Positions 1 through 64,000 of a stretch of 64,000 nt of DNA are shown in pieces. The stretch lies in the NCBI GenBank assembly GCA_003576905.1, contig QEVG01000001.1, positions 62,001 to 126,000 on the forward strand. Reading direction: 5' to 3'. Positions within the stretch are counted from its first letter, which is position 1; each line of letters opens with the position of its first letter. Under the pieces are notes generated by a model that was not told the DNA's origin, did no database searches, and saw only the letters and a list, made by a program, of their open reading frames with translations. The translations under genes were made by a program, and so were the position numbers. The stretch comes from Planctomycetota bacterium. Its GTDB lineage: Bacteria; Planctomycetota; Phycisphaerae; UBA1845; UTPLA1.

Positions 1-849
1 GCGCCGCTGCCGCCCCTCGCAGATCGGATCGAGTTCAAGAACGTGCGGTTCACTTACGCCGGAACGGACAGGCCGGCCCTGGACGGCGTCAACCTTGTCG
101 TGCGCCGCGGCGAGCGTATCGCCTTTGTCGGCCCGAACGGTTCGGGCAAGACCACGATGCTCGCCATGCTCATGCGGTTCTTCGAGCCTGACGAAGGAAG
201 CGTCACGTTTGACGGCCGCAACGTCAGAGATTTTTCGATTCACTCGCTTCGGAGACAGATCAGCCTTATCACGCAGGACACCGTCATTTTTGCGGACACG
301 ATCGCGCACAACATCGCTTATGGCGATGACCGGCTGCTGCGCCGGATGGTGCTCCGCCGACGACACCCGGAGCGGTTTCCTTCCGGAGCGGACCCTGATT
401 TCCAGCGCATCGTCAGCGCGGCCACGGCGGCCTATGCCGACGAGTTTATCCGCGAGAAGCCGAAGGGGTATGATACCGACGTCGGCGAGCACGGGGCGCA
501 GCTTTCGGGCGGTCAGAAGCAGCGCATCGCCATCGCCCGGGCGATTCTCCGAAACGCTCCGATCTTCATTTTCGACGAGGCTACAAGCCAGATCGACAGC
601 GAGAGCGAGCAGAAGATTCACGATGCCGTTGAAAAGTTCCTCGAAGGTCGCACGGCCCTGATCATCGCTCATCGATTCTCCACGATTCTCCAGGCCGATC
701 GGATCGTAGTTCTGGATCGGGGCCGGATCGTGGACATGGGCCGCCACGAGGAACTAATGGAACGCTGCCGTCTCTATCAGACGCTTTACGGGTCACAGAT
801 TCTCGATGACGCGAAGCCGGGCCCCGTGCCGGTCGGGACTGGCGCATGA
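1..849 (+). CDS. ABC exporter, C-terminal nucleotide-binding domain (5' truncated)
   Basis: The reading frame is open from base 1, so the gene begins before the window; the GTG at 43 is an internal Val codon. The visible 282 residues are the ATPase domain of a fused (MsbA/ABCB-type) exporter. Walker A (GPNGSGKTT) lies near 130-156, the Q-loop region (LITQDTVIF) near 265-290, the signature LSGGQKQR near 502-525, Walker B (IFIFDEATS) near 562-588 and the switch His (IIAHRFS) near 661-681. The membrane half is off the window. A basic insert of roughly 22 residues sits between the Q-loop segment and the helix leading to the signature (about 331-404), which most exporters of this class lack. The substrate cannot be deduced from the NBD. 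The gene converges on the next one with a 62-base gap. Confidence 0.93.
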   Translation, partial: APLPPLADRIEFKNVRFTYAGTDRPALDGVNLVVRRGERIAFVGPNGSGKTTMLAMLMRFFEPDEGSVTFDGRNVRDFSIHSLRRQISLITQDTVIFADTIAHNIAYGDDRLLRRMVLRRRHPERFPSGADPDFQRIVSAATAAYADEFIREKPKGYDTDVGEHGAQLSGGQKQRIAIARAILRNAPIFIFDEATSQIDSESEQKIHDAVEKFLEGRTALIIAHRFSTILQADRIVVLDRGRIVDMGRHEELMERCRLYQTLYGSQILDDAKPGPVPVGTGA

Positions 850-911
850 ACGGAGTGTTGGCCGCCCCCAAGTATGACCGGGTCTGGCATGCGTGGTTTG
901 GTCCTTACCCT

Positions 912-2513
912 TCAGGCCCTGCGCACCAGAACGACGGACACGTCATCCGGGCAACTGCCGCCCTTGAGAAACTCGGTGAGATCGGTGGAAAGCTCGCTGA
1001 GGACCTGGCCGGGCGCATCGCCGAGGGCATCGCAAAGAGCCTCCTCGAGCCCTGAAAGCCCGAACGTCTCCCCCCCGGAACTGACAGCGGCATGAATGCC
1101 GGAGGTGGCGAAGACGGCGGTCTGGCCATGGCCGAGGTCGATTGACTGTAATTCGAGCGTAAGGTTCTTGGCACGTCCGATCGGCTCGGATCGCTTTGGG
1201 TCGAGCTTTCTGCAATCGCCGTTGGGCAGAATGACGCCGATATGCACGCCGGGGCCGGCCATGCAGAAATTGACTTTGCCCGACACGGGGGCAATCCAGG
1301 CCGTGGCGAGATCGATAAGGCATTTCCCCTCGCCGGACGACAGTAGCCAGTTGAGGCTGCGGGCGAAAAGGTGGGGGGCGTCACAATGCAGGGCCGCGCA
1401 TCGAAACGCCGAGCGCAGCTCGGCGAGATAGCGAGGGACGGCGGGCCCCTCGGCGGAGACCTTCGCCACGATCAGAGCGCAGGTCTTGTCCGGAAGCTGG
1501 ACGATGTCGTAATAGTCGCAGCACCGCGCCGACCCCATGTGTCGATAGGCCGCAATCTGGAGCTCGTTCCACTGGGGCAGGGCCTTGGGGGTCACGGCAT
1601 CCTGGGTTGCGCGCGCGACCGTATGTTCCGTCGTCGTCACGGCGAGGCGCTTTGCAGTCGCCTTGCGAATGACTGTTTCGGCCACCGGGGCAATGGCGCA
1701 GGCCATAGCGCTCATCAGGTCGAGCGATTCCTCGGTAAACGGGGAGTCGGCGCTGTCGTTTTCGACGTAGAGCATCCCAAGATTGCCCGCCGCGCAGGGC
1801 AACGGAGTTGCCATCGCCGACTTGATTCCCGCGGACGGCGTTTCCGGGCAGCAGACGAACTGGGTCTCGGCGAGGCATCGGCTCTGCATGATGTGGGAAT
1901 ATGCCGGCCGGTCGCACGGCTGTCCCTGGTCCGTTATACCCAGATTCCAGTCAAAGTCGGCATTCTCGGCGTGGCGAAGTCCAGTCCATGCGCGGCGTGC
2001 GGAAAGCATCCGATGCAGCGCACGAAGAATCGGCGGGAGGAGATCGCGGACCACGTCAAACTGAGCCAGCTTCATTGCCAGCAGGGTTATTTCCATCATC
2101 TGGTCCTTGTGGACCGCAAGGCCGTGGTCAAATCGCTTGATGATTGCGCCGAGAGGAAGCGATTCGCCGTGGGTGCGAGACAGGGCCGCCAAGCGCTCGC
2201 GCTGGAGTTCCTCGGGGCTCTTGTGCTCGGCAAAGAATCGGATCGAGAACGGGCCCAGCTCGATCTCGTCGGCATGGCGAAGCCGCGCCCGGCCTTTCTG
2301 AATGGCTCGGTTAAGGCTGGTCGGCGAAGTCGTATCGAGGACTTCCATCCACCAGGCGCCCGTCTCGTCCTGAAAAAACTTCACCTGTTCCGGGCTTATC
2401 CGCGGATCGGGCAGCTGAACGGTGCAGTTGGGGCTGGAGCCGACGGACATGATGGTGCCGTCAAACGGCATGACAGAGCGCAGCCGCTTGTTTTCGAGAA
2501 TCATCAGCCGCAT
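912..2513 (-). CDS. FHA-GAF-SpoIIE/PP2C-like signalling protein, probable pseudophosphatase
   Basis: 533 residues, starting at an ATG preceded by GGGAGG six bases upstream. Residues about 1-95 form an FHA domain (phosphothreonine binding; SVGSSPNCTVQLPDPRIS). About 140-290 resemble a GAF sensor domain, and about 320-530 a SpoIIE/RsbU-type PP2C phosphatase domain. In that family Asp residues in GGDxYD, DVSGHG and TDG bind the catalytic metals. Here the first is kept (CCDYYD, about residue 331) and the terminal DDVS is kept. The second motif reads AKVSAEG (about 349) and the third ATSGIH (about 469), so both Asp are lost. The fold is well supported but phosphatase activity is doubtful. It may act as a phospho-dependent scaffold or sensor. 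No partner kinase, anti-sigma factor or STAS protein is nearby. Confidence 0.85.
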   Translation of the reverse strand: MRLMILENKRLRSVMPFDGTIMSVGSSPNCTVQLPDPRISPEQVKFFQDETGAWWMEVLDTTSPTSLNRAIQKGRARLRHADEIELGPFSIRFFAEHKSPEELQRERLAALSRTHGESLPLGAIIKRFDHGLAVHKDQMMEITLLAMKLAQFDVVRDLLPPILRALHRMLSARRAWTGLRHAENADFDWNLGITDQGQPCDRPAYSHIMQSRCLAETQFVCCPETPSAGIKSAMATPLPCAAGNLGMLYVENDSADSPFTEESLDLMSAMACAIAPVAETVIRKATAKRLAVTTTEHTVARATQDAVTPKALPQWNELQIAAYRHMGSARCCDYYDIVQLPDKTCALIVAKVSAEGPAVPRYLAELRSAFRCAALHCDAPHLFARSLNWLLSSGEGKCLIDLATAWIAPVSGKVNFCMAGPGVHIGVILPNGDCRKLDPKRSEPIGRAKNLTLELQSIDLGHGQTAVFATSGIHAAVSSGGETFGLSGLEEALCDALGDAPGQVLSELSTDLTEFLKGGSCPDDVSVVLVRRA

Positions 2514-2718
2514 GACCGCCTCCCGCCGCGATGGAAAAGACGTGGAATCCGCGGCGACCGGACGAAGTGTTCACCTTTATTCTACCGTCGCGCCGGCCGG
2601 GTCGGCAATCCGAAGACGATGCCCGAGCGGAGCGGGACAACGGGCCTCCCATAACCAGTCCGGATGCTCGTGGAAAAGGCCCTGAAAGGTGAAACGAACT
2701 ACCCGGTGCCCGCTTGCT

Positions 2719-3402
2719 CTAGCTCATTGCGGAAACGGGAATCGGGCGGGCATCCTGAAAGGCGGGAATCTCCTTGCCGCATTCCGGGCATCGGCCGGAC
2801 ACGTTTCCGGTCAGGTCGTACCCGCACGCCGTGCAACTCACTCCTCGCGGATCAAACGGCATCCGGTGCCGATACTTTTTCCAGATGACGCAGGTGTTGG
2901 CCCATTTATCGCCGAGCCTGTACCCGGCGATCAACTGCACTGCGACCACCAACGGCGCCAGCGGAATGACGAGGACGAGATTGCGCTTGAAACTCTGGGC
3001 AAAGCCGATCGGCTCGCGGGAATCGCGGTCCACGACCTGCACTCCCGTGAGCCACTTGCCTGGCGAGCGTCCCCTGAATCCGTCCTTCAGCCCGAAGATC
3101 AACGGCGCAATGACCCAGTAGATGACAAGCCAGAAGATGATCTCCGGAATCGAAGGAAAATCGGAAACCGGTTCGACGTCAATGAAAAGATAAGCGATCA
3201 TGCTCTCGACGAGCATAGTTGCGACCCAGAACACGATCACATCAATGATGTAGGCCAGTTGCCGTCGATTTACAAAGGCGTTTCGGCATTTCCGGCAGAC
3301 GAGTGTTCCAAAGAGTTTGTACGTCTTGCTGAAGCGAACGGCGCGATCGCAAACCGGGCACGCGTACATTTCTTCCCGGTCATTTCGCGAAAACAGGCCC
3401 AT
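2719..3402 (-). CDS. RDD-family membrane protein flanked by two zinc ribbons
   Basis: 227 residues from the ATG at 3402, chosen because GGAGG lies seven bases upstream; a GTG at 3420 is the alternative. The N-terminus holds a CPVC...CRKC ribbon (about residues 15-40). An RDD domain follows with the expected membrane segments and the Gly-rich RGRSPGKWLTGVQVVD motif (about 110-130). The tail holds CTACGYDLTGN...CPECG (about 190-215), a ribbon seen in many planctomycete membrane proteins. RDD proteins are poorly understood; some act in ion or solute transport. The double ribbon suggests cytosolic metal-binding or protein-docking ends. It is a single gene between the FHA protein and a secreted protein. 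Confidence 0.8.
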   Translation of the reverse strand: MGLFSRNDREEMYACPVCDRAVRFSKTYKLFGTLVCRKCRNAFVNRRQLAYIIDVIVFWVATMLVESMIAYLFIDVEPVSDFPSIPEIIFWLVIYWVIAPLIFGLKDGFRGRSPGKWLTGVQVVDRDSREPIGFAQSFKRNLVLVIPLAPLVVAVQLIAGYRLGDKWANTCVIWKKYRHRMPFDPRGVSCTACGYDLTGNVSGRCPECGKEIPAFQDARPIPVSAMS

Positions 3403-3554
3403 GGCACGACCTCCGGCCACTCTATGAGGATGTTAAGGAGATAAGTATATCGCAGGTTGCTGCGCGACAGGAAGTGGAGCCGCCGTGTTGCGATGTAAAG
3501 CCGTGGTGGCGGCATCCGTGTTCGGCCCGTCCAAACCTGTCGGGATGCGGCTTG

Positions 3555-4451
3555 CTAATTCACAAGAGCCGTTAGAAGCGGCCGGAGATCTGCCGCGTCG
3601 GCGTAGCCTGAACAATCCATGTCCGCCCGATCGGCGTACAGGGGATCCATTTCAAGTTCGAGCAGGACATCAACGAACAAGGCGGCGTCATCGAGGTCGA
3701 TATCCTCGTCGGCGTCGATGTCGCCGTCGGCCGGACATCCCTGTTGGAGACGTACGTCGTCGAAATCCACTTCGAAGCCGGGGTCCACCGGCGAGTCGAT
3801 CATGTTGAGGTTTATTAGGCGTATCTCCAGCGGGAGGCCCGCCTGGGGATGGGATTCGCCGATCGAAATCTGTATCGTGACAAGCCCCCACTCGCCTTCG
3901 TCGATCGTGTCGGCCAGCGAGTTATTGTCCTGCGCGATGATCATGCCGCCCGCAAGCAACTGCACCTGATAGCCGGGGAAACCATCAAGGTCAAAAAAGC
4001 CGAACACGTCGCACGGCGGCGGCCCCTGCCCGGAGGCAATGTTTCCGACTTGGACGGTCAGTGTGTAGTGCGTGTTCGTTTCCAGAACATCACTCAGCGC
4101 CTGCATCAGGCCCATGGGCCCGCCGCCGATATCCCCTTGCAGAAAGACCAGTGCGACGTGCTCGCCCTCCGGCGCGCCATTGATGAAGTGCGGCCCGCCC
4201 GGCTGCGTATTGAGCCCGCCAACGGCGTCGACGGCGCCGTCGTAGATGCCGTTAGGGTCGTAGAGTGTCCAGCCCGACGGGATGAAACCTTGAAAGCAGT
4301 TTGTCGCGACAGGATTCGCCTCGAAGCCGGGATTGGTGATGACGAGTGGGACCGGCGGCGGAAAGGCTTCGGTGCGACGCGAGGCCGCGAGGATGCCAAA
4401 GACAATTAACAGCGATACCAGCGTGCGGGGACGAAGTCGATGCAGTGTCAA
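3555..4451 (-). CDS. Secreted protein with C-terminal dockerin-like repeat pair
   Basis: 298 residues. The start is a TTG at 4451, supported by GGAGGG seven bases upstream. A signal peptide is clear (basic LRPRT, hydrophobic LVSLLIVFGILAA). The mature part is a beta-rich domain (NPGFEANPV... near its start), resembling carbohydrate-binding-type jelly-roll modules found in exported planctomycete proteins. The last 55 residues hold two dockerin-like calcium loops (DIDADEDIDLDDA and DMDCSGYADAADL). No enzymatic motif is visible. It is expected at the cell surface or outside. The function is unknown; the dockerin-like tail may serve in sorting or folding because no cohesin is seen in the window. 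Confidence 0.75.
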   Translation of the reverse strand: MTLHRLRPRTLVSLLIVFGILAASRRTEAFPPPVPLVITNPGFEANPVATNCFQGFIPSGWTLYDPNGIYDGAVDAVGGLNTQPGGPHFINGAPEGEHVALVFLQGDIGGGPMGLMQALSDVLETNTHYTLTVQVGNIASGQGPPPCDVFGFFDLDGFPGYQVQLLAGGMIIAQDNNSLADTIDEGEWGLVTIQISIGESHPQAGLPLEIRLINLNMIDSPVDPGFEVDFDDVRLQQGCPADGDIDADEDIDLDDAALFVDVLLELEMDPLYADRADMDCSGYADAADLRPLLTALVN

Positions 4452-4539
4452 GACACTTCCCTCCCTCCAGAATACCGGTTCCGCGGAAGAAAGGAACTCA
4501 GGCTGTTTAAGGCATCATTGTACTGGTCGGAGGGTTCGG

Positions 4540-5955
4540 TCAAGGGCCCAGCATTTCATCAACGATGCACTGAATGTCCGCTGAGTCGAAGATGCAGTCG
4601 CCATTGCAGTCGCGCAGTGGTCGGCCAAACCGATCCACCGGCAGACCCGGCGCGTTTGAAGGGCAGACGTCGTTTGCATTGAGAATGCTGTCCCCGTCCG
4701 AGTCGCAGCCTAGACCGTAAACGTAGGCTGAACCGGCATGCGTACCTCCGGTGGTCTCGTCTGCGAAGGCACCAATCAGGCCTGTGTCTGCTGAGATCGC
4801 CACGGCATAGCCAAACACGTCTAACGCATCCCCATCCGTGGCAGTCAGTTTGGCTTGCTGGGCCCAGCCGGCTGGGCATGAGTCGTAATTCCTCGTCAAT
4901 ACATAAGCCGAGCCGACGTTGGCGCTGCCTGCGATGTCGTCGTTATAGGCGCCGATGAGGGCAGTGTCACCTTCGATGGCAACCGAGATGCCAAATTGAT
5001 CGCTTTCGGTTGCATCGCTGGGCATCAGCCTGATCGAACTGGTCCAGGTATCACCGATCCGCGAGAAGATGTAGGCCGAACCGGCGTCCGTGCCCGCAGT
5101 CGTATCATCGCCGCTGGCCCCCACGATCGCAGTATCTCCGGAAATGCACACGGAAACGCCGAAGGAGTCGTTCGCCGCACCGTCAGATGCCGTAAGCTTG
5201 GCCTGCTGCGACCAGACAGATTCACAGCGGTTGAACACATAGGCCGATCCGAGGTTTGATCCGCCTGATATGTCGTCGCCCTGAGCGCCAATGATTGCGG
5301 AATGCTCCGACAGGGAGACGGAATAACCGAAACGGTCGTCAGCAGCCCCGTCAACGGCCGTAAGCTTGGCCTGCTGCGACCAGAAGCTGCCGCTGCGCGT
5401 GAAGACATAGGCCGAGCCGGCATCCGTTCCGCCCGATGTGTCATCGGCCTCGGCACCAACCACGATCGTGTCGTCATCGATGGCCACGGAGATGCCGAAA
5501 GTATCGTTCGCGGCGGCGTCTGAGGCGGTCAGCTTGGCCTGCTGATTCCATGCTTCGCCACTTCGCATGAATACGTAGGCCGAACCGGCAGTACCGGCAA
5601 AGGGAGAGCCGACGACGATGGTGTCTCCGGACACGTCCACCGATACACCAAACCCATCGTTGCTCGCCCCATCCAAAGCAACCAGCTTCGCCTGTTGCGT
5701 CCAGGCATCGCCGTTGCGAAGCAGAACGTACGCGGCACCGGCGCCCGGGCTGACCCCAGCCGCAGCCCATGCACCGACGACGACGGTGTTACCATGAAGT
5801 GCGACTGCAATTCCGAAATTGTCGTTCATCGCGCCGTCGGCAGCAACGCGTCTGGCGAGTTCGACAGGGCCGCACTGCCCCCTCAATGGAGTCGCCATGG
5901 TTGCAAGCGCCCACAAGGAAAGACCGACCACTGCCGACAGTGTTCTTGCTTTCAT
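4540..5955 (-). CDS. Secreted FG-GAP beta-propeller protein with terminal calcium-loop repeats
   Basis: 471 residues from the ATG at 5955 (GGAGGA six bases upstream); an in-frame upstream start at 5988 lacks this support. The signal peptide is ARTLSAVVGLSLWALATMATP. The body repeats a unit of about 50-60 residues seven or more times, each with a GSAYVF-like strand, QQAKL, and DxFGxSV followed by DTxxVGA. This is typical of FG-GAP/integrin-alpha-like propellers. The C-terminus carries CDSDGDSILNANDVCP and DCNGDCIFDSADI, thrombospondin-3 or dockerin-like calcium loops. Proteins of this kind are extracellular and often adhesive or structural. No catalytic site is visible. It is followed 88 bases on by another secreted protein on the same strand, so the two may be co-transcribed. 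Confidence 0.82.
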   Translation of the reverse strand: MKARTLSAVVGLSLWALATMATPLRGQCGPVELARRVAADGAMNDNFGIAVALHGNTVVVGAWAAAGVSPGAGAAYVLLRNGDAWTQQAKLVALDGASNDGFGVSVDVSGDTIVVGSPFAGTAGSAYVFMRSGEAWNQQAKLTASDAAANDTFGISVAIDDDTIVVGAEADDTSGGTDAGSAYVFTRSGSFWSQQAKLTAVDGAADDRFGYSVSLSEHSAIIGAQGDDISGGSNLGSAYVFNRCESVWSQQAKLTASDGAANDSFGVSVCISGDTAIVGASGDDTTAGTDAGSAYIFSRIGDTWTSSIRLMPSDATESDQFGISVAIEGDTALIGAYNDDIAGSANVGSAYVLTRNYDSCPAGWAQQAKLTATDGDALDVFGYAVAISADTGLIGAFADETTGGTHAGSAYVYGLGCDSDGDSILNANDVCPSNAPGLPVDRFGRPLRDCNGDCIFDSADIQCIVDEMLGP

Positions 5956-6503
5956 GCCTTTCCTCCGCCGTAAAGTAGCTGAACCCACCTCTACGAGATG
6001 ACTGTCGAAGCCCGCCTCGCCGCGAGGCCAAAACCGACGATTCAGCCATTTTAGCAGGAAGCGGCATCAGATTTCGCGAGGTGGCAGGAATTCGGCCACT
6101 CTACCCGCAGGAACCGGCAAATGCGCACGCCGGGAGGGCCAGAGAGCCGGTCAGGACGCCGCACGTTGATCCCTCAGGCACTCCGAGGTCGGGGAGTCAC
6201 CTATGGGTTGCTGCCCGGTCGTGTCGGGGTCATCAACGATGAGGGTGTCGTCCTTCTGCGTTCGGCCATCCGTGCCGAGGGGAGCATTCGGCGTACCGCC
6301 GGTGTCATGCTGCATGTCGCCTTTGACCATGCGTGCGGTACGCCTGTCAATAGGATGCAGAATCGCGTGATTCGAGCGCCAATGACCTCGATGATTCAGT
6401 GCACGCGACGTTGATTCTCGCCCGGCGAATCCGTTACGATGAAGCAGACGTTCGGACTCTGAATTCACGAAGCCCAGTGCATTCTTCGCGGAGGGAGTAA
6501 ATC
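5956..6503. other. Intergenic region between divergent secreted-protein genes
   Basis: About 550 bases between divergently transcribed genes. It should contain both promoters. Short open frames on both strands (for example 6121-6414 and 6151-6468) lack ribosome-binding sites, signal peptides and recognisable motifs. I see no RNA fold that I can name. Confidence 0.5.
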
Positions 6504-7448
6504 ATGCAGCGATTCGAACAGTCAGCCATTCGTACCTGGGCCCACCTGGTAGCCGTCCTGGCAATCGTCGTCTCGACCAGCACGCTTGCCCACGGGAGCC
6601 TTTTCGTCTCCAGCGACGTCTTCAATGTTGTGGGGGAGTACGACCCGCTGACGGGCAATCATCTCAGCGCCTTCGCGCCATCGGTCAATGCCAACGGCCA
6701 GTTGGCGGTCAAGCTGAATGCCGCAGGCGATCGCATGCTCGTCGGCTCCTTTGACGGTGGCGTGGACGAATTCGACGCCATCACCGGCGCCTACATCAAG
6801 ACCTACAACGGCGGCACCGGCGTCGGCGCACAGTGGGCCGGGCTCTACTCCCCCACCGGCGGCGTCTATATCGGCAACTGGAATACGAACGACATTCGCG
6901 AGTACGACGCTGTGACCGGCGCCTTCATTCGCGTCGTCACCCCCGTCGACGGACCAGCGGACATGCGCATCGGCCCTAATGGCAACCTGTACATCTGCTC
7001 ATGGGGAGGCGCAACCGTCACGGAGTTCGACGCCGTCACCGGCGACTTCATCAATCAATTCACGCAGCCGGCCGGGCGGACGAACGACCTGGATTTTTTG
7101 CCCGGCGGAGATGTGCTAGTGACTTCATGGATCCCCGGCAATGGCAACAGCCGGGTCTGGCATTACGACTCGTCGTACAACCTGCTCGGCTGGTTCAACA
7201 ACCCCGCCTGGGGAAACACGCACGGCATTGAGGTCAGCCCTTTTGACGGGAACATCTACGTCGTCGACGGCGTCACATCGCAGGTACACGTCTTCGACCC
7301 GGTGACCTTCGTGGAGCTGGACAGTGCGTTCCTCAACCCCCACCCGGGCGGGAAGATCGTGGACCTGACCTTCCGCGTTCCCGAGCCGACGACGCTGGGC
7401 CTGCTGCTCCCGGCTCTGGTGCTGCTACGCCGGCGGCACTACGCATGA
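6504..7448 (+). CDS. PEP-CTERM secreted beta-propeller protein
   Basis: 314 residues; GGAGG lies ten bases before the ATG. A signal peptide (about residues 10-31, ending ...STLAHG) is followed by NHL/YVTN-like propeller repeats in which FDAITGAYI, YDAVTGAFI and FDAVTGDFI recur. The tail VPEPTTLGLLLPALVLLRRR is a classic PEP-CTERM sorting signal: VPEP, a hydrophobic helix and an arginine cluster. Such proteins are handled by an exosortase and usually sent to the outer surface or extracellular matrix; no exosortase gene is in the window. No catalytic residues are visible, so a binding or structural role is likely. Confidence 0.9.
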   Translation: MQRFEQSAIRTWAHLVAVLAIVVSTSTLAHGSLFVSSDVFNVVGEYDPLTGNHLSAFAPSVNANGQLAVKLNAAGDRMLVGSFDGGVDEFDAITGAYIKTYNGGTGVGAQWAGLYSPTGGVYIGNWNTNDIREYDAVTGAFIRVVTPVDGPADMRIGPNGNLYICSWGGATVTEFDAVTGDFINQFTQPAGRTNDLDFLPGGDVLVTSWIPGNGNSRVWHYDSSYNLLGWFNNPAWGNTHGIEVSPFDGNIYVVDGVTSQVHVFDPVTFVELDSAFLNPHPGGKIVDLTFRVPEPTTLGLLLPALVLLRRRHYA

Positions 7449-7514
7449 TGCCGAATCAATCCTGAGTGGAACGACAGAATAGTGCATTGTGTGTAGCGAT
7501 GGCTGTAAGCCCGT

Positions 7515-7541
7515 GTTGAACCGGCTATCAGCCGGTTCAAC
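7515..7541. terminator. Perfect 12-bp hairpin between convergent genes
   Basis: A stem of GTTGAACCGGCT pairs with AGCCGGTTCAAC around a 3-base loop. It lies between the converging stops of the PEP-CTERM gene and glyQS. The plus-strand flank (ATTTGAAATCTT) is only weakly T-rich, so a bidirectional terminator is likely but not certain. Confidence 0.5.
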
Positions 7542-7585
7542 ATTTGAAATCTTCCAACATCGACTGATTTTCTCTGCGGATCCAA

Positions 7586-9220
<1,635 letters not shown>

Positions 9221-9429
9221 TATTATCCTGTTCACCAATCCGGTGCCTTCCCGTCGGCTCAAACCGCCCGAGTCCCACTCTTGCGATTCGGCTCGGCCGG
9301 AGCCCAAAGTTTGGAATCATAGGGCTTTGGGTCGATCTCTCAAAGTTTATAGTCAAGCCCGCTTGCAGGGAGTGGGTTGCGGAATAGAATTTGCCCTGAA
9401 TCGAACCCCTGCAAGCCGGAGGCCGAAAA

Positions 9430-11121
9430 ATGCACCGAAGGATCCTTGCGTCCGTGTTTCTTGTTTTCATCGGCGGCTTCGCGTGCCAACAGCCCAGTCA
9501 GACCACGAATAATTCGGCGATAGCGCCCGCCGCGGACGCCACAGGCAAGGCGGCCCCCCCACCCCTCTTCGAGGGGATGGGACATCACGCGCGAGCCATC
9601 ACCACGGACTCCCCACAGGCGCAGGCCTATTTCAACCAGGGGCTTACCTGGGCATACGCCTTCAACCACGACGAGGCGATTCGCTCGTTTGTGGAGGCCG
9701 CACGGCTCGATCCCGATTGCGCCATGGCTTGGTGGGGCGTCGCCCTCTGCAATGGCCCGCACATCAATAACCCGGTCATGACGCCGGCGCAGTCGAAACG
9801 GGCCTGGGATGCCCTGCAAAAAGCCCTCGCGCTGCGCGACAAGGCGAGCTACCCGGAATCGCGACTCATCGACGCCCTGGCTCGTCGCTACGCCGAGAAC
9901 CCGCCGGCCGACCGTCGCGCGCTCGACGAGGCCTATGCGGAGGCGATGAAGGCGGTCTACGAGATGGACGTCAATGATGCCGACATAGCAACATTGTACG
10001 CCGAGTCGCTGATGGACCTTCAGCCGTGGGACCTCTGGGAGCGCGGCGCACCAAAGGGGCGCACGCCCGAAGTCCTCGCCGCGCTGGAGCAGGCATTAAA
10101 AATTAACCCACGACATCCCGGAGCGGCCCACTTGTACATTCACGCCGTTGAGGCCTCGCCGCACCCTGAAAAGGCCAACGCCGCGGCCGACGTGCTTCGT
10201 ACGTTGGTGCCGATCTCCGGACACCTGGTCCACATGCCTTCGCACATCGACGTTCAGACCGGCCGATGGGCGCTGGCCGCGGACCAGAACGAGGCGGCAA
10301 TTAAGGCAGACGCGGCCTATCGCAAACTGTCGCCCCGGCAGGGCTTTTACGCGGTCTACATGGCCCACAACCATCACTTCCTCGCCTTTGCCGCCATGAT
10401 GGGAGGCCGAAGCAAGGTGGCGCTGGCCGCCGCGCGCGACATGGTAGCCGGGGTCCCGCCGGACTTTCTCCGCGAACAGCCCCAGTTCGTCGACCCTTAT
10501 ATGATGATCGTCTTTGACGTGCTCAAGCGCTTCGGGCGATGGGATGACATCCTCCGGGAACCGGCCCCTTCCGAAAAGCTCCCGATCAGCCGTGCGATGC
10601 ACCACTTTGCACGGGGCCTCGCCTATGCCGCAAAGGGCGAAATCGACCGGGCCACAAGCGAGCAGGAGACGTTCCGGGCGTCGGTGCGGAAAATCCCGTC
10701 CGATGCGCTCATGGCCATCAACCCAGCCCACAAGGTGCTCGCCGTCGCCGATCACATGCTGGCCGGCGAGATCGCATTTCGAAAGGGCGACATTGATGAA
10801 GCCGTTCGCCAACTCCACGAGAGTATCCGCGTCGAAGATACGCTGCTGTATATGGAGCCGCCCGAGTGGATCCAGCCGGTTCGCCATACTCTCGGCGCGG
10901 TGCTGATGCACGCCAAGCGATATTCTGAAGCCGAGCAAGTCTATCGTGAAGACCTGGCGAACTGGCCAGAGAACGCGTGGTCGCTGTTCGGACTCGCAAA
11001 GGCCCTTCGTGCCCAGGGCAAGTCTGCCGAGGCCGACCAGGTCGAACGGCGGTTCAAGGCGGCCTGGGCTCGGGCGGACGTGCAGATTGGATCAAGCTGC
11101 CTCTGCGTTCCGGCTCATTGA
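9430..11121 (+). CDS. TPR-repeat lipoprotein
   Basis: 563 residues with GGAGG eight bases before the ATG. The N-terminus is a lipoprotein signal peptide (MHRRILASVFLVFIGGFAC), with lipidation expected at Cys19. Tetratricopeptide-like helices follow: a first block near residues 55-110 (YAFNHDEAIRSFVEAARLDPDCAMAWW) and others in the middle and near the end (YSEAEQVYREDLANWPENAWSLFGLAKAL). This family occurs widely in planctomycetes and acidobacteria and has no settled function; TPRs usually scaffold protein complexes. Location is the inner or outer membrane, periplasmic side. It is transcribed divergently from glyQS. Confidence 0.88.
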   Translation: MHRRILASVFLVFIGGFACQQPSQTTNNSAIAPAADATGKAAPPPLFEGMGHHARAITTDSPQAQAYFNQGLTWAYAFNHDEAIRSFVEAARLDPDCAMAWWGVALCNGPHINNPVMTPAQSKRAWDALQKALALRDKASYPESRLIDALARRYAENPPADRRALDEAYAEAMKAVYEMDVNDADIATLYAESLMDLQPWDLWERGAPKGRTPEVLAALEQALKINPRHPGAAHLYIHAVEASPHPEKANAAADVLRTLVPISGHLVHMPSHIDVQTGRWALAADQNEAAIKADAAYRKLSPRQGFYAVYMAHNHHFLAFAAMMGGRSKVALAAARDMVAGVPPDFLREQPQFVDPYMMIVFDVLKRFGRWDDILREPAPSEKLPISRAMHHFARGLAYAAKGEIDRATSEQETFRASVRKIPSDALMAINPAHKVLAVADHMLAGEIAFRKGDIDEAVRQLHESIRVEDTLLYMEPPEWIQPVRHTLGAVLMHAKRYSEAEQVYREDLANWPENAWSLFGLAKALRAQGKSAEADQVERRFKAAWARADVQIGSSCLCVPAH

Positions 11122-11595
11122 TTCCACTGGTCAGCGCGAAACCAGACAGATCATATCCTGAAGCGTAAGAGCGCGCCGGCGTCCGCAGCATTACGTTCAC
11201 GAGTTCGACTACGGCTGTTGCGGCGTGAAATGCGCACGTTGCCGCCGCTCACCGCAACCCTACAAACGGAATCCGAGACCGCGCTGCCTGGGCCCGAGAA
11301 TATCGACTCGGCACACGCCACCCGTGCGGAAATACGGTTTGCTGACACCGGTCTCACCGGCTCGGCACCCGGTCTGCCCTTCGTTGATTGGGGAGCAGGA
11401 TGCCTGCTCGACGCGGCGCCTGGCGCCGAGAGCGAGGGGTGGAGTCGTGATCGTTGTGTTTGCCGATTACATCTCGCTGGAAATCAAGAAACGGGCGAAG
11501 ATCCTCATCCTGACTTTCTTCACGTACGCCGCGCTCTGTTAACGAGGAGTGCGCCCCGACGTATGCGGATACGAGCGGCCGCCGCTCGGTATCTC
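11122..11595. other. Intergenic region, no gene recognised
   Basis: About 470 bases between the TPR gene and the stop of the Fur-family gene. Open frames here (11225-11542 plus; 11354-11599 minus) lack a ribosome-binding site and any family resemblance, and the longer plus frame runs antisense into the Fur gene. I see no convincing terminator with a T-tract. Confidence 0.5.
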
Positions 11596-12117
11596 TCACG
11601 TCTTCTTCCGAACCTTTCCTTTACGCGAGAGCAGCATGCTGGCCCGTACCCCGACGGGGCAGGCGCGGACGCATGCTTCGCAGAGTCCCATGATGGCGAA
11701 GCGGTGCGACAGGGCATGAAACTGATGCTGGGCGGCGATCAAGGTGCGCAAACGCGTGACTTCGGCGGCATCGAACTCAACGATCCGGCCGCAGCGCCGG
11801 CATACCATGTGGTCGTGCGGGTCCTGTCCGTAGGTGTGCTCGTAGTGCACCTGTTTGTTTGAGAAGTGCACTTCCTTGACGATGCCGCAGGCGACGAGAA
11901 TCTTGAGTGATCGATAGATCGTGGCCTTGCCCACGCGATGTCCGGCCTGGCGCATGTCGAGAAGGAGCTGTTCGGCCTCGAAGTGCTCGTCGTTCTTCAT
12001 GACCGCGCGGAGGATCGCCTGTCGCTCCTCGGTGTACTTGAGGCCGCGGTCGCGGAGGTATTCGCGGAAGACGTTCTCCGCCGTCTCGATCACGCTGTCG
12101 CTGACTGCTCGCGCCAT
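11596..12117 (-). CDS. Fur-family metal-responsive transcriptional regulator
   Basis: 173 residues, slightly long for Fur. An N-terminal winged helix (YTEERQAILRAVMKNDEHFEAEQLLLDMR, then KATIYRSLKILVACGIV as recognition helix) is followed by the metal-binding dimerisation domain. HFSNKQVHYEHTYGQDPHDHMVCRRCGRIVEFD shows the His-rich Fur core, and two CxxC pairs (CRRC, CEAC) form the structural zinc site. It should repress iron (Fur), zinc (Zur) or peroxide (PerR) genes in response to metal; the sequence alone does not choose. The C-terminus ends in a short basic tail. It stands 31 bases downstream of the DHOD-like gene on the same strand, so read-through from the nifJ unit is possible. Confidence 0.92.
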   Translation of the reverse strand: MARAVSDSVIETAENVFREYLRDRGLKYTEERQAILRAVMKNDEHFEAEQLLLDMRQAGHRVGKATIYRSLKILVACGIVKEVHFSNKQVHYEHTYGQDPHDHMVCRRCGRIVEFDAAEVTRLRTLIAAQHQFHALSHRFAIMGLCEACVRACPVGVRASMLLSRKGKVRKKT

Positions 12118-12148
12118 GGGGCCACCATGGGCGGATCGTACCGCGGCG

Positions 12149-13141
12149 CTAATCCGCCTGCCAACTGTTCAGGATGCGCATGTAGTTGGCACGCTGATAG
12201 GCGGCGGGATCGCCGCACTTCAGAAGGCTCATGCTTCCCTGCATCTGCTGAAGCGACTCGTATTCGTGCTCCTCCAGCCATTGAGCGAGATCGCGCCGGA
12301 CCGTCTCAAGATACTCGGGGCCGTGTGAAAGCAGGGCCGAGACCATCTGCACGGCGTGCGCCCCGGCCATGACGCACCGGATCACTCCATCGGCACTATG
12401 GACACCGCCCGTGGCCGCCAGCGATGCACTCAGCCTGCCCGAAAGGACGCCGATCCAACGCAGCCGCAAGGGCAACTCCGACGGGCTGGACGGATTCACG
12501 CGGCGAAGTTCGAGCGATTCAATGTCGATCTCCGGATGATAGAAGCGATTGAAGAGAACAAGTGCGTCGATGCCGAGACGGTCAAGCCGATGGGCGAAGT
12601 TTGCCATCGACGAGTAAAAGGGCGACAGCTTCACGGCAAGCGGAATCTTCACCGCGTCGCAGACCGCCCGCACTACGTCGAGTTGCCGCCGCTCGATGGT
12701 TTCGCCCGACTCGTCGGTGTCGGTGGACAGGTCGTAGAGATTGAGTTCCAGCCCGTCGGCGCCGGCCTGTTCGATCAGCCTTGCATACCGCAGCCATCCG
12801 CCTTCGGACGTGCCGTTGAGTGATGCAATCACGGGGATGGAGACGGCCTTCTTAAGCTTACGGACCTGTTCCAGGTACTCGTCTGGTCCGAGCGAAAATT
12901 CCTCCGGCTGCGGCAGGTAGCTGAGGGCCTCGCCAAAGGACTCCGCGGCCGCTTCGATCGATCGGTGGACGGACATCTCTTCGCGAACAATCTGTTCTTC
13001 GAAGAGGGAGTGCATGACAAGCATCGGCGCTCCGGCATCTTCCAGCCGGCGCGCCGTGTCGAGATCATCAACCATCGGAGAAGCGCCCGGGACAAGCGGA
13101 TGCGGAAGCGTGAAACCCATGTAGGTTGTTGTCAGATTCAT
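12149..13141 (-). CDS. Dihydroorotate dehydrogenase-like FMN flavoprotein
   Basis: 330 residues. The ATG at 13141 overlaps the nifJ stop by four bases (ATGA) and has GGAGGTGG upstream, so the two are translationally coupled. It is a TIM-barrel flavoprotein: LTTTYMGFTLPHPLVPGASP near the N-terminus, IPVIASLNGTSEGGW, IPLAVKLSPFYSS and the FMN-phosphate loop TGGVHSADGVIRCVMAGAHAVQMVSAL near residue 265-295. The family is annotated as dihydroorotate dehydrogenase-like and commonly sits next to PFOR/NifJ genes. Its true substrate is not established. The context suggests that it exchanges electrons with the PFOR/ferredoxin pool rather than serving pyrimidine synthesis. Confidence 0.9.
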   Translation of the reverse strand: MNLTTTYMGFTLPHPLVPGASPMVDDLDTARRLEDAGAPMLVMHSLFEEQIVREEMSVHRSIEAAAESFGEALSYLPQPEEFSLGPDEYLEQVRKLKKAVSIPVIASLNGTSEGGWLRYARLIEQAGADGLELNLYDLSTDTDESGETIERRQLDVVRAVCDAVKIPLAVKLSPFYSSMANFAHRLDRLGIDALVLFNRFYHPEIDIESLELRRVNPSSPSELPLRLRWIGVLSGRLSASLAATGGVHSADGVIRCVMAGAHAVQMVSALLSHGPEYLETVRRDLAQWLEEHEYESLQQMQGSMSLLKCGDPAAYQRANYMRILNSWQAD

Positions 13142-16100
13142 TGGGCCACCTCCGCGACCGGCTGCCCGTCGCCCGTTTTGGGAAGGACGATTCGAGAGAG
13201 CTGTTCGTAAAGCGAGACGCGCCGGGCGGCGTGATCTCGCGCGGCCCGCGCCAGCAGCCTGAACCGCGCCGGATCGAGCTTCTCGACCATTCGGAAACGC
13301 GTCTCGTTTCTCATGAACTCTTCCACCGAGCACTTGCCGGGCACGCCGTCAATGATCAATGGCGGCTCACCTTGATCGACGCGCCGCGGATCGTAGCGAT
13401 AGAGCGGCAGGATGCCGGAGCTGACGGCGAGTTTCTGCTGCTCACAGCCGAACCTGAGATCATAACCATGGGCGATGCACGGGCTGTAGGCGATGATAAG
13501 GGCGGGCCCGTTGTAACTTGCCGCCTCGCGGAAGGCCTGAACCGTGTGGTTGTCCTTTGCGCCGAATGCGACGGAGGCGACATATACATGACCGTAGGTC
13601 ATGGCGATAAAGCCCAGATCCTTCTTGTGGACGCCTTTTCCGACCGTCGCGAACTTGGCGGCTGCGCCGAGCGGCGTGCTCTTCGACGCCTGTCCGCCGG
13701 TGTTGGAGTAAACCTCCGTATCCAGAACGAGCATCTTTAGGTCGCGCTGCATGGACAGGACGTGATCGAGCCCGCCGAATCCGATGTCGTAGGCCCAGCC
13801 GTCGCCGCCCAGCACCCAGACCATTTTCTGCACGAGGTAGTCGGCGACCTGTTCGAGCCGCCGCGCCACCGGATCCTCGACGTGTTTGAGCTTGTTCCGC
13901 AGCGCCACGATACGACGGCGCTGCGCGTCGATCGCGGTATCGGTGTCCTGAGGGGCGCCGAGAATCTCACCGACGATGGCCTCGCCCAGCGTGCCCGCCA
14001 GCTGCTGGAGCAAACCGCGGGCCTGCAGCGTGAGGGCGTCCAGGCTCAGGCGCATTCCGAAGCCGAACTCCGCGTTATCCTCGAAGAGGGAATTAGACCA
14101 CACAGGGCCCCTGCCCTCGGGATTCTTCGTGTAGGGCGTCGTCGGAAGATTGCCGCCGTAGATCGACGAACAACCCGTCGCGTTGGCGATCAGAATCCGA
14201 TCGCCGAACAGCTGCGTCATCAGCTTGACGTAGGGCGTCTCACCGCAGCCTGCGCAGGCCCCGGAATACTCGAAGAGGGGCAGCATGAACTGCGACCCCT
14301 TCGCATCGATGTGGGCTATTCGATCGCGCGGCGGGTCGGGGATGCGCAGGAAGTAGTCGTAGCTCTGGCGCTCCTCCTCCAGCACACCTCGAAGCGGCGT
14401 CATGTTGATCGCTTTGTGCTTTGGATTGCTCTTGTCCTTCGCGGGGCAGGTGCTCACGCACAGTTCGCAGCCGGTGCAGTCTTCGGGGGCGACCTGAATC
14501 GTAAACTTCCAGCCTTTGAAGTCGGGCGCGCGGTAGTCATTGCTTCGGAATGCCTGCGGGGCGTCTTTGAGCTGGTCGGATTCATACACTTTTGCGCGTA
14601 TCGCCGCGTGCGGACAAACCATCGCGCACTTGTTGCACTGGATGCAGATGTTGGGATCCCAGATGGGCACCGACTCCGCGATGGTCCGCTTCTCCCAGCG
14701 CGTCGTGCCGGTAGGCCATGTGCCGTCGACCGGCAGGGCCGATACCGGCAAGAGGTCGCCCTTGCCCGCCATCATGACGGCCGTAACGCGTCGGACGAAA
14801 TCGGGGGCGTTCTCCGCCACCATCGGCTCGCGCCCGAAGCGTACGGTCACGGCGTCCGGGATCTTCACTTCATAAAGCTGGCGCAGGGTGTCATCGACGG
14901 CGGCGAAGTTTCGCCGGACGACCTCATCCCCTTTCTTTCCGTAGGTCTTCTGAATGCTGCGCTTGATCTGGGCGATCGCCTCCTCGCGCGAGACCACCCC
15001 GGCGACCGCGAAGAAGCACGTCTGCATAATCGTATTGATGCGGCCGCCCATGCCCGACTCGGCAGCGACCTTGCGCGCGTCGATCACATAAAACTTCGGG
15101 CGCTTCTTAATAAGCTGCTCCTGCACTTCGCGGGGCAGGTGGTTCCAGACCTCGTCGGGACCGTGGGGTGCGTTGAGAAGAAACACGCCGCCGGCTTTGA
15201 GACTTTCGACAACCTCCAGCTTCTCAAGGAAGTGGAAATGATGGCAGGCAACGAAGTTGGCCGAGCGGATCAGGTAGGTGGAGCGAATCGGCCGGGGACC
15301 GAATCGCAGATGCGAAATGGTCATCGCGCCGGACTTCTTGGAGTCATAGACGAAGTAGCCCTGGACGGCGTTGTCGGTTTCCTCGCCGATGATCTTGATC
15401 GAGTTCTTGTTCGCACCGACCGTGCCGTCCGCGCCGAGGCCGAAGAAGACCGCCCGCACGACGTCAGCGGCCTCGATGTCCAAGTCCGGATCGAATCGAA
15501 GAGATGTATTCGTAACGTCGTCAATAATGCCGACCGTGAAGTGATTCTTGGGAACCGGCCTACCAAGTTCCTCGTAAACGGCGATCGCCATCGCGGGCGT
15601 GAATTCCTTCGAGGAAAGGCCGTACCGCCCGCCGATGACCTTGGGCCTCGCGGCAAACTTCGAAAGGCCCGTATCCTCGGCTTCGCGAAGGGCAGAGAGG
15701 ACGTCTATGTAAAGCGGCTCGCCGATCGCGCCGGGTTCCTTGGTCCGATCGAGCACCGCGATGGCCCGCGTCGAGGCCGGCAGTGCGGCCACAAAGTCGG
15801 GAATGGAAAACGGCCGGTAAAGCCGTACCGACAGGACGCCGACGCGCTCTCCGCGCTTGCACAGGTACTCCACAGTCTCACGCGTGGTCTCAACACCGGA
15901 ACCCATCTGCACGATCACGCGCTCAGCCTGGGAATCGCCGAAATAGTCGAATAGCCGATACGTGCGGCCGGTCCGCTCAGCGAAGCGGTTCATCGTCTTT
16001 TGAACGGTTTCAGCAAGACTCAGGTAGAATGGATTGCACGACTCCCTCGCCTGAAAGAAGGTGTCCGGGTTCTGAGCGGTCCCGCGAAGCACCGGCTTGT

Positions 16101-16731
16101 CGGGGGTCATGGCGCGTCCGCGATGCGCGGCGACCATACCGTCGTCAATCATGTAGCGAAGGTCGTCGTCGGTCAGGAAAGCGATCTTGGCCACTTCATG
16201 AGATGTCCGAAAGCCGTCGAAAAAGTGAAGAAAGGGTACCCGACTGTGCAGGGTGGCCGCCTGTCCGATGAGCGCGAAATCGTGGGCCTCCTGCACTGAG
16301 TTTGAACACAAGAGCGCGAAGCCGGTCTGACGGCAGGCCATTACGTCGGAGTGGTCGCCGAAAATCGAAAGCGCGTGCGTCGCGACGGTCCGGGCCGCTA
16401 CGTGCATGCAGAAGCTGGTCAGCTCGCCCGCGATCTTGTACATGTTGGGGATCATCAGAAGAAGGCCCTGCGACGCAGTAAAGGTCGTCGCCAGGCTACC
16501 CGTCTGGAGGGCGCCGTGGACGGAGGCGATGGCGCCGGCCTCGGATTGCATTTCCACGACGTCGGGGATGCAGTTCCAGATGTTGCGCTTGCGATGCGCC
16601 GACCATTCGTCGCAGAATTCCCCCATGGGCGACGACGGGGTGATCGGGTATATGACGATGACTTCGTTCGTCCGATGGGCGACGGAGGCCGCGGCTTCGT
16701 TTGCATCAACGGTGATCATTTCCTTTTTCAT
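13138..16731 (-). CDS. nifJ: Pyruvate:ferredoxin (flavodoxin) oxidoreductase
   Basis: 1197 residues from the ATG at 16731, matching the usual length; an upstream in-frame extension to 16962 is not conserved. GGGAGG lies 11 bases upstream, a slightly long spacing. The enzyme converts pyruvate and CoA to acetyl-CoA and CO2 while reducing ferredoxin or flavodoxin. Domains in order: pyrimidine/TPP domain (ANEAAASVAHRTNEVIVIYPITPSSPMGEF), transketolase-like and gamma domains (FGLGADGTVGANKNSIKIIGE), two [4Fe-4S] clusters (CIQCNKCAMVCP and CTGCELCVSTCP) and the C-terminal TPP-binding domain (CAGCGETPYVKL, GDGWAYDIGFGGLDHVL, NTGGQASKSTPLG). All cluster and cofactor motifs look intact. Confidence 0.97.
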   Translation of the reverse strand: MKKEMITVDANEAAASVAHRTNEVIVIYPITPSSPMGEFCDEWSAHRKRNIWNCIPDVVEMQSEAGAIASVHGALQTGSLATTFTASQGLLLMIPNMYKIAGELTSFCMHVAARTVATHALSIFGDHSDVMACRQTGFALLCSNSVQEAHDFALIGQAATLHSRVPFLHFFDGFRTSHEVAKIAFLTDDDLRYMIDDGMVAAHRGRAMTPDKPVLRGTAQNPDTFFQARESCNPFYLSLAETVQKTMNRFAERTGRTYRLFDYFGDSQAERVIVQMGSGVETTRETVEYLCKRGERVGVLSVRLYRPFSIPDFVAALPASTRAIAVLDRTKEPGAIGEPLYIDVLSALREAEDTGLSKFAARPKVIGGRYGLSSKEFTPAMAIAVYEELGRPVPKNHFTVGIIDDVTNTSLRFDPDLDIEAADVVRAVFFGLGADGTVGANKNSIKIIGEETDNAVQGYFVYDSKKSGAMTISHLRFGPRPIRSTYLIRSANFVACHHFHFLEKLEVVESLKAGGVFLLNAPHGPDEVWNHLPREVQEQLIKKRPKFYVIDARKVAAESGMGGRINTIMQTCFFAVAGVVSREEAIAQIKRSIQKTYGKKGDEVVRRNFAAVDDTLRQLYEVKIPDAVTVRFGREPMVAENAPDFVRRVTAVMMAGKGDLLPVSALPVDGTWPTGTTRWEKRTIAESVPIWDPNICIQCNKCAMVCPHAAIRAKVYESDQLKDAPQAFRSNDYRAPDFKGWKFTIQVAPEDCTGCELCVSTCPAKDKSNPKHKAINMTPLRGVLEEERQSYDYFLRIPDPPRDRIAHIDAKGSQFMLPLFEYSGACAGCGETPYVKLMTQLFGDRILIANATGCSSIYGGNLPTTPYTKNPEGRGPVWSNSLFEDNAEFGFGMRLSLDALTLQARGLLQQLAGTLGEAIVGEILGAPQDTDTAIDAQRRRIVALRNKLKHVEDPVARRLEQVADYLVQKMVWVLGGDGWAYDIGFGGLDHVLSMQRDLKMLVLDTEVYSNTGGQASKSTPLGAAAKFATVGKGVHKKDLGFIAMTYGHVYVASVAFGAKDNHTVQAFREAASYNGPALIIAYSPCIAHGYDLRFGCEQQKLAVSSGILPLYRYDPRRVDQGEPPLIIDGVPGKCSVEEFMRNETRFRMVEKLDPARFRLLARAARDHAARRVSLYEQLSRIVLPKTGDGQPVAEVAQ

Positions 16732-17112
16732 CGAGTCTCTGGCCTCCCTATGGATGGAAACGGGGCTCTCGTGACGGACGGTTCGTGTTCGCCGGCTGTT
16801 CGCCTCGGCCGACACCGGCTTTCCCCCGGTCACCTTCAGGGTTGAATCGTATTTTGAACCGTCCACGCGTTCCTCGGTTTGCGGTTTCGTCCGCCCGAAC
16901 GCTTGAGCCGAAAAGGTCCCGCGCGCTTGAATGGCTTGACCGCCCGCTTCTTGCCATTGCATCTAGCGTGCCAGACAGAAGGGCCCTTGAACAAGCCACA
17001 ATTCGTCGAAAAACGGCCTCATCGGAGCGATTGACGTGGTTTCCCTCCACTCGCCGGGTTAGAATTCCGCACTGGGATAGGGGTTTCGCCCACTTGCTCG
17101 CGGTGCCATAAA
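16732..17112. other. Divergent promoter region between nifJ and ferredoxin genes
   Basis: 381 bases between two divergent starts. It presumably drives both genes. A TAGAAT hexamer near 17061 could be a plus-strand -10 box, but no good -35 lies at the right distance. Nothing else is recognised. Confidence 0.4.
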
Positions 17113-17724
17113 ATGGCTGACTCTCCCTCCGATGACCAAGGACCCGTAAACCGCCGGAGGTTCTTCCGGGAGAGCCTTGCGCGGCTCGTGAACCCCGTCG
17201 CACGCATCGTTCAGAATCGCCTGCCCATTCCCCTGTCCGTCACCCGCGTTACGCTTCGACCGCCGGGCGCGTTGGCCGAGGCAGAGTTTCTCGACACGTG
17301 TTTTCGGTGCGGGTCGTGTGCGAACGCGTGCCCGGCCGATGCAATTGCGCTCATGCAAAGCTCCGAAGAGCTTCTCCAGGGGACTCCATACGTCGATCCG
17401 GACCGTCAGGCGTGCGTCATATGTGACGACCTGGCCTGCATAAAGGCCTGCCCCAGCGGCGCCCTGCGACGCGTAGACCGCTTTGAAATTCGCATGGGCC
17501 TGGCCGAGGTGAGTCACGACATCTGCATTCGGTCAGACGGCGAAGACTGCCGCATCTGTGTCGAGCGTTGCCCGCTGGGTGAGGTCGCAATCGGCGTTGA
17601 CGCGGACGGTTGCATTGCAGTTATCGATCCGGAGCCTGGCGGAAAGGGTTGCACGGGCTGCGGGGTGTGTCAACAGTATTGCCCGACGAAACCCGCGAAG
17701 GCCATCAAAATATTGCCGGTCTAA
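17113..17724 (+). CDS. NapF/NapG-like ferredoxin with four [4Fe-4S] motifs
   Basis: 203 residues. Four cysteine motifs for [4Fe-4S] clusters are visible: CFRCGSCANACP (about residue 58), CVICDDLACIKACP (about 97), CIRSDGEDCRICVERCP (about 138) and CTGCGVCQQYCP (about 182). The spacing pattern, including the odd second and third motifs, matches NapG/MauM/NapF-type ferredoxins. An N-terminal NRRRFFRESL resembles a twin-arginine motif, but the following stretch is only weakly hydrophobic, so export is uncertain. The gene is divergent from nifJ and may supply or accept its electrons, though NapG-like proteins also act beside quinol oxidation. No nitrate reductase gene is nearby. Confidence 0.85.
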   Translation: MADSPSDDQGPVNRRRFFRESLARLVNPVARIVQNRLPIPLSVTRVTLRPPGALAEAEFLDTCFRCGSCANACPADAIALMQSSEELLQGTPYVDPDRQACVICDDLACIKACPSGALRRVDRFEIRMGLAEVSHDICIRSDGEDCRICVERCPLGEVAIGVDADGCIAVIDPEPGGKGCTGCGVCQQYCPTKPAKAIKILPV

Positions 17725-17739
17725 TGCGCCCCGAACCTG

Positions 17740-18084
17740 TCACGTGAACACTCCTTCTCCGCCTTCAGGCCCGTAAAAAACTACCCAGACCACGAGATCG
17801 TCTGAAAACTCTTCAAACCGATGGACGATACCGGCGGGCACGAATAGAAAGTCGCCCGGGCTGAAAGGCGCGCGCGATCCGCCGCAGACGAATGTGCCGC
17901 GTCCACTGACGACGACATACATCTCATCGCGCGCGTGCGGTTGCTGCGGATCGTGCCCGCGGGGAGCGTACAGCTCGACCGTAATACTGCCCCGCTCGAA
18001 AAGCGTAACAAACCGGGCACCGTTGGGCTGCGGAAGTTGCGTAAGACCCTGAGCGACCGAGAGGTGCATGCCGGCTTCCGCCAT
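17740..18084 (-). CDS. Small cupin-domain protein
   Basis: 114 residues, preceded by AGGGG eight bases from the ATG. A single cupin barrel is visible: GHDPQQPHARDEMYVVVSGRGTF carries the first metal-binding motif (H..H.....E) and PFSPGDFLFVPAGIVHRFEEF the second (H). Small cupins bind a metal and serve many roles (sensor, isomerase, dioxygenase), and the sequence does not distinguish them. It ends 15 bases from the converging ferredoxin gene. Confidence 0.85.
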   Translation of the reverse strand: MAEAGMHLSVAQGLTQLPQPNGARFVTLFERGSITVELYAPRGHDPQQPHARDEMYVVVSGRGTFVCGGSRAPFSPGDFLFVPAGIVHRFEEFSDDLVVWVVFYGPEGGEGVFT

Positions 18085-18201
18085 TCGCCGAACCCCTGCC
18101 GGGTGAGGATTAGCTCAAACCCCGGACGATTGACGATCGTTGCGTACGACACTTGCAAGCGAATCTAAGCACGCGTATTCGCCATTGCCGCATATACAAC
18201 G

Positions 18202-19221
18202 TCACGCCGCCTTCTCCGCCGCCGTGGGAGTCTTATCGAGGATGTCTTTCAAGACGGCATCCGGCTCGAGCCCTTCGGCCTGCGCCTCGAAATTGAGCAG
18301 CACGCGGTGGCGCATGGCCGGCTGGTAGACTTTCCGAATGTCCTCAAAACTCACGTTGTAGCGGCCATCGAGAAGCGCCTTGACCTTTGCGGCGAGGCTG
18401 ATCGCCTGCGCTCCGCGCGGTGAACTCCCCCACCGGACGTAGCGATTCGTCAGCTCCGTCGCAAACGGCCCGCGCGGGTGCGTCGCCAGCGTCAGCCGGA
18501 TCGCGTAGTCCTGAACGTGCGGCGCCACGACGACGCGCTGAACGAGCTTCTGGGCGCCGATGATCTGCTCGGCCGACATGACGGGCTTGATCTCGGGCTT
18601 GTGGCCGGTCGTGGTCCGCTCGAGGATGGTCGCCAGCTCTTCGCGGCTCGAATAATGAACGATCAGCTTGAAGAAGAAGCGGTCGAGCTGGGCTTCCGGC
18701 AGCGGATAGGTGCCTTCCTGCTCGATGGGATTCTGAGTCGCCATGACAAAGAACGGCGGCGTGAGCCCATAGCGTACGCCCGCCACCGTTACACTCTTTT
18801 CCTGCATCGCCTCGAGCAGTGCGGACTGCGTCTTGGGCGTGGCGCGGTTTATTTCATCGGCAAGCACCATCTGGGCAAAGATTGCCCCGCGCTGAAATTG
18901 AAACTGCCGCCGGCCCGTCTCGGGGTCCTCGTTGATGATGTTCGTTCCCAGGATGTCCGCCGGCATCAGGTCGGGCGTGAACTGGATTCTCGAAAACTCC
19001 AGCTTGAGCGCCTCGGCCATCGAACGAATCAGGTAGGTCTTTCCCAGGCCGGGCACGCCCTCAAGCAGGGCATGTCCGCCGGTAAAGAGACAGATCAGCA
19101 CGCCCTCCACGATTTCAGAATGGCCGACAATCGCCTTGCCGATCTCGTCGCGGACCAACTTGAACTTGGCGCGAAACTCTTCGGTTGCCTTGGCAATCGC
19201 CGGATCTACTTGTGCGGGCAT
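18202..19221 (-). CDS. MoxR-family AAA+ ATPase
   Basis: 339 residues; GGAG sits six bases before the ATG. Walker A is GVPGLGKTYLIRS (about residue 58), Walker B is VLADEINRATPKTQSALLEAMQE (about 125), and the sensor region reads FFVMATQNPIEQEGTYPLPEAQLDRFFF. The C-terminal helical lid follows. MoxR ATPases act as chaperones that insert metals or remodel complexes, usually together with vWA proteins. The preceding gene in the same direction encodes a large vWA protein 52 bases away, fitting that pairing. Confidence 0.95.
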   Translation of the reverse strand: MPAQVDPAIAKATEEFRAKFKLVRDEIGKAIVGHSEIVEGVLICLFTGGHALLEGVPGLGKTYLIRSMAEALKLEFSRIQFTPDLMPADILGTNIINEDPETGRRQFQFQRGAIFAQMVLADEINRATPKTQSALLEAMQEKSVTVAGVRYGLTPPFFVMATQNPIEQEGTYPLPEAQLDRFFFKLIVHYSSREELATILERTTTGHKPEIKPVMSAEQIIGAQKLVQRVVVAPHVQDYAIRLTLATHPRGPFATELTNRYVRWGSSPRGAQAISLAAKVKALLDGRYNVSFEDIRKVYQPAMRHRVLLNFEAQAEGLEPDAVLKDILDKTPTAAEKAA

Positions 19222-19273
19222 TCAACACTCCGATCTTTGCTTGCTGCGCCGCCACGCCAACGTGGCCGCTGAA

Positions 19274-22200
19274 TCACTTCTGCTCGTCCTGCTGATCCCG
19301 GGCGCGCTTCTTTGCCTTCAGCAGGCGTGCCGTCATGGATTCTTCAGGGGCCTCGTCTTTTTTCGCGGGTCCGGGCAGTGGCGGAGATTTGGCCTCCGCA
19401 CCACCCAATGCCGTGGTGAGGTCTTTCGCGGGTTTGACAGCCCCAGGGCCGGCTTCGAATTTTGCACCCACCGCCGACATGTCCTTTTCCGACGGAGCCG
19501 CCGCGGAAACCGCCGTCGCATCGCCCTCGCGGGTTCGTTCCGAACGGACCCTGGCCCGGACTCCCTTCAGGTCGGTCAGTGTCTTGGCCGCCTTTTGCCC
19601 TGGCGCAAACCGACCGGCCAGGCTGGCAATATAACCGCGCGCCCACGCCAGGGCCTTGACAGGGTCGAGGGCAATCCGGCGAACGGCAATGTCCATGAGG
19701 AACGAGAAGATGGCGAGTTTAAGCAGGAATTCCCATATGGGAGTGCGCGTCACCGTAGGAGGCAGATTGTGGGCGAAGACCGTGTCGGGGTCGGCATTGA
19801 TAGAGAGAATCCTTCCCTCGGAAACTTCTGCGATCTCCCGGAGAAGTGCTTCGTTGGGCTCAAGATCGCGATACTCCGGCGAGTAGGCCACAGTGACGCC
19901 GGTTCGGATCATCGCCGGTTTCTTGTCCTTTTCGCCCGTGGCAACGACGTTGAGAAGGTATGTCCCCTGTTCGCCGAGCCTGAAACGCCCTTCGTACCTT
20001 CCGGGCCCGGTCTGCACAATCTGCACGTTGGTGGATGTGCCGTCCGGGGCGATGGCGCGCCCGACGAACTGCTGGAAATTCTCGAAGCCCTCGCGGTCGC
20101 CCATGCTCTCGATGACGATATGTCCTTCATCGCCTTCAGTGGTGGTCGTCACATCATAATTCGCGGCGGTGCCCTGCTGCATGCACCATCGCACGGCCTG
20201 GGCCCAGAGCTTGCTGAAGCTCGGCCAGCCTGCCCAATCGGCCCCCCAGTGTTTCCACCGGCCACTGGTAAAGGCCAGCGTGCGACCGAACCCGCAGAGC
20301 CAGTGGGCGAGAAGCGGATCGCCGCGCTCCGTGATCAGGGGCATTTCCACATCGACGACCTTTCGCGGCGTCGTCACGACGTATCCGTTCAACTTCGGAA
20401 TACTCTCGCTTATGCCAACCATGATCTCGGAGAGGTGCGGTCGCAATTTCGGCGTAAAAATCTCGTCGCGAATAAGCGGCCGGCGAACGATGCGAGCCTC
20501 CTTGGTAAAGATCCGTGGAAGCTGCTTTTCATCACCCGCCTGGCTCAGTGAGTAATAACGACCGCCCGTTACCCTGGCGATGTTCTTCATGGTTCCGATT
20601 TCAACATTTCCATGGGGGAAGATGGAAACGGTGGAACATGTCACCTTGCTGCCGACCATCTGGTTGAGGAGTCCGGTCGAAGGCGGGGCCGGATCGCCGT
20701 CGCTGATGATAATCATGTGCCGCTGCGCGGCATCCGTGCAGTTCATCAGGGCCTTATAGGCCATTCGCATCGGCGTGTCGAAATCAAACATGTCAGCGTT
20801 CTGCATGCGGCGAAGCTGGGCCGTGATGCCGTCCTTGTTGGCGGCCACCTGCATCGGAACTTCCCAGTGAAAGCCGGATAGACCCCACCCAACGACGCCG
20901 TAGTAGTCGAGCCTGGAGAGCGTCTTCAGGGCGGCAATGGCCGTCTCGATGCCCCACATGTTGCCCTGTGGCATTTCGCAGGAGTGCATGACGATGGCCA
21001 GGGCGCCGCGCGGAATCTGCTTCACCGCGTCCACGTCAAAACGGACCGGCATGATGTCTTCCACGACGGACCCCTGCCAGCCGCCGGCCGCGAAGCTCTC
21101 GTCGCCGCCGAGCATGAGAAGCCCGCCCCCGAGATCGCGCACATAGCTGGCCAGGGCCCGTTGCTGCTCGGCGCTGAACATCTCCGCGGGAACGTTTGCG
21201 AGGACAATCGCCGAGAAATCCTGGAGCGTTGCCGTGTCAATGTTCAGGGACTCCGCCTGCGCCCATTGCACGCGGATGCCCTCGCGCCTCAAGGCTTCCA
21301 CGAGCACCTCGTCGTCGGGCTCGTCGCTTCGTGTGCCCACGAAGAGCACTGTTTGCGGCCCCTCGACGTTGGTGAACGCACGCGCAATGTTGTTCTGCCC
21401 CATGAAGTCGGCCGACTTGTCGTCGGGCACAAACTCAGCCCGAAACTCGTGAGCACGGGCTGCCGATATCGGCACGCGCACGTTGAAGGCGTTTCGGCCC
21501 GGTGCCAGCGTCACCCGCTGCCCCGAGCCTTCTACGTCCGGCGTCAGGTCGAGCAGCTCTTCCTCCTGCCCGACCCGCTGGTAAATCAGGATGGTGCCGC
21601 TCGTCGCGCGGTCGCTCTTGAGCACGAGCCGGAGTGGAACCTGCTCGTGGAGGTTGGCATAGGGAGGAGCGGCAAGCTGCTCGAAGACGACCTCGGAACC
21701 GAATTCGTAAGTCAAAGGCAGGACGTCGATGATCAGGTTGTTGGCCCCGGCTGTTTTCGCCTCTTCGAGCGCATCGCCGATGTTCTGAATGCCGTCCGAG
21801 AGGATGACCACGCGGTTGTTCGTATCGTTCAACGCGCACGCCGCGGCCACGCGAAGTCCCTGCGCCAGATTGGTCCGATCCGGCTTCTGTCCGTCGGCCA
21901 GAGGCATCGGCACGTGAATCCCGCCGTCGGGCCCCGGCCGGCTCGGGAGCTGCTCGATGTTCGCGCCGCCGTCAAAGGTAAGGATCGCCACACGGTCGTC
22001 CGGCGGTACCTTCGCCGCCGCCCGGCGCACGAATTCTTCGGACTGTTTACGAACCTCGGCGGGAATGGATCGGGACTGATCGAGGAGGAACAGGACCGTG
22101 AGATCGTCGTTCTTTAGGATTCGGTGCGTTCCGGCGATGGCCAGCACAAGAATAAGAAGCACCAGCGTTCGGATCGCAAGGGCCAGCTTGCCGCGGATCG

Positions 22201-22312
22201 GGCCGAGTCCCGCGAGAGACCGGCGGGCCATCCACCAGAAAAGCAATGCGAGAAATGCCAACCAGAGGTAGGCGGGACGGTCAAATCGATCCAGTGAAAA
22301 GATGCTGCCCAT
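19274..22312 (-). CDS. Large membrane vWA/GATase-like protein partnered with MoxR
   Basis: 1012 residues. Two N-terminal membrane helices (about residues 12-28 and 42-62) precede a vWA-like domain with a MIDAS-type DQSRS (about 77) and SDGIQNIGDAL (about 177). A glutamine-amidotransferase-like Rossmann domain follows (VLFVGTRSDEPDDE to LGGGLLMLGGDESFAAGGW, about 330-420), then a second vWA-like segment (SDGDPAPPSTGLLNQ, about 545). A beta-rich region and another membrane helix (FLLKLAIFSFLMDIAV, about 860) come next, and the last 120 residues are low-complexity. The layout matches planctomycete proteins adjacent to MoxR ATPases and related to BatA/BatB. It probably acts at the inner membrane with the MoxR ATPase. 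Its client is unknown. Confidence 0.87.
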   Translation of the reverse strand: MGSIFSLDRFDRPAYLWLAFLALLFWWMARRSLAGLGPIRGKLALAIRTLVLLILVLAIAGTHRILKNDDLTVLFLLDQSRSIPAEVRKQSEEFVRRAAAKVPPDDRVAILTFDGGANIEQLPSRPGPDGGIHVPMPLADGQKPDRTNLAQGLRVAAACALNDTNNRVVILSDGIQNIGDALEEAKTAGANNLIIDVLPLTYEFGSEVVFEQLAAPPYANLHEQVPLRLVLKSDRATSGTILIYQRVGQEEELLDLTPDVEGSGQRVTLAPGRNAFNVRVPISAARAHEFRAEFVPDDKSADFMGQNNIARAFTNVEGPQTVLFVGTRSDEPDDEVLVEALRREGIRVQWAQAESLNIDTATLQDFSAIVLANVPAEMFSAEQQRALASYVRDLGGGLLMLGGDESFAAGGWQGSVVEDIMPVRFDVDAVKQIPRGALAIVMHSCEMPQGNMWGIETAIAALKTLSRLDYYGVVGWGLSGFHWEVPMQVAANKDGITAQLRRMQNADMFDFDTPMRMAYKALMNCTDAAQRHMIIISDGDPAPPSTGLLNQMVGSKVTCSTVSIFPHGNVEIGTMKNIARVTGGRYYSLSQAGDEKQLPRIFTKEARIVRRPLIRDEIFTPKLRPHLSEIMVGISESIPKLNGYVVTTPRKVVDVEMPLITERGDPLLAHWLCGFGRTLAFTSGRWKHWGADWAGWPSFSKLWAQAVRWCMQQGTAANYDVTTTTEGDEGHIVIESMGDREGFENFQQFVGRAIAPDGTSTNVQIVQTGPGRYEGRFRLGEQGTYLLNVVATGEKDKKPAMIRTGVTVAYSPEYRDLEPNEALLREIAEVSEGRILSINADPDTVFAHNLPPTVTRTPIWEFLLKLAIFSFLMDIAVRRIALDPVKALAWARGYIASLAGRFAPGQKAAKTLTDLKGVRARVRSERTREGDATAVSAAAPSEKDMSAVGAKFEAGPGAVKPAKDLTTALGGAEAKSPPLPGPAKKDEAPEESMTARLLKAKKRARDQQDEQK

Positions 22313-22373
22313 GTAAACCGCTGCCTACGGTGAGTGCCCCCGATCCTAATACGTGATCCGGCCGGAGGAACCG

Positions 22374-23303
22374 TCACCAGTGTATCAACTGCACGCGATT
22401 GTTCCATGAGTCGAGGCAGTAGATGCCCCCTTCTCGGTCGAGCGCGACGCCCCAAGGCTGCGCGATCTGGCCCACAGCCCGGCCCGGCGAGCCCCAGCTT
22501 GCGACGAAAGCGCCGTCGCGCGTGAATCGAGTGATTCGGCTGTTTCCGCGATCCGCCACCAGCAGCGTGCCCGTGCCTTCAATGGCGACGCCGTAGGGAT
22601 AATTAAGTTCGCCCGGTCCGTCGCCGGCCGTTCCGAAAGCTATTAAAAATCGTCCGTCTGTGCCGTATCGGCAAATACGATGGTGACAGGCGTCGGCCAC
22701 CCAGAGGGTTCCATCCGGATCGAAAACAAGCGACGCGGGCCGCTCCACCCATCCTTCTCCGGCCCCCTTGTCTGCGAAGCTTGCGATAAAGCGTCCGTCC
22801 GGTGTGAACTTGCTGATCCGATCGTTTCCGCCGTATTCGCCGACATAGACGAACCCGTTGCGGTCTATCGCCACCGAACAGGGGAACCCGAACTGGCCCG
22901 GACCCTCGCCGCGCGAACCAAATCGCAACAGCTCACGGCCGTCGCGATCAAACGCGATGACGCGGTAATAATGCGTGTCCGCCACCCAAAGGCGGTTATT
23001 CGAATCAACGGCCATGCCCGTGGGCTTTCCATTCTTGAATTCCGGCATCCGCCACTGATGTTCGTACTCACCCGCTGGGCTGAACCGCTGAATCCGCGCT
23101 GTCTTGTCGCAAACGAAGACGCTTCCGTCCACGGGCGAAACCGCGATTGCACGGGGGTAGCTGAATTCGCCCGGCGAGAGGCCCGGCCCACCGAAAACCC
23201 TTTCGACCGCCGAAGCGTCAGCGGCCTCTCCCCCACATCCCGCCAGCAGGACGCCAAGCAGGGTCGTGACGCTGATGCAGAATGTAGACCTGCGACGAAG
23301 CAT
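22374..23303 (-). CDS. NHL-repeat lipoprotein
   Basis: 309 residues from the ATG at 23303; a TTG at 23324 is an alternative start with an AGGA nearby. The signal peptide ends in LLGVLLAGC, a lipobox, so the protein is membrane-anchored at its N-terminus. Five to six NHL repeats follow, each with GxPxGxAVDxxNRLWVADTxxxRIxxF-like strands, forming a beta-propeller. NHL propellers bind proteins or ligands. Genes on both sides run in the same direction: the permease stop is 30 bases upstream of this start, and vWA starts 61 bases downstream. The five genes from the ABC binding protein to MoxR may therefore form one unit. Confidence 0.88.
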   Translation of the reverse strand: MLRRRSTFCISVTTLLGVLLAGCGGEAADASAVERVFGGPGLSPGEFSYPRAIAVSPVDGSVFVCDKTARIQRFSPAGEYEHQWRMPEFKNGKPTGMAVDSNNRLWVADTHYYRVIAFDRDGRELLRFGSRGEGPGQFGFPCSVAIDRNGFVYVGEYGGNDRISKFTPDGRFIASFADKGAGEGWVERPASLVFDPDGTLWVADACHHRICRYGTDGRFLIAFGTAGDGPGELNYPYGVAIEGTGTLLVADRGNSRITRFTRDGAFVASWGSPGRAVGQIAQPWGVALDREGGIYCLDSWNNRVQLIHW

Positions 23304-23333
23304 ATCTCCACGTCTTCTACGCAAATTTCCTGA

Positions 23334-24971
23334 TCAAGACTCGGCCGGGAGTGAGTGTCCTCCTCGAACCCCTGGGGCGAGCCATGCGCCGATCATCGCG
23401 GGAATGAGCATCATCAGTGCCAGTGCTATGGTCTCGTCCTGACGCCCGTAATGCATCTGCATGTCCACTCGAACGGCCAGGCTCCCGCCGAAAAATCGCG
23501 GAGGCTGAACCAGGACGCTCGCCGCGACCTCTGAAAGAGCCATACATCCCGCAACAAGCGCCGCCGCCGCGACCGGCTTCCAGAGAAAGGGCAGCCGCAC
23601 GCGCGCCGTGACCGTCACATCATCGGAGCCATCCAGCCGGGTCTGCGCGACCAGCGATTCCGGCACGCGTCGATTGAGCAGTAATCCGACAGCCATGGGA
23701 AAAAAGGCATACCGCGTGAAAGTCGCAGCACCCCACACAAACGGCGTGCAATCATATACGCTCCAGCGCGAAAGCGGATCGCTGATTCGAGTGTAGAAGG
23801 TCGCCAGTGCGGTTCCGATCAGTTCCGGCGGCAGTACCGCCCCTGCGAATGCAGCCGCGATCGCACCGACCTGCACGAATCGCCTCGCTGGCGCTCGCGC
23901 TGGATCTCCCAAGATCGTCGTAGTAGCTGCAAACGCCGCGCCGGCCGTCAAGAGACCGACGATCAGGGTTGCAAGCCCGTCGCGCCGGAAAGTCAAATAG
24001 GCTGTGCGGATAGACTCCTCGAGTCCCGCCCGGCCAGTCGCCAACTCGGCGATGAACACAACAATGGGCAGAATCGTCATCGCCACGGCGACCACGACGG
24101 CCAGCGCGGTTGCACGATGTTCGACGGAACGGGTCTGCCCCAGCTCGCGTGCTTCCAGTGACTCAGCCCAATTTGACATTGCCCGCAGCCCTGGAGCGGC
24201 AGCCGCGGCGGCAAGAGCAACCAGCACAATCACGGGCCATGCGTGCCAGAAGAGGTAACCGGCGGGCCGTGGCCGGCTTGCCGCCGCGGAGGCCTGTGCC
24301 ATCACTTCAACCGACCAGACGTCGCCGCTGCCCATGAGCGGCGGAACCGTGCTGTCATTGATGGCAAGTGTGAACACGATGGCAAGTGCCGCAGTCACGG
24401 GTGCCCGCATGGGCGGGATCGCGCCCCGTACGAAGGCCAGGACACCCGGTGCATCGAGGCGGGCCAACTGATAGCCCGTGCGGCCCGTCTGAACAAACGA
24501 AGCCGATACGACGAGTGCAGGGATCGGCCAAAGCCAGGTCGCCAGCACCCAGGCCGACTGTACCCACTCCAGCCCGGGCGTGTTCCAGCCCAAGGCATCG
24601 AGCAGGCGGGCGGCCCAGCCCCCCTGCCGTGTGGCGAGCAGCATCCACGCATACGCGAATGTGCCGGGCATGATCACGAGTGGCATGATGACCATGGAGA
24701 GGAGCAATCCTCGGGCGCGACGAGGGCGGGATGCGACGAGCGCGAAGGTGGCAGGCAGTGCAATGACGCCGGCCAGCGCGGTGGCGGAGCCGGCCATCGC
24801 GACGGATCTGAAAAAACAGGACCAGAGCCGCGAACTGGGCCAGATACGCTGCGTTTCGACCGGTCCCCCAAGCGACTCAACGAGGACCGTACCCAGGACA
24901 ACCCCGATCGACCCGGTGAGGGCCGCCCAGCCAACAATTCGAAGGATGCGGACGACAAGAACCGAGTTCAC
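23334..24971 (-). CDS. Iron(III)-type ABC transporter permease (FbpB-like, two-domain)
   Basis: 545 residues. The GTG at 24971 overlaps the stop of the binding-protein gene by four bases (GTGA), so translation is coupled. About twelve hydrophobic segments in two halves are typical of the fused FbpB/ThiP-type permease. Each half should carry an EAA loop that docks an ATPase: the first lies near VRGAIPPMRAPVTAALAIV, the second near VTARVRLPFLWKPVAAAAL. No ATP-binding subunit is found in the window, so the ATPase must be encoded elsewhere or shared. Confidence 0.9.
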   Translation of the reverse strand: MNSVLVVRILRIVGWAALTGSIGVVLGTVLVESLGGPVETQRIWPSSRLWSCFFRSVAMAGSATALAGVIALPATFALVASRPRRARGLLLSMVIMPLVIMPGTFAYAWMLLATRQGGWAARLLDALGWNTPGLEWVQSAWVLATWLWPIPALVVSASFVQTGRTGYQLARLDAPGVLAFVRGAIPPMRAPVTAALAIVFTLAINDSTVPPLMGSGDVWSVEVMAQASAAASRPRPAGYLFWHAWPVIVLVALAAAAAAPGLRAMSNWAESLEARELGQTRSVEHRATALAVVVAVAMTILPIVVFIAELATGRAGLEESIRTAYLTFRRDGLATLIVGLLTAGAAFAATTTILGDPARAPARRFVQVGAIAAAFAGAVLPPELIGTALATFYTRISDPLSRWSVYDCTPFVWGAATFTRYAFFPMAVGLLLNRRVPESLVAQTRLDGSDDVTVTARVRLPFLWKPVAAAALVAGCMALSEVAASVLVQPPRFFGGSLAVRVDMQMHYGRQDETIALALMMLIPAMIGAWLAPGVRGGHSLPAES

Positions 24972-26095
24972 TCAAGAAGCATCTCGCGCACAAGCTGATC
25001 TGACAAGTCCAACAGCTTTGCGGCCGCGGCATAGTCAACGATCGCCTCGCCCGGCGCGTCGGCCTTCAACTTCTGGCGCAATTCCGGTCGTACCGGCACG
25101 TTTCGCGAGTCGCTCGCATATAACTTCTCTTCGACTTCCGCCGACAGAAGGTAGTCGATGAGTCTTCGACCCGCCTCGGCATGCGGGCCACCGCGCACTA
25201 GCCCGACCGAGCACGGAATCCACAAAGTGCCGCTCGTGCCCGAGCTCTCATCGGCGGTCTTGAGTTCGGGGTAGATCATCTCAATGGAATCTCCGCGGGC
25301 CCTGGCGGTAATGACATCGTCGGTGTCGGTGGCGACGATTTCGGCGACGCCACGGCTAAGGAGGAGAACCGACTGGGCATTGCCGTCGGTCAGCCTGCAA
25401 TCGTTGGACTTCAGCCCCCGATAAAAGGCCTCCATCGCCGGCCTGCCCCAGAGCGACAAAAGAACCGCCATGTGTCCGCGCGTCGTACCGAACCTCGGGT
25501 CGGCCAGCCGGAAACGTCCTTTGAACCTCGGGTCAATCAACTCACCCCAGCTCCTGGGGAGATCTTTCGGGGACGTTCGCCCCGGGTCGTATGCGATTAC
25601 TCGTCCGCGCAGTCCGAAGGCAGCCCAGACTCGCGCCGGGTCGCGGTAGGCTTCCGGGATATCGCTCGCGGCCGCGCTTGAATAGGGGACGAGGACCTCT
25701 GCGGTCGCTAGTTGTATCGTTCCGAAGATCTCCCCCGACCACCATACGTCGGCGCGCGGCCGGCTGCGCTCGGCGAGGAGCTTATTGACCAGACCCGTCG
25801 TCTTGCCGGCCTCGGTATCGAAGACGCGGTGTGTCCTGATACCGGTTCGCTTCTCGAACTCGGCGAGGATCGGCTCAGCAAACGCCGCATCTACCGAGCA
25901 ATAGATGACGACCTCGGACGCGGTCGGCGAATCTGACCGCGGCTTACAGCCGATGATCTCCATGCCGAGAATCAACGCCACGGCGATACGCGCGATTGGC
26001 GAACACGAGTCGCATGTCGGCGCCGGAACCCGCCGTCCCGAAGGAAAGGAGGAGGACATGCAAGAATTACCCGCCACAAACGATTTCGCCATCAC
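24968..26095 (-). CDS. Extracellular solute-binding lipoprotein, iron(III) FbpA/FutA-like
   Basis: 375 residues as drawn. The start is uncertain: GTG 26095, ATG 26092 and ATG 26059 all lack a clear ribosome-binding site. A hydrophobic segment ends in LGMEIIGC, a likely lipobox near residue 52. The mature part is a type 2 periplasmic binding fold: VVIYCSVDAAFAEPILAEFEK, then DVWWSGEIFGTIQLATAEVL, LPRSWGELIDPRFKGRFRLADPRFGTTRG and DTDDVITARARG. This matches the FbpA/FutA and thiamine/spermidine-like binding proteins; iron is the most likely ligand but is not proven. It heads the permease gene with a four-base overlap. Confidence 0.88.
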   Translation of the reverse strand: MMAKSFVAGNSCMSSSFPSGRRVPAPTCDSCSPIARIAVALILGMEIIGCKPRSDSPTASEVVIYCSVDAAFAEPILAEFEKRTGIRTHRVFDTEAGKTTGLVNKLLAERSRPRADVWWSGEIFGTIQLATAEVLVPYSSAAASDIPEAYRDPARVWAAFGLRGRVIAYDPGRTSPKDLPRSWGELIDPRFKGRFRLADPRFGTTRGHMAVLLSLWGRPAMEAFYRGLKSNDCRLTDGNAQSVLLLSRGVAEIVATDTDDVITARARGDSIEMIYPELKTADESSGTSGTLWIPCSVGLVRGGPHAEAGRRLIDYLLSAEVEEKLYASDSRNVPVRPELRQKLKADAPGEAIVDYAAAAKLLDLSDQLVREMLLE

Positions 26096-26188
26096 CCCGG
26101 TGGAGACGGCGCAATCATGCTACCGGGCATCTGATCTCGTGTCCCCATCAGGCAAATATCGGGATAAGAGGAATGCCCACGAATGGCT

Positions 26189-27055
26189 CTATGGGCACGG
26201 CGACGTTGGGTTAAGTAGGTCATTTACAAGGTCGTCAAGGTCGAAAAGGTCCAGCATGGCATTGCCATCTGAATCCGAGCACGCACATGTCGTCGTGCCG
26301 ACGTGCCCGCCGCCGACCAGACAGTCGACAAGCCGCTGAATATCCGCCGCGCTCTGGCAATTGTCGCTGTTCGTGTCACCCAGGGTAGTCGCACAGACAG
26401 CGTTCTGGACAAGAAAGGTCGCCGTAGCGTTGTTCGTGAATGTCGCGGCGCCGGCCGTGACAACGTATTGCGCGGCATTGTTCGTGCTCAGGGCATTGGA
26501 CGCACCGGTGAACACCACGGCCTGAAGCGAAGTCGATGGCAAAGCGAACGGCACGCCCGGCCCGAAGTTGCCGTCAGCATCGTTGGTTATGCTTCCCGTA
26601 TGCGAGCCGGTATAGGCTGCCCCGCCCCAACTGAGCCGCCAGAGAATCGTTCCATTGTCTTGTTCGAAGGTAAGCGAACCCGCGGCGAGATATGAAGGCG
26701 GGATCAGGTTCGTCATGATGAAATCCGGCGCGGCTGCGGGCGACGTGTAGGACGCGAAGTTCGAGCTCGCGATGAGCACCCTCCGTCCAGCCGACCCGGA
26801 TGGCACCGTTGTGGCCATGTCTACGATCATTATGGGGTTTGCGCCAGTCGCGTCGAATACGCGAACGCGCGAGAACTGCATCTGGTTCTGTCCGGCGCTG
26901 CGCATTCGAAGTTGGATCGCCTGCGCCGTTGTGTCGCCGTTCACGCCTCCGATGACCTGCTCGATCTGCATGAAATGGAAGGTCGCGGAGGCCGGAGCGG
27001 CCGCAAACAGAGGTAGGAATGCTGCCAAACCGACACAGGAGCCGTTTTTTTTCAT
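26189..27055 (-). CDS. Secreted protein with dockerin-like C-terminus
   Basis: 288 residues from the ATG at 27055, where the signal peptide KKNGSCVGLAAFLPLFAAAPASA begins; AGAGG lies eight bases upstream. The mature domain starts FHFMQIEQVIGGVNGDTTAQAIQLRM, a family of exported planctomycete proteins with no known function (predicted beta-sandwich). The last 60 residues contain two calcium-loop-like stretches, DTNSDNCQSAADI and DSDGNAMLDLFDLDDL, as in dockerins. No catalytic motif is visible. It lies divergent from the next PEP-CTERM gene, with a spacer of about 260 bases. Confidence 0.8.
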   Translation of the reverse strand: MKKNGSCVGLAAFLPLFAAAPASATFHFMQIEQVIGGVNGDTTAQAIQLRMRSAGQNQMQFSRVRVFDATGANPIMIVDMATTVPSGSAGRRVLIASSNFASYTSPAAAPDFIMTNLIPPSYLAAGSLTFEQDNGTILWRLSWGGAAYTGSHTGSITNDADGNFGPGVPFALPSTSLQAVVFTGASNALSTNNAAQYVVTAGAATFTNNATATFLVQNAVCATTLGDTNSDNCQSAADIQRLVDCLVGGGHVGTTTCACSDSDGNAMLDLFDLDDLVNDLLNPTSPCP

Positions 27056-27317
27056 GATCAGTGCCTCTTTTCCCAGGGACAGAGTATCCACCCGAGCCAA
27101 CGCTACATGGAAAGCTATGTCGCGAGTGGTGTGGCATATTGCACAATGCGTGTCGCATGTTCCAATGGGGCCCGGCAGCCCCTCTGGTTTGGCAATTCAG
27201 CAATCGTCGAGGCGGTGCGCGACATGATTTCTCAGCGGTTGGCGGCGACGTTGTCGTGGAGCGAGAATTCTAAGCGAGCGGCGCTCGACGTACCCCATTA
27301 AAAAGGAACTTACGGCA

Positions 27318-28022
27318 ATGATGAGAATCGCAGTCCACCTACTCCTAGCAAGCGCCATTCTAGGTCCAGCCTCGAATGTAAATGGTTTAGCTGTAATATG
27401 TTATGACGACGAGGCTTTTCTGGATGCCGTGGGTACGGTTCACCTAATCAATTTCATCGACCTTCCTAACGGGCGCCCTTCCTACGACGGAGCGGAGATT
27501 ACACACAGTTTCAACTATGAAGGCGCTGGGGCGTTCTTCAACTCGCCCACCGGCATCCTCTCTCTCCAAATGCGAGAGATTGGCGATTTTCAGCTGGCGG
27601 CGATGGCAGTACCGCCCGAACGGGCATGGATCGATGTCCGCCCAACGAATCCATCCCGCGGGGTCGCAATTCTTTACGAGGGCCAAACGACGTTGTCGGC
27701 GTATGACGACGCCGGGGTGTTGATCGCCGTCGCCGTTCCAAGGGATACGGTCGGCCTCCCTCGCCACGACGGTCATGATCACGGAGGATTCCTCGGAATC
27801 GTGTCAGACGTTCCAATCGCTTCGGTTCGCGTAGAACGAGGCGAATCCTTCGAAGCGATCCATGGATTCCTGTTTTCGCCCGTTCCCGAGCCGGCGACGG
27901 TCTCGGCTTTACTCCTTTGCGCGGTGCTGGTGAGGGGCAGGCGACCGCGCATCGTGAGATGCGAGGTATGCGGGCCAGACCTGGAGGATTCGGCCGGCCG
28001 ATGCGGGCACATGCCCCTGTGA
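27318..28022 (+). CDS. PEP-CTERM secreted protein with unusual Cys-containing extension
   Basis: 234 residues; AAGGA precedes the ATG. A signal peptide (about residues 1-23) is followed by a beta-rich domain of about 170 residues without a recognised motif. PVPEPATVSALLLCAVLVRGRRPR forms a PEP-CTERM signal near residue 188-211. Such tails normally end within a few residues of the arginine cluster. Here 23 more residues follow, with three Cys (RCEVCGPDLEDSAGRC). The gene ends ten bases from the converging gcvP stop. Lower GC at its start hints at a different history, but the evidence is slight. Confidence 0.82.
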   Translation: MMRIAVHLLLASAILGPASNVNGLAVICYDDEAFLDAVGTVHLINFIDLPNGRPSYDGAEITHSFNYEGAGAFFNSPTGILSLQMREIGDFQLAAMAVPPERAWIDVRPTNPSRGVAILYEGQTTLSAYDDAGVLIAVAVPRDTVGLPRHDGHDHGGFLGIVSDVPIASVRVERGESFEAIHGFLFSPVPEPATVSALLLCAVLVRGRRPRIVRCEVCGPDLEDSAGRCGHMPL

Positions 28023-28032
28023 AGCGCGGCGA

Positions 28033-30933
28033 TCAGCCAGGCAGCGCTTCCATTGGCGGACACGTGCAGAAGAGATTTCGATCGCCCCATACGTTGTCGA
28101 TGCGCCCCACCGCCGGCCAGAACTTGTGATCGCGTACCCACGGAGCCGGAAAGGCCGCGGCTTCGCGGCGGTACGCGTGGCTCCATTCCGTCGCGCTGAC
28201 GGCTTCGGCCGTGTGCGGCGCGCCCTTCAGGACGTTGTCATCGCGGTCGGCCCTGCCCTCCTCGATCGCGCGGATTTCTTCGCGGATAGAGATCATCGCG
28301 TCGCAGAAGCGATCAAGCTCACCTCTGGACTCACTCTCGGTAGGCTCGATCATGAGTGTGCCGGGAACCGGCCAGGACATCGTCGGGGCATGGAATCCAT
28401 AGTCCATCAAACGCTTGGCGATATCTTCGACCTTTATTCCGGCCGACTTCTCGAAGTGGCGGCAGTCGACAATGAACTCGTGCGCCACCCGGCCCGTGGT
28501 TCCCCGATACAAGATCGGGTAATGGCGTTCCAGGCGTGATGCCATATAATTGGCATTTAGAATCGCAATCTGAGTCGCACGTTTCAGCCCTTCGCCCCCC
28601 ATCAATCCGATGTATACCCACGAAATCGTCAAAATGCTTGGGCTGCCGTAAGGCGCCGCCGAGACCGGCCCGATCGCCCGCTGGCCGGCGCTGTCCACGG
28701 GCCGGACAGGATGGCTCGGAAGGAACGGGGCCAGGTGCTTCGCAACGGCGATCGGTCCCATGCCAGGCCCGCCGCCACCGTGGGGAATGCAAAAAGTCTT
28801 GTGCAGATTCAGGTGACACACGTCCGCGCCGATGTCTCCGGGCCGGCACAGACCCACCTGCGCGTTCATGTTCGCCCCGTCCATGTAGACCTGGCCGCCG
28901 TGCCGATGAACGATGTCGCAAATCTCGTGGATCGATTCCTCGAATACGCCGTGGGTCGAGGGGTAGGTGACCATGATGGCCGAGAGATGCTCGGCATGCT
29001 GCGCTGCCTTCGACTTCAGATCGGTCACGTCGATGTTGCCCTGAGCGTCGCAACTGACGGCCACCACGCGCATTCCCGCGGTGACGGCGCTGGCCGGGTT
29101 CGTTCCATGAGCCGACGTGGGAATCAGGCATACATTTCGGTGCCCCTGTCCACGCGCTTCGTGGTAGCCGCGGATCACCATCAGCCCGGCGTACTCGCCC
29201 TGGGATCCGGCATTCGGCTGGAGAGAAACGGCGGAAAACCCGGTGATCACCGCAAGCCATCGCTCAATCTGCTTGAACAACTCGGCGTAGCCGGCCGTCT
29301 GCTCTTCCGGAGCGAACGGGTGGATGGCACCGAACTCCGGCCAGGTCACGGGCAGCATTTCGCTTGTGCCATTCAGTTTCATTGTGCATGAGCCGAGCGG
29401 AATCATTGAGTGGGCCAGCGAAAGGTCTCGCCCCTGGAGCCGGAAAATATATCGCAGCATTTCGGTTTCGCTGTGGCAGCTATTGAAAACGGGGTGCGTC
29501 AGATACCCGCTGTGCCGCGCGTGCGGTTCCGGCAGCCGTGTCTCCGCCTCCGAGGCAAGGGCATCGACGGAAATCGCCATCGGCTTCCCGGTGGTAAATA
29601 GGGAGAGAAGACTCGCAACTTCGTTGCGATCGGTTTTTTCGTCGAGGCTGACACCGATCGTTCCATCGCCAAAATCGCGCAGATTGATGCGCATGCCTCG
29701 CGCCGACTCAAGGATCTTTGCGGTTGGGGTCGACGGTCGGACGCGCAGGGTATCGAAGAAGGGCTCAGTGCCGACATCCTGCCCGAGCTTGCGCAGTCCG
29801 TGTGCGAGAATCGCGGTGAACGCGTGCACGCGCTCCGCGATCCGGCGAAGCCCGCTCGGTCCGTGATAGACGGCATACATACCCGCCATAATCGCCAGGA
29901 GGACCTGGGCCGTGCAGATGTTGCTTGTCGCCTTCTCGCGGCGGATGTGCTGTTCCCGCGTCTGAATGGCCAGTCGAAAGGCCGGGCGGCCGTGAGCATC
30001 GCGGGATACGCCGACAATTCGACCCGGCATGTGCCGCTTGAGGTCGTCCCTGCATGCCATGAACGCGGCATGCGGACCGCCGAAACCGAGGGGAACACCG
30101 AATCGTTGCGAAGAGCCGACCGCGATATCGGCGCCGAAGTCGCCCGGCGGGCGGAGGAGTGTCAGCGCCAGTAGATCGGTCGCGACGATAAGCAGCGCGC
30201 CGGCCTTGTGCGCCCTTCCGGCAAGCGCCTCGAAGTCACAGATGCGCCCGTCGGTCGCCGGATACTGGACGAGCACCGCGAACAGCCTTTGCCGTTCGAA
30301 GTCGGCGCGATCGGCTGGTCCGACATGGACGTGAATGCCGAGCGGCGTCGCGCGCGTCCCCACGACGGCAAGTGTCTGCGGATGACAGTCTTCGGCGACG
30401 AAGATGGCGTCGCGCGCGCCTTCCTCGCCGACAAGGGCGCGGCACATCGTCATCGCTTCGGCCGCGGCGGTCGCTTCGTCGAGCAATGATGCATTGGCGA
30501 CGGGCAGGGCCGTCAGGTCGGAGACCATCGTCTGGAAATTCAAGAGCGCTTCGAGACGCCCCTGGGCGATCTCGGCCTGGTACGGCGTGTACTGCGTGTA
30601 CCAGCCGGGGTTCTCGAGGATGTTGCGCTGAATGACGGGCGGGGTGATCGTATCGTAGTAGCCCATGCCGATCAGACTGCGGAAGATCTGATTTTTCTCG
30701 GAGATCTCCTTTAATTCCCGGATCAGGTCGTGCTCGCCGCGCGGCGGACCGAGGTCCACCGCGCCCTTCATGCGGATTCCGGCTGGAACCGCCTGGTCAA
30801 CTAATTCATCCAATGATCGACACCCGATCCGCGTCAACATCTCCTGGACGTCGTCGGGGCTGGGTCCGTTATGGCGGTGAACAAAAGTGTCGGAGTATTC
30901 AAGAATGCTTCGCGGGCTCGATACCTCGGACAT
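28033..30933 (-). CDS. gcvP: Glycine dehydrogenase (decarboxylating), P-protein
   Basis: 966 residues, the single-chain form (N- and C-terminal halves fused). The enzyme decarboxylates glycine with pyridoxal phosphate and passes the aminomethyl group to lipoyl-GcvH. The N-terminus has [17 protein letters not shown] and [31 protein letters not shown]. The PLP lysine is in [20 protein letters not shown] (about Lys712), followed by [14 protein letters not shown]. It is the last gene of gcvT-gcvH-gcvP, with 175 bases between gcvH and its ATG. No motif is missing. Confidence 0.97.
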
Positions 30934-31108
30934 GTTGGCGGCAACTCCTCTGGGCGTGCTGCGTCAGGGCGGGTGTCCTCCTGGCCCCGTCAGGCAGGCA
31001 ACGATACAGCGGGCGGATTGTAGCGGAAAGAGGACGCGCCCGCCCGGCAAAGGCGTCTGGAGGGCCCTCCGGTCGGATCAGCGAGCGATAAGCGATGTCG
31101 AGGCGAGG

Positions 31109-31489
31109 TCAGGCGCCAAGTTGGGCCTCGTAATCTGCGGCGGATAAGAGCCTGGCGTGCTGCGAGGGGTCGCTGACCTTGATCTTGATCAGCCAGCCGG
31201 CTTCGTAGGAGTCGTTGTTTACGAGTTCCGGTGAATCGTTCAGTTTCTCATTCACTTCGGTGACGATGCCGGACATTCCGCAGTACAGATCGCTGGTTGC
31301 CTTGACAGATTCGATCTCGCCAAAGGCCTGGCCGGCAGTAACCTCGCGGCCGACCTTGGGCATCGAGACATACGTGATGTCGGTGAGCTCATCGGCCGCA
31401 AACTTGGTGATTCCGATCGTGCAGGTGTCGCCGGAAAGCTTGTGCCACTCGTGCGACTTGAGATACCGTCTGTCGTTTGGAACGCCCAC
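31109..31489 (-). CDS. gcvH: Glycine cleavage system H-protein (lipoyl carrier)
   Basis: 126 residues if started at the GTG at 31489, chosen because GGAGG lies six bases upstream; the ATG at 31504 contains that ribosome-binding site within its own reading frame and is less likely. The H-protein carries the aminomethyl intermediate on lipoyl-lysine between GcvP and GcvT. The lipoylation site is ESVKATSDL, with the lysine at about residue 63 as usual. The fold motifs KSHEWHKLSGDTCTIGIT and EVNEKLNDSPELVNNDSYEAGWLIKIK are present. It sits 35 bases downstream of gcvT. The LipM-like transferase at 39888-40682 may supply its lipoyl group. Confidence 0.96.
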   Translation of the reverse strand: MGVPNDRRYLKSHEWHKLSGDTCTIGITKFAADELTDITYVSMPKVGREVTAGQAFGEIESVKATSDLYCGMSGIVTEVNEKLNDSPELVNNDSYEAGWLIKIKVSDPSQHARLLSAADYEAQLGA

Positions 31490-31524
31490 CGTCAACCTCC
31501 GCATCCTGGTATCGATTCGATTGC

Positions 31525-32613
31525 CTAGCTGCCGCGCTTATAGAAAGGCAGCGGCACCACGGCCGCGCCGATTCGTTGATCCTTGATCTCGACGGAGAGT
31601 TTATCGCCGGAGGCGAGTCGCGCCGAATCGATATACGCGATGGCGATCGACTTTTCCAGCGTGGGGCTCAGCGTGCCGCTGGTTACGATGCCCGCCTCGG
31701 TCTCACCGGTAAACACCTTTGCGCCCTGCCGGGCGATACGTTTGCCCTCGAGCACGAGCCCGGTGAGCTTTCGACGCGGGCCCTCCGCGGCGATCTTTCG
31801 CAGGACACTTGCGCCGATGAACTCCTTCTCCAGGTCGACGCACCATGCGCAGCCGGCCGAGAGAGGATCGACGCTCTCGTTGAGTTCGTGCCCATACAGC
31901 GGCATGCCCGCCTCAAGCCGAAGCGTATCGCGGGCACCCAGTCCTGCGGGCTTGATGGTGACGCGGTCCTGCCCGCCGTCCTGTGTCAGGTAGTCCCACA
32001 CGAGGACGCCCGTACCAGCGGAGAGGATGACCTCCAGTCCGTCCTCGCCGGTGTATCCGCTGCGGAATACGCTGTACTTCTGGCCCATGTAGCTGCCGCT
32101 GACGAAGCCGTAGCGAGCGACTTCGCCGACCTTGATCGGCATGTGTCGGGCGAAGAGGTCCATCGTCGCCGGGCCCTGGATGGCCACCATCACCGACTGT
32201 GTCGTGGTGTCATCCATTTTGACATTGCGCCCCTGCATGTGCTGCTTCAGGTGGGCGACGATCTTCTCGCGGTTGCCCGCATTGCAGACCATCAGCCACT
32301 TGTCCTCGTAGCGCGACACAATCACATCATCAAGAATGCCGCCCTGCTCGTTGCAGATATGGCTGTAGCCGCTGCGGCCGACTTTCAGCTTACTGACGTT
32401 CCGCGTGCAGACATGTTGCAGCAGGGCTTCGGTATCGGGACCGGTGAAATAGAGCCTGCCCATGTGAGACACGTCGAAAATGCTGCTCGCGGTTCGAGTA
32501 TAGACGTGCTCTTCCTGTATGCCGCGATACATGACCGGCATTTCCCAGCCGCCGAAGTCAATCAGCCGGGCGCCAATCCGCTTGTGTGCCTCGTAAAGGG
32601 GGGTTGTTAGCAT
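31525..32613 (-). CDS. gcvT: Glycine cleavage system T-protein (aminomethyltransferase)
   Basis: 362 residues. It transfers the methylene unit from aminomethyl-GcvH to tetrahydrofolate and releases ammonia. Family motifs are clear: ARLIDFGGWEMPVMY near the start, FDVSHMGRLYFTGPD (catalytic Asp region, about residue 46), then IQGPATMDLF, RSGYTGEDGLEVIL and GLGARDTLRLEAGMPLYG. It is the first gene of the operon. No Shine-Dalgarno sequence precedes the ATG; a candidate promoter ends only about eight bases upstream. No glycine riboswitch could be recognised in the 160 bases upstream. Confidence 0.97.
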   Translation of the reverse strand: MLTTPLYEAHKRIGARLIDFGGWEMPVMYRGIQEEHVYTRTASSIFDVSHMGRLYFTGPDTEALLQHVCTRNVSKLKVGRSGYSHICNEQGGILDDVIVSRYEDKWLMVCNAGNREKIVAHLKQHMQGRNVKMDDTTTQSVMVAIQGPATMDLFARHMPIKVGEVARYGFVSGSYMGQKYSVFRSGYTGEDGLEVILSAGTGVLVWDYLTQDGGQDRVTIKPAGLGARDTLRLEAGMPLYGHELNESVDPLSAGCAWCVDLEKEFIGASVLRKIAAEGPRRKLTGLVLEGKRIARQGAKVFTGETEAGIVTSGTLSPTLEKSIAIAYIDSARLASGDKLSVEIKDQRIGAAVVPLPFYKRGS

Positions 32614-32620
32614 GGAACGA

Positions 32621-32650
32621 AGTGTAGTTCGCGGAATATCGCGTGGTCAA
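32621..32650 (-). promoter_or_regulatory. Candidate gcvT promoter (possible leaderless start)
   Basis: TTGACC (32650-32645) and TACACT (32626-32621) are separated by 18 bases. Transcription would start within a base or two of the gcvT ATG at 32613, consistent with the absence of a ribosome-binding site there. This is a pattern match only. Confidence 0.35.
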
Positions 32651-32773
32651 GGATCGCGGCCAATAGACCGATTCGTCCCGCCCACCTGTTTGCCCGTCCC
32701 CTTGTCCGCCTGCCGCCGCATGCTCGGCAACAACTGACAACGGCTTCATTCGATCGGTCCGCGATTCCGGGCA

Positions 32774-34051
32774 TCAGAATCCGAGTAGGCTTTCGATCTC
32801 CCGCTCGAATCGCCGCTTGAGCTTTTCGTATTCCTCGCCCGTTGCGGGTCCGCAGAAGCCGGAATAGACGGCGACGATCGTTCCATCGGGCCGGGCGAAG
32901 ACGAAGGACGGGTACGCGGGGACGCGCTCCAGCATCGGAAGCTTCGCAGCAGCCTCGGCCTTGTCGGCCTTTCCGGCGACGAAGAGCGGGTACGTCACGC
33001 CATGCCGCTTCGCGAAATGCTTCACCTGTGTTGCGTCCCGCTCGAACCGCCCGGAATACTCAAATGCGAGGCCCAGGATGCGCAGCCCGCGGCTCCGGTA
33101 TTTTCGGTCGAGTTCGACGAGATAGGCCGACGCATCGTGGCAGTTCGGGCACCACGATCCAAACACTTCGATCAATACCGCCTTGCCGCCGTCGACGGCC
33201 GACTGAACTGCGGTATCAATACCGTCCAGATCCTTGAACTTCATCGCGGAGAAGTCAGCCTTGCCCTTCCATTTCGCAAGCGAGAATCCATCGGCAAGCT
33301 GTGCGCTTTCATCGCGCACCGCCGTCCAGGTCTCGTGCCATTTCGCACCGGACCAGAAGTCTCCCTTCAACGTTCCGTCCACCTGCATCCGGGCATGAAA
33401 CAGGAACGCATGCGAGCCGTCGAAACACGAGAGCCGAAGTAAGCCATGCTCATAGCTCCCGGCCAGGTATCGATAGTCGCCGCCGTTCGTGAGAAACGTC
33501 CCGTCCACCACGCCGCGACTCGTCTGTTTGAAAACCCCGATCGCATGGTCCTCGGACGACGAGAATTTGACCCGCCATTTACCATCCACAGACTTCGCCG
33601 CACTCGTGCCCTCCGGGCCGGGCGTCACGGGCTTGAATCGCGTATCGCGCGCTGTTTCGCAGTGAAACGGCATCGCGATTTTCGAGCCGTCGCGCGTCGA
33701 TTTCGTCCATGTGCCGACCATTGATTTGCAGGCTTTGAACTCCACATTCGGGTTGTCAAGCTGCAGCTTGGCGCAAATCTCGGATTCGTAATGTGGAAAC
33801 GCAAATGTGGCCTGGCGATCCGCGACAGAAAAACTGGGGACTTCGATCCTTTCTTCACCATTGATGACCCATGCCCGGAATTGGCCCGTCTCTGACCTGC
33901 TGATCTCAAGGCCGAACGGTAGTTCCCCGCCCGGGGTCACCAGAATCGCGCGATACAATATTGCATCTGCTGGCCCCGCCTGTGACACAAGTTGTGAATG
34001 CAATCCAATAGTCGTTCCTACTAACGAAACAATAAATGCGTTCATTCTCAA
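32774..34051 (-). CDS. Secreted TlpA-like thioredoxin-fold protein
   Basis: 425 residues. An N-terminal signal peptide (FIVSLVGTTIGLHSQLVSQAG) leads into a beta-rich region of about 250 residues without a named family. A thioredoxin domain follows (about 275-420): VLIEVFGSWCPNCHDASAYLVELDRKY carries the redox pair CPNC, and VPAYPSFVFARPDGTIVAVYSG the cis-Pro region. TlpA/ResA proteins reduce or exchange disulfides in the periplasm, often for cytochrome or copper-centre maturation. The N-terminal half resembles the DUF-type domain that often accompanies TlpA in Bacteroidota and planctomycetes. It is separated by 45 bases from the rnr stop on the same strand. Confidence 0.88.
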   Translation of the reverse strand: MRMNAFIVSLVGTTIGLHSQLVSQAGPADAILYRAILVTPGGELPFGLEISRSETGQFRAWVINGEERIEVPSFSVADRQATFAFPHYESEICAKLQLDNPNVEFKACKSMVGTWTKSTRDGSKIAMPFHCETARDTRFKPVTPGPEGTSAAKSVDGKWRVKFSSSEDHAIGVFKQTSRGVVDGTFLTNGGDYRYLAGSYEHGLLRLSCFDGSHAFLFHARMQVDGTLKGDFWSGAKWHETWTAVRDESAQLADGFSLAKWKGKADFSAMKFKDLDGIDTAVQSAVDGGKAVLIEVFGSWCPNCHDASAYLVELDRKYRSRGLRILGLAFEYSGRFERDATQVKHFAKRHGVTYPLFVAGKADKAEAAAKLPMLERVPAYPSFVFARPDGTIVAVYSGFCGPATGEEYEKLKRRFEREIESLLGF

Positions 34052-34096
34052 ATCCCTGAGCGATACCCTACATGCGACACGCCAACGAAAAATGCA

Positions 34097-36517
34097 TTAT
34101 CGTCGTCCGCGCTTCCCCTTATGACGTCCGCCCTTTCCCCCTGGTCTCGGAGGCGGACCCTTTCGATGGCCCTTTTTCCCACCGTGTCCCCTCCCGCCTT
34201 CGGCGCGCTCGCGCCGGCGGCCGTAAGGTTCGCCCATTGGCCCGCCTCGTCGCCGCACCGGCTGTCCGCCCTGCACCAGCGCGAGGTTCATCTGGCGCGC
34301 GGATACGTCCACCTCGACGATCTGAACCCTCAGCATTGTGCCCATCGTAAAAGTTTGCCGCGTGCGCTCGCCCACGACGCGCCCGGCCTTCACGTCCGGC
34401 TCCCACCAGTCATCCCCCAGATCCTCGATTCGCAGCAGTCCGTCAATCAGATACTTGGGATGCTGCACGAAAAGCCCGAAATTGGTAACACCCGTAACGA
34501 CACCCTCGAACTCGTCGCCCACGTGCTCCGTCAGCAGTTGCAGCACCTTTACCGTCCGCAGTTCCTGTTCGGCGCTCTCCGCCCGGCGCGAGACGTAGGA
34601 AAGCCGACGGCCCATTTCGATCAGTTCGTCTTCGTCGGGCACATCCTCAAGCCCTGCCTTGTTCCGTCCGCCAAACGGACCATCAAAGTAGCCCTGGAGC
34701 AGCCGATGCACCATCAGGTCGGCATACCGCCGGATCGGGCTGGTAAAGTGCGTGTAGTGTCGGCTCGCAAGCGCGAAATGTCCGATCTTCTTCGGCGAAT
34801 ACTCCGCGAGTTGCATCGACCTCAGCACCGCCAGGTTTACCGCGTATCCCTCGGGTCTTCCCTTCAGGGGCTCCAGGAGCGCCTGAAGATCGCGCGGCGT
34901 TATTTTTTTTGGCACCGGAAAGCCCGCCGCCCGCATGAACCGCGCCATTGCTTCGAGCGAGTCTTCGTCCGGATCGGGGTGGATGCGGCGTATGCACGGA
35001 ACGCCCAGCCGGTCCATAAGTCGTGCGACCGCTTCGTTCGCCTCGACCATGAACATCTCGATGATTGTGTGCGAGAAGCTCTTGTCCTCCGGCTGCGCAT
35101 CGATCACTCGGCCGTCGTCGTCCAGAATGAGATCGACGGCCGGCAGATCGAGCACAATCATCCCGTCATCGATTCGTCGCTTCTGAATTGCTTTCGCAAG
35201 GCGGTCCATTTCAAGGACCATCTCGACGATCGGCTTCGGAATGCCGCTCGTGTGCCCGTCGAGGATGCCGCTCGCCTGTCGGTAAGTCAGGCGCTTGTCC
35301 GACTTGATGACGGTGTTTGCGAAGCGCGCCGAGAGCACTCTGCCGTACGGGTCGTAACGAATAAACGCGCTCTTGCAGAGCCGCGATTCAGCCTCCTGAA
35401 GGCTGCAGATCCCGTTCGACAAGACTTCGGGAAGCATGGGAATCACATGGCCCGGAAAATACACGCTGGTTCCCCGTTCCCGCGCCTCGTCGTCCATGGG
35501 ACGACCCTCGCGGACGAAATGGCTCACATCCGCAATGTGAACGCCGAGTTCCCAGACCGCGCCCTCCCCGGCCGCACGCTGTTTCCTGGAGCTTGAATCG
35601 GCCGCCCTTCTGGCGTGAGCCGCGCCATGCCTTGACGGGTCCGCGTGGGCACCTCGCCGCGCGCTGCCTGCCGAGCCGTCAAGGCGCTCCAGCGTAATCG
35701 CATCGTCGAAATCCTTGGCGTCATCCGGGTCGATCGTGATGGTCAATCGATCTGAAATGTCCTCGCGCTCGGAGACCTCCCTGTCGGGGTCAAACTCCTT
35801 GGCGACCGCGCGGGCGTCTGCGAGCACTTCATCGGGGAATGATTCCGGCAGGTTGTATTGACGGATGATGCTGTTCAGGTCAACACCGGGCTGCCCGCGT
35901 CCACCGAGCCGCTCGACAATGACGCCCTTCGCCTGGCGGCCTTCGCCGGGATAGCGAACAATTTCGACGACGACCTGATCGCCCTCGCGTGCTCCCTTTG
36001 CGCCAATATCTCCGACAAAGATCGGGAAATGCAGCGTGTTGCCGTCGGGCTGCACAAACCACAGCCCGCTTTCATTTCGAAGCTGCCCGACAAACTTGCT
36101 GTCGCCGCGCTCGATGACTTTCAGTATCCGGCCGCCGAATGCCTCCTTACCCTCCCGGCGCCCTCGGGAGATCACCTGGCACAGCACGCGATCGCCGGTT
36201 ACCGCGTCGAGGGTATCGCCCTTGCCGATGTAAAGGTCTCCATGTGTTGTTGCCGAGTCGGGCACGACAAAGCCGAAACCGCGCGGATTGCCCCGAAATG
36301 TGCCGACGATCTGGTTGGGTGGATGGGGCAGCATGACCGCGTTGCCCGTGCCAAGCACGACGCGGCCCACCCGTCGCAGGGCGTCCACGGCATCGTGAAA
36401 ATCGCCGTATTCCGCCTCGGCAATACCCATGTCCTTGGCAAGCCGGGCGGCGCGCACGGGCACGTACTCGGGCTGTCGGAGGAAGTTCAGGATGCGTTCG
36501 GAGAATCGCTTTGACAT
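34097..36517 (-). CDS. rnr: Ribonuclease R, 3'-5' exoribonuclease
   Basis: 806 residues from the ATG at 36517 (MSKRFSERILNFLRQ), with a weak GGAA upstream; the frame continues to 36787 without conservation. It degrades structured RNA processively. Cold-shock domains come first (about residues 60-230: GNPRGFGFVVPD). The RNB catalytic domain begins at TIDPDDAKDFDDAITLERL, which holds the metal-binding Asp cluster (about 265-280), and continues with HIADVSHFV. Family enzymes have a few residues between these two motifs; here about 40 Ala/Arg/Ser-rich residues are inserted (DNA 35560-35680). The S1 domain (FEGVVTGVTNFGLFVQ) and a long basic Gly/Arg/Lys tail follow. The catalytic residues look intact. 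Confidence 0.95.
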   Translation of the reverse strand: MSKRFSERILNFLRQPEYVPVRAARLAKDMGIAEAEYGDFHDAVDALRRVGRVVLGTGNAVMLPHPPNQIVGTFRGNPRGFGFVVPDSATTHGDLYIGKGDTLDAVTGDRVLCQVISRGRREGKEAFGGRILKVIERGDSKFVGQLRNESGLWFVQPDGNTLHFPIFVGDIGAKGAREGDQVVVEIVRYPGEGRQAKGVIVERLGGRGQPGVDLNSIIRQYNLPESFPDEVLADARAVAKEFDPDREVSEREDISDRLTITIDPDDAKDFDDAITLERLDGSAGSARRGAHADPSRHGAAHARRAADSSSRKQRAAGEGAVWELGVHIADVSHFVREGRPMDDEARERGTSVYFPGHVIPMLPEVLSNGICSLQEAESRLCKSAFIRYDPYGRVLSARFANTVIKSDKRLTYRQASGILDGHTSGIPKPIVEMVLEMDRLAKAIQKRRIDDGMIVLDLPAVDLILDDDGRVIDAQPEDKSFSHTIIEMFMVEANEAVARLMDRLGVPCIRRIHPDPDEDSLEAMARFMRAAGFPVPKKITPRDLQALLEPLKGRPEGYAVNLAVLRSMQLAEYSPKKIGHFALASRHYTHFTSPIRRYADLMVHRLLQGYFDGPFGGRNKAGLEDVPDEDELIEMGRRLSYVSRRAESAEQELRTVKVLQLLTEHVGDEFEGVVTGVTNFGLFVQHPKYLIDGLLRIEDLGDDWWEPDVKAGRVVGERTRQTFTMGTMLRVQIVEVDVSARQMNLALVQGGQPVRRRGGPMGEPYGRRRERAEGGRGHGGKKGHRKGPPPRPGGKGGRHKGKRGRR

Positions 36518-36668
36518 GAGTTTTCCATTGTGCGTGGAAGCGCGTAACGCCCTGCGGATTGCCGGCCGGGCATGCGGGTTGCATCGAATGGCCGACTCTT
36601 GCCCTATCGGGGGCATACGGCGACGATATGGCAAGTGGCGACACCCGCCCTGATGAAAGGACGCACCC

Positions 36669-37007
36669 GTGGAAGACATCATCGCCGACGCACGTGCATT
36701 GGGCAAGAAGATTGCCGCGAATCCCCGGACGAAGTCCTTCATGGCTGCGGCACGCGCGGTTGCCGAGGACCGGGACGCACAAAACATCTTGAAAGCGTAC
36801 CAGGATCAGGTGATGGCGATTCGCCAACTCGAGGCAACCGGCAAGCCCATTGAGCCCTCGGAAAAGCGCAAGCTCGTCGATTGCGAAGCCGCCGTCGCGG
36901 GCAACGGCAAGCTCAAGGAAATGATGAAAGCCCAGGCAGACTACCTCGAGATGATGCACCACATTAACAATGCGATTGATGAGGCAAGCCAGAGCGGCGC
37001 GTCTTAG
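36669..37007 (+). CDS. YlbF/YmcA-family helical protein
   Basis: 112 residues, starting at GTG 36669 with AAAGGA upstream. It is all-helical: IIADARALGKKIAANPRTKSFMAAARAV followed by NILKAYQDQVMAIRQLEATGKPI. This matches the YlbF/YmcA/YheA family (DUF964). In Bacillus such proteins form a complex that promotes RNase Y-dependent mRNA processing. That is of interest because rnr is transcribed divergently 151 bases away. No cysteines of the Bacillus Fe-S type are evident apart from one. Its last 44 bases overlap, tail to tail, the end of the glycosyltransferase gene. Confidence 0.82.
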   Translation: MEDIIADARALGKKIAANPRTKSFMAAARAVAEDRDAQNILKAYQDQVMAIRQLEATGKPIEPSEKRKLVDCEAAVAGNGKLKEMMKAQADYLEMMHHINNAIDEASQSGAS

Positions 37008-38151
37008 CGCCGGCGGCGAGGACCAACTCACTGATTCGCTCAACCTTTACCGGCCACGACTCCGCGCGCATCGCCGCCTGGCGCGACCTGTCTTGCTCCG
37101 GGCATCGGGAGCGCCCGGCCCTGTCGCAGGCGCACGCAAACGAGTGCGGCGTGTCGGCAATTTCCACCCACGGGCGATACCGTTCGACTTCCGGCAGGCG
37201 CGTCGCGACCACGGGCAGTCCCGCCGACAGGTACTCACGGAGCTTGATGGGATTTACGGCTCGCGTGAGCTGATTCACGCGGAACGGGATAAGTCCGACG
37301 TCGAAACCCCTCGCGTAGGCGGGCAATTCGGCATACGGCCTTCTGCCAAGGAAATGCACATTCGGCTGGGATGCCAGTGGACTGACATCAGCCTGAACTT
37401 CGCCGATGAATACGAATGAAGCATTGGCCCGGAGCCGCGCTGCCGCCGCCAGCAATTCTACATCAACCCAGTCCTGGATCAGGCCCCAGAATCCGAGAAC
37501 GGGCCGGGGCAGACCGGCGATATCCGCAGGAATGGCTATCCCCGGTACGGTTGCTTTCGCGAAACAGTCGAAATCGACGCCGTGCATGACGAGGTGCGTA
37601 TTGGGATTCAAGGCGCGCTTGTTTTCCTCAAGTGCTGCGGAGGTCGTTACAACGAGGTCAACCTTTTTTGCCAGGCGTGCCTCCGCGCCGCGAATGGCGT
37701 CGCCGTCGTAACCGCAAAAAGCGCCGAACTCGTCAACGCAGTAATAGACAGAGCGCTCTTCGCGGAACAGTCCCACCAGGAAGTCGACGTCCGGCGCGAA
37801 CGTCCACAGCTGTACCGGACGATCCGGCAACTCCCGCAGCACGGAGCGAATCTGCCGTACGAGCAGCCCACGATTCAGATTTGCGGCCGCGCGACTGCCT
37901 GGCAACGGAACAACCAGGGGCGTCACGACCGTCATGTTTGTGGAAACGTGGCGAGGTCCCTGGACAACCTGTCGAAGCTTGCCCGCGATTGCGCGCGCAT
38001 CCGCGGCACCGACGCGGGGCCGGCGCGAGCCGTGATAATTGACCCAGATCACGTGATTCCGTTCGGACAGAATCCTCATGATGTGGTGCTTGCTTGTCGG
38101 GTCGTACCACCAATTGCTGGCAATGCAAATTATGTTTCGGCCTTCGATCAT
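36964..38151 (-). CDS. Glycosyltransferase, GT-B fold
   Basis: 395 residues. An N-terminal NIICIASNWWYDPTSKHHIMRIL and a C-terminal donor-binding half (RPVLGFWGLIQDWVDVELL, FIGEVQADVSPLASQPNVHFLGRRPYAELPAYARGFDVGLIPF, then PIKLREYLSAGLPVVAT with the sugar-nucleotide Glu) mark a GT4-like retaining glycosyltransferase. It resembles enzymes of exopolysaccharide clusters. Its 3' end overlaps ylbF by 44 bases on the other strand, and the next glycosyltransferase lies 51 bases upstream in the same direction. The pair probably contributes to surface polysaccharide, perhaps alongside the PEP-CTERM system. Donor and acceptor are not predictable. Confidence 0.88.
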   Translation of the reverse strand: MIEGRNIICIASNWWYDPTSKHHIMRILSERNHVIWVNYHGSRRPRVGAADARAIAGKLRQVVQGPRHVSTNMTVVTPLVVPLPGSRAAANLNRGLLVRQIRSVLRELPDRPVQLWTFAPDVDFLVGLFREERSVYYCVDEFGAFCGYDGDAIRGAEARLAKKVDLVVTTSAALEENKRALNPNTHLVMHGVDFDCFAKATVPGIAIPADIAGLPRPVLGFWGLIQDWVDVELLAAAARLRANASFVFIGEVQADVSPLASQPNVHFLGRRPYAELPAYARGFDVGLIPFRVNQLTRAVNPIKLREYLSAGLPVVATRLPEVERYRPWVEIADTPHSFACACDRAGRSRCPEQDRSRQAAMRAESWPVKVERISELVLAAGAKTRRSGLPHQSHC

Positions 38152-38202
38152 CCGGCGATCCGTGCCTGATGCGCGCCGCCCGCGCGAGAGCTCGCGACGC
38201 GT

Positions 38203-39480
38203 TCACGCCGTCCTGCGCGGCCGGCTGACCCGGCTGCTCGAGCTCCCCATGACGCCCTTTAGTACATCGACGCATTCGTCGGCAACCTGTTGCCAGGACC
38301 TCCGACCCCCAAACTCTGCGATTACCCGCCGGTCCCAGCGGGCAGTAAGTCCCCGGCACACTTCCGATTCCAAGCTTTCGTGCCGGGCCGCATCCACCAG
38401 CCGGCCGCAACGATCATCGCTGATGATCTCGCGGTTACCGCCGACGTCCGTTGCCACAACCGGGCAACCGCAGGCCAGCGATTCGGCGATGGCGTTGCAC
38501 CAGCCCTCGGATCGGCTGGCAAGAACAAAGAGATCTGCGGCATTGAGAATTCGGGCGACGCGAGCCTGGGGCACGCGACCCTCCAGTGTAACAAACTCTG
38601 TCAAGCCCAGGCTCATCATCTGTCGATTCAGCCGCTGCTCATAGTTCGGCTCCCCGGCCGGACCGCCGACGAGCACCAGCCGCGCGTCTCCCACCTGTCT
38701 GCGCACCGCGGGCCATATCGCGACAAGCCGGTGAAATCCCTTTAGCTCCTGGAGATGTCCCACGCTGACGGCGATCCTGGCTGTAGCGGGCCACCCCAGG
38801 GCCTGCCGCAAGGAGGGGGCCGGAGCGGCAGGACCCTGGCCCTCGTCGATCCGGTGAAACACGATGGAGTCCACGCCGTTCGGGATGACATGTACAGTCA
38901 AATCCGCGCGCGCCACCTCACAGGCAAGTTGCGCAAGGGACGCGGAGACAGCCATCAGGGCATCGGCGCCGCGGAGCATTTCGGCGATCTTCTCCCGTTT
39001 GCGGGGATGACGAGCCTGGCTGACGAGCTTTCCGCGAAGCGTGCAGACGAAGGGAACACTCAAGCGGCGTGCGGCATGAAATGCTCCGACCCCGTCGGGC
39101 CATTCGAAGTGGGCGTCGATCACCTGAAAGTCAAATGACGACTTCAGGTGTCGACAGGCACGAAGCAGCGCGCGCTCATAGAACCACGCATCCTGCTCTT
39201 TGAACAGACCCGGGAAATAAAACATCCGAGGTCGCCAGACCGGGGGCGTGCCTGAACATTGCTCCCTCGGGTCGAAGGACATCGGCCGAACGAACGGAAA
39301 CCACGGTACCGGCGCGACCACTGCCAAGGGAATTCGCCGCGAAATCGCCGCCAGCCGCCGCTCGACGAAAACGCCCTGCAAGGGGGCCGCGGCACTGGGA
39401 TAGCAAAGCGTCGTTGAGAGAACCGCCATCGGCCACACAATACGCTTGCGCGCAAATGTTTCAATGGCTGGTGGCCGCAT
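38203..39480 (-). CDS. Glycosyltransferase family 4 (TuaC-like)
   Basis: 425 residues from the ATG at 39480; ATG 39429 and an upstream in-frame start at 39561 remain possible because none has a strong ribosome-binding site. The N-terminal acceptor half holds MAVLSTTLCYPSAAAPLQGVFVERR and IDAHFEWPDGVGAFHAARRL. The C-terminal donor half holds VSVGHLQELKGFHRLVAIW, LVLVGGPAGEPNYEQRL and SRSEGWCNAIAESLACGCPVVATDVGGN, with the EX7E-type glutamates. It likely adds a sugar to a surface polymer. It pairs with the downstream glycosyltransferase. Confidence 0.9.
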   Translation of the reverse strand: MRPPAIETFARKRIVWPMAVLSTTLCYPSAAAPLQGVFVERRLAAISRRIPLAVVAPVPWFPFVRPMSFDPREQCSGTPPVWRPRMFYFPGLFKEQDAWFYERALLRACRHLKSSFDFQVIDAHFEWPDGVGAFHAARRLSVPFVCTLRGKLVSQARHPRKREKIAEMLRGADALMAVSASLAQLACEVARADLTVHVIPNGVDSIVFHRIDEGQGPAAPAPSLRQALGWPATARIAVSVGHLQELKGFHRLVAIWPAVRRQVGDARLVLVGGPAGEPNYEQRLNRQMMSLGLTEFVTLEGRVPQARVARILNAADLFVLASRSEGWCNAIAESLACGCPVVATDVGGNREIISDDRCGRLVDAARHESLESEVCRGLTARWDRRVIAEFGGRRSWQQVADECVDVLKGVMGSSSSRVSRPRRTA

Positions 39481-39708
39481 CCTAATCGCCCGCCGTTCGT
39501 TGCATTCAGGCAACATCGCGGCTGCTTCCGTGCAACATCCCATGTAGTGCCCGCAACACATTCAATCTCAGGGCAAGTCGACTCGGACCTCGACCCTTGG
39601 GCCAAGGGAAGCGGGGCCGATCTTCGCGGACCCGTCGTTGAGCTCGAACAACATTGCGAGGCGGCACGGACATTGCCCCCGTCTTCCCTTCGAGGAGAGG
39701 ATATCACT

Positions 39709-39891
39709 ATGTTCACGGCACTATCCGGCGCTGCCGTCCTGGCGGTCGTAATGTTCGGTTTTTCAATCGCGCCCTTCAGTGCGGTACTTGTAGCAGTGGC
39801 GGCCCTGTTTGCCTTCCGCCCTGAACGAAGCCCCTGGCCGGGAGGCATCGAAACCGGCGGGGAGGCCCCTGGAGCCGGGCGGCTCGGGTGA
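39709..39891 (+). CDS. 60-residue single-pass membrane protein coupled to lipM-like gene
   Basis: MFTALSGAAVLAVVMFGFSI starts a small protein with one long hydrophobic stretch (about residues 5-40) and a short polar C-terminus rich in Gly, Glu and Arg. AGAGGA lies seven bases before the ATG. Its TGA overlaps the GTG of the next gene (GTGA), suggesting translational coupling. I do not recognise a family. It might simply lead translation into the ligase gene. Confidence 0.6.
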   Translation: MFTALSGAAVLAVVMFGFSIAPFSAVLVAVAALFAFRPERSPWPGGIETGGEAPGAGRLG

Positions 39892-40682
39892 CGCTACCAT
39901 TCAGGGCTATGTACGCCGCGAGACTGCTTTGGGATCCGCCGCTTCCCGGCCCGCTCAACATGGCCCGCGACGAAGCGCTGCTCGAGGCGTGTCACGATTC
40001 GGACACGCCGGCTGTCCTGAGGTTCTATTCCTGGCGGCCCGCAACCGTTTCCCTGGGATACTTCCAGGAAATCGAGGATTTTGACCGGCTCGCTCCGCCC
40101 GCCGGCAGTCTGTCGGTCGTGCGCCGCACGACCGGCGGCGGCGCAATCCTCCATGACCTGGAAGTGACTTATTCAATCATCCTGCCGCTGTCACATCCCC
40201 TGGTCAACAACCGTCCGAACGATTTGTACAAACTCGCGCACACAGCGATCATTCAATGTGTCGGGCCGCGTGCGCGGATGCTGGGCAAGGGCACTTCAGC
40301 GTGCGATGCATCCGCCCACCGGGGACCCTTCTTCTGTTTTGCACGGAGGCACGATCTCGACGTCGTGCTGAACGATCCTGCGGGGCCCGGCGGGGTCTCA
40401 AAGCTCGCCGGCTCGGCCCAGCGGCGAACCCCCACCGCGATTCTCCAGCACGGTTCGATCATGCTTGCCAGCCGGTACCCGCAGCAGCCCGTGGCCGCGT
40501 GGAGCGATCTTGGCGGCCCTGCGGATTACCAGGAGGCCGTTGAATTGCTTGTCTCGGCGTTTGAAAGAACCCTGAATCTGTCACTCAATGCTTCGGCGTG
40601 GCAGGCGGGTGAACTTGCCGCCGCCGAGCGACTCCAATTGCGTTACGCAGGGGCGGCCTGGACGCGCTCTCGCCAGCGTTGA
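39888..40682 (+). CDS. lipM: LipM-like octanoyl/lipoyl transferase (LplA/LipB superfamily)
   Basis: 264 residues from GTG 39888, with ATG 39909 as alternative. The biotin/lipoate protein ligase fold is clear: NMARDEALLEA, LRFYSWRPATVSLGYFQ, the substrate loop RRTTGGGAILHDLEVTYSI (about 85-105), then FFCFARRHDLDVV and KLAGSAQRRTPTAILQHGSI. The Cys of FFCF and the Lys of KLAGSAQ match LipM, an amidotransferase that moves octanoate from ACP to GcvH, rather than ATP-using LplA. That fits the gcv operon in this window. LipM and lipoate ligases are hard to separate by eye, so the exact activity is an inference. Confidence 0.82.
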   Translation: MTLPFRAMYAARLLWDPPLPGPLNMARDEALLEACHDSDTPAVLRFYSWRPATVSLGYFQEIEDFDRLAPPAGSLSVVRRTTGGGAILHDLEVTYSIILPLSHPLVNNRPNDLYKLAHTAIIQCVGPRARMLGKGTSACDASAHRGPFFCFARRHDLDVVLNDPAGPGGVSKLAGSAQRRTPTAILQHGSIMLASRYPQQPVAAWSDLGGPADYQEAVELLVSAFERTLNLSLNASAWQAGELAAAERLQLRYAGAAWTRSRQR

Positions 40683-40778
40683 CGGCGCAATGGCCGCGGC
40701 CGTGGGGCGAAGGCGACCTTTGTCGTTTGTCGCGTGATTGCCCGAATGCTGCCCGATAGGCACGTCCGTCGAAACTCT

Positions 40779-41240
40779 TTAAACGCCTGCATCGGGCATT
40801 GCCCGAAGCACTGCGCCGATGGCGATGATCGCAATGGCAAGCAAGATGTTGACCGTCATCCAGCGACGGCGTTTTTTTCGCATCGCCTCAAAGGCGGGTG
40901 ACTTTCCTGTCATGGCGCTGGCAAGGAAAAACACACCGAACGCGAGCAGGATTTTCACGCCCATGAGACCGTTGTAAGCCGCCTGACCCCGGTGCGCAGG
41001 TAGTTCGTTCACCATGTAGTTGTAGAATCCCGAGATCAGGAGAAACGCGATCGAGATCATCACCAGCTTCGCAAAGCCCCGGCGAATCTCCTCATTGAAA
41101 TGCTTTCTCGACTCTTCCGGGATTACATGAACTGCCGGTAGCAGAGCAAAGCTCGCAAAGATCGCTCCTCCGACGGCAATGATCGCCCCGGTTACGTGCA
41201 TGAATCGAAAAAGGACATTGAGCCAGTTGATATCTGCCAA
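40779..41240 (-). CDS. Four-helix integral membrane protein (CopD-like)
   Basis: 153 residues with a TTG start at 41240 supported by AGAGG six bases upstream. Four hydrophobic helices are visible, near residues 10-32, 55-75, 88-108 and 128-147. The first contains FMHVTGAIIAVGGAIF; a His in this position also occurs in CopD and related cytochrome-like membrane proteins. No substrate or partner is evident. It precedes no obvious operon partner; the reductase gene lies 100 bases upstream on the same strand. Confidence 0.7.
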   Translation of the reverse strand: MADINWLNVLFRFMHVTGAIIAVGGAIFASFALLPAVHVIPEESRKHFNEEIRRGFAKLVMISIAFLLISGFYNYMVNELPAHRGQAAYNGLMGVKILLAFGVFFLASAMTGKSPAFEAMRKKRRRWMTVNILLAIAIIAIGAVLRAMPDAGV

Positions 41241-41339
41241 GTTGTGCCTCTTTCATGTTGAATTCGCGGGAGCATTACACATACGTCGTTCATTCGAAAC
41301 TTCGTGCCGGGCGATGCCCCCTTCGTCCTAAGCGCTGCG

Positions 41340-42377
41340 CTATTCAATCAGGGCGGCGTATTCTGAAAGCTCCTGCCGGAAATCACGAAGGCGAATGCCG
41401 AAGTCTCGCTCGACGGGACGGATATCGCATACGGAGTCTTCCTGCGACATTGTCACCTGGTCGATATTAAACCGCATATAGTCGGGCAGCATCGGCAGCT
41501 TCATCAGTGTCTTCGCCATGAACTTCGCCGCCCAGAGCGGCTGTCCAACCATCGGTTTCCACATTTTCGCCCCCGGAATCTCTTCGCGGCTGGTGCGGTA
41601 AAGTTCCTTCCACGACATCGCTTCAGGGCCGCCAAGCTCGTAGATCTTGCCAATAGTCTCCGGCATCGAGAGGGCCGCCACAAAACAATGTGCCACGTCC
41701 CTGACCGAAACCGGCTGAAGCCTGTTCTGCCCGTCACCGAAATAGGGAATCACCGGCAGGGGAGCCGGGATGAAGCCGAAGGCCGGTACCACCGTGTCGG
41801 CGACAAATGACTTCATCAGGCGCATGAACTCGCTGTCAGGGCCGTGGATGATGCTCGGGCGTAAGATTGTCCAGTCGAGCCCGCTTTCGCGGACAATGCC
41901 CTCGGCGCGCCACTTCGTGCGGTGGTACTCACTGGCGGCGTTAGGCCGCGTGCCCAGGGCAGACATATGAACAATGCGGCGGACGCCGGCCGCCCTACAG
42001 GCCTCGACGACTCGGCGCGTTCCCTCCACATGGATCCGCTCGAACGTCTGGCCCATTAGCCGGCGTTCAAAAATGATCCCGACAAGATGCACGCATGCTT
42101 CAGCCCCGGCCAACGATTGGGCAAGGGCCGTGTCGTCGAAAAGATTTCCGCCCACGGCCTCGAATCGGCCATTCCCGAGCCGCGCTGCTTGCTCAACGAA
42201 CCGATTTCGATCGCGCACCAGGCAAACCGGCTTGTGCCCCTTTGCGACCAACTCGCGAACCAAGTACCGGCCGACGAAGCCCGTGGCGCCCGTGACCATG
42301 ACCCGGGCAAGGAACCTCGTTACGCCGTCAGTCTGGCCCTGCGCCGGCGCCTTTTTCTCAAGTGTTGCTTGTGCCAT
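41340..42377 (-). CDS. NDUFA9-like atypical short-chain reductase (NAD(P)-binding)
   Basis: 345 residues. An N-terminal Rossmann fold with VMVTGATGFVGRYLVREL (about residues 27-45) binds NAD(P). HLVGIIFERRLMGQTFERIHVEGTRRVVEAC and HMSALGTRPNAASEYHRTKWRAEGIV show the atypical SDR layout, in which the usual YxxxK is replaced by Y-H-R-T-K. ILRPSIIHGPDSEF and VSVRDVAHCFVAAL follow. This matches the NDUFA9/complex-I-associated subgroup of epimerase-like proteins. In bacteria the role is uncertain; quinone-linked or isoprenoid reactions have been suggested. No complex I genes are in the window. Confidence 0.87.
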   Translation of the reverse strand: MAQATLEKKAPAQGQTDGVTRFLARVMVTGATGFVGRYLVRELVAKGHKPVCLVRDRNRFVEQAARLGNGRFEAVGGNLFDDTALAQSLAGAEACVHLVGIIFERRLMGQTFERIHVEGTRRVVEACRAAGVRRIVHMSALGTRPNAASEYHRTKWRAEGIVRESGLDWTILRPSIIHGPDSEFMRLMKSFVADTVVPAFGFIPAPLPVIPYFGDGQNRLQPVSVRDVAHCFVAALSMPETIGKIYELGGPEAMSWKELYRTSREEIPGAKMWKPMVGQPLWAAKFMAKTLMKLPMLPDYMRFNIDQVTMSQEDSVCDIRPVERDFGIRLRDFRQELSEYAALIE

Positions 42378-42497
42378 CTTGGTGCTCGCTCAATTCACTC
42401 TTCCCGTTTTAATCCACAATGGGATGTTAGCTCGCATCCGCATCCTCGTAAACGCGGGGCCGAGCCCAGGCGGCCGTGGTATTTCAACACGTTTTGC

Positions 42498-44021
42498 TCA
42501 TTCCGCGTCCTGAAACCGTACGAACACCGGGTTACTGTAGAACCACAAGTCGTCCCACGGGTTTATCCCGGCCGGGTCCAGCTCTGGTCCGGACACGTCT
42601 CGATTCGTGCCACGCAGGCGAATGTACATCGGGCGTTCGACCCGATCGAAGCCATGCGAGAACTGGAGCCACGGCCCTTCCCGTTGCATTTCGACCGCCC
42701 GCACCTGTCGAATCACCCGGGTTGTCTCGTTCGACATCAGTGCCCGATCCGCTGAGATTCCACGAATTTCACCGGTGATGATATCGACGTGATCGAGTTT
42801 CGGCCGCCTGCCGCCGAAGTTCTCCCGCGCGGGCTCGCGCAAACGAACGCGAAGCTCCACGCGCGCCCCGCGCTTCTCCAGCAGGAGCGTTCCGCCCATA
42901 GGAGTCATGACATCTGCGCTGTTTACGCTCATCTCCAGCCGGTCCACGAGGTCTCCGTGAACGGTAAACATGCTCCCCCCGCGAAGAGCCGACAGCACCT
43001 CAAACGGGTCCGATCTTCGGGCGTACACCCAGGTCTTGGTGTACTCCCCCGGCCAGAAGTCCATGTTACGGACGTGCTCATGGCTCGACTGAGTCGTCGG
43101 TGTCACGTGCCCCCGGGTGGCGTAGGTCACCGGGCTGACCACCGTATGGTCGGAATGATGCCGATGGCTGTCGCTGTTAGCCGTGATGTACCACGGGCGG
43201 CCTTCGCCGAGCAGGCTGTCCCAGAGCCCGCCGACCTTTGCGACAAACCAGTCGTAGCCGCCCCACGTGCGATACGCATCCTTCGGGAAAGCCTCAAACG
43301 AACCACGGCCCGGCGCCTTGTCGTAGTGGCCACGCGGCGCGCCCATGAGCGACGCGGCCTGGTGCCCCGCCGTCGCCTCAAACCCCCGTGTCACATCCGG
43401 GCCTGCGTCCGCCCAGTTGCGCATCTCCATCGGGCTCGTTCGCCCTGTCCGTGCCGGGTGGTTTACAAAAAAGAGCGGCTTGTGGTCCCCCTTTATCGAT
43501 TGCAGGTATTTCACTCCGGCCACCGCTGCCGCCTCGGAGTTGGCCGGCGTGTTTGGCTTTGAAATGTTCTTATTGTCGTATCGCACCTCGAATCGGGCAA
43601 TCTGTTTCACTTCGTCCGGAGTGGGCGGAAGGATAACACTCCCGTGCTCGGCGTCGGGGACGTTCCATTCCAATCCCTGGAAGATGTGCATGCCGGCGTG
43701 AGCTTTTCGGGCCGCGAGCAATTCGGGGTACGCCTGTTCGAGGGTGACCTTGTCATGCCGAGGGCCGCCGTGGTCCGTGATCACGCACCAGGAAAGTCCG
43801 TGCCGCGCCGCCTGCCGTACCTGTTCGACGATATCGTACTGCCCGTCGGGACTGTACTTCGTGTGAATGTGATGATCCCCGGCGAGCCAGACGCCACCGG
43901 CAAACGGGTTCGTGGCGAAGGCAACGCGCGGCAGCCACGCGGGCGCGGTGCCGAGGCTGATGGTCACGCCCCTGAGCCGGCTCAGGAATACGCGCCGTGA
44001 GATTATCCGATCATCGTTCAT
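42498..44021 (-). CDS. CehA/McbA-family PHP-type metallohydrolase, exported
   Basis: 507 residues. ISRRVFLSRLRGV near the N-terminus is a twin-arginine signal, followed by a hydrophobic stretch, so export to the periplasm is likely. The PHP-type metal ligands are visible: GDHHIHTKYSPDG (about residue 48) and VITDHGGPRHD (about 80), then FVNHPAR and TANSDSHRHHSDH (about 285). CehA/McbA proteins hydrolyse carbamates and other esters, but most family members in planctomycetes have no known substrate. It is 141 bases downstream of the pseudopilin gene on the same strand and could be an outlying member of the riboswitch-controlled unit. Confidence 0.86.
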   Translation of the reverse strand: MNDDRIISRRVFLSRLRGVTISLGTAPAWLPRVAFATNPFAGGVWLAGDHHIHTKYSPDGQYDIVEQVRQAARHGLSWCVITDHGGPRHDKVTLEQAYPELLAARKAHAGMHIFQGLEWNVPDAEHGSVILPPTPDEVKQIARFEVRYDNKNISKPNTPANSEAAAVAGVKYLQSIKGDHKPLFFVNHPARTGRTSPMEMRNWADAGPDVTRGFEATAGHQAASLMGAPRGHYDKAPGRGSFEAFPKDAYRTWGGYDWFVAKVGGLWDSLLGEGRPWYITANSDSHRHHSDHTVVSPVTYATRGHVTPTTQSSHEHVRNMDFWPGEYTKTWVYARRSDPFEVLSALRGGSMFTVHGDLVDRLEMSVNSADVMTPMGGTLLLEKRGARVELRVRLREPARENFGGRRPKLDHVDIITGEIRGISADRALMSNETTRVIRQVRAVEMQREGPWLQFSHGFDRVERPMYIRLRGTNRDVSGPELDPAGINPWDDLWFYSNPVFVRFQDAE

Positions 44022-44162
44022 GCGCTCTCATCCTCCGAGCCAGTTGAATCCCGAATGGGAATCCGGCGCCGAAGGACACATCCTAACCGCGAAGCACTTG
44101 ATTTCGATGCCCGGCGAATCGGAGCCAGAGCGCCAAAATGGAAGCTGGGTCGATCCGGTGAT

Positions 44163-45092
44163 TCAACCGCGCAGTCCATAGATAACGTCGATATGAAGGG
44201 TCGCTCGGCCGCGCCGAACTTCGATCGTGCGGAGGGCGTCGTCCGAAAGGTTGCCCACGGGGCCATGGCCCATCCGTCCGAAAGGATGCGGCGTCCGCCG
44301 CGGCGGCTGCCCGGCGGCGTGGCCGTCCATGTAGAGCACTTGTGCTCGGCCATTGTGCCTGAAGTGTCCGAAGCCGCCGTTCACGCCGGCATTGCGCGAG
44401 AAGAGCGAGGGCTCCTGCCATTCAATGTACGCCGGCTCGTTAAAGGTCTGTCCAAGCGGCGTTGGTCCGGAATAGTCGAGCCGGTCGAAGTGAATGCCGT
44501 CGGCCAGGACGAAGACGTCCGAGGTGCGCCCGACAAATTCCTGAATTGCGCGCGGCGCGCCGCTCGATGACCCCTGTCCTCCACCTCCCAGGCCCGCCGT
44601 GTTGTAGCCATAACCGCCTGCCGCGGGCGAAAATTTCGCGAAGTACTTGCCCGACGTATATGGAAACCCGGGGCAAACAAAGTCTGCCGACGTGGAGGTG
44701 AGATACTTGCCAAGGAAACCGGCGGCCTTGTCGATCGGGCGATGGAGCGACATCGCGTTTGCGGCCGGCCCGCCGCGTTCGAAGCCGAACCACCAGCGCC
44801 GCCCCGCCTCCGGACTCGCCACGTCCTGAAAGTACGGCCAGAAACGCCCTTCGTTGTCATCAAGGTACATCTGGGTCGCGAGGCCGCCGGCCCTGAGGGC
44901 CGCGAGGCATACCGAAGCCCGTCCGGCCTCGCGCGCACGGGAAAGCGCGGGCACCAGGATGCCGACGAGGACCGCCGACACGCTGGTGACAAGGAGTATC
45001 TCAATGAGAGAGAACGCGCGCGCCCCTCTCCGCGCGCGTCCCTGGAAGCGGCGCCCCACCACACCGAATCGGCTGAATTCGGAGGGCCTCAT
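44163..45092 (-). CDS. Type II secretion-like pseudopilin with H-X9-DG motif
   Basis: 309 residues. The ATG at 45092 overlaps the stop of the upstream gene (ATGA). After a basic leader (RRGARA) the prepilin peptidase site and helix FSLIEILLVTSVSAVLVGILVPALS follow at about residues 27-50. The body has the fold of planctomycete DUF1559-like/GspG-like proteins, and HNGRAQVLYMDG is the H-X9-DG signature near residue 256-268. Such proteins are abundant in planctomycetes and are thought to be surface or periplasmic pseudopilins. The overlap with a cobalamin-riboswitch-controlled gene means that it should be regulated by B12, which is unusual for this family. Confidence 0.88.
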   Translation of the reverse strand: MRPSEFSRFGVVGRRFQGRARRGARAFSLIEILLVTSVSAVLVGILVPALSRAREAGRASVCLAALRAGGLATQMYLDDNEGRFWPYFQDVASPEAGRRWWFGFERGGPAANAMSLHRPIDKAAGFLGKYLTSTSADFVCPGFPYTSGKYFAKFSPAAGGYGYNTAGLGGGGQGSSSGAPRAIQEFVGRTSDVFVLADGIHFDRLDYSGPTPLGQTFNEPAYIEWQEPSLFSRNAGVNGGFGHFRHNGRAQVLYMDGHAAGQPPRRTPHPFGRMGHGPVGNLSDDALRTIEVRRGRATLHIDVIYGLRG

Positions 45093-46231
45093 CTCGATGT
45101 CCCCACGAGCGCCGCGACAAACCCGTCCACGTCGGCGAAGGTTAGTTCGTCGTCATCGTTAAAATCCGCGCGTGCGAGCGCGCAGGGCCCGGACAGATCA
45201 AAGAGGATCGCCTCGACAAAGGGCGCGACGTCAAGCCCGTCGAGCGCTCCATCTCGATTCAGATCGCCTGCCACGACTGCGGCCGTATGGAAGCTGATTT
45301 CCGAGAACTCCACTTCCGCGATGACGGAATCGCCGAAGGGATTGAACGTGTCCTGCCAAGCAGTAAGAGCCAGCGCGTCCACCGCGAAGGGGGCGCCGGA
45401 AACAAGAATCGTCTGGACTGTCGTGGGATCGCCGTCTGGTCCCCCGGAACCGCCTTCGCCGTCGGCATTGATCGAAACCGGCAGGCCGTCACGCGACAAA
45501 GTCAGCGTCGCAATCCGCGCCCCGCCGTCATAGCGCACGCGAGCCACATGCACCACATCCAGCGTGATCGACTCCTCACCGAGCTTCGTGTCAATCTCCG
45601 ACTCGGCGCCAAATGGAAACTCAATCTGCGAGAAATATCCCTGGCCCGTGTCGGAGTGGATCACCGTCGGACCAATCGTCGGTCCGCCGAATTGCGGACT
45701 CACGTTGGGGTAGTAATCAAAAGCTACGCAGTCGAAGGCGAAATCCGGGCCGGCGCCGCCCGCCCGATCCATACCTGTGGTCTGCAAGTTGATCAAACCC
45801 CAGCCGATCTGGGCAAACTGAAAGGGATCGGCGTAGAAGCCACCGGAACGAATGCGAAACGTGACGGTGAGTTCGAAATCATCACAGCGTCCCAGGAGGC
45901 GTGATCCCGAAGTATCCAGAAGGCGCACATACCAGGCTGTGGGCAGGAATGAGTCGTACTGAACGACGAGGCGCTGCTCAGATGATTCGTAGATGAATCG
46001 CGAAGGATCGTGGTCACCGGGTACGAAAAATCGCCCCGCGGCGACGGGATCATCCTCGAAAGACTCGGTCCAATCGATGGCCGGCAGATCAGCGCGAAGG
46101 GGCACGGCAGCGAGCGATAAAACGGCAAGCGCGAAGATGCGGGACCGCAACCCATGCGAGACCTGGGGGGACTTAACGTATTCCAGGAATGATGCGGTGG
46201 GGTGAGAAACCGATGCTGAAAACGGATTCAC
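45089..46231 (-). CDS. Secreted beta-sandwich protein with dockerin-like repeats, cobalamin-riboswitch controlled
   Basis: 380 residues from the GTG at 46231, chosen because AAAGGA lies eight bases upstream and the terminator hairpin ends before it; an upstream ATG at 46300 lies inside that hairpin. The N-terminal secretion helix is SRIFALAVLSLAAVPLRADL. The mature domain (about residues 48-320) is rich in beta-strands, with FELTVTFRIRSGGFYADPFQFAQIGWG, and looks like a lectin- or glucanase-type jelly roll, though no catalytic motif is seen. Two calcium-loop repeats end the protein: DLNRDGALDGLDVAPF and DFNDDDELTFADVDGF. No cobalamin-binding motif (such as DxHxxG) is present. The family is unknown to me. 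Confidence 0.8.
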   Translation of the reverse strand: MNPFSASVSHPTASFLEYVKSPQVSHGLRSRIFALAVLSLAAVPLRADLPAIDWTESFEDDPVAAGRFFVPGDHDPSRFIYESSEQRLVVQYDSFLPTAWYVRLLDTSGSRLLGRCDDFELTVTFRIRSGGFYADPFQFAQIGWGLINLQTTGMDRAGGAGPDFAFDCVAFDYYPNVSPQFGGPTIGPTVIHSDTGQGYFSQIEFPFGAESEIDTKLGEESITLDVVHVARVRYDGGARIATLTLSRDGLPVSINADGEGGSGGPDGDPTTVQTILVSGAPFAVDALALTAWQDTFNPFGDSVIAEVEFSEISFHTAAVVAGDLNRDGALDGLDVAPFVEAILFDLSGPCALARADFNDDDELTFADVDGFVAALVGTSR

Positions 46232-46268
46232 GGCGACGATCCTTTCCGCGGCAGTCTCTCGCTGCCGC

Positions 46269-46304
46269 AAAAAAACTCCGTGCCCGGCAAATCCGGACAC
46301 GGAG
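46269..46304 (-). terminator. Intrinsic terminator between cobalamin riboswitch and secreted-protein gene
   Basis: Transcribed on the minus strand, CUCCGUGUCCGG pairs with CCGGGCACGGAG around AUUUG. The 12-bp stem contains a single G-U pair. A run of seven U follows. It lies about 100 bases after the B12 box and 38 bases before the GTG. This is the expected expression platform of a transcriptional riboswitch. Confidence 0.85.
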
Positions 46305-46404
46305 GTGGAAAGGCTCGACGCCGCGCGACCCTCCGAAAATGGGGCCCCACGCGAAAAAAAGCCGCCGACTCACGCCCATATCCGGGGCGGACACGACAAC
46401 ACGG

Positions 46405-46565
46405 CGACGGGCAGGTCTTCTGGCTTTCGGATCATTCTACTTGCCGCGCCTTCTCCTCGGAACACGCGAGAATGGCATTTGCGGCGTTCGTCCCCGATTA
46501 CAGCGGCGGGACCGCGGTGGCTTCTCACCACCTTCCCTGAAACCTCTCTACGCGAGAGGCCCGGG
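46405..46565 (-). promoter_or_regulatory. Cobalamin (B12) riboswitch aptamer
   Basis: On the minus strand the conserved core reads AGGGAAGGTGGTGAGAAGCC, then CCGCTGTAATCGG, GACGAACGCCG, AAATGCCATT and finally GCCAGAAGACCTGCC, the B12 box (plus-strand positions about 46410-46425). Order, spacing and the near-invariant GCCAGAAGACCTGCC and CTGTAATCGG match the cobalamin riboswitch family. The P1 boundary is approximate. It reads towards the gene at 45089-46231, with a terminator in between. Confidence 0.93.
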
Positions 46566-46624
46566 CCGAGAAATATTTACTTGTCAAGGCGATCGGAGAT
46601 CAACTCCCCGTCTGAATGCGAAGG

Positions 46625-46654
46625 CTTTTACTGGATATGGGGCGAGCGTGTCAA
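46625..46654 (-). promoter_or_regulatory. Candidate promoter for the riboswitch-controlled operon
   Basis: TTGACA (46654-46649) and TAAAAG (46630-46625) lie 18 bases apart on the minus strand, about 60 bases before the aptamer. The -35 is perfect and the -10 weak. A second TTGACA at 46587-46582 lacks a -10 partner. Confidence 0.4.
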
Positions 46655-46753
46655 GCGCGAAGAGGACCGGTCGGGCGAGAAGGAAAACTTGGATTTATCA
46701 AGATCAGGCGCGCGGGCGCGCTCGGCCTTTCGGCATGTTATTCCGATGGCCCC

Positions 46754-46792
46754 AATAAAAATGGGCCGCGTCGACTCCCCTCGACGCGACCC
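46754..46792 (-). terminator. Intrinsic terminator downstream of the respiration cluster
   Basis: On the minus strand GGGUCGCGUCGA pairs with UCGACGCGGCCC around a 6-base loop, with one G-U pair. AUUUUUAUU follows. It lies about 360 bases past the DUF420 stop and should separate the oxidase operon from the riboswitch unit. Confidence 0.75.
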
Positions 46793-47153
46793 GCACTGCT
46801 TCTTAAAGCAGCAACCCGCTGGGCGAAGCCCTTCGTGGAAACCGTCACCCCTCTCCCGAAGGTGTGGATCCTCGACGGGCCTCCCCCAGCAGGCTGCTAC
46901 AGCGGCTGTCGCCACCGCAACGATTCAGCTCATAACACGCTGCGTGCCAATCGTGGGCATTCGGTCTACACTGCGGAAGCCGCATTACTATAAGATAATC
47001 AATAGCATGCACTTACGCGTACCTGCCCCTCGAAGTTGAACCTGTGTCCCGATACGCAAAACCCAAATGGTGGGCAGAAGAACCCAAAATTATGGTCCCA
47101 CACCTGCGCAATCTCGACCCAGAAAATCGTTCATTGAGCAGGTGCGACGGCCC
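46793..47153. other. Intergenic stretch after the oxidase operon
   Basis: No gene or named RNA is recognised. The part near 46960-47110 is visibly more AT-rich than its surroundings. It would be the 3' untranslated part of the oxidase transcript if the terminator at 46754-46792 is the true end. Confidence 0.4.
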
Positions 47154-47585
47154 TTATACGGCTCGGGCAGGATAGAGGTGATAAAGCATCAAATACACGA
47201 GTACGCCTGTCACGGAGACATAAAGCCAGATGGGAAATGCCCATTTCACGATCTTCCGGTGGCGTTCGATCTCATTCCGAAGCGCGCGATAGAGCGCGAG
47301 TGCCACGAGCACCGGTACGGCGACGGCGAGGGCGATGTGAGAGAAGAGAATCAACAGATAGACGATCTTCACGACACCCGTCTGGGCAAATCGCGTGTGG
47401 CCCGCGGAGTAGTGATAGACCAGGTATGACGTGAGAAAAAACGCGGAGACGATAGTTGCGCCGATCATGCAGGCGCGATGGGCGCTGACCCGCTTTCGGC
47501 GGATGAACACGTAACCAAGCACGATGAGAATGGCGCTGATTGAGTTTAACGCCGCATTCACGTGCGGGAGGTCGGCGATCGTCAC
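47154..47585 (-). CDS. DUF420/CtaM-like membrane protein
   Basis: 143 residues with four hydrophobic helices (about 10-30, 40-62, 75-100 and 115-138). The start is GTG at 47585, sharing one base with the stop of Sco (TAGTG). His residues near HVNAALN, YHYSAGHTRF and MLYHLY are typical of the DUF420 family. CtaM, a DUF420 member in Staphylococcus, is needed for heme-copper oxidase maturation. The location at the end of an oxidase operon agrees with this assembly role. Confidence 0.9.
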   Translation of the reverse strand: MTIADLPHVNAALNSISAILIVLGYVFIRRKRVSAHRACMIGATIVSAFFLTSYLVYHYSAGHTRFAQTGVVKIVYLLILFSHIALAVAVPVLVALALYRALRNEIERHRKIVKWAFPIWLYVSVTGVLVYLMLYHLYPARAV

Positions 47586-48352
47586 TAATGGTCCTCACGT
47601 CGAAGCTGCCGAATCGCGGTCATCACATTGTCGCATACTCCGGACGGAATCCCACCCTCGGTGCCGGCCTTGGAAGGATCGATCTCCTCCTCCTCGGTGA
47701 GCATCGTGTGGAACCCGCGAATGCGGCCCTTGCGATCCACAAGGACGAAACGGGTGGAGTGGATGATCTGGTCGTCGCCCTGCTCCGGATCCTGTACAGC
47801 GATCATGAATCCCTTGATAGCGAGGTCGCGGAGTTCGCGTTTTTCGCCGGTAAGGAAGAGCCATCTTCCCACCTCCGCGCCGAGCGCGTTGGCATATTCC
47901 GCCAGGCGCTCAGGCGTATCGCGATCGGGATCCACCGTGAAGGAGACGCACACGACGTCGTCCATGCGCTCCTTCTTGAGAATCTTCTGAAGTTCCGCCA
48001 TGCGCACCGACATCACGGGGCAGGGTCCGCCGCAATGGGTAAAGATGAAATCCGCCACCCAGATTCGCCCCTTGAGGTCGGCCAGCGTCACCTTTCGGCC
48101 TGTACGGTCCGTAAATGAAAATGCCGGCACTTCGCCGATAAACGGAAGCGGCTCAAGCCGCGCGCGAGCCACCCCGCGCGAGCGATCGACGTCCACCTGG
48201 CGGTATTTCAAATAGGAAAGGCCGCCGACGGCGAGGAGCGACGCGAACATGAGCAGCCAGAAACCCCGGCCTGCGCGCATTTCAGTCGGCGCCCACGGAG
48301 TCTCGTTGGCCACGGGCGTTGCGGCACGGGGATCGTCTGATTGCCGGCTCAT
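47585..48352 (-). CDS. SCO1/SenC-family copper chaperone
   Basis: 255 residues. One N-terminal membrane helix (GFWLLMFASLLAVGGLSYL, about 30-49) anchors a periplasmic thioredoxin-like domain. Copper ligands are the Cys pair in FTHCGGPCPVMS (about 109-113) and the His in QIIHSTRFVLVD (about 197). Sco proteins deliver copper to the CuA site of oxidase subunit II. It starts four bases inside the end of the ABC-2 permease gene (ATGA). Confidence 0.95.
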   Translation of the reverse strand: MSRQSDDPRAATPVANETPWAPTEMRAGRGFWLLMFASLLAVGGLSYLKYRQVDVDRSRGVARARLEPLPFIGEVPAFSFTDRTGRKVTLADLKGRIWVADFIFTHCGGPCPVMSVRMAELQKILKKERMDDVVCVSFTVDPDRDTPERLAEYANALGAEVGRWLFLTGEKRELRDLAIKGFMIAVQDPEQGDDQIIHSTRFVLVDRKGRIRGFHTMLTEEEEIDPSKAGTEGGIPSGVCDNVMTAIRQLRREDH

Positions 48353-49164
48353 TGAAGCACCCTTGCAGATTCGCGGCTGACCGTCCGCAGAGCGAACCCG
48401 AACATCAGGAGCGCGAAAAGACTCGATATGGCAAGCGCCACGCCCGGGGCGGCCCCGACGGAAACCGGTGAGGCGTCCCGGCCGAAGTAAAGCGCATGCC
48501 GTAACATTGCCACTCCATATGTCATGGGATTAACGGCGATCACGCCGCGCAGCCACGGCGCGGAACCGGCCGGTGGAAAAAAAGCGCCGGAAAGCACGAG
48601 CATGGGGAGCAGAAACAGATTCATGACCGCGTGAAACCCCTGCGTAGAGTCCATCCGCCATGCGAGCCAGAAACCCAGGCTCGTAACTGCGAACGCCAGG
48701 AGTATCATAGCGCCGATTGATGCCGCCGCTTCCGATAAACCCATGCGAATGCCCGCGGCAGGCGCAAGAAACAGAAAGAAGACGGCCTGGCCGACGGCAA
48801 GGGTGGTCGCGCCGAGAATCTTCCCCAATGCGATGGCGGATCGAGGAACGGGTGCCACAAGTACGCCCTGGAGAAAACCCTCCCGGCGGTCGTCAATCAG
48901 GGATATCGTCGAAAAAATCGCGGTGAAGAGCAGAATCGCCGCGATCGCGCCGGGAAAAGAGAACTCGAGGTAGTTCACTCTTGCGTCCGCGCCGGGAACC
49001 TGAAGTGATTCTTGAAGGCCCGCGCCCATCAGTAGCCAGAAGATGACCGGCGTGCCCAGCGCGCCGATGACGCGGCTTCTCTGGCGCAGGAATCGGACCA
49101 TCTCCCTGCGCCACAAGGTCCAGCAGGCAAGCCACAATGCGCCGGGGCCTGATTTCGGCGTCAT
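48349..49164 (-). CDS. ABC-2 type transporter permease
   Basis: 271 residues with about six membrane helices. It begins WLACWTLWRREMVRFLRQRSRVIGALGTPVIFWLLMG and contains the ABC-2 pattern REGFLQGVLVAPVPRSAIALGKILGATTLAV. The ATG overlaps the ATPase gene stop (ATGA), and its own stop overlaps the Sco start. It resembles permeases of DrrB/NosY type. The position between heme O synthase and Sco suggests a role in cofactor or subunit export for oxidase assembly; the substrate is not known. Confidence 0.9.
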   Translation of the reverse strand: MTPKSGPGALWLACWTLWRREMVRFLRQRSRVIGALGTPVIFWLLMGAGLQESLQVPGADARVNYLEFSFPGAIAAILLFTAIFSTISLIDDRREGFLQGVLVAPVPRSAIALGKILGATTLAVGQAVFFLFLAPAAGIRMGLSEAAASIGAMILLAFAVTSLGFWLAWRMDSTQGFHAVMNLFLLPMLVLSGAFFPPAGSAPWLRGVIAVNPMTYGVAMLRHALYFGRDASPVSVGAAPGVALAISSLFALLMFGFALRTVSRESARVLQ

Positions 49165-50111
49165 TCTCCCCCCTTCGCCGGGCTCGCGGTTACGTAAGTC
49201 AGTCGGTGCCCGGTCTCTCGGACGAAGACATCGTCAAGCGTCGGCTTTCCGAGCAGTATCGAGTGAATGCGATCGGCGTGGGATGCCATCAAGCGCGCCA
49301 CAAGGGCCGGTCCGTCGGCCGTTTCGATGCGGATCAGTCCATCCACGAGGCGCGCGGGGCAGCCCATCTCGGCCGCAATCTCCGCACAAAGCTGCTCGCA
49401 GTTGGGGGACGCAATCGTCAGGCATTCGCCTCCGATGCGTGACTTGAGATCGGCCGGGCTGCCATGCACCACGACGTGTCCGCGATCGAGAATGACCACG
49501 CGATCACAGCGATCGGCCTCCTCCAGGTAATGCGTCGTGAACAGGATTGTTACGCCCGTCGATTCGCGAAGCGCCTGAAGCCGACGCCAGAGATCCCTGC
49601 GCGCGGACGGGTCGAGCCCGGCGCTGGGTTCGTCGAGGATCAGGATGTCGGGGTCGTGCAGCATTCCCTTGGCAATCTCTGCGCGCCGGCGCATGCCGCC
49701 GGACAGATTCTTCACGGGTTCGTCCGCCCGCTCCATCAACTCGACATCAGCCAGTCGCGCTTCGATGCGGGATTCCAGTTCGCGGCCGCGCTGACCATAC
49801 AGGTGTCCGGCATGTCGGAGGTTCTCACGGGCTGTCAGGTAGATGTCCAGACTTGGGGACTGAAACACGACACCCAGGTGGCGGCGAGCGTTGTCGCGAT
49901 CGGTCCCGACATCGCAGCCGCAAATCCGTGCCTCGCCCGCGGTCGGGGGCAGTAGCGTCGTCAGTATCCGAAAAAGCGTGGTCTTCCCGCCGCCGTTCGG
50001 ACCAAGGAGGCCAAACAGCTCGCCGCGACGGACGGAAAAGCTCACGCCGCTCAGCGCTATGCGCTGCCCATAGGCGTGCCGGAGCGACTCGACCTGAACG
50101 ACTTCGGGCAT
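49161..50111 (-). CDS. ABC transporter ATP-binding protein partnered with the ABC-2 permease
   Basis: 316 residues. Walker A is GPNGGGKTTLFRIL (about 34), the signature LSGGMRRRAEIAKGM (about 134), Walker B ILILDEPSAGLDPSARRD (about 155) and the switch His is in FTTHYLEEADRCDRV. The C-terminal extension of about 90 residues is like that of DrrA/CcmA-type ATPases. It sits four bases from the ctaB stop and overlaps the permease gene by four, so it belongs to the oxidase assembly operon. Confidence 0.94.
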   Translation of the reverse strand: MPEVVQVESLRHAYGQRIALSGVSFSVRRGELFGLLGPNGGGKTTLFRILTTLLPPTAGEARICGCDVGTDRDNARRHLGVVFQSPSLDIYLTARENLRHAGHLYGQRGRELESRIEARLADVELMERADEPVKNLSGGMRRRAEIAKGMLHDPDILILDEPSAGLDPSARRDLWRRLQALRESTGVTILFTTHYLEEADRCDRVVILDRGHVVVHGSPADLKSRIGGECLTIASPNCEQLCAEIAAEMGCPARLVDGLIRIETADGPALVARLMASHADRIHSILLGKPTLDDVFVRETGHRLTYVTASPAKGGE

Positions 50112-50114
50112 GTC

Positions 50115-51068
50115 CTAGACGCCCACTCGATCGACAAAGAACAGGATTAGCAAGATCGGGAGGTAAATCACGGATGCAAGGAGCATAAGTCGGGCGGACT
50201 CAAACGAAAGCCGGCGGGACATCCCCATGGCGAACCATAGCAGCGCCGCGCCTGCGGCCGCTGCGCCCGTCATTCCCGATGCGCCTATAAGGCCAAGGAT
50301 ACCTGGCACAAGGGAAGCGAGGATCAATACACAAGTGTATGCGACGGTTTGGCGGCGCGTGCGCGCGCCTGTCGGGTCAACGACGGAGAGCATCTTGTAT
50401 CCGCCGAGTCGATAATCCTCGCGATACATCCATGCGATCGCAAAAAAATGCGGCAGCTGCCAGACGAACAGGATTCCGAACAAGGCCCATGCCCAGGGGC
50501 CCAACTCGCCGCTTGCCCCGGCGTACCCGATCATGGGCGGTAATGCCCCTGGCACCGCGCCGATAAGCGTATTGTGTACGGTTTTTCGCTTGAGGGGCGT
50601 GTAGACAAAGATGTACAGGCCGAACGTCGCGGCGGCGAGGGCGGTGGCGAGCGGGTTTACAAGCAGAGCGAGAATGAGCAGCCCGAAAACGAGGCAGATC
50701 CCGCCGAAAATGAAGGCTTCCTGGGGAGAAACGCGGCCGGCTGCGATGGGCCGGTCCATGGTGCGCGGCATGAGCCGGTCGTACGCGCGCTCAATGAGCT
50801 GATTGATCGTATTGGCGGCGGCAGCGGTGAGAGCGGTGCCGACGAGCGTGTGAAAGAGGAGAACCAGGTCGATCGGCCCCGGCGAGGCGAGACAGAACCC
50901 GATCGCCGTAACGACCAGGACAAGCGACGAAATGCGCAGCTTGGCCAGTTCGATGAAATCACTAAAGCGGACGCGTATAGAATCCGCGGCGAGCGGACGC
51001 GATAGTGCGCTGTCCGGCGCGCCGGCAGACCAACCCGCCGCGTCACGCTGTTCGAGCGGCGCCTTCAT
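50115..51068 (-). CDS. ctaB: Protoheme IX farnesyltransferase (heme O synthase)
   Basis: 317 residues from the ATG at 51068, which overlaps the ctaA stop (ATGA); an in-frame extension to 51233 overlaps ctaA and is not conserved. The enzyme farnesylates heme B to heme O. UbiA-superfamily features are visible: ELAKLRISSLVLVVTAIGF, the Asp-rich prenyl-binding motif NQLIERAYDRLMPRTMDRP (about 95-113) and the second loop REDYRLGGYKMLSVVDPTG (about 215-235). Nine or so membrane helices are expected. Confidence 0.96.
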   Translation of the reverse strand: MKAPLEQRDAAGWSAGAPDSALSRPLAADSIRVRFSDFIELAKLRISSLVLVVTAIGFCLASPGPIDLVLLFHTLVGTALTAAAANTINQLIERAYDRLMPRTMDRPIAAGRVSPQEAFIFGGICLVFGLLILALLVNPLATALAAATFGLYIFVYTPLKRKTVHNTLIGAVPGALPPMIGYAGASGELGPWAWALFGILFVWQLPHFFAIAWMYREDYRLGGYKMLSVVDPTGARTRRQTVAYTCVLILASLVPGILGLIGASGMTGAAAAGAALLWFAMGMSRRLSFESARLMLLASVIYLPILLILFFVDRVGV

Positions 51069-52159
51069 GCCGTCACCCCCGCCAAACGCGCCAAGGGCAT
51101 GGAATCGGGACGCCTGACCGATGCGGCCCGATGCGCGCGAAGGGTGAAAACCACCGCGACTGCAAGGGTCGCGGCGCCCACGGCCACGTGCGCGGTGGCG
51201 ACAAGCGGATTTCGCGAGGACAATACCGTCCACGCACCCAGCCCAAACTGAACGACAACAAGCATGACCGCCAATGCCATTGGACGGCAGAGGGCCGGCA
51301 CCCCACGGTGCCTCATAAATGTCATTATGGCCACTCCGACGATGACGCTAGCGACAAGCAGAGCGCCGGCGCGGTGGATCATGTGAACGGCAATCTGCTC
51401 CGCCGTAATCGCCGGAATCAGAAGTTCGAAGCGGCGGTAGTCGTTGTACCGATCGACGGCTTCGGGGCTGAGGTCGGGCACAAGCTGCCCGTATGCCAGA
51501 GGAAAATCGAGCACGGCGAGGCCGGATTCGGTGTGGCGCATGATTGCGCCAAGGATCAGCTGAACAAACACGACGCCGATGACCAGGATCCCCAGATTTC
51601 TTGTGCTCAGGCCGGAGCCGGCACCTGCTCCAGATGGGCGTTGGCTAATCCAGCGAGGGGACGTGAAAACGGCGATGGAGACGACAGTACAGAAAAACGC
51701 CTGCGCAAGGCAAGCGTGGGCCACGGAAATCGGTGTCGGAAGGAGGAATCGCACCGTCAGTCCGCCCAGGATTCCCTGGATTATTACCGCAACGAGCGCG
51801 ACGATCCCCAGGCTGCGAAGCCAACGGCGGCGTTCTTTTAACTGGAGCCAGATGCAGAGAATGATCGTGAGGAAGCCGACACTGGATGCGATCAGGCGGT
51901 GCCCGTGCTCGTAGAAGATACCCCCCACCCACTTCGAATAAGGGTAAGTGAACATGTTGTGGCCGTACGTGGTCGGCCAATCCGGCACGGATAGCCCGCT
52001 GCCGGTGCTGGTGACCATTCCACCGGCGATGATAAGCAGCCAGGTCGCAACCGCCACTATGGCGGCAAAGCGATGCAGCCAAGGATCGGCGGGCGCGAAC
52101 GTATCGGCATGGTCGCTGCCGGCGTAATTCAGAGAGGATACGGAGCGTGAATCATTCAT
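51065..52159 (-). CDS. ctaA: Heme A synthase (COX15/CtaA)
   Basis: 364 residues from the ATG at 52159, eight bases inside the end of the small upstream gene. It oxidises heme O to heme A. Family motifs include GGMVTSTGSGLSVPDWPTTYG (about 45-65), YEHGHRLIASSVGFLTI with a heme-ligand His, QGILGGLTVRF, ILGAIMRHTESGLAVLDFPL and MIHRAGALLVASVIV. About eight membrane helices are expected. Confidence 0.96.
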   Translation of the reverse strand: MNDSRSVSSLNYAGSDHADTFAPADPWLHRFAAIVAVATWLLIIAGGMVTSTGSGLSVPDWPTTYGHNMFTYPYSKWVGGIFYEHGHRLIASSVGFLTIILCIWLQLKERRRWLRSLGIVALVAVIIQGILGGLTVRFLLPTPISVAHACLAQAFFCTVVSIAVFTSPRWISQRPSGAGAGSGLSTRNLGILVIGVVFVQLILGAIMRHTESGLAVLDFPLAYGQLVPDLSPEAVDRYNDYRRFELLIPAITAEQIAVHMIHRAGALLVASVIVGVAIMTFMRHRGVPALCRPMALAVMLVVVQFGLGAWTVLSSRNPLVATAHVAVGAATLAVAVVFTLRAHRAASVRRPDSMPLARLAGVTA

Positions 52160-52433
52160 CGGCGCGTTCCGGGGGCGTCGCCGGAGCCGGTGGAGACATC
52201 CGCCCCGTGCGGACCTGGCGGCGATACCGAACGAAGCAGACGGCAGCCAGCGTTCCAAAGAGCATCAACACCCCATAGGTGATGATGACCATGACCACGA
52301 CTCCGCCCTGTGCGGCCTTTACCATGTTGGAATCCGGGTCTCCCTGGCACACGCTGCACGCGGAGGCGGCATCCGCCGCGAAGAGCGCGGCGACGCAAAG
52401 GGCGATGATGAACATGGCCGGACGGCACACCAT
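52152..52433 (-). CDS. Small membrane protein of the oxidase operon, Cys-pair near N-terminus
   Basis: 93 residues from the ATG at 52433 (GAGGGG eight bases upstream); a TTG at 52448 overlaps the previous stop and is an alternative. A signal peptide (FIIALCVAALFAADAASA) is followed by CSVCQGDPDSNMVKAAQGGVV and a membrane helix (VVMVIITYGVLMLFGTLAAVCFV). The CxxC just after the signal peptide faces the periplasm and could bind copper or act in redox. Not a family that I can name; it is found beside oxidase genes, so an assembly role is plausible. Confidence 0.7.
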   Translation of the reverse strand: MVCRPAMFIIALCVAALFAADAASACSVCQGDPDSNMVKAAQGGVVVMVIITYGVLMLFGTLAAVCFVRYRRQVRTGRMSPPAPATPPERADE

Positions 52434-52444
52434 GGCGCAACCCC

Positions 52445-52651
52445 TCAAACGTAACTGAAATGCCGGAGCTTTTTCAGGAACCAGACGCCATACACCCCGA
52501 GGACGACGCAGGCGGCAAACGCGCCCACGCCGAGATAAAGCGACTGATTCATGCCGGACTCGCGGAAATCGCGGATTCCCCAGAAGCCCATGCCCATCGC
52601 AAAGACCATGCAGACGGCGACGAAGAAAACATGAAAAGCCTTGAGCGACAC
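52445..52651 (-). CDS. Small two-helix membrane protein of the oxidase operon
   Basis: 68 residues from the GTG at 52651, with GGAG ten bases upstream; the frame further upstream overlaps the subunit IV gene and lacks a start. Helices are FHVFFVAVCMVFAMGMGFWGI and LYLGVGAFAACVVLGVYGVWF. The C-terminus is KKLRHFSYV. It lies between the genes for subunit IV and the small Cys-pair protein, with tight spacing. It may be an accessory subunit; I do not recognise a family. Confidence 0.6.
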   Translation of the reverse strand: MSLKAFHVFFVAVCMVFAMGMGFWGIRDFRESGMNQSLYLGVGAFAACVVLGVYGVWFLKKLRHFSYV

Positions 52652-52653
52652 GG

Positions 52654-52968
52654 CTACATCACTCCGACGGAATCGCGCTCGGTCAGGACCGGCAACAGCA
52701 GCAGCACAATAAAAAAAAGGGCACATAAGGCCAGAATCCAGTAGAGCACGCCCTTTTCCGAAATCAGGTGCATGAAATAGCAGGCGACGAGCGAGCCCTT
52801 GATGGAGGCGACGATCAGCGCGACGACGACGGCGGCCGCAATGGAGAGTTCAAGATAAAAAACGCCGACCGTGACGCCGGTTAGGATCAGCAGCGCGCCG
52901 AAGACCATCATGTAGGTCCGAACGTGCTTCTTGACCTCTTCTGCGGACATTTCATGATGACTCATCAA
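52654..52968 (-). CDS. ctaF: Cytochrome c oxidase subunit IV family protein
   Basis: 104 residues with three membrane helices. The N-terminus is SHHEMSAEEVKKHVRTYMMVFGALLILTG; the family pattern VVALIVASIKGSLVACYFMHLISEK is followed by a terminal helix and LTERDSVGVM. This is the prokaryotic COX4 type, a non-catalytic subunit that stabilises the oxidase. It starts seven bases after the subunit III stop. Confidence 0.9.
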   Translation of the reverse strand: MMSHHEMSAEEVKKHVRTYMMVFGALLILTGVTVGVFYLELSIAAAVVVALIVASIKGSLVACYFMHLISEKGVLYWILALCALFFIVLLLLPVLTERDSVGVM

Positions 52969-52975
52969 CGTGCTC

Positions 52976-53812
52976 CTACAGCAGATACAATACGGGGAAG
53001 AGGAAAATCCAAACTAGGTCAACGAAGTGCCAGTACAGGCCGGTGCACTCGATGCGATTGACGTACTTCTCGTGGTTCTTCTTCGCAAAGGTCGAACCGG
53101 TCAGCAGAAAATACAGAATGACGACCATTCCGCCGACGATGTGCAGCCCGTGAAGACCGGTCAGCGTGAAGTAAGTCGCGAGGAAGTTGCTGTGGCGCGG
53201 GCCGAAGTTGCTGATGCGCTTGACTTGGGCGGACTCAATCCGCACGGGCTTGGGGTGCTCGTGGGTGCCGTGTGGCGCATCGGGCTCAATTATTACGTAC
53301 TCGGGAATCGCATACGCCCCGGTCTTGGCGTCGGCTTCGAGTTTCGGCGAGTCGGCGGTGAAGTGACCGCGGATTCCCTTAAGCGGCTCCTGGTACCCTT
53401 CGACGGCCATAGGCTCGTTCAGGAACACTTCAAAGTGATGGAACTTCTCCTTGTACTCGAAATACTTCACGACCAGAAACGTCCCGGCCAGCAGGAAGGT
53501 GATGCCGAGAAACCTCTGGCCCTTGGCGACGTCGCCCATCTTCAAGGCCGCCCACGACAACACCATGGTGACGCTGGAGGTGATGAGGACGACGGTGTTG
53601 AAAGTGGCCAGTGGGACGTTGAGAATCTCCGCCCCATGCTTGGGCCACATGCCGTCCTCGGCGCCCATGCGCAAGAGGACGTACGTCGAGAAAAGTGCCC
53701 CGAAGAGCATGATTTCCGACGCAAGAAAGAGCCAAATGCCGAACTTGCCGTTGTACATCCCGGTTACGGGATGCGGCTCCATATCGTGCGGAATGATTGC
53801 TGCTGCTGACAA
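52976..53812 (-). CDS. ctaE: Cytochrome c oxidase subunit III
   Basis: 278 residues with about seven helices. Typical motifs are GKFGIWLFLASEIMLFGALFSTYVLLR near the start and FLATYFTLTGLHGLHIVGGMVVILYFL and ECTGLYWHFVDLVWIFLFPVLYLL at the end. Between helices, about 70 residues of soluble insert (about 110-180) hold FLNEPMAVEGYQEPLKGIRG and TGAYAIPEYVIIEPDAPHG, which is longer than in the minimal family. It stands three bases after the subunit I stop. Confidence 0.95.
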   Translation of the reverse strand: MSAAAIIPHDMEPHPVTGMYNGKFGIWLFLASEIMLFGALFSTYVLLRMGAEDGMWPKHGAEILNVPLATFNTVVLITSSVTMVLSWAALKMGDVAKGQRFLGITFLLAGTFLVVKYFEYKEKFHHFEVFLNEPMAVEGYQEPLKGIRGHFTADSPKLEADAKTGAYAIPEYVIIEPDAPHGTHEHPKPVRIESAQVKRISNFGPRHSNFLATYFTLTGLHGLHIVGGMVVILYFLLTGSTFAKKNHEKYVNRIECTGLYWHFVDLVWIFLFPVLYLL

Positions 53813-53815
53813 GGA

Positions 53816-55585
53816 TCAGGCCTCCATTGCAACATGCTGGGGGCAGTAGTCGGTCTTCTTGCCCGGGACGCTGTATTCATAGGGACCGCAGTAGACCACC
53901 GGCACCTTATCAAAGTTGCCGTGCGGGGGCGGCGAGGGGGCGGCCCATTCAAGGGTCGTCGCCTGCCACGGATTCGCATCCACCTTTGTTCCGCCCCGGA
54001 TGCTCCAGAAGAAGTTGATGATGAACGGAATCTGCGCCAGTGCCAGAAGCCAGGCGCCCCACGACGACATCGTTGTCAGGCCGTGCGCGAGAGAGCCGTG
54101 AAGCTGTTCGGTCTGGTCATATTGGCGCCGAAGTAGGCCGGCCATGCCCTGGAAGAACATGGGCATGAACACGGCGTTAATGAAGACAAAGCTGCCCCAG
54201 AAGTGAAGCTTGCCGAGCAGGTCGTTCATCTTGCGCCCGGTGACCTTCGGGAACCAGTAATAGATGCCCGCAAACATCGCGAAGATCGTGCCGGGGGCAA
54301 CGACATAATGGAAGTGGCCGATGACGTAGTACGTATCGTGCAGGGCGATGTCGGAGGCGGTCAGTCCGAGCGGAAGTCCGGTCAGACCGCCGATGGCGAA
54401 CATCGGCAGGAATGCGACGGCAAAGAGCATCGGCACGGTGTAGCGGATCGACGCGCCCCAAAGGCTGATGATCAGACAGGTCAGGATGATGACCGACGGG
54501 ACGGAGATGATCATCGTCGTCGCCTGGAAGAAGGTCGAAAGGGTCGTGCCCATGCCCGTCATGAACATGTGGTGCGCCCAGACGATGAACGACATGAAGC
54601 CGAGGAAGATGGCCGAATAGACAAGCGACTTGTATCCCCAGAGCGGTTTTCGGGTATTGTTGGCGATGACCTCCGCCACGATGCCGAGTGCCGGCAGGAT
54701 CAGCACGTACACTTCAGGGTGAGCCAGGAACCAGAACAGGTGCTGCCAAAGCAGTGGGCTCCCGCCGCCGGCGTATTGCGTCTGTTGCACGCCGCTTACG
54801 ACAAGCCCGCTCGGCATGAAGAAGCTTGTTCCGGCCAGGCGGTCCATGAGCTGAAGCACGCCGGCCGCCTCGAGCGGCGGAAACGCCAACAGGAGCAGGA
54901 ACGACGTCACGAGCTGCGCCCAGACGAAGAACGGCAGCCGGAAGAATCCAAGCCCCTTGGCCCGAAGCTGGACGGCCGTAACGATGAAATTCACCGAGCC
55001 GAGCAGTGACGACGTGATCAGCAGGACCATGCCGAGGAGCCACATGGTCTGGCCGGTCGTCGCGATAACCGATAGCGGCGCGTAGGAAGTCCAGCCGGAC
55101 GCGGCCGCCCCGCCGGGGACGAAAAAGCTGGCGATCATCACAACGCCGCCGCAGAAGAAGACCCAGTAGCTCATCATGTTGAGCTTTGGAAAGGCCATAT
55201 CCGGCGCGCCGACCTGAAGCGGGAGGACGTAATTCCCGAAGCCGCCGACTGCCAGGGGCACAATGGCGAGAAACACCATGATCGTGCCGTGCATTGCGCC
55301 GAGGGCGTTGTAGCCGTCGCCGACGAGGATCCCGTCCATGGCGATGGCGCTGGAGAGATACTTGCCGATAAGCGGGATCGGTTGGCCGGGATATGCGAGC
55401 TGCCAGCGCATGATCATCATCAGCGTGAAGCCGAAGAACAGGAAGACCAGGGCGGTCACGGCGTACTGCACGCCGATTACCTTATGGTCCACGGAAAAAA
55501 TGTACTTGCGCCAGAACGGCAGCTCTTCGTGGTGATGATCGCCGTGGTCGTGATGATGTCCGGCGTGTGCTTCGTGTGAACTCAT
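53816..55585 (-). CDS. ctaD: Cytochrome c oxidase subunit I, heme-copper catalytic subunit
   Basis: 589 residues from the ATG at 55585 (AAGG upstream). A His-rich N-terminus (AGHHHDHGDHHHEELPFW) precedes twelve or more helices. Heme-copper ligands are present: QHLFWFLAHPEVYVLILPALG with the CuB His and cross-linked Tyr, VWAHHMFMTGM with the CuB His pair, and HDTYYVIGHFHYVVAPG with the heme a and a3 His. This is an A-type oxygen reductase that reduces O2 to water and pumps protons. The N-terminal His cluster may hold metal before insertion, but this is a guess. Confidence 0.97.
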   Translation of the reverse strand: MSSHEAHAGHHHDHGDHHHEELPFWRKYIFSVDHKVIGVQYAVTALVFLFFGFTLMMIMRWQLAYPGQPIPLIGKYLSSAIAMDGILVGDGYNALGAMHGTIMVFLAIVPLAVGGFGNYVLPLQVGAPDMAFPKLNMMSYWVFFCGGVVMIASFFVPGGAAASGWTSYAPLSVIATTGQTMWLLGMVLLITSSLLGSVNFIVTAVQLRAKGLGFFRLPFFVWAQLVTSFLLLLAFPPLEAAGVLQLMDRLAGTSFFMPSGLVVSGVQQTQYAGGGSPLLWQHLFWFLAHPEVYVLILPALGIVAEVIANNTRKPLWGYKSLVYSAIFLGFMSFIVWAHHMFMTGMGTTLSTFFQATTMIISVPSVIILTCLIISLWGASIRYTVPMLFAVAFLPMFAIGGLTGLPLGLTASDIALHDTYYVIGHFHYVVAPGTIFAMFAGIYYWFPKVTGRKMNDLLGKLHFWGSFVFINAVFMPMFFQGMAGLLRRQYDQTEQLHGSLAHGLTTMSSWGAWLLALAQIPFIINFFWSIRGGTKVDANPWQATTLEWAAPSPPPHGNFDKVPVVYCGPYEYSVPGKKTDYCPQHVAMEA

Positions 55586-55664
55586 ATGTGAAAACCTTCT
55601 CAACGTATGGCAGTAAACGTATCGCGTTGGCCGCGGGTGCTTCCGGCTCGGCACTCGCAGGAAA

Positions 55665-56654
55665 TCAGAAGTCCTCGAACTCCACGCCCTTGGACTTTTC
55701 CTCGATCCATGCATTGAACCCGGCGGCGTCGTGGGTGACCATCGTCGCCTTCATCTTGAAATGGCTGTTGCCGCAAAGCTGGGCGCAGATGACCTCGAGG
55801 GGGTGGCGCGGCTGCATGACCAGTTCGGCCACACCGGCCTTCTGGAGGCTTTCGATCAGCTCCTTGCCCTTCACAAAGCTGTCGCCGAGGTCGGCGCCCT
55901 TCGCGAGAAGGACTTCTCCACCGGAGGACTTGTGATCCTCGCTGGCGATCATGTGACGGAGCTTGTACCAATTGGCTCCCTCGATCGGGAAATGCTGAAC
56001 CATCTGTTCGCGGAGCTTTTCCGATTCCGAGCCTTCCTTCGCCGTGAACCAGATGGGAATCTCCATGCCAGGAATGACATCCTGTTTCACGCGCATCGTG
56101 GGAATCGCAAAGGAGTGAATGACGTCCTTGCTGGTCAGGCGCAGGTAGATCGGCGTCCCGGTCGGAAGGTGAAACTCGTTGACGGAGACGATGTCGTCGG
56201 CGCCCGCAGGATCGTCAGACCGAAGCCCGATCGGATTACTGGCCGTGATCTGGCTGTTATCGGTGGAGCCAAATTTGCCATCCTTGCCGGCGTAATGAAA
56301 GTTCCACTGAAACTGTTCAGCCACGACGCGCACGGGCAGGCGCTCGCTCTCGGCCGGGGGCTTGTTCTTGTAGTCGGCCCAGACGGGCATCGAGAGACCT
56401 AGGAGAAGAAAGGCCTCAAAGACGCCCACGCCGATCTCGGCGTACTTGGAAATCAAGCCCTTCACGGGTTCATAACGTGCGGCATGGCCCTGTTTTGCCC
56501 GGAACCGGAAGAGGCAGTACACGAAAAAGATACCCCATGCGATGAAGAGCACAGCCATGAATACGTGCAGGACATCGATGAGTTGATCAATCTTTCCGCC
56601 GTGCTCCGACAACTGCGGAGGGAGCCAGCGGCCGTAGGTCGTCTGGGCCAGCAT
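55665..56654 (-). CDS. ctaC: Cytochrome c oxidase subunit II with enlarged CuA-domain insert
   Basis: 329 residues from the ATG at 56654; ATG 56690 is an alternative and neither has a strong ribosome-binding site. Two membrane helices (about residues 28-50 and 75-95) precede the periplasmic CuA domain: AEQFQWNFHYAGKDG, SKDVIHSFAIPTMRVKQDVIPG with the first CuA His, and ICAQLCGNSHFKMKA with the Cys pair, His and Met. The Glu usually between the cysteines is Gln, as in some relatives. Between FTA and the Cys pair, about 70 residues are inserted (DNA 55797-56040), rich in charged residues. There is no C-terminal heme c domain, so a separate electron donor is required. Confidence 0.94.
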   Translation of the reverse strand: MLAQTTYGRWLPPQLSEHGGKIDQLIDVLHVFMAVLFIAWGIFFVYCLFRFRAKQGHAARYEPVKGLISKYAEIGVGVFEAFLLLGLSMPVWADYKNKPPAESERLPVRVVAEQFQWNFHYAGKDGKFGSTDNSQITASNPIGLRSDDPAGADDIVSVNEFHLPTGTPIYLRLTSKDVIHSFAIPTMRVKQDVIPGMEIPIWFTAKEGSESEKLREQMVQHFPIEGANWYKLRHMIASEDHKSSGGEVLLAKGADLGDSFVKGKELIESLQKAGVAELVMQPRHPLEVICAQLCGNSHFKMKATMVTHDAAGFNAWIEEKSKGVEFEDF

Positions 56655-56728
56655 GCGTTTTCGCTCTCTGTAAAGGGGCCGAACCCCCATGCGGGGATCC
56701 GGCTCCGGATCAGACTGGGAAGGGTCCG

Positions 56729-57571
56729 TTACTTTTTTTCAGGAGACTCCACTTCGGTGGAAAGGATGACTTCGCGGGTGGGAGTCGGAGCCTCGGCCTT
56801 CTTCGCGCCGAACTTGAACTCGATCTCCTTCGTCTCGCCGTCGCCGACGGTGACCTTCTCGGTGAGCTCACCGAAAGTCTCGTGCCATGCAGCCACTTCG
56901 TACTCGCCCGACGGAAGGCCGGACAACGTGAACGTGCCGCGCTTGGACTTGTCCCCGTCGTCGTTCTCGTGAGACTTGGTGACGTCGAAGAACGGGTGGG
57001 TCAGCACGCCGCAGTAAGTGGACATCCAGGCATGGACGTCGCACTTGATCTTGACCATGACCTCTTCCTTGTTGAACGTGTCCTTACCGGCGAGTTCCTT
57101 CACCATGCCGGCCTGGGCCTGGGCGAAATTGAACGTGGGGTTCTTCTTGGCCAGGGAGTGCACGTTGTGGTTCGTGGGGTCGCTGTTCGTTATCTGAATC
57201 TTTTGGCCGGCGACCATCCCGAAGACGTGCGGATGATACATGCAGTCTTTCTGATCGAGGACGATAGCATCGGCCGGTGGATCGTACTTGCCCTTCACGC
57301 CCTTCTTCACATACACAAAGACGTAGGGAATGGTGTTTCCGTCCTTGGCGTAGACGATCGTGCCCTGATCCGGCTGGGGCTTTGGATGTGCCTTCACACA
57401 GTGCTGGTCGCCGCCGATTGCGAGCGGCTTGGGCTTCGGGGCCTCGCCGTCAAAGACGACCTTGCCCTTGATCACGGCCGAGCCCTTCTCATTGTCAGCC
57501 AGTGCCGGTCCGGAGGCCAGCGCACACACGAACGCTGCCGCCAGAGCCACGAGAACGCATTTCTTCGTCAT
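56729..57571 (-). CDS. Exported cupredoxin-like copper protein
   Basis: 280 residues from the ATG at 57571 (AAGGAG eight bases upstream); the in-frame extension upstream to 58075 overlaps the cytochrome gene in another frame and is not coding. A signal peptide KKCVLVALAAAFVCALASGPALA is followed by a beta domain and a cupredoxin with four type I copper ligands: TNHNVHSL (His), then IKCDVHAWMSTYC (Cys, His, Met). A carboxypeptidase-regulatory-like beta-sandwich appears at the C-terminal side (GTFTLSGLPSGEYEVAAW). It lies between the octaheme cytochrome and oxidase subunit II, so it might carry electrons or copper. This role is inferred. Confidence 0.85.
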   Translation of the reverse strand: MTKKCVLVALAAAFVCALASGPALADNEKGSAVIKGKVVFDGEAPKPKPLAIGGDQHCVKAHPKPQPDQGTIVYAKDGNTIPYVFVYVKKGVKGKYDPPADAIVLDQKDCMYHPHVFGMVAGQKIQITNSDPTNHNVHSLAKKNPTFNFAQAQAGMVKELAGKDTFNKEEVMVKIKCDVHAWMSTYCGVLTHPFFDVTKSHENDDGDKSKRGTFTLSGLPSGEYEVAAWHETFGELTEKVTVGDGETKEIEFKFGAKKAEAPTPTREVILSTEVESPEKK

Positions 57572-57818
57572 GACCGTCTTCTCCTTGGGCGCATACGCCC
57601 GAATTCCACCGTTTGAGCGACCGTACATTCTCGCGAAGACGGCGCTCCACGCAAGCTTACCTTTCCGTACTGTTGCTGCCCGTCTCCGGGAGGCACGGGC
57701 TGTCAGTCGATGTTCCACCCTCATTGACCCGAACGAGTCTCTCCGAGGATAGACCCGCCTATCGACCGATGGGTAGAACGCCGCGAGCCCGCCCCACCCG
57801 CGGTGAGAGGGATCTTTA

Positions 57819-60800
57819 TCATTCAAAATCGAACTCGAAGTCCTCCTTCTTCTCTTCCTTCGGGGCTTCTTCCTCGCCACCGCCGTCGAAGTCGAAATCC
57901 ACGTCCTCGGTTTTCTTCTGTTGTTCCACCTCACCCAGCCCTCCGGGCTGGATCGCCGTGTACCGCCGCTCGCCCAGGTTGAAGATGAAATCCACCAGCA
58001 GCTTGGCCTGCTTCTCCAGGGTATCGCCGTATTTGGCTTCCCCTTCCTTCTGGGCATCGCCGCCCATCTGGGCATGATAGGTCGTGCCAGGGAAAATCTG
58101 CGGCATGTTCGTTCCCGGCATCAGGGCCTGCGGATCCTTAAGCCACTGCACGATCCAGTCGTAGCGCAGGCGCTTGTACGACAGTGCAAAATTCGGTGCC
58201 TTGATGTCGGTGGTCGTACCGGGCACGCTTGGATCGCCGGCCACGTGACAGGCGAGGCATTTCAGGTCGTAGAAGAACTGCTCGCCGGTCTTGAAGCGTT
58301 CCTCGTCGGTCCAATGTGCATCGGGATCAGTGAAGGGGTACTCCACTGCAAACGTATCCTTCAGGAAGCCGGCTCGCTGCACGATTTTGTCATAAGTTGA
58401 CCCGATGGCCTCGGCCAGTTCCGCAGGCGTCGTCGCGTCAGGGGCATTGAGATCAAACCCGCGAATCTGTTCCTTGGCGACGGCGTAATCGGCAAGAACG
58501 TCAGCCTGATGCGCAAATCGGTCCTGTACGAACCATGCCTCTGCGCCGGCCGTGGCGGAATCGTTTGCACCGTTGTGAACGGCCTGGAGATACTTGACAA
58601 CCGGGTCGAGCTGGTCGCCGAGAAACTCAGCCTCCTCCTGGGAAAGTCCGGCAAAGTACTCGACGAGGGTGGTGCCCTGCTGCTTGGTGAGATAGAAGCT
58701 CGGCATGCGGACGTTGAGCCACGGCCGGAGCATTTCGACGTTATTGAGAAAGCCGAAGAGCCAGTCGTACTGAACCTTCGCGCCCTCGCCCCAGAGCAAC
58801 GGCGGCTTGAAGCGCTGGCCGAAGGGGTATGTGTCCGACACCGATGTATCGCGCGTATAATACTGGTGGATGTTGGCCTCGTTGCCCTCGATGTTGTGGC
58901 ATCCGATGCAGTTCAGTTCCCGGGCCAGCTCCCGGCCGCGCGCGATCCGGCCGGCGGGCGTCCTTTCGTAATCAATCTGAACCGCCTTGCCGACGTTTGC
59001 ATCGCGCATGCTGAGGAGATAGGTGACCAGCGAACGGGCCTCGTCTTCCGAGAAGAAGAAGTTGGGCATCTTCAGCTTTTCGTAGGGCTTCTTGATCTTT
59101 TCGCGATCCCAGATGCGCGGGTTGCGGAGCTTGTAGTACGCAAACGATGCGTGATTGTGCAGGATGTCGGCTGCCGGGTTTTCACCCGCGTCGCGGATCA
59201 GGTGTTCGTATTCGGCCGAGTTGATGTACAGGTTTCCGAACACCAGCTTGTTCTTCTCAACCTCGTGCTCGAAGGCCGGGCTATAGAAGGCGAAGTCGAG
59301 CTGGCTCATGAACTTCTGTGCCCACAGGGTCACATCGGTTCCGGGTCGCGTCGCGTCCTCAAACCCGGCGACGACGTGGCAGGCGTAGCAGCCGTAATGG
59401 CTGATCATCTTCATGCCCAAAAAGAGCTTCTGCCTTTCGGGGAGACTGCCCGAGTGCGCGGCGATTCTCTCGGCAACGCGGTTACGGCCGTCCTCGCCCG
59501 CGCCGAAGGAGCGGGCTACCTGGGCGACGATCGCCGACGTGAGCCGACCGTAGGGGTCGGAATCAACGACCTTGGCGTCATCGAGTATCTTTCGGGCGAC
59601 ACTCTCCGTATTCTGTCCGCCGAGAAGATCGAGAATGAGGCGCTCGCGCATCTTGTCATGGACGGCCGTTTCCTCGAGCCGCGAAACATCGAACTCGTCG
59701 TTGCGCAGGGCCAGAAGATACGCGGCGACGTCCATGATGTCCTGGTCGTTCTTCTTGCGCTGAGTCGCGGGATCGTCATATTGATAATAGTTGTCCCGGA
59801 ACATGCGCGGCATGCGCGTGTACGATGAATAATGCCGTGGCTCGCGCAGCCAGTTGTAGAGCCAGACGCGGCCGTGCTCGACCTGGCGCGGGTCATCCGG
59901 GTTGTTGACCAGCTTGGTGCCGATTCCGGAAAGCTCAGGCGCCACGCGCGTGAAGGCCGGCGGCACGTACATCCTGGCCGGATCGGGATCGCGCTTCTCG
60001 AAATCCGCGGCGACTTCCTCGTCGCGGGCACGGCGCTGCGCTTCCTCACGTCGATGCGGCGTGAAATGCCGCGTTGCGTACCGGACGCGGTCGTTCTTCG
60101 ACATTGCATCGTAGCGGGTCTTGGCATCCTCCTCGCTTAGCCCCTCGGTCATGACCAGATCTTGTGTGATCCACGCCTCTCCGAAAGTCTTGCCCTCGCT
60201 CGAGAGCGGGTCCTTCGCGTCCAGGTTGGCGTGGCACGCGAGGCAGCCGATCGATACAAACAGCTCCTCGCCGCGCTTCGGGTCTCCCTCGACGCCCTCC
60301 GGAAGGGGCAGATACTCGAGCGGCTTGGAAAACGTCTTGAGATAGTGAACGATGGACTGGATTTCCGTCTCGGTCCGGAGCTTCGGATCGGGGTCAAACT
60401 CATTGGCACTCGAGGGAAGATTGTTCTCCTGTTCGAAGAAATGCGGCATCCACGTGCCGGGGCGGAAGTTCTTGGGATACTGAATCCATCGTTCCATGAA
60501 CCCCGTGGAAAGCTTCTCGCCGACATGGGTCAGGTCGGTACCCACCTGGCGGGAATGCGAAAGGCCTTCCACGTTGTGACAGTTGATGCACCCCACGGAC
60601 GTAAATAGGTCTCGCCCCTCGACAAGGCGCCGCGCGTGGTCGAGCGGCTCGGCCTGGTGCCTCTCAAGGTCGTATGTCTGCTGGTGGCACTTCCGACAGC
60701 TCGCCGACGTGTAGTCGGAAAGCAGCATCGGCCGCTCCCAGAACTCCTCGACGAGGTGGAACGTGGCGAGCGGAATACCCAGTTCCTTGACGTAATACTT

Positions 60801-62288
60801 CTTCTCCCACTCTTTCTTCTCGGCCTTATTGGCAGGCGTGTGGGCGGCAAGGACAAAATCCGTGTCCATCCCCGCGCCTTCATGGCACACCGTACAGCCC
60901 ATGTTCTTCATCGGGTGGGCGGAGTCCGGCGAGACAAAGAGGTCGAGTCGGGGGTGGGCTCGGATCTCTTCGGAGAAGTTGATCTTCGGTCGCCCCTGCT
61001 GAACGAGGTACGTATTCATCGCGGCCGTCAGTGACGCGGCGTAGGTCGCGCGCTGCACCTCGTTCATCTCGCTCCAGGGCAGCGGCAGATCGTTTGCAGG
61101 ATTGATCGGCGCCTTGGCCCAGAAAATCTGCTGAGCCCGCGCCATGAGAAAGTCCATGACCTTGCTGCGCGTCAGTTCCGCGCCTCCGGCCAGGGCGCCG
61201 CGGACATCGGCCAGGCGTATCTCCGGGCGGCTGTTTTCACGCAGGAACTCGTTCGTCGCCTTGACGAGCGTACCCACGAACGCCTCGCGGTCCGCCTCGC
61301 TCATCTCGCTGACATCGCGCTGGGCGAAAGGCTCCCGTTGACCGGCCTCGGCCAGGCGGGCGAGGAAGTTTTCGGCGAGTTCCGAGTTGACCTCAGAAAG
61401 GGCCTTCTGGACATCCGGATTGGAGAGGGCCGCGGCGGTCTTCCGGACGAAACTCTCGACGCTCAGGTTCGGGTCGTCGATGCCGACATGACACGTCGTG
61501 CAACGGTCGGTCACGTATGAATCGGCGAAATTGTAGTCGAACCGGATCGACTTCATGAAGACCTGGCGGACTTCCTCGTGCCCCGGCGTGTCCTTGGGTG
61601 CGAGGTAATCGAGCAGCGGGACATTAAAAGCAAGTCGCGTAAAACCGGGGCCGTACATCTGGTCGGCCTGCCTGGCGTCGTTCAGCCCCTTCTCATAAGC
61701 GGCCAGAGTCTTTTGGGCTTCGTTGCGCTTCTTGTAGAATTCCCTGATTTCGTCGCGCACGAGGCGGATGTCATCTTCGAGCTTGTCGAGTTTGATCTTG
61801 AAGGCTTTCAGGGCCTTGTCCGCTTCGTCGTTCTCGGCCTTGATCCGAAGCGTCTTCGGGTCGTCGTCCCCGTGAAGGGCCCGGGCGTCTTCGTAGTTGA
61901 AAAGGCGAACCTGCATCTCGGCGTTAATATTGCCGTAAGTCAGCGAGACGCCCTGAAGCTCGCCGGCAAGTGTCTGTTCGATTTCGAGGAGTTCCTTCTC
62001 CTTCGCTTTTTTCTCGGGGCTCGAAAGTTCCTCTTCGGCATCGCGGAGTGCGGCCGTCAGCTTCGCGTAGCGCGACTTTTCCTCCTCGGTGTCGTAGCGC
62101 AGGGCCTCGAAGTGGGCCATGGCCGAGCGCACGTTGAAGTAGTTCTTCTGAATGCCGCGCCACGGCCGCTCGTAGTCGTGCCAGAACATCCAGCCCATTG
62201 CCACGAATGCGACAATGGAGGAAGCCGCGAACACGATATTCAGCCGACGCGTGTCTCTCAGTGTTTCCGTTGGTACCGGCATATCCAC
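57819..62288 (-). CDS. Giant octaheme c-type cytochrome, membrane-anchored
   Basis: 1489 residues from GTG 62288, with ATG 62282 two codons on. One N-terminal helix (LNIVFAASSIVAFVAMGWMFW, about 16-36) anchors a coiled-coil stretch (about 60-200, rich in Glu/Lys/Leu). Eight CxxCH heme sites follow: CTTCH, CTVCH, CRKCH, CINCH, CLACH, CYACH, CIGCH and CLACH. Several sit in mono- or diheme cytochrome c domains with distal Met candidates. The C-terminus is strongly acidic (DFDFDGGGEEEAPKEEKK). The gene is 26 bases from the cytochrome b C-terminal gene, so it probably replaces cytochrome c1/f as the electron exit of the quinol-oxidising complex. Confidence 0.93.
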   Translation of the reverse strand: MDMPVPTETLRDTRRLNIVFAASSIVAFVAMGWMFWHDYERPWRGIQKNYFNVRSAMAHFEALRYDTEEEKSRYAKLTAALRDAEEELSSPEKKAKEKELLEIEQTLAGELQGVSLTYGNINAEMQVRLFNYEDARALHGDDDPKTLRIKAENDEADKALKAFKIKLDKLEDDIRLVRDEIREFYKKRNEAQKTLAAYEKGLNDARQADQMYGPGFTRLAFNVPLLDYLAPKDTPGHEEVRQVFMKSIRFDYNFADSYVTDRCTTCHVGIDDPNLSVESFVRKTAAALSNPDVQKALSEVNSELAENFLARLAEAGQREPFAQRDVSEMSEADREAFVGTLVKATNEFLRENSRPEIRLADVRGALAGGAELTRSKVMDFLMARAQQIFWAKAPINPANDLPLPWSEMNEVQRATYAASLTAAMNTYLVQQGRPKINFSEEIRAHPRLDLFVSPDSAHPMKNMGCTVCHEGAGMDTDFVLAAHTPANKAEKKEWEKKYYVKELGIPLATFHLVEEFWERPMLLSDYTSASCRKCHQQTYDLERHQAEPLDHARRLVEGRDLFTSVGCINCHNVEGLSHSRQVGTDLTHVGEKLSTGFMERWIQYPKNFRPGTWMPHFFEQENNLPSSANEFDPDPKLRTETEIQSIVHYLKTFSKPLEYLPLPEGVEGDPKRGEELFVSIGCLACHANLDAKDPLSSEGKTFGEAWITQDLVMTEGLSEEDAKTRYDAMSKNDRVRYATRHFTPHRREEAQRRARDEEVAADFEKRDPDPARMYVPPAFTRVAPELSGIGTKLVNNPDDPRQVEHGRVWLYNWLREPRHYSSYTRMPRMFRDNYYQYDDPATQRKKNDQDIMDVAAYLLALRNDEFDVSRLEETAVHDKMRERLILDLLGGQNTESVARKILDDAKVVDSDPYGRLTSAIVAQVARSFGAGEDGRNRVAERIAAHSGSLPERQKLFLGMKMISHYGCYACHVVAGFEDATRPGTDVTLWAQKFMSQLDFAFYSPAFEHEVEKNKLVFGNLYINSAEYEHLIRDAGENPAADILHNHASFAYYKLRNPRIWDREKIKKPYEKLKMPNFFFSEDEARSLVTYLLSMRDANVGKAVQIDYERTPAGRIARGRELARELNCIGCHNIEGNEANIHQYYTRDTSVSDTYPFGQRFKPPLLWGEGAKVQYDWLFGFLNNVEMLRPWLNVRMPSFYLTKQQGTTLVEYFAGLSQEEAEFLGDQLDPVVKYLQAVHNGANDSATAGAEAWFVQDRFAHQADVLADYAVAKEQIRGFDLNAPDATTPAELAEAIGSTYDKIVQRAGFLKDTFAVEYPFTDPDAHWTDEERFKTGEQFFYDLKCLACHVAGDPSVPGTTTDIKAPNFALSYKRLRYDWIVQWLKDPQALMPGTNMPQIFPGTTYHAQMGGDAQKEGEAKYGDTLEKQAKLLVDFIFNLGERRYTAIQPGGLGEVEQQKKTEDVDFDFDGGGEEEAPKEEKKEDFEFDFE

Positions 62289-62314
62289 TCACATACCGCC
62301 GCTCGCCGGCGGGA

Positions 62315-63496
62315 CTAAACGTTCAGGAACCACTCCGTGATGGCCACAAAATACTTCATGTTGAAAAGCCACCGCAGAACCATCTTGATCGGGACGATGA
62401 ACATCCACGACAGCAGCAGCCAGAAGACCGCGTAGCGGATCAGTCCGATCTGCGTGTAGATCTTTCGGAACACTGTCTTGGCCAGAAACACCGGCAGCGC
62501 GAAGAAGTACCCGCCGAGCAGGACAATGCCCGGCGCTTCACGCACCAGAAAGGCCGGGATGCCGAAGCTCGCCTCCGACGGAAGGCCGGGCTTCCACCAC
62601 GCCACGTTGAGCTTTTCCGGGAGTACCACCCAGAATACGTCGGACACGTTAATGTTCAGCAATGCGGCCGGTCGATGTGGGTCCCACGTTTCATAGGGAC
62701 CGAAGAGGTTCCAGTTCGGCCCCCGAAGGAACGTGCCGAGCACGATCAGCACGCACCACATGATTACGAAACCGAACATGAACACTGAAATGACCAGCGG
62801 GCGCTCCTTAAGCGTGTAATAGCCATTGCCGCGCGGGTTCTTGTCAATATATGGAAGCGCGATAAGGCCGACGATGATCAGCCCCGGCAGAAGCACGCCC
62901 GCAATCCACGGATCAAAATAGACAAGGAGTTCCTGGAGACCGAGGAAATACCATGGCGCCTTCGAAGGGTTCGGGATGTTGGTCGGGTTGGCCGGCGGCT
63001 CCAGCGGCGCCTTGAGCAGGATGGCCCAGACCACGAGGAACGCCGTGCACAGGACGAGGGCAATGAGCTCAGTATAGACGAGGTCCGGCCAGACGAGCAC
63101 TTTATCGTCGGCGCCGCTTTCAATCAGCGGCTCGCCGCGCTTCATCCGGTCGTCGTTGACCGCCGCCTGGCGGAAGCCAAGCCAGGTGCAGAAGCCGGTG
63201 AAATAGATCATCATCGTGATGGGAACGTTGTCCGGTTTCTTAATGATCTTGAAGAAGTCCTCGTCAAGCATGCTGGCGCCGTAAAAGACGGTAAACGCCA
63301 CGAAGACAAGCAGTGCCGCCTTTGGCCGGGTCCACTGCTTGTACGAGACGAGGGCGATGACCAGGAGAAGCGTGGTCAAGGGCACGAAATAGTACGGCGC
63401 GCACAGCGCGTCGACGAAGGACTTGATCCGGTCGATGGCGCTGCCCTGCTGAGCCGGGTCCACGCTTGCGAGGATATGGGCGAATGTCGTCATCAT
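62315..63496 (-). CDS. Cytochrome b C-terminal (subunit IV/PetD-like) protein
   Basis: 393 residues, much longer than PetD (about 160). About three extra helices come first (about residues 35-115), then the C-terminal cytochrome b domain with PPANPTNIPNPSKAPWYF and LGLQELLVYFDPWIAGVLLP (about 180-225), the quinol-site region where many relatives have PEW. More helices follow (VISVFMFGFVIMWCVLIVLG and a C-terminal set). It lies directly downstream of the N-terminal cytochrome b gene, so cytochrome b is split as in the b6f type. Confidence 0.9.
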   Translation of the reverse strand: MMTTFAHILASVDPAQQGSAIDRIKSFVDALCAPYYFVPLTTLLLVIALVSYKQWTRPKAALLVFVAFTVFYGASMLDEDFFKIIKKPDNVPITMMIYFTGFCTWLGFRQAAVNDDRMKRGEPLIESGADDKVLVWPDLVYTELIALVLCTAFLVVWAILLKAPLEPPANPTNIPNPSKAPWYFLGLQELLVYFDPWIAGVLLPGLIIVGLIALPYIDKNPRGNGYYTLKERPLVISVFMFGFVIMWCVLIVLGTFLRGPNWNLFGPYETWDPHRPAALLNINVSDVFWVVLPEKLNVAWWKPGLPSEASFGIPAFLVREAPGIVLLGGYFFALPVFLAKTVFRKIYTQIGLIRYAVFWLLLSWMFIVPIKMVLRWLFNMKYFVAITEWFLNV

Positions 63497-63608
63497 TCGT
63501 TTTTCAGGCCTTCCCAGCCTTCTGACAATTCTTTTTTCCGGCGAATCGCTCCGCCGCGCCTGCGCAAACTTTCAAAAATCGGAGGATTCACAACCCGCAT
63601 CATTGTCC

Positions 63609-64000
63609 TTAGAGCGGACCCGAAATCCCGCCGTCTTTCCGCACGCGCCAGAAGTGAACGGCGATCAACACTGACACCACCACCGGAATAAACACGCAGT
63701 GCAGAACGTAAAACCGAAGAAGGGCCCCCGGTCCGACGACCGTTCCGCCCAGAAGCAGGAACCGCGCATCGGACCCGCCGTGAATCAGCGGCACGCCGCC
63801 GATCTGAAGAAGCGCCGCCCCCGGCCCCTCATGGCCGGCAAACGGCGTGGCCCGGGCCATGTTCGAACCGACCGTAATGGCCCAAATGGCGAGTTGATCC
63901 CACGGCAGCAGGTAGCCGGTAAACGACAGCAGCAGGGTGAGAGTGAGCAGGACGACCCCGACGCCCCAGTTAAACTCGCGCGGCGGCTTGTAGCTGCCCG
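63609..64000 (-). CDS. Cytochrome b N-terminal (b6-like) subunit, 5' truncated at the window edge
   Basis: The frame is open from base 64000, giving about 130 residues; the gene begins off the window. It reads [18 protein letters not shown], then [15 protein letters not shown] and [20 protein letters not shown] before a final H. The last two His are 14 residues apart, as in cytochrome b6 (mitochondrial-type b has 13), and both should bind the hemes. The stop is near 63609, followed by the C-terminal cytochrome b gene 112 bases on. A Rieske gene would be expected just upstream. Confidence 0.92.

Follow-up and report, generated by a model that had tools for sequence, protein, structure and literature searches.

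A cobalamin riboswitch operon with an H-X9-DG pseudopilin as a putative B12-acquisition module of Phycisphaerae-like planctomycetes

What does a cobalamin riboswitch control when the genes behind it encode a secreted protein and a pseudopilin? The question is raised by a locus in the window, meaning the whole 64,000-nucleotide stretch of planctomycete DNA analysed here. The initial annotation placed a minus-strand aptamer with a B12 box and core at 46405-46565, saw none of the known B12 targets behind it, and put forward a surface system capturing cobalamin. We read this locus together with 61 genomes, namely the window's own genome (G000) and 60 relatives, with riboswitch loci taken from 40 genomes of the order. 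These MAGs are partly incomplete (G000 is 97% complete), so that single absences may be assembly gaps and patterns over tens of genomes are safer; ORF calls in the relatives are simple. The features of the locus are as follows.

46393-46578, minus strand: cobalamin riboswitch aptamer, full length (RF00174)
46276-46304, minus strand: intrinsic terminator, 12-bp stem and T7 tail (terminator scan; fold z -6.0)
46240-46268, minus strand: small hairpin GCGGCAG-CGAGAGA-CTGCCGC, then the Shine-Dalgarno sequence GGAAAGGA (sequence, fold)
45089-46231, minus strand: gene 1, secreted lectin-fold and dockerin-like protein of 380 aa (ORF)
45293-46099, minus strand: ConA/legume-lectin/GH16-like beta-sandwich domain of gene 1 (AlphaFold2 model, Foldseek, VIA)
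45125-45271, minus strand: dockerin-like pair of calcium loops of gene 1 (Pfam Dockerin_1, sub-threshold)
44163-45092, minus strand: gene 2, H-X9-DG pseudopilin (ORF; member of the riboswitch-linked orthologue group)
44322-44357, minus strand: H-X9-DG motif HNGRAQVLYMDG of gene 2 (alignment A1)

The aptamer is confirmed and slightly longer than first drawn. The covariance check that had been proposed is significant, as Rfam cmscan covers RF00174 fully (model 1-189) at 46393-46578 on the minus strand with 105.2 bits (E 2.7e-25), against a gathering score of 31.5 bits. On inspection of the sequence, the B12 box GCCAGAAGACCTGCC lies at 46424-46410 and CTGTAATCGG at 46503-46494. A covariance search of the 4.7 Mb genome returned this one copy. 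The terminator (46304-46276) sits between the aptamer and gene 1 and is predicted to be the expression platform of a transcriptional riboswitch. A similar CCTCCG/CGGAGG stem with a T run follows the riboswitch in most aligned relatives, as judged by eye, and the Shine-Dalgarno sequence GGAAAGGA stands 8 bases ahead of the GTG start of gene 1.

Two further elements lie near the aptamer. The hairpin between the terminator and the start codon looks alike, by eye, across genera in most aligned relatives, and may either belong to the expression platform or control translation. Upstream of the riboswitch, positions 46763-46960 (minus strand) form a strongly structured RNA-like region (fold z -6.4), which closes with its own terminator (12-bp stem, T run) and matched no family in an Rfam search; it may represent a 6S-like RNA or some other small RNA. 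The genome G008 has a similar stretch upstream of its riboswitch, visible as similar antisense ORFs.

Gene 2 stands as it was annotated. It overlaps gene 1 by four bases (ATGA) and carries both pseudopilin motifs, the prepilin motif AFSLIE and the exact H-X9-DG motif. The general models fall just short, with a score of 18.3 to TIGR04294 (cut-off 19) and 17.4 to N_methyl (cut-off 21.2). The pseudopilin family profile, by comparison, gives gene 2 257 bits and the next pseudopilin of G000 140 bits. In alignment A1, the FRH and DGH flanking H-X9-DG are nearly invariant in the orthologue group, and two cysteines, C62 and C140, are invariant in the riboswitch-linked group. Directly downstream of the operon, at 42498-44021 on the minus strand, lies a gene for a PHP-domain (CehA/McbA-like) metallohydrolase that apparently carries a twin-arginine signal.

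The pseudopilin proves to be the constant partner of the riboswitch. By profile, it follows the riboswitch in 38 of the 40 loci of the order. Profile A1, built from 36 riboswitch-locus pseudopilins and searched in the 61 whole genomes, gave 62 matches of 204-348 bits, with a clear gap to all others at 177 bits or less. Fifty-seven of the 62 (58 genomes) lie on the same strand, 0.1-7.1 kb downstream of an RF00174 site, and none of 30 next-best pseudopilins lies downstream of one; a single gene placed at random in each genome would land in the riboswitch-downstream zone in about 0.1% of cases. Among the genomes outside the A1 profile, 18 of 23 matches are riboswitch-linked, and three of the five unlinked ones are at contig ends. 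For this analysis we define the riboswitch-linked orthologue group by a profile score above 200 bits and an upstream B12 riboswitch; gene 2 belongs to it with its 257 bits and the aptamer 1.3 kb upstream. The linkage also holds where copies multiply: G026 has two riboswitches and two orthologues, and G021 (L080, contigs C244 and C260) has three B12 riboswitches at separate sites, every one of them paired with a pseudopilin orthologue.

The converse was examined in a separate public collection. A related pseudopilin profile, used by itself, retrieved 80 planctomycete loci, and all 23 of those run through cmscan have RF00174 upstream on the same strand. The 36-row pseudopilin alignment was too divergent as a contig search query, and A3 was used in its place. 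Outside the order too, riboswitches in other families of the class and of the phylum have a member of the pseudopilin family behind them. The association of riboswitch and pseudopilin is thus deeply conserved and near-universal, and the pseudopilin is the constant component of this operon family.

Gene 1 is far less widespread. Its GTG start is followed by a signal peptide at about residues 30-47, and an AlphaFold2 model from seven sequences (pLDDT 70, pTM 0.78, moderate confidence) resembles ConA/legume-lectin-type folds (Foldseek E 3.8e-8; VIA Z 14.0, 3.3 A over 202 residues). Almost all of the 50 VIA matches listed are legume lectins, with one GH16, and the fold is therefore not informative on B12; the model leaves the ligand undefined in a fold mostly known from glycan binders. 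A Pfam search gave nothing beyond the dockerin tail, which falls below the cut-off (Dockerin_1, PF00404, E 0.0037, 17.9 bits, cut-off 22.9); a sister protein at the same operon position has Dockerin_1 at E 2.9e-10. With the signal peptide, the lectin-type sandwich model and the two calcium-loop repeats, the description as a secreted beta-sandwich protein with calcium loops holds. Full-length homologues occur in six of the 60 related genomes. Whether they recur beside cobalamin riboswitches had been asked, and five of the six stand directly after the genome's lone riboswitch; in G051, homologue and riboswitch lie at two contig ends, which fits a contig break between them.

The sister operons supply what the window's operon lacks. 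Between riboswitch and pseudopilin, 30 of the 40 loci encode a secreted protein with a common domain, A5, which in most relatives is a PEP-CTERM or dockerin protein, and 52 of the 57 A5 matches across the 61 genomes are at a riboswitch. A5 matched no Pfam family in the proteins tested. Searched against the PDB with HMMER, its profile finds two chains, both from Bacteroides thetaiotaomicron: BtuG1 (8blw, E 1.4e-6) and BtuH2 (7biz, E 9e-4). The A5 model (pLDDT 92, pTM 0.88) has the same two as its best structural matches (VIA Z 12.7 over 148 residues with 25% identity, and Z 11.8 with 29%), followed by CBM32 domains at Z 9.0. In BtuH2 the match falls on the C-terminal domain and in BtuG1 on its fused BtuH domain, both reported B12 binders (PMC8941943, PMC10404256). 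Profile and model together show A5 to be a BtuH-type domain, homologous to the B12-binding domain of BtuH2 and BtuG1, and it is predicted to bind B12.

Other B12 proteins accompany it. DUF4465 (PF14717), reported as the B12-binding family BtuJ (PMC13398666), is found in the operons of G031 (E 9e-55), G117 (2e-56) and G187 (2e-51), a cobalamin adenosyltransferase (PduO, E 3e-59) comes first in the operons of G011 and G013, and a PQQ-type beta-propeller occurs in 16 of the 40 loci. The most telling gene orders for B12 partners are those of G117 (riboswitch, DUF4465, BtuH type, pseudopilin, BtuF, BtuD, BtuC) and G153 (riboswitch, BtuF, BtuC, BtuD, pseudopilin). No secreted capture protein was recognised beside the G153 pseudopilin, and in the f37 genomes the riboswitch is followed at once by the pseudopilin gene, again with no capture protein recognised adjoining it. 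The absence of known B12 targets noted at the outset is therefore right for the window's operon and does not extend to the homologous operons, with their DUF4465, BtuH-type, adenosyltransferase and BtuFCD genes.

Some side observations belong to these partners. A small PEP-CTERM family, A4, recurs immediately after B12 riboswitches in planctomycetes of several families (members include L080:12797-13324, L092:2314-2988, L097:2221-3006, L085:1027-1827 and L224:4918-5598); it showed no Pfam relatives, a sequence search of the PDB gave nothing, and it is a candidate for a further B12-binding family. The BtuH-type/dockerin protein of G004 (L064:2201-3331) matches the Leptospira LIC_13355 lipoprotein family (NCBIfam E 5e-14, below cut-off), so that this family may also be related to BtuH. 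An ORF at the very start of contig L100 (11-40) opens with GSEMCIRDS, a sequence resembling a contig-end artefact of assembly or adapters.

The physiology of these genomes can be read alongside. CbiC is needed in both corrin pathways. It was found in none of the 61 genomes by a search that finds it in seven control genomes, and B12-binding enzyme domains are present in all 61, six of them in G000; taken together, these results make it very likely that the window's genome and its relatives depend on imported cobamide. No TonB-dependent receptor (PF00593) was found in 38 of the 61 genomes, that is, in the 97% complete G000 and 37 of the 60 relatives. G000 has a BtuFCD-like ABC set on another contig (L216), without a riboswitch, and five secretin matches; every genome checked has several secretins. 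Judged by gene content, the gap in B12 uptake of G000 would be the outer-membrane step, and the window's operon is its sole recognised B12-regulated locus.

How the window's clade came to its own version is suggested by the pseudopilin tree. Among 37 pseudopilins, those with a lectin-fold partner form a single branch (support 100/99), though they come from two taxonomic families, and the family label needs 13 changes on the tree. Pseudopilin subtype follows capture-protein type and not taxonomic family, and the pseudopilins of PQQ-propeller operons likewise group together when loci and tree are compared by eye. Since subtype tracks partner type, the tree suggests that each operon is passed on as a cassette whose pseudopilin and partner act jointly. 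By profile search, the A5 domain is absent genome-wide from the window's clade (G000, G001, G002, G009, G010). G051 has lectin-fold and BtuH-type proteins side by side in one operon, so the lectin-fold protein of the window's clade was probably left after loss of the BtuH-type protein. As for gene 1 itself being a BtuH-type protein, profile comparison detects no relation (hhalign of A2 against A5, probability 0.2%), and no protein of the window matched DUF4465 above the cut-off.

We consider it probable that the window's operon is the local form of a B12-acquisition operon widespread in Phycisphaerae-like planctomycetes. The best reading is that of a capture or uptake module induced by B12 starvation, and this module is likely a TonB-independent outer step. 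Low intracellular cobalamin would leave the aptamer empty and the terminator unformed, and the operon would then be transcribed, giving a capture protein for secretion and a pseudopilin dedicated to the module. For most relatives, capture would fall to a BtuH-type domain bearing a PEP-CTERM or dockerin tail, in many cases accompanied by a beta-propeller or DUF4465 protein; the window's clade would have the lectin-fold/dockerin protein as its lone capture protein, with a putative role in binding B12 or in standing in for the BtuH-type protein. The pseudopilin probably joins a type II secretion or type IV pilus-like fibre through the genome's secretins. This fibre may present or export the capture protein, or it may itself take B12 through the outer membrane and hand it to the BtuFCD-like ABC importer, whose genes lie elsewhere.

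Several results count against this best explanation. Gene 1 resembles neither the BtuH-type domain nor DUF4465 and has a glycan-binder-like fold, riboswitch and pseudopilin are unlinked in G022 and G055, and 23 of the 61 genomes have a TonB receptor, yet nearly all genomes retain the operon. The original idea of a surface system capturing cobalamin gains from the near-universal linkage and from the BtuH-type, DUF4465, PduO and BtuFCD genes of the sister operons, and so stands at the level of the operon family; for the products of genes 1 and 2 themselves, B12 binding is putative, and gene 1 has no detectable BtuH relation. An alternative is a surface response to B12 starvation in which nothing binds B12, the lectin-fold protein and pseudopilin anchoring the cell on particles or on the glycans of algae or bacteria that produce B12, with B12 gained indirectly. 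The lectin-type fold and dockerin-like tail of gene 1, the clade-wide lack of BtuH-type proteins and the binding of dextran, a polysaccharide, by planctomycete pilus-like fibres (PMC5394234) speak for it. We hold it unlikely, as the same pseudopilin and operon are common to relatives with BtuH-type or DUF4465 B12 binders and BtuFCD, and the lectin-fold protein of G051 shares its operon with a BtuH-type protein. Much more improbable still is a target further downstream, the PHP/CehA-McbA metallohydrolase (42498-44021) or an epimerase, with genes 1 and 2 as passengers: the PHP gene is on the same strand, 141 bases past the operon, but what follows the pseudopilin varies (MutS2-like in G001, G002 and G010; an opposite-strand gene in G009) while the pseudopilin stays. 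The PHP gene is disfavoured as the target, its position not being conserved in relatives.

Within the preferred reading of a B12 capture and uptake module, the task of the pseudopilin divides into two. It may belong to type II secretion and be reserved for bringing the B12-binding proteins to the surface, and B12 itself would then pass the outer membrane along a different route not recognised here; this is possible, if somewhat doubtful. Pseudopilin subtype changes together with the kind of protein secreted, which a secretion adaptor should do, and secretins are plentiful. The G153 pseudopilin, placed after BtuFCD, and the f37 pseudopilin, first after the riboswitch, argue the other way: with no capture protein recognised beside them, a direct role in uptake looks more likely there than a pure secretion role. 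We infer, with reserve, a transport role for the pseudopilin in preference to a secretion role. The operon fits speculation that links planctomycete fibres, which pseudopilins are not known to build, and the associated crateriform structures to uptake (PMC5394234). The fullest version, offered tentatively, is a TonB-independent machine for B12 import across the outer membrane, in which a pseudopilus made under B12 starvation bears BtuH-type, DUF4465 or lectin-fold capture proteins at its tip or on its surface and passes cobalamin through a secretin-type pore to BtuFCD.

The nearest known systems are the Bacteroides capture loci, BtuB with the surface lipoproteins BtuG, BtuH and BtuJ/DUF4465 (PMC10404256, PMC8941943, PMC13398666), which are likewise B12-riboswitch operons of diverse secreted B12-binding proteins. 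Both have BtuH-type and DUF4465 proteins, a beta-propeller partner (BtuG there, the PQQ-type protein here, alike by fold class alone) and sometimes BtuFCD. However, no BtuB was found in the planctomycete operons, their proteins have PEP-CTERM or dockerin tails instead of lipoprotein anchors, their constant component is the H-X9-DG pseudopilin, and the window's own candidate capture protein has a lectin-type fold. With the BtuB-TonB-BtuFCD route of E. coli, G000 shares the BtuFCD-like inner-membrane importer (L216); unlike it, no TonB-dependent receptor was found in G000, and the lone riboswitch is on the surface operon, not the ABC genes. The gene 2 group shares prepilin cleavage and H-X9-DG motifs with type II secretion/type IV pilus pseudopilins of H-X9-DG C-terminus (TIGR04294; planctomycete DUF1559-type paralogues), but it is set apart by its scores (204-348 bits against 177 or less), its linkage to B12 riboswitches and its invariant C62 and C140. 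A search of openly accessible papers found none that connects cobalamin riboswitches to pseudopilins or PEP-CTERM proteins of planctomycetes.

At stake is how B12-dependent Gram-negatives without TonB receptors move a 1.3 kDa cofactor across the outer membrane. The operon is a concrete candidate for this step in a large planctomycete group with no corrin synthesis marker, with B12 enzyme domains and often with no TonB receptor. The homologies carry the capture families BtuH and DUF4465 well beyond Bacteroides, and one of the many planctomycete H-X9-DG pseudopilins gains a hint of its function. If the import machine is true, it would be the first pilus-type system dedicated to a vitamin.
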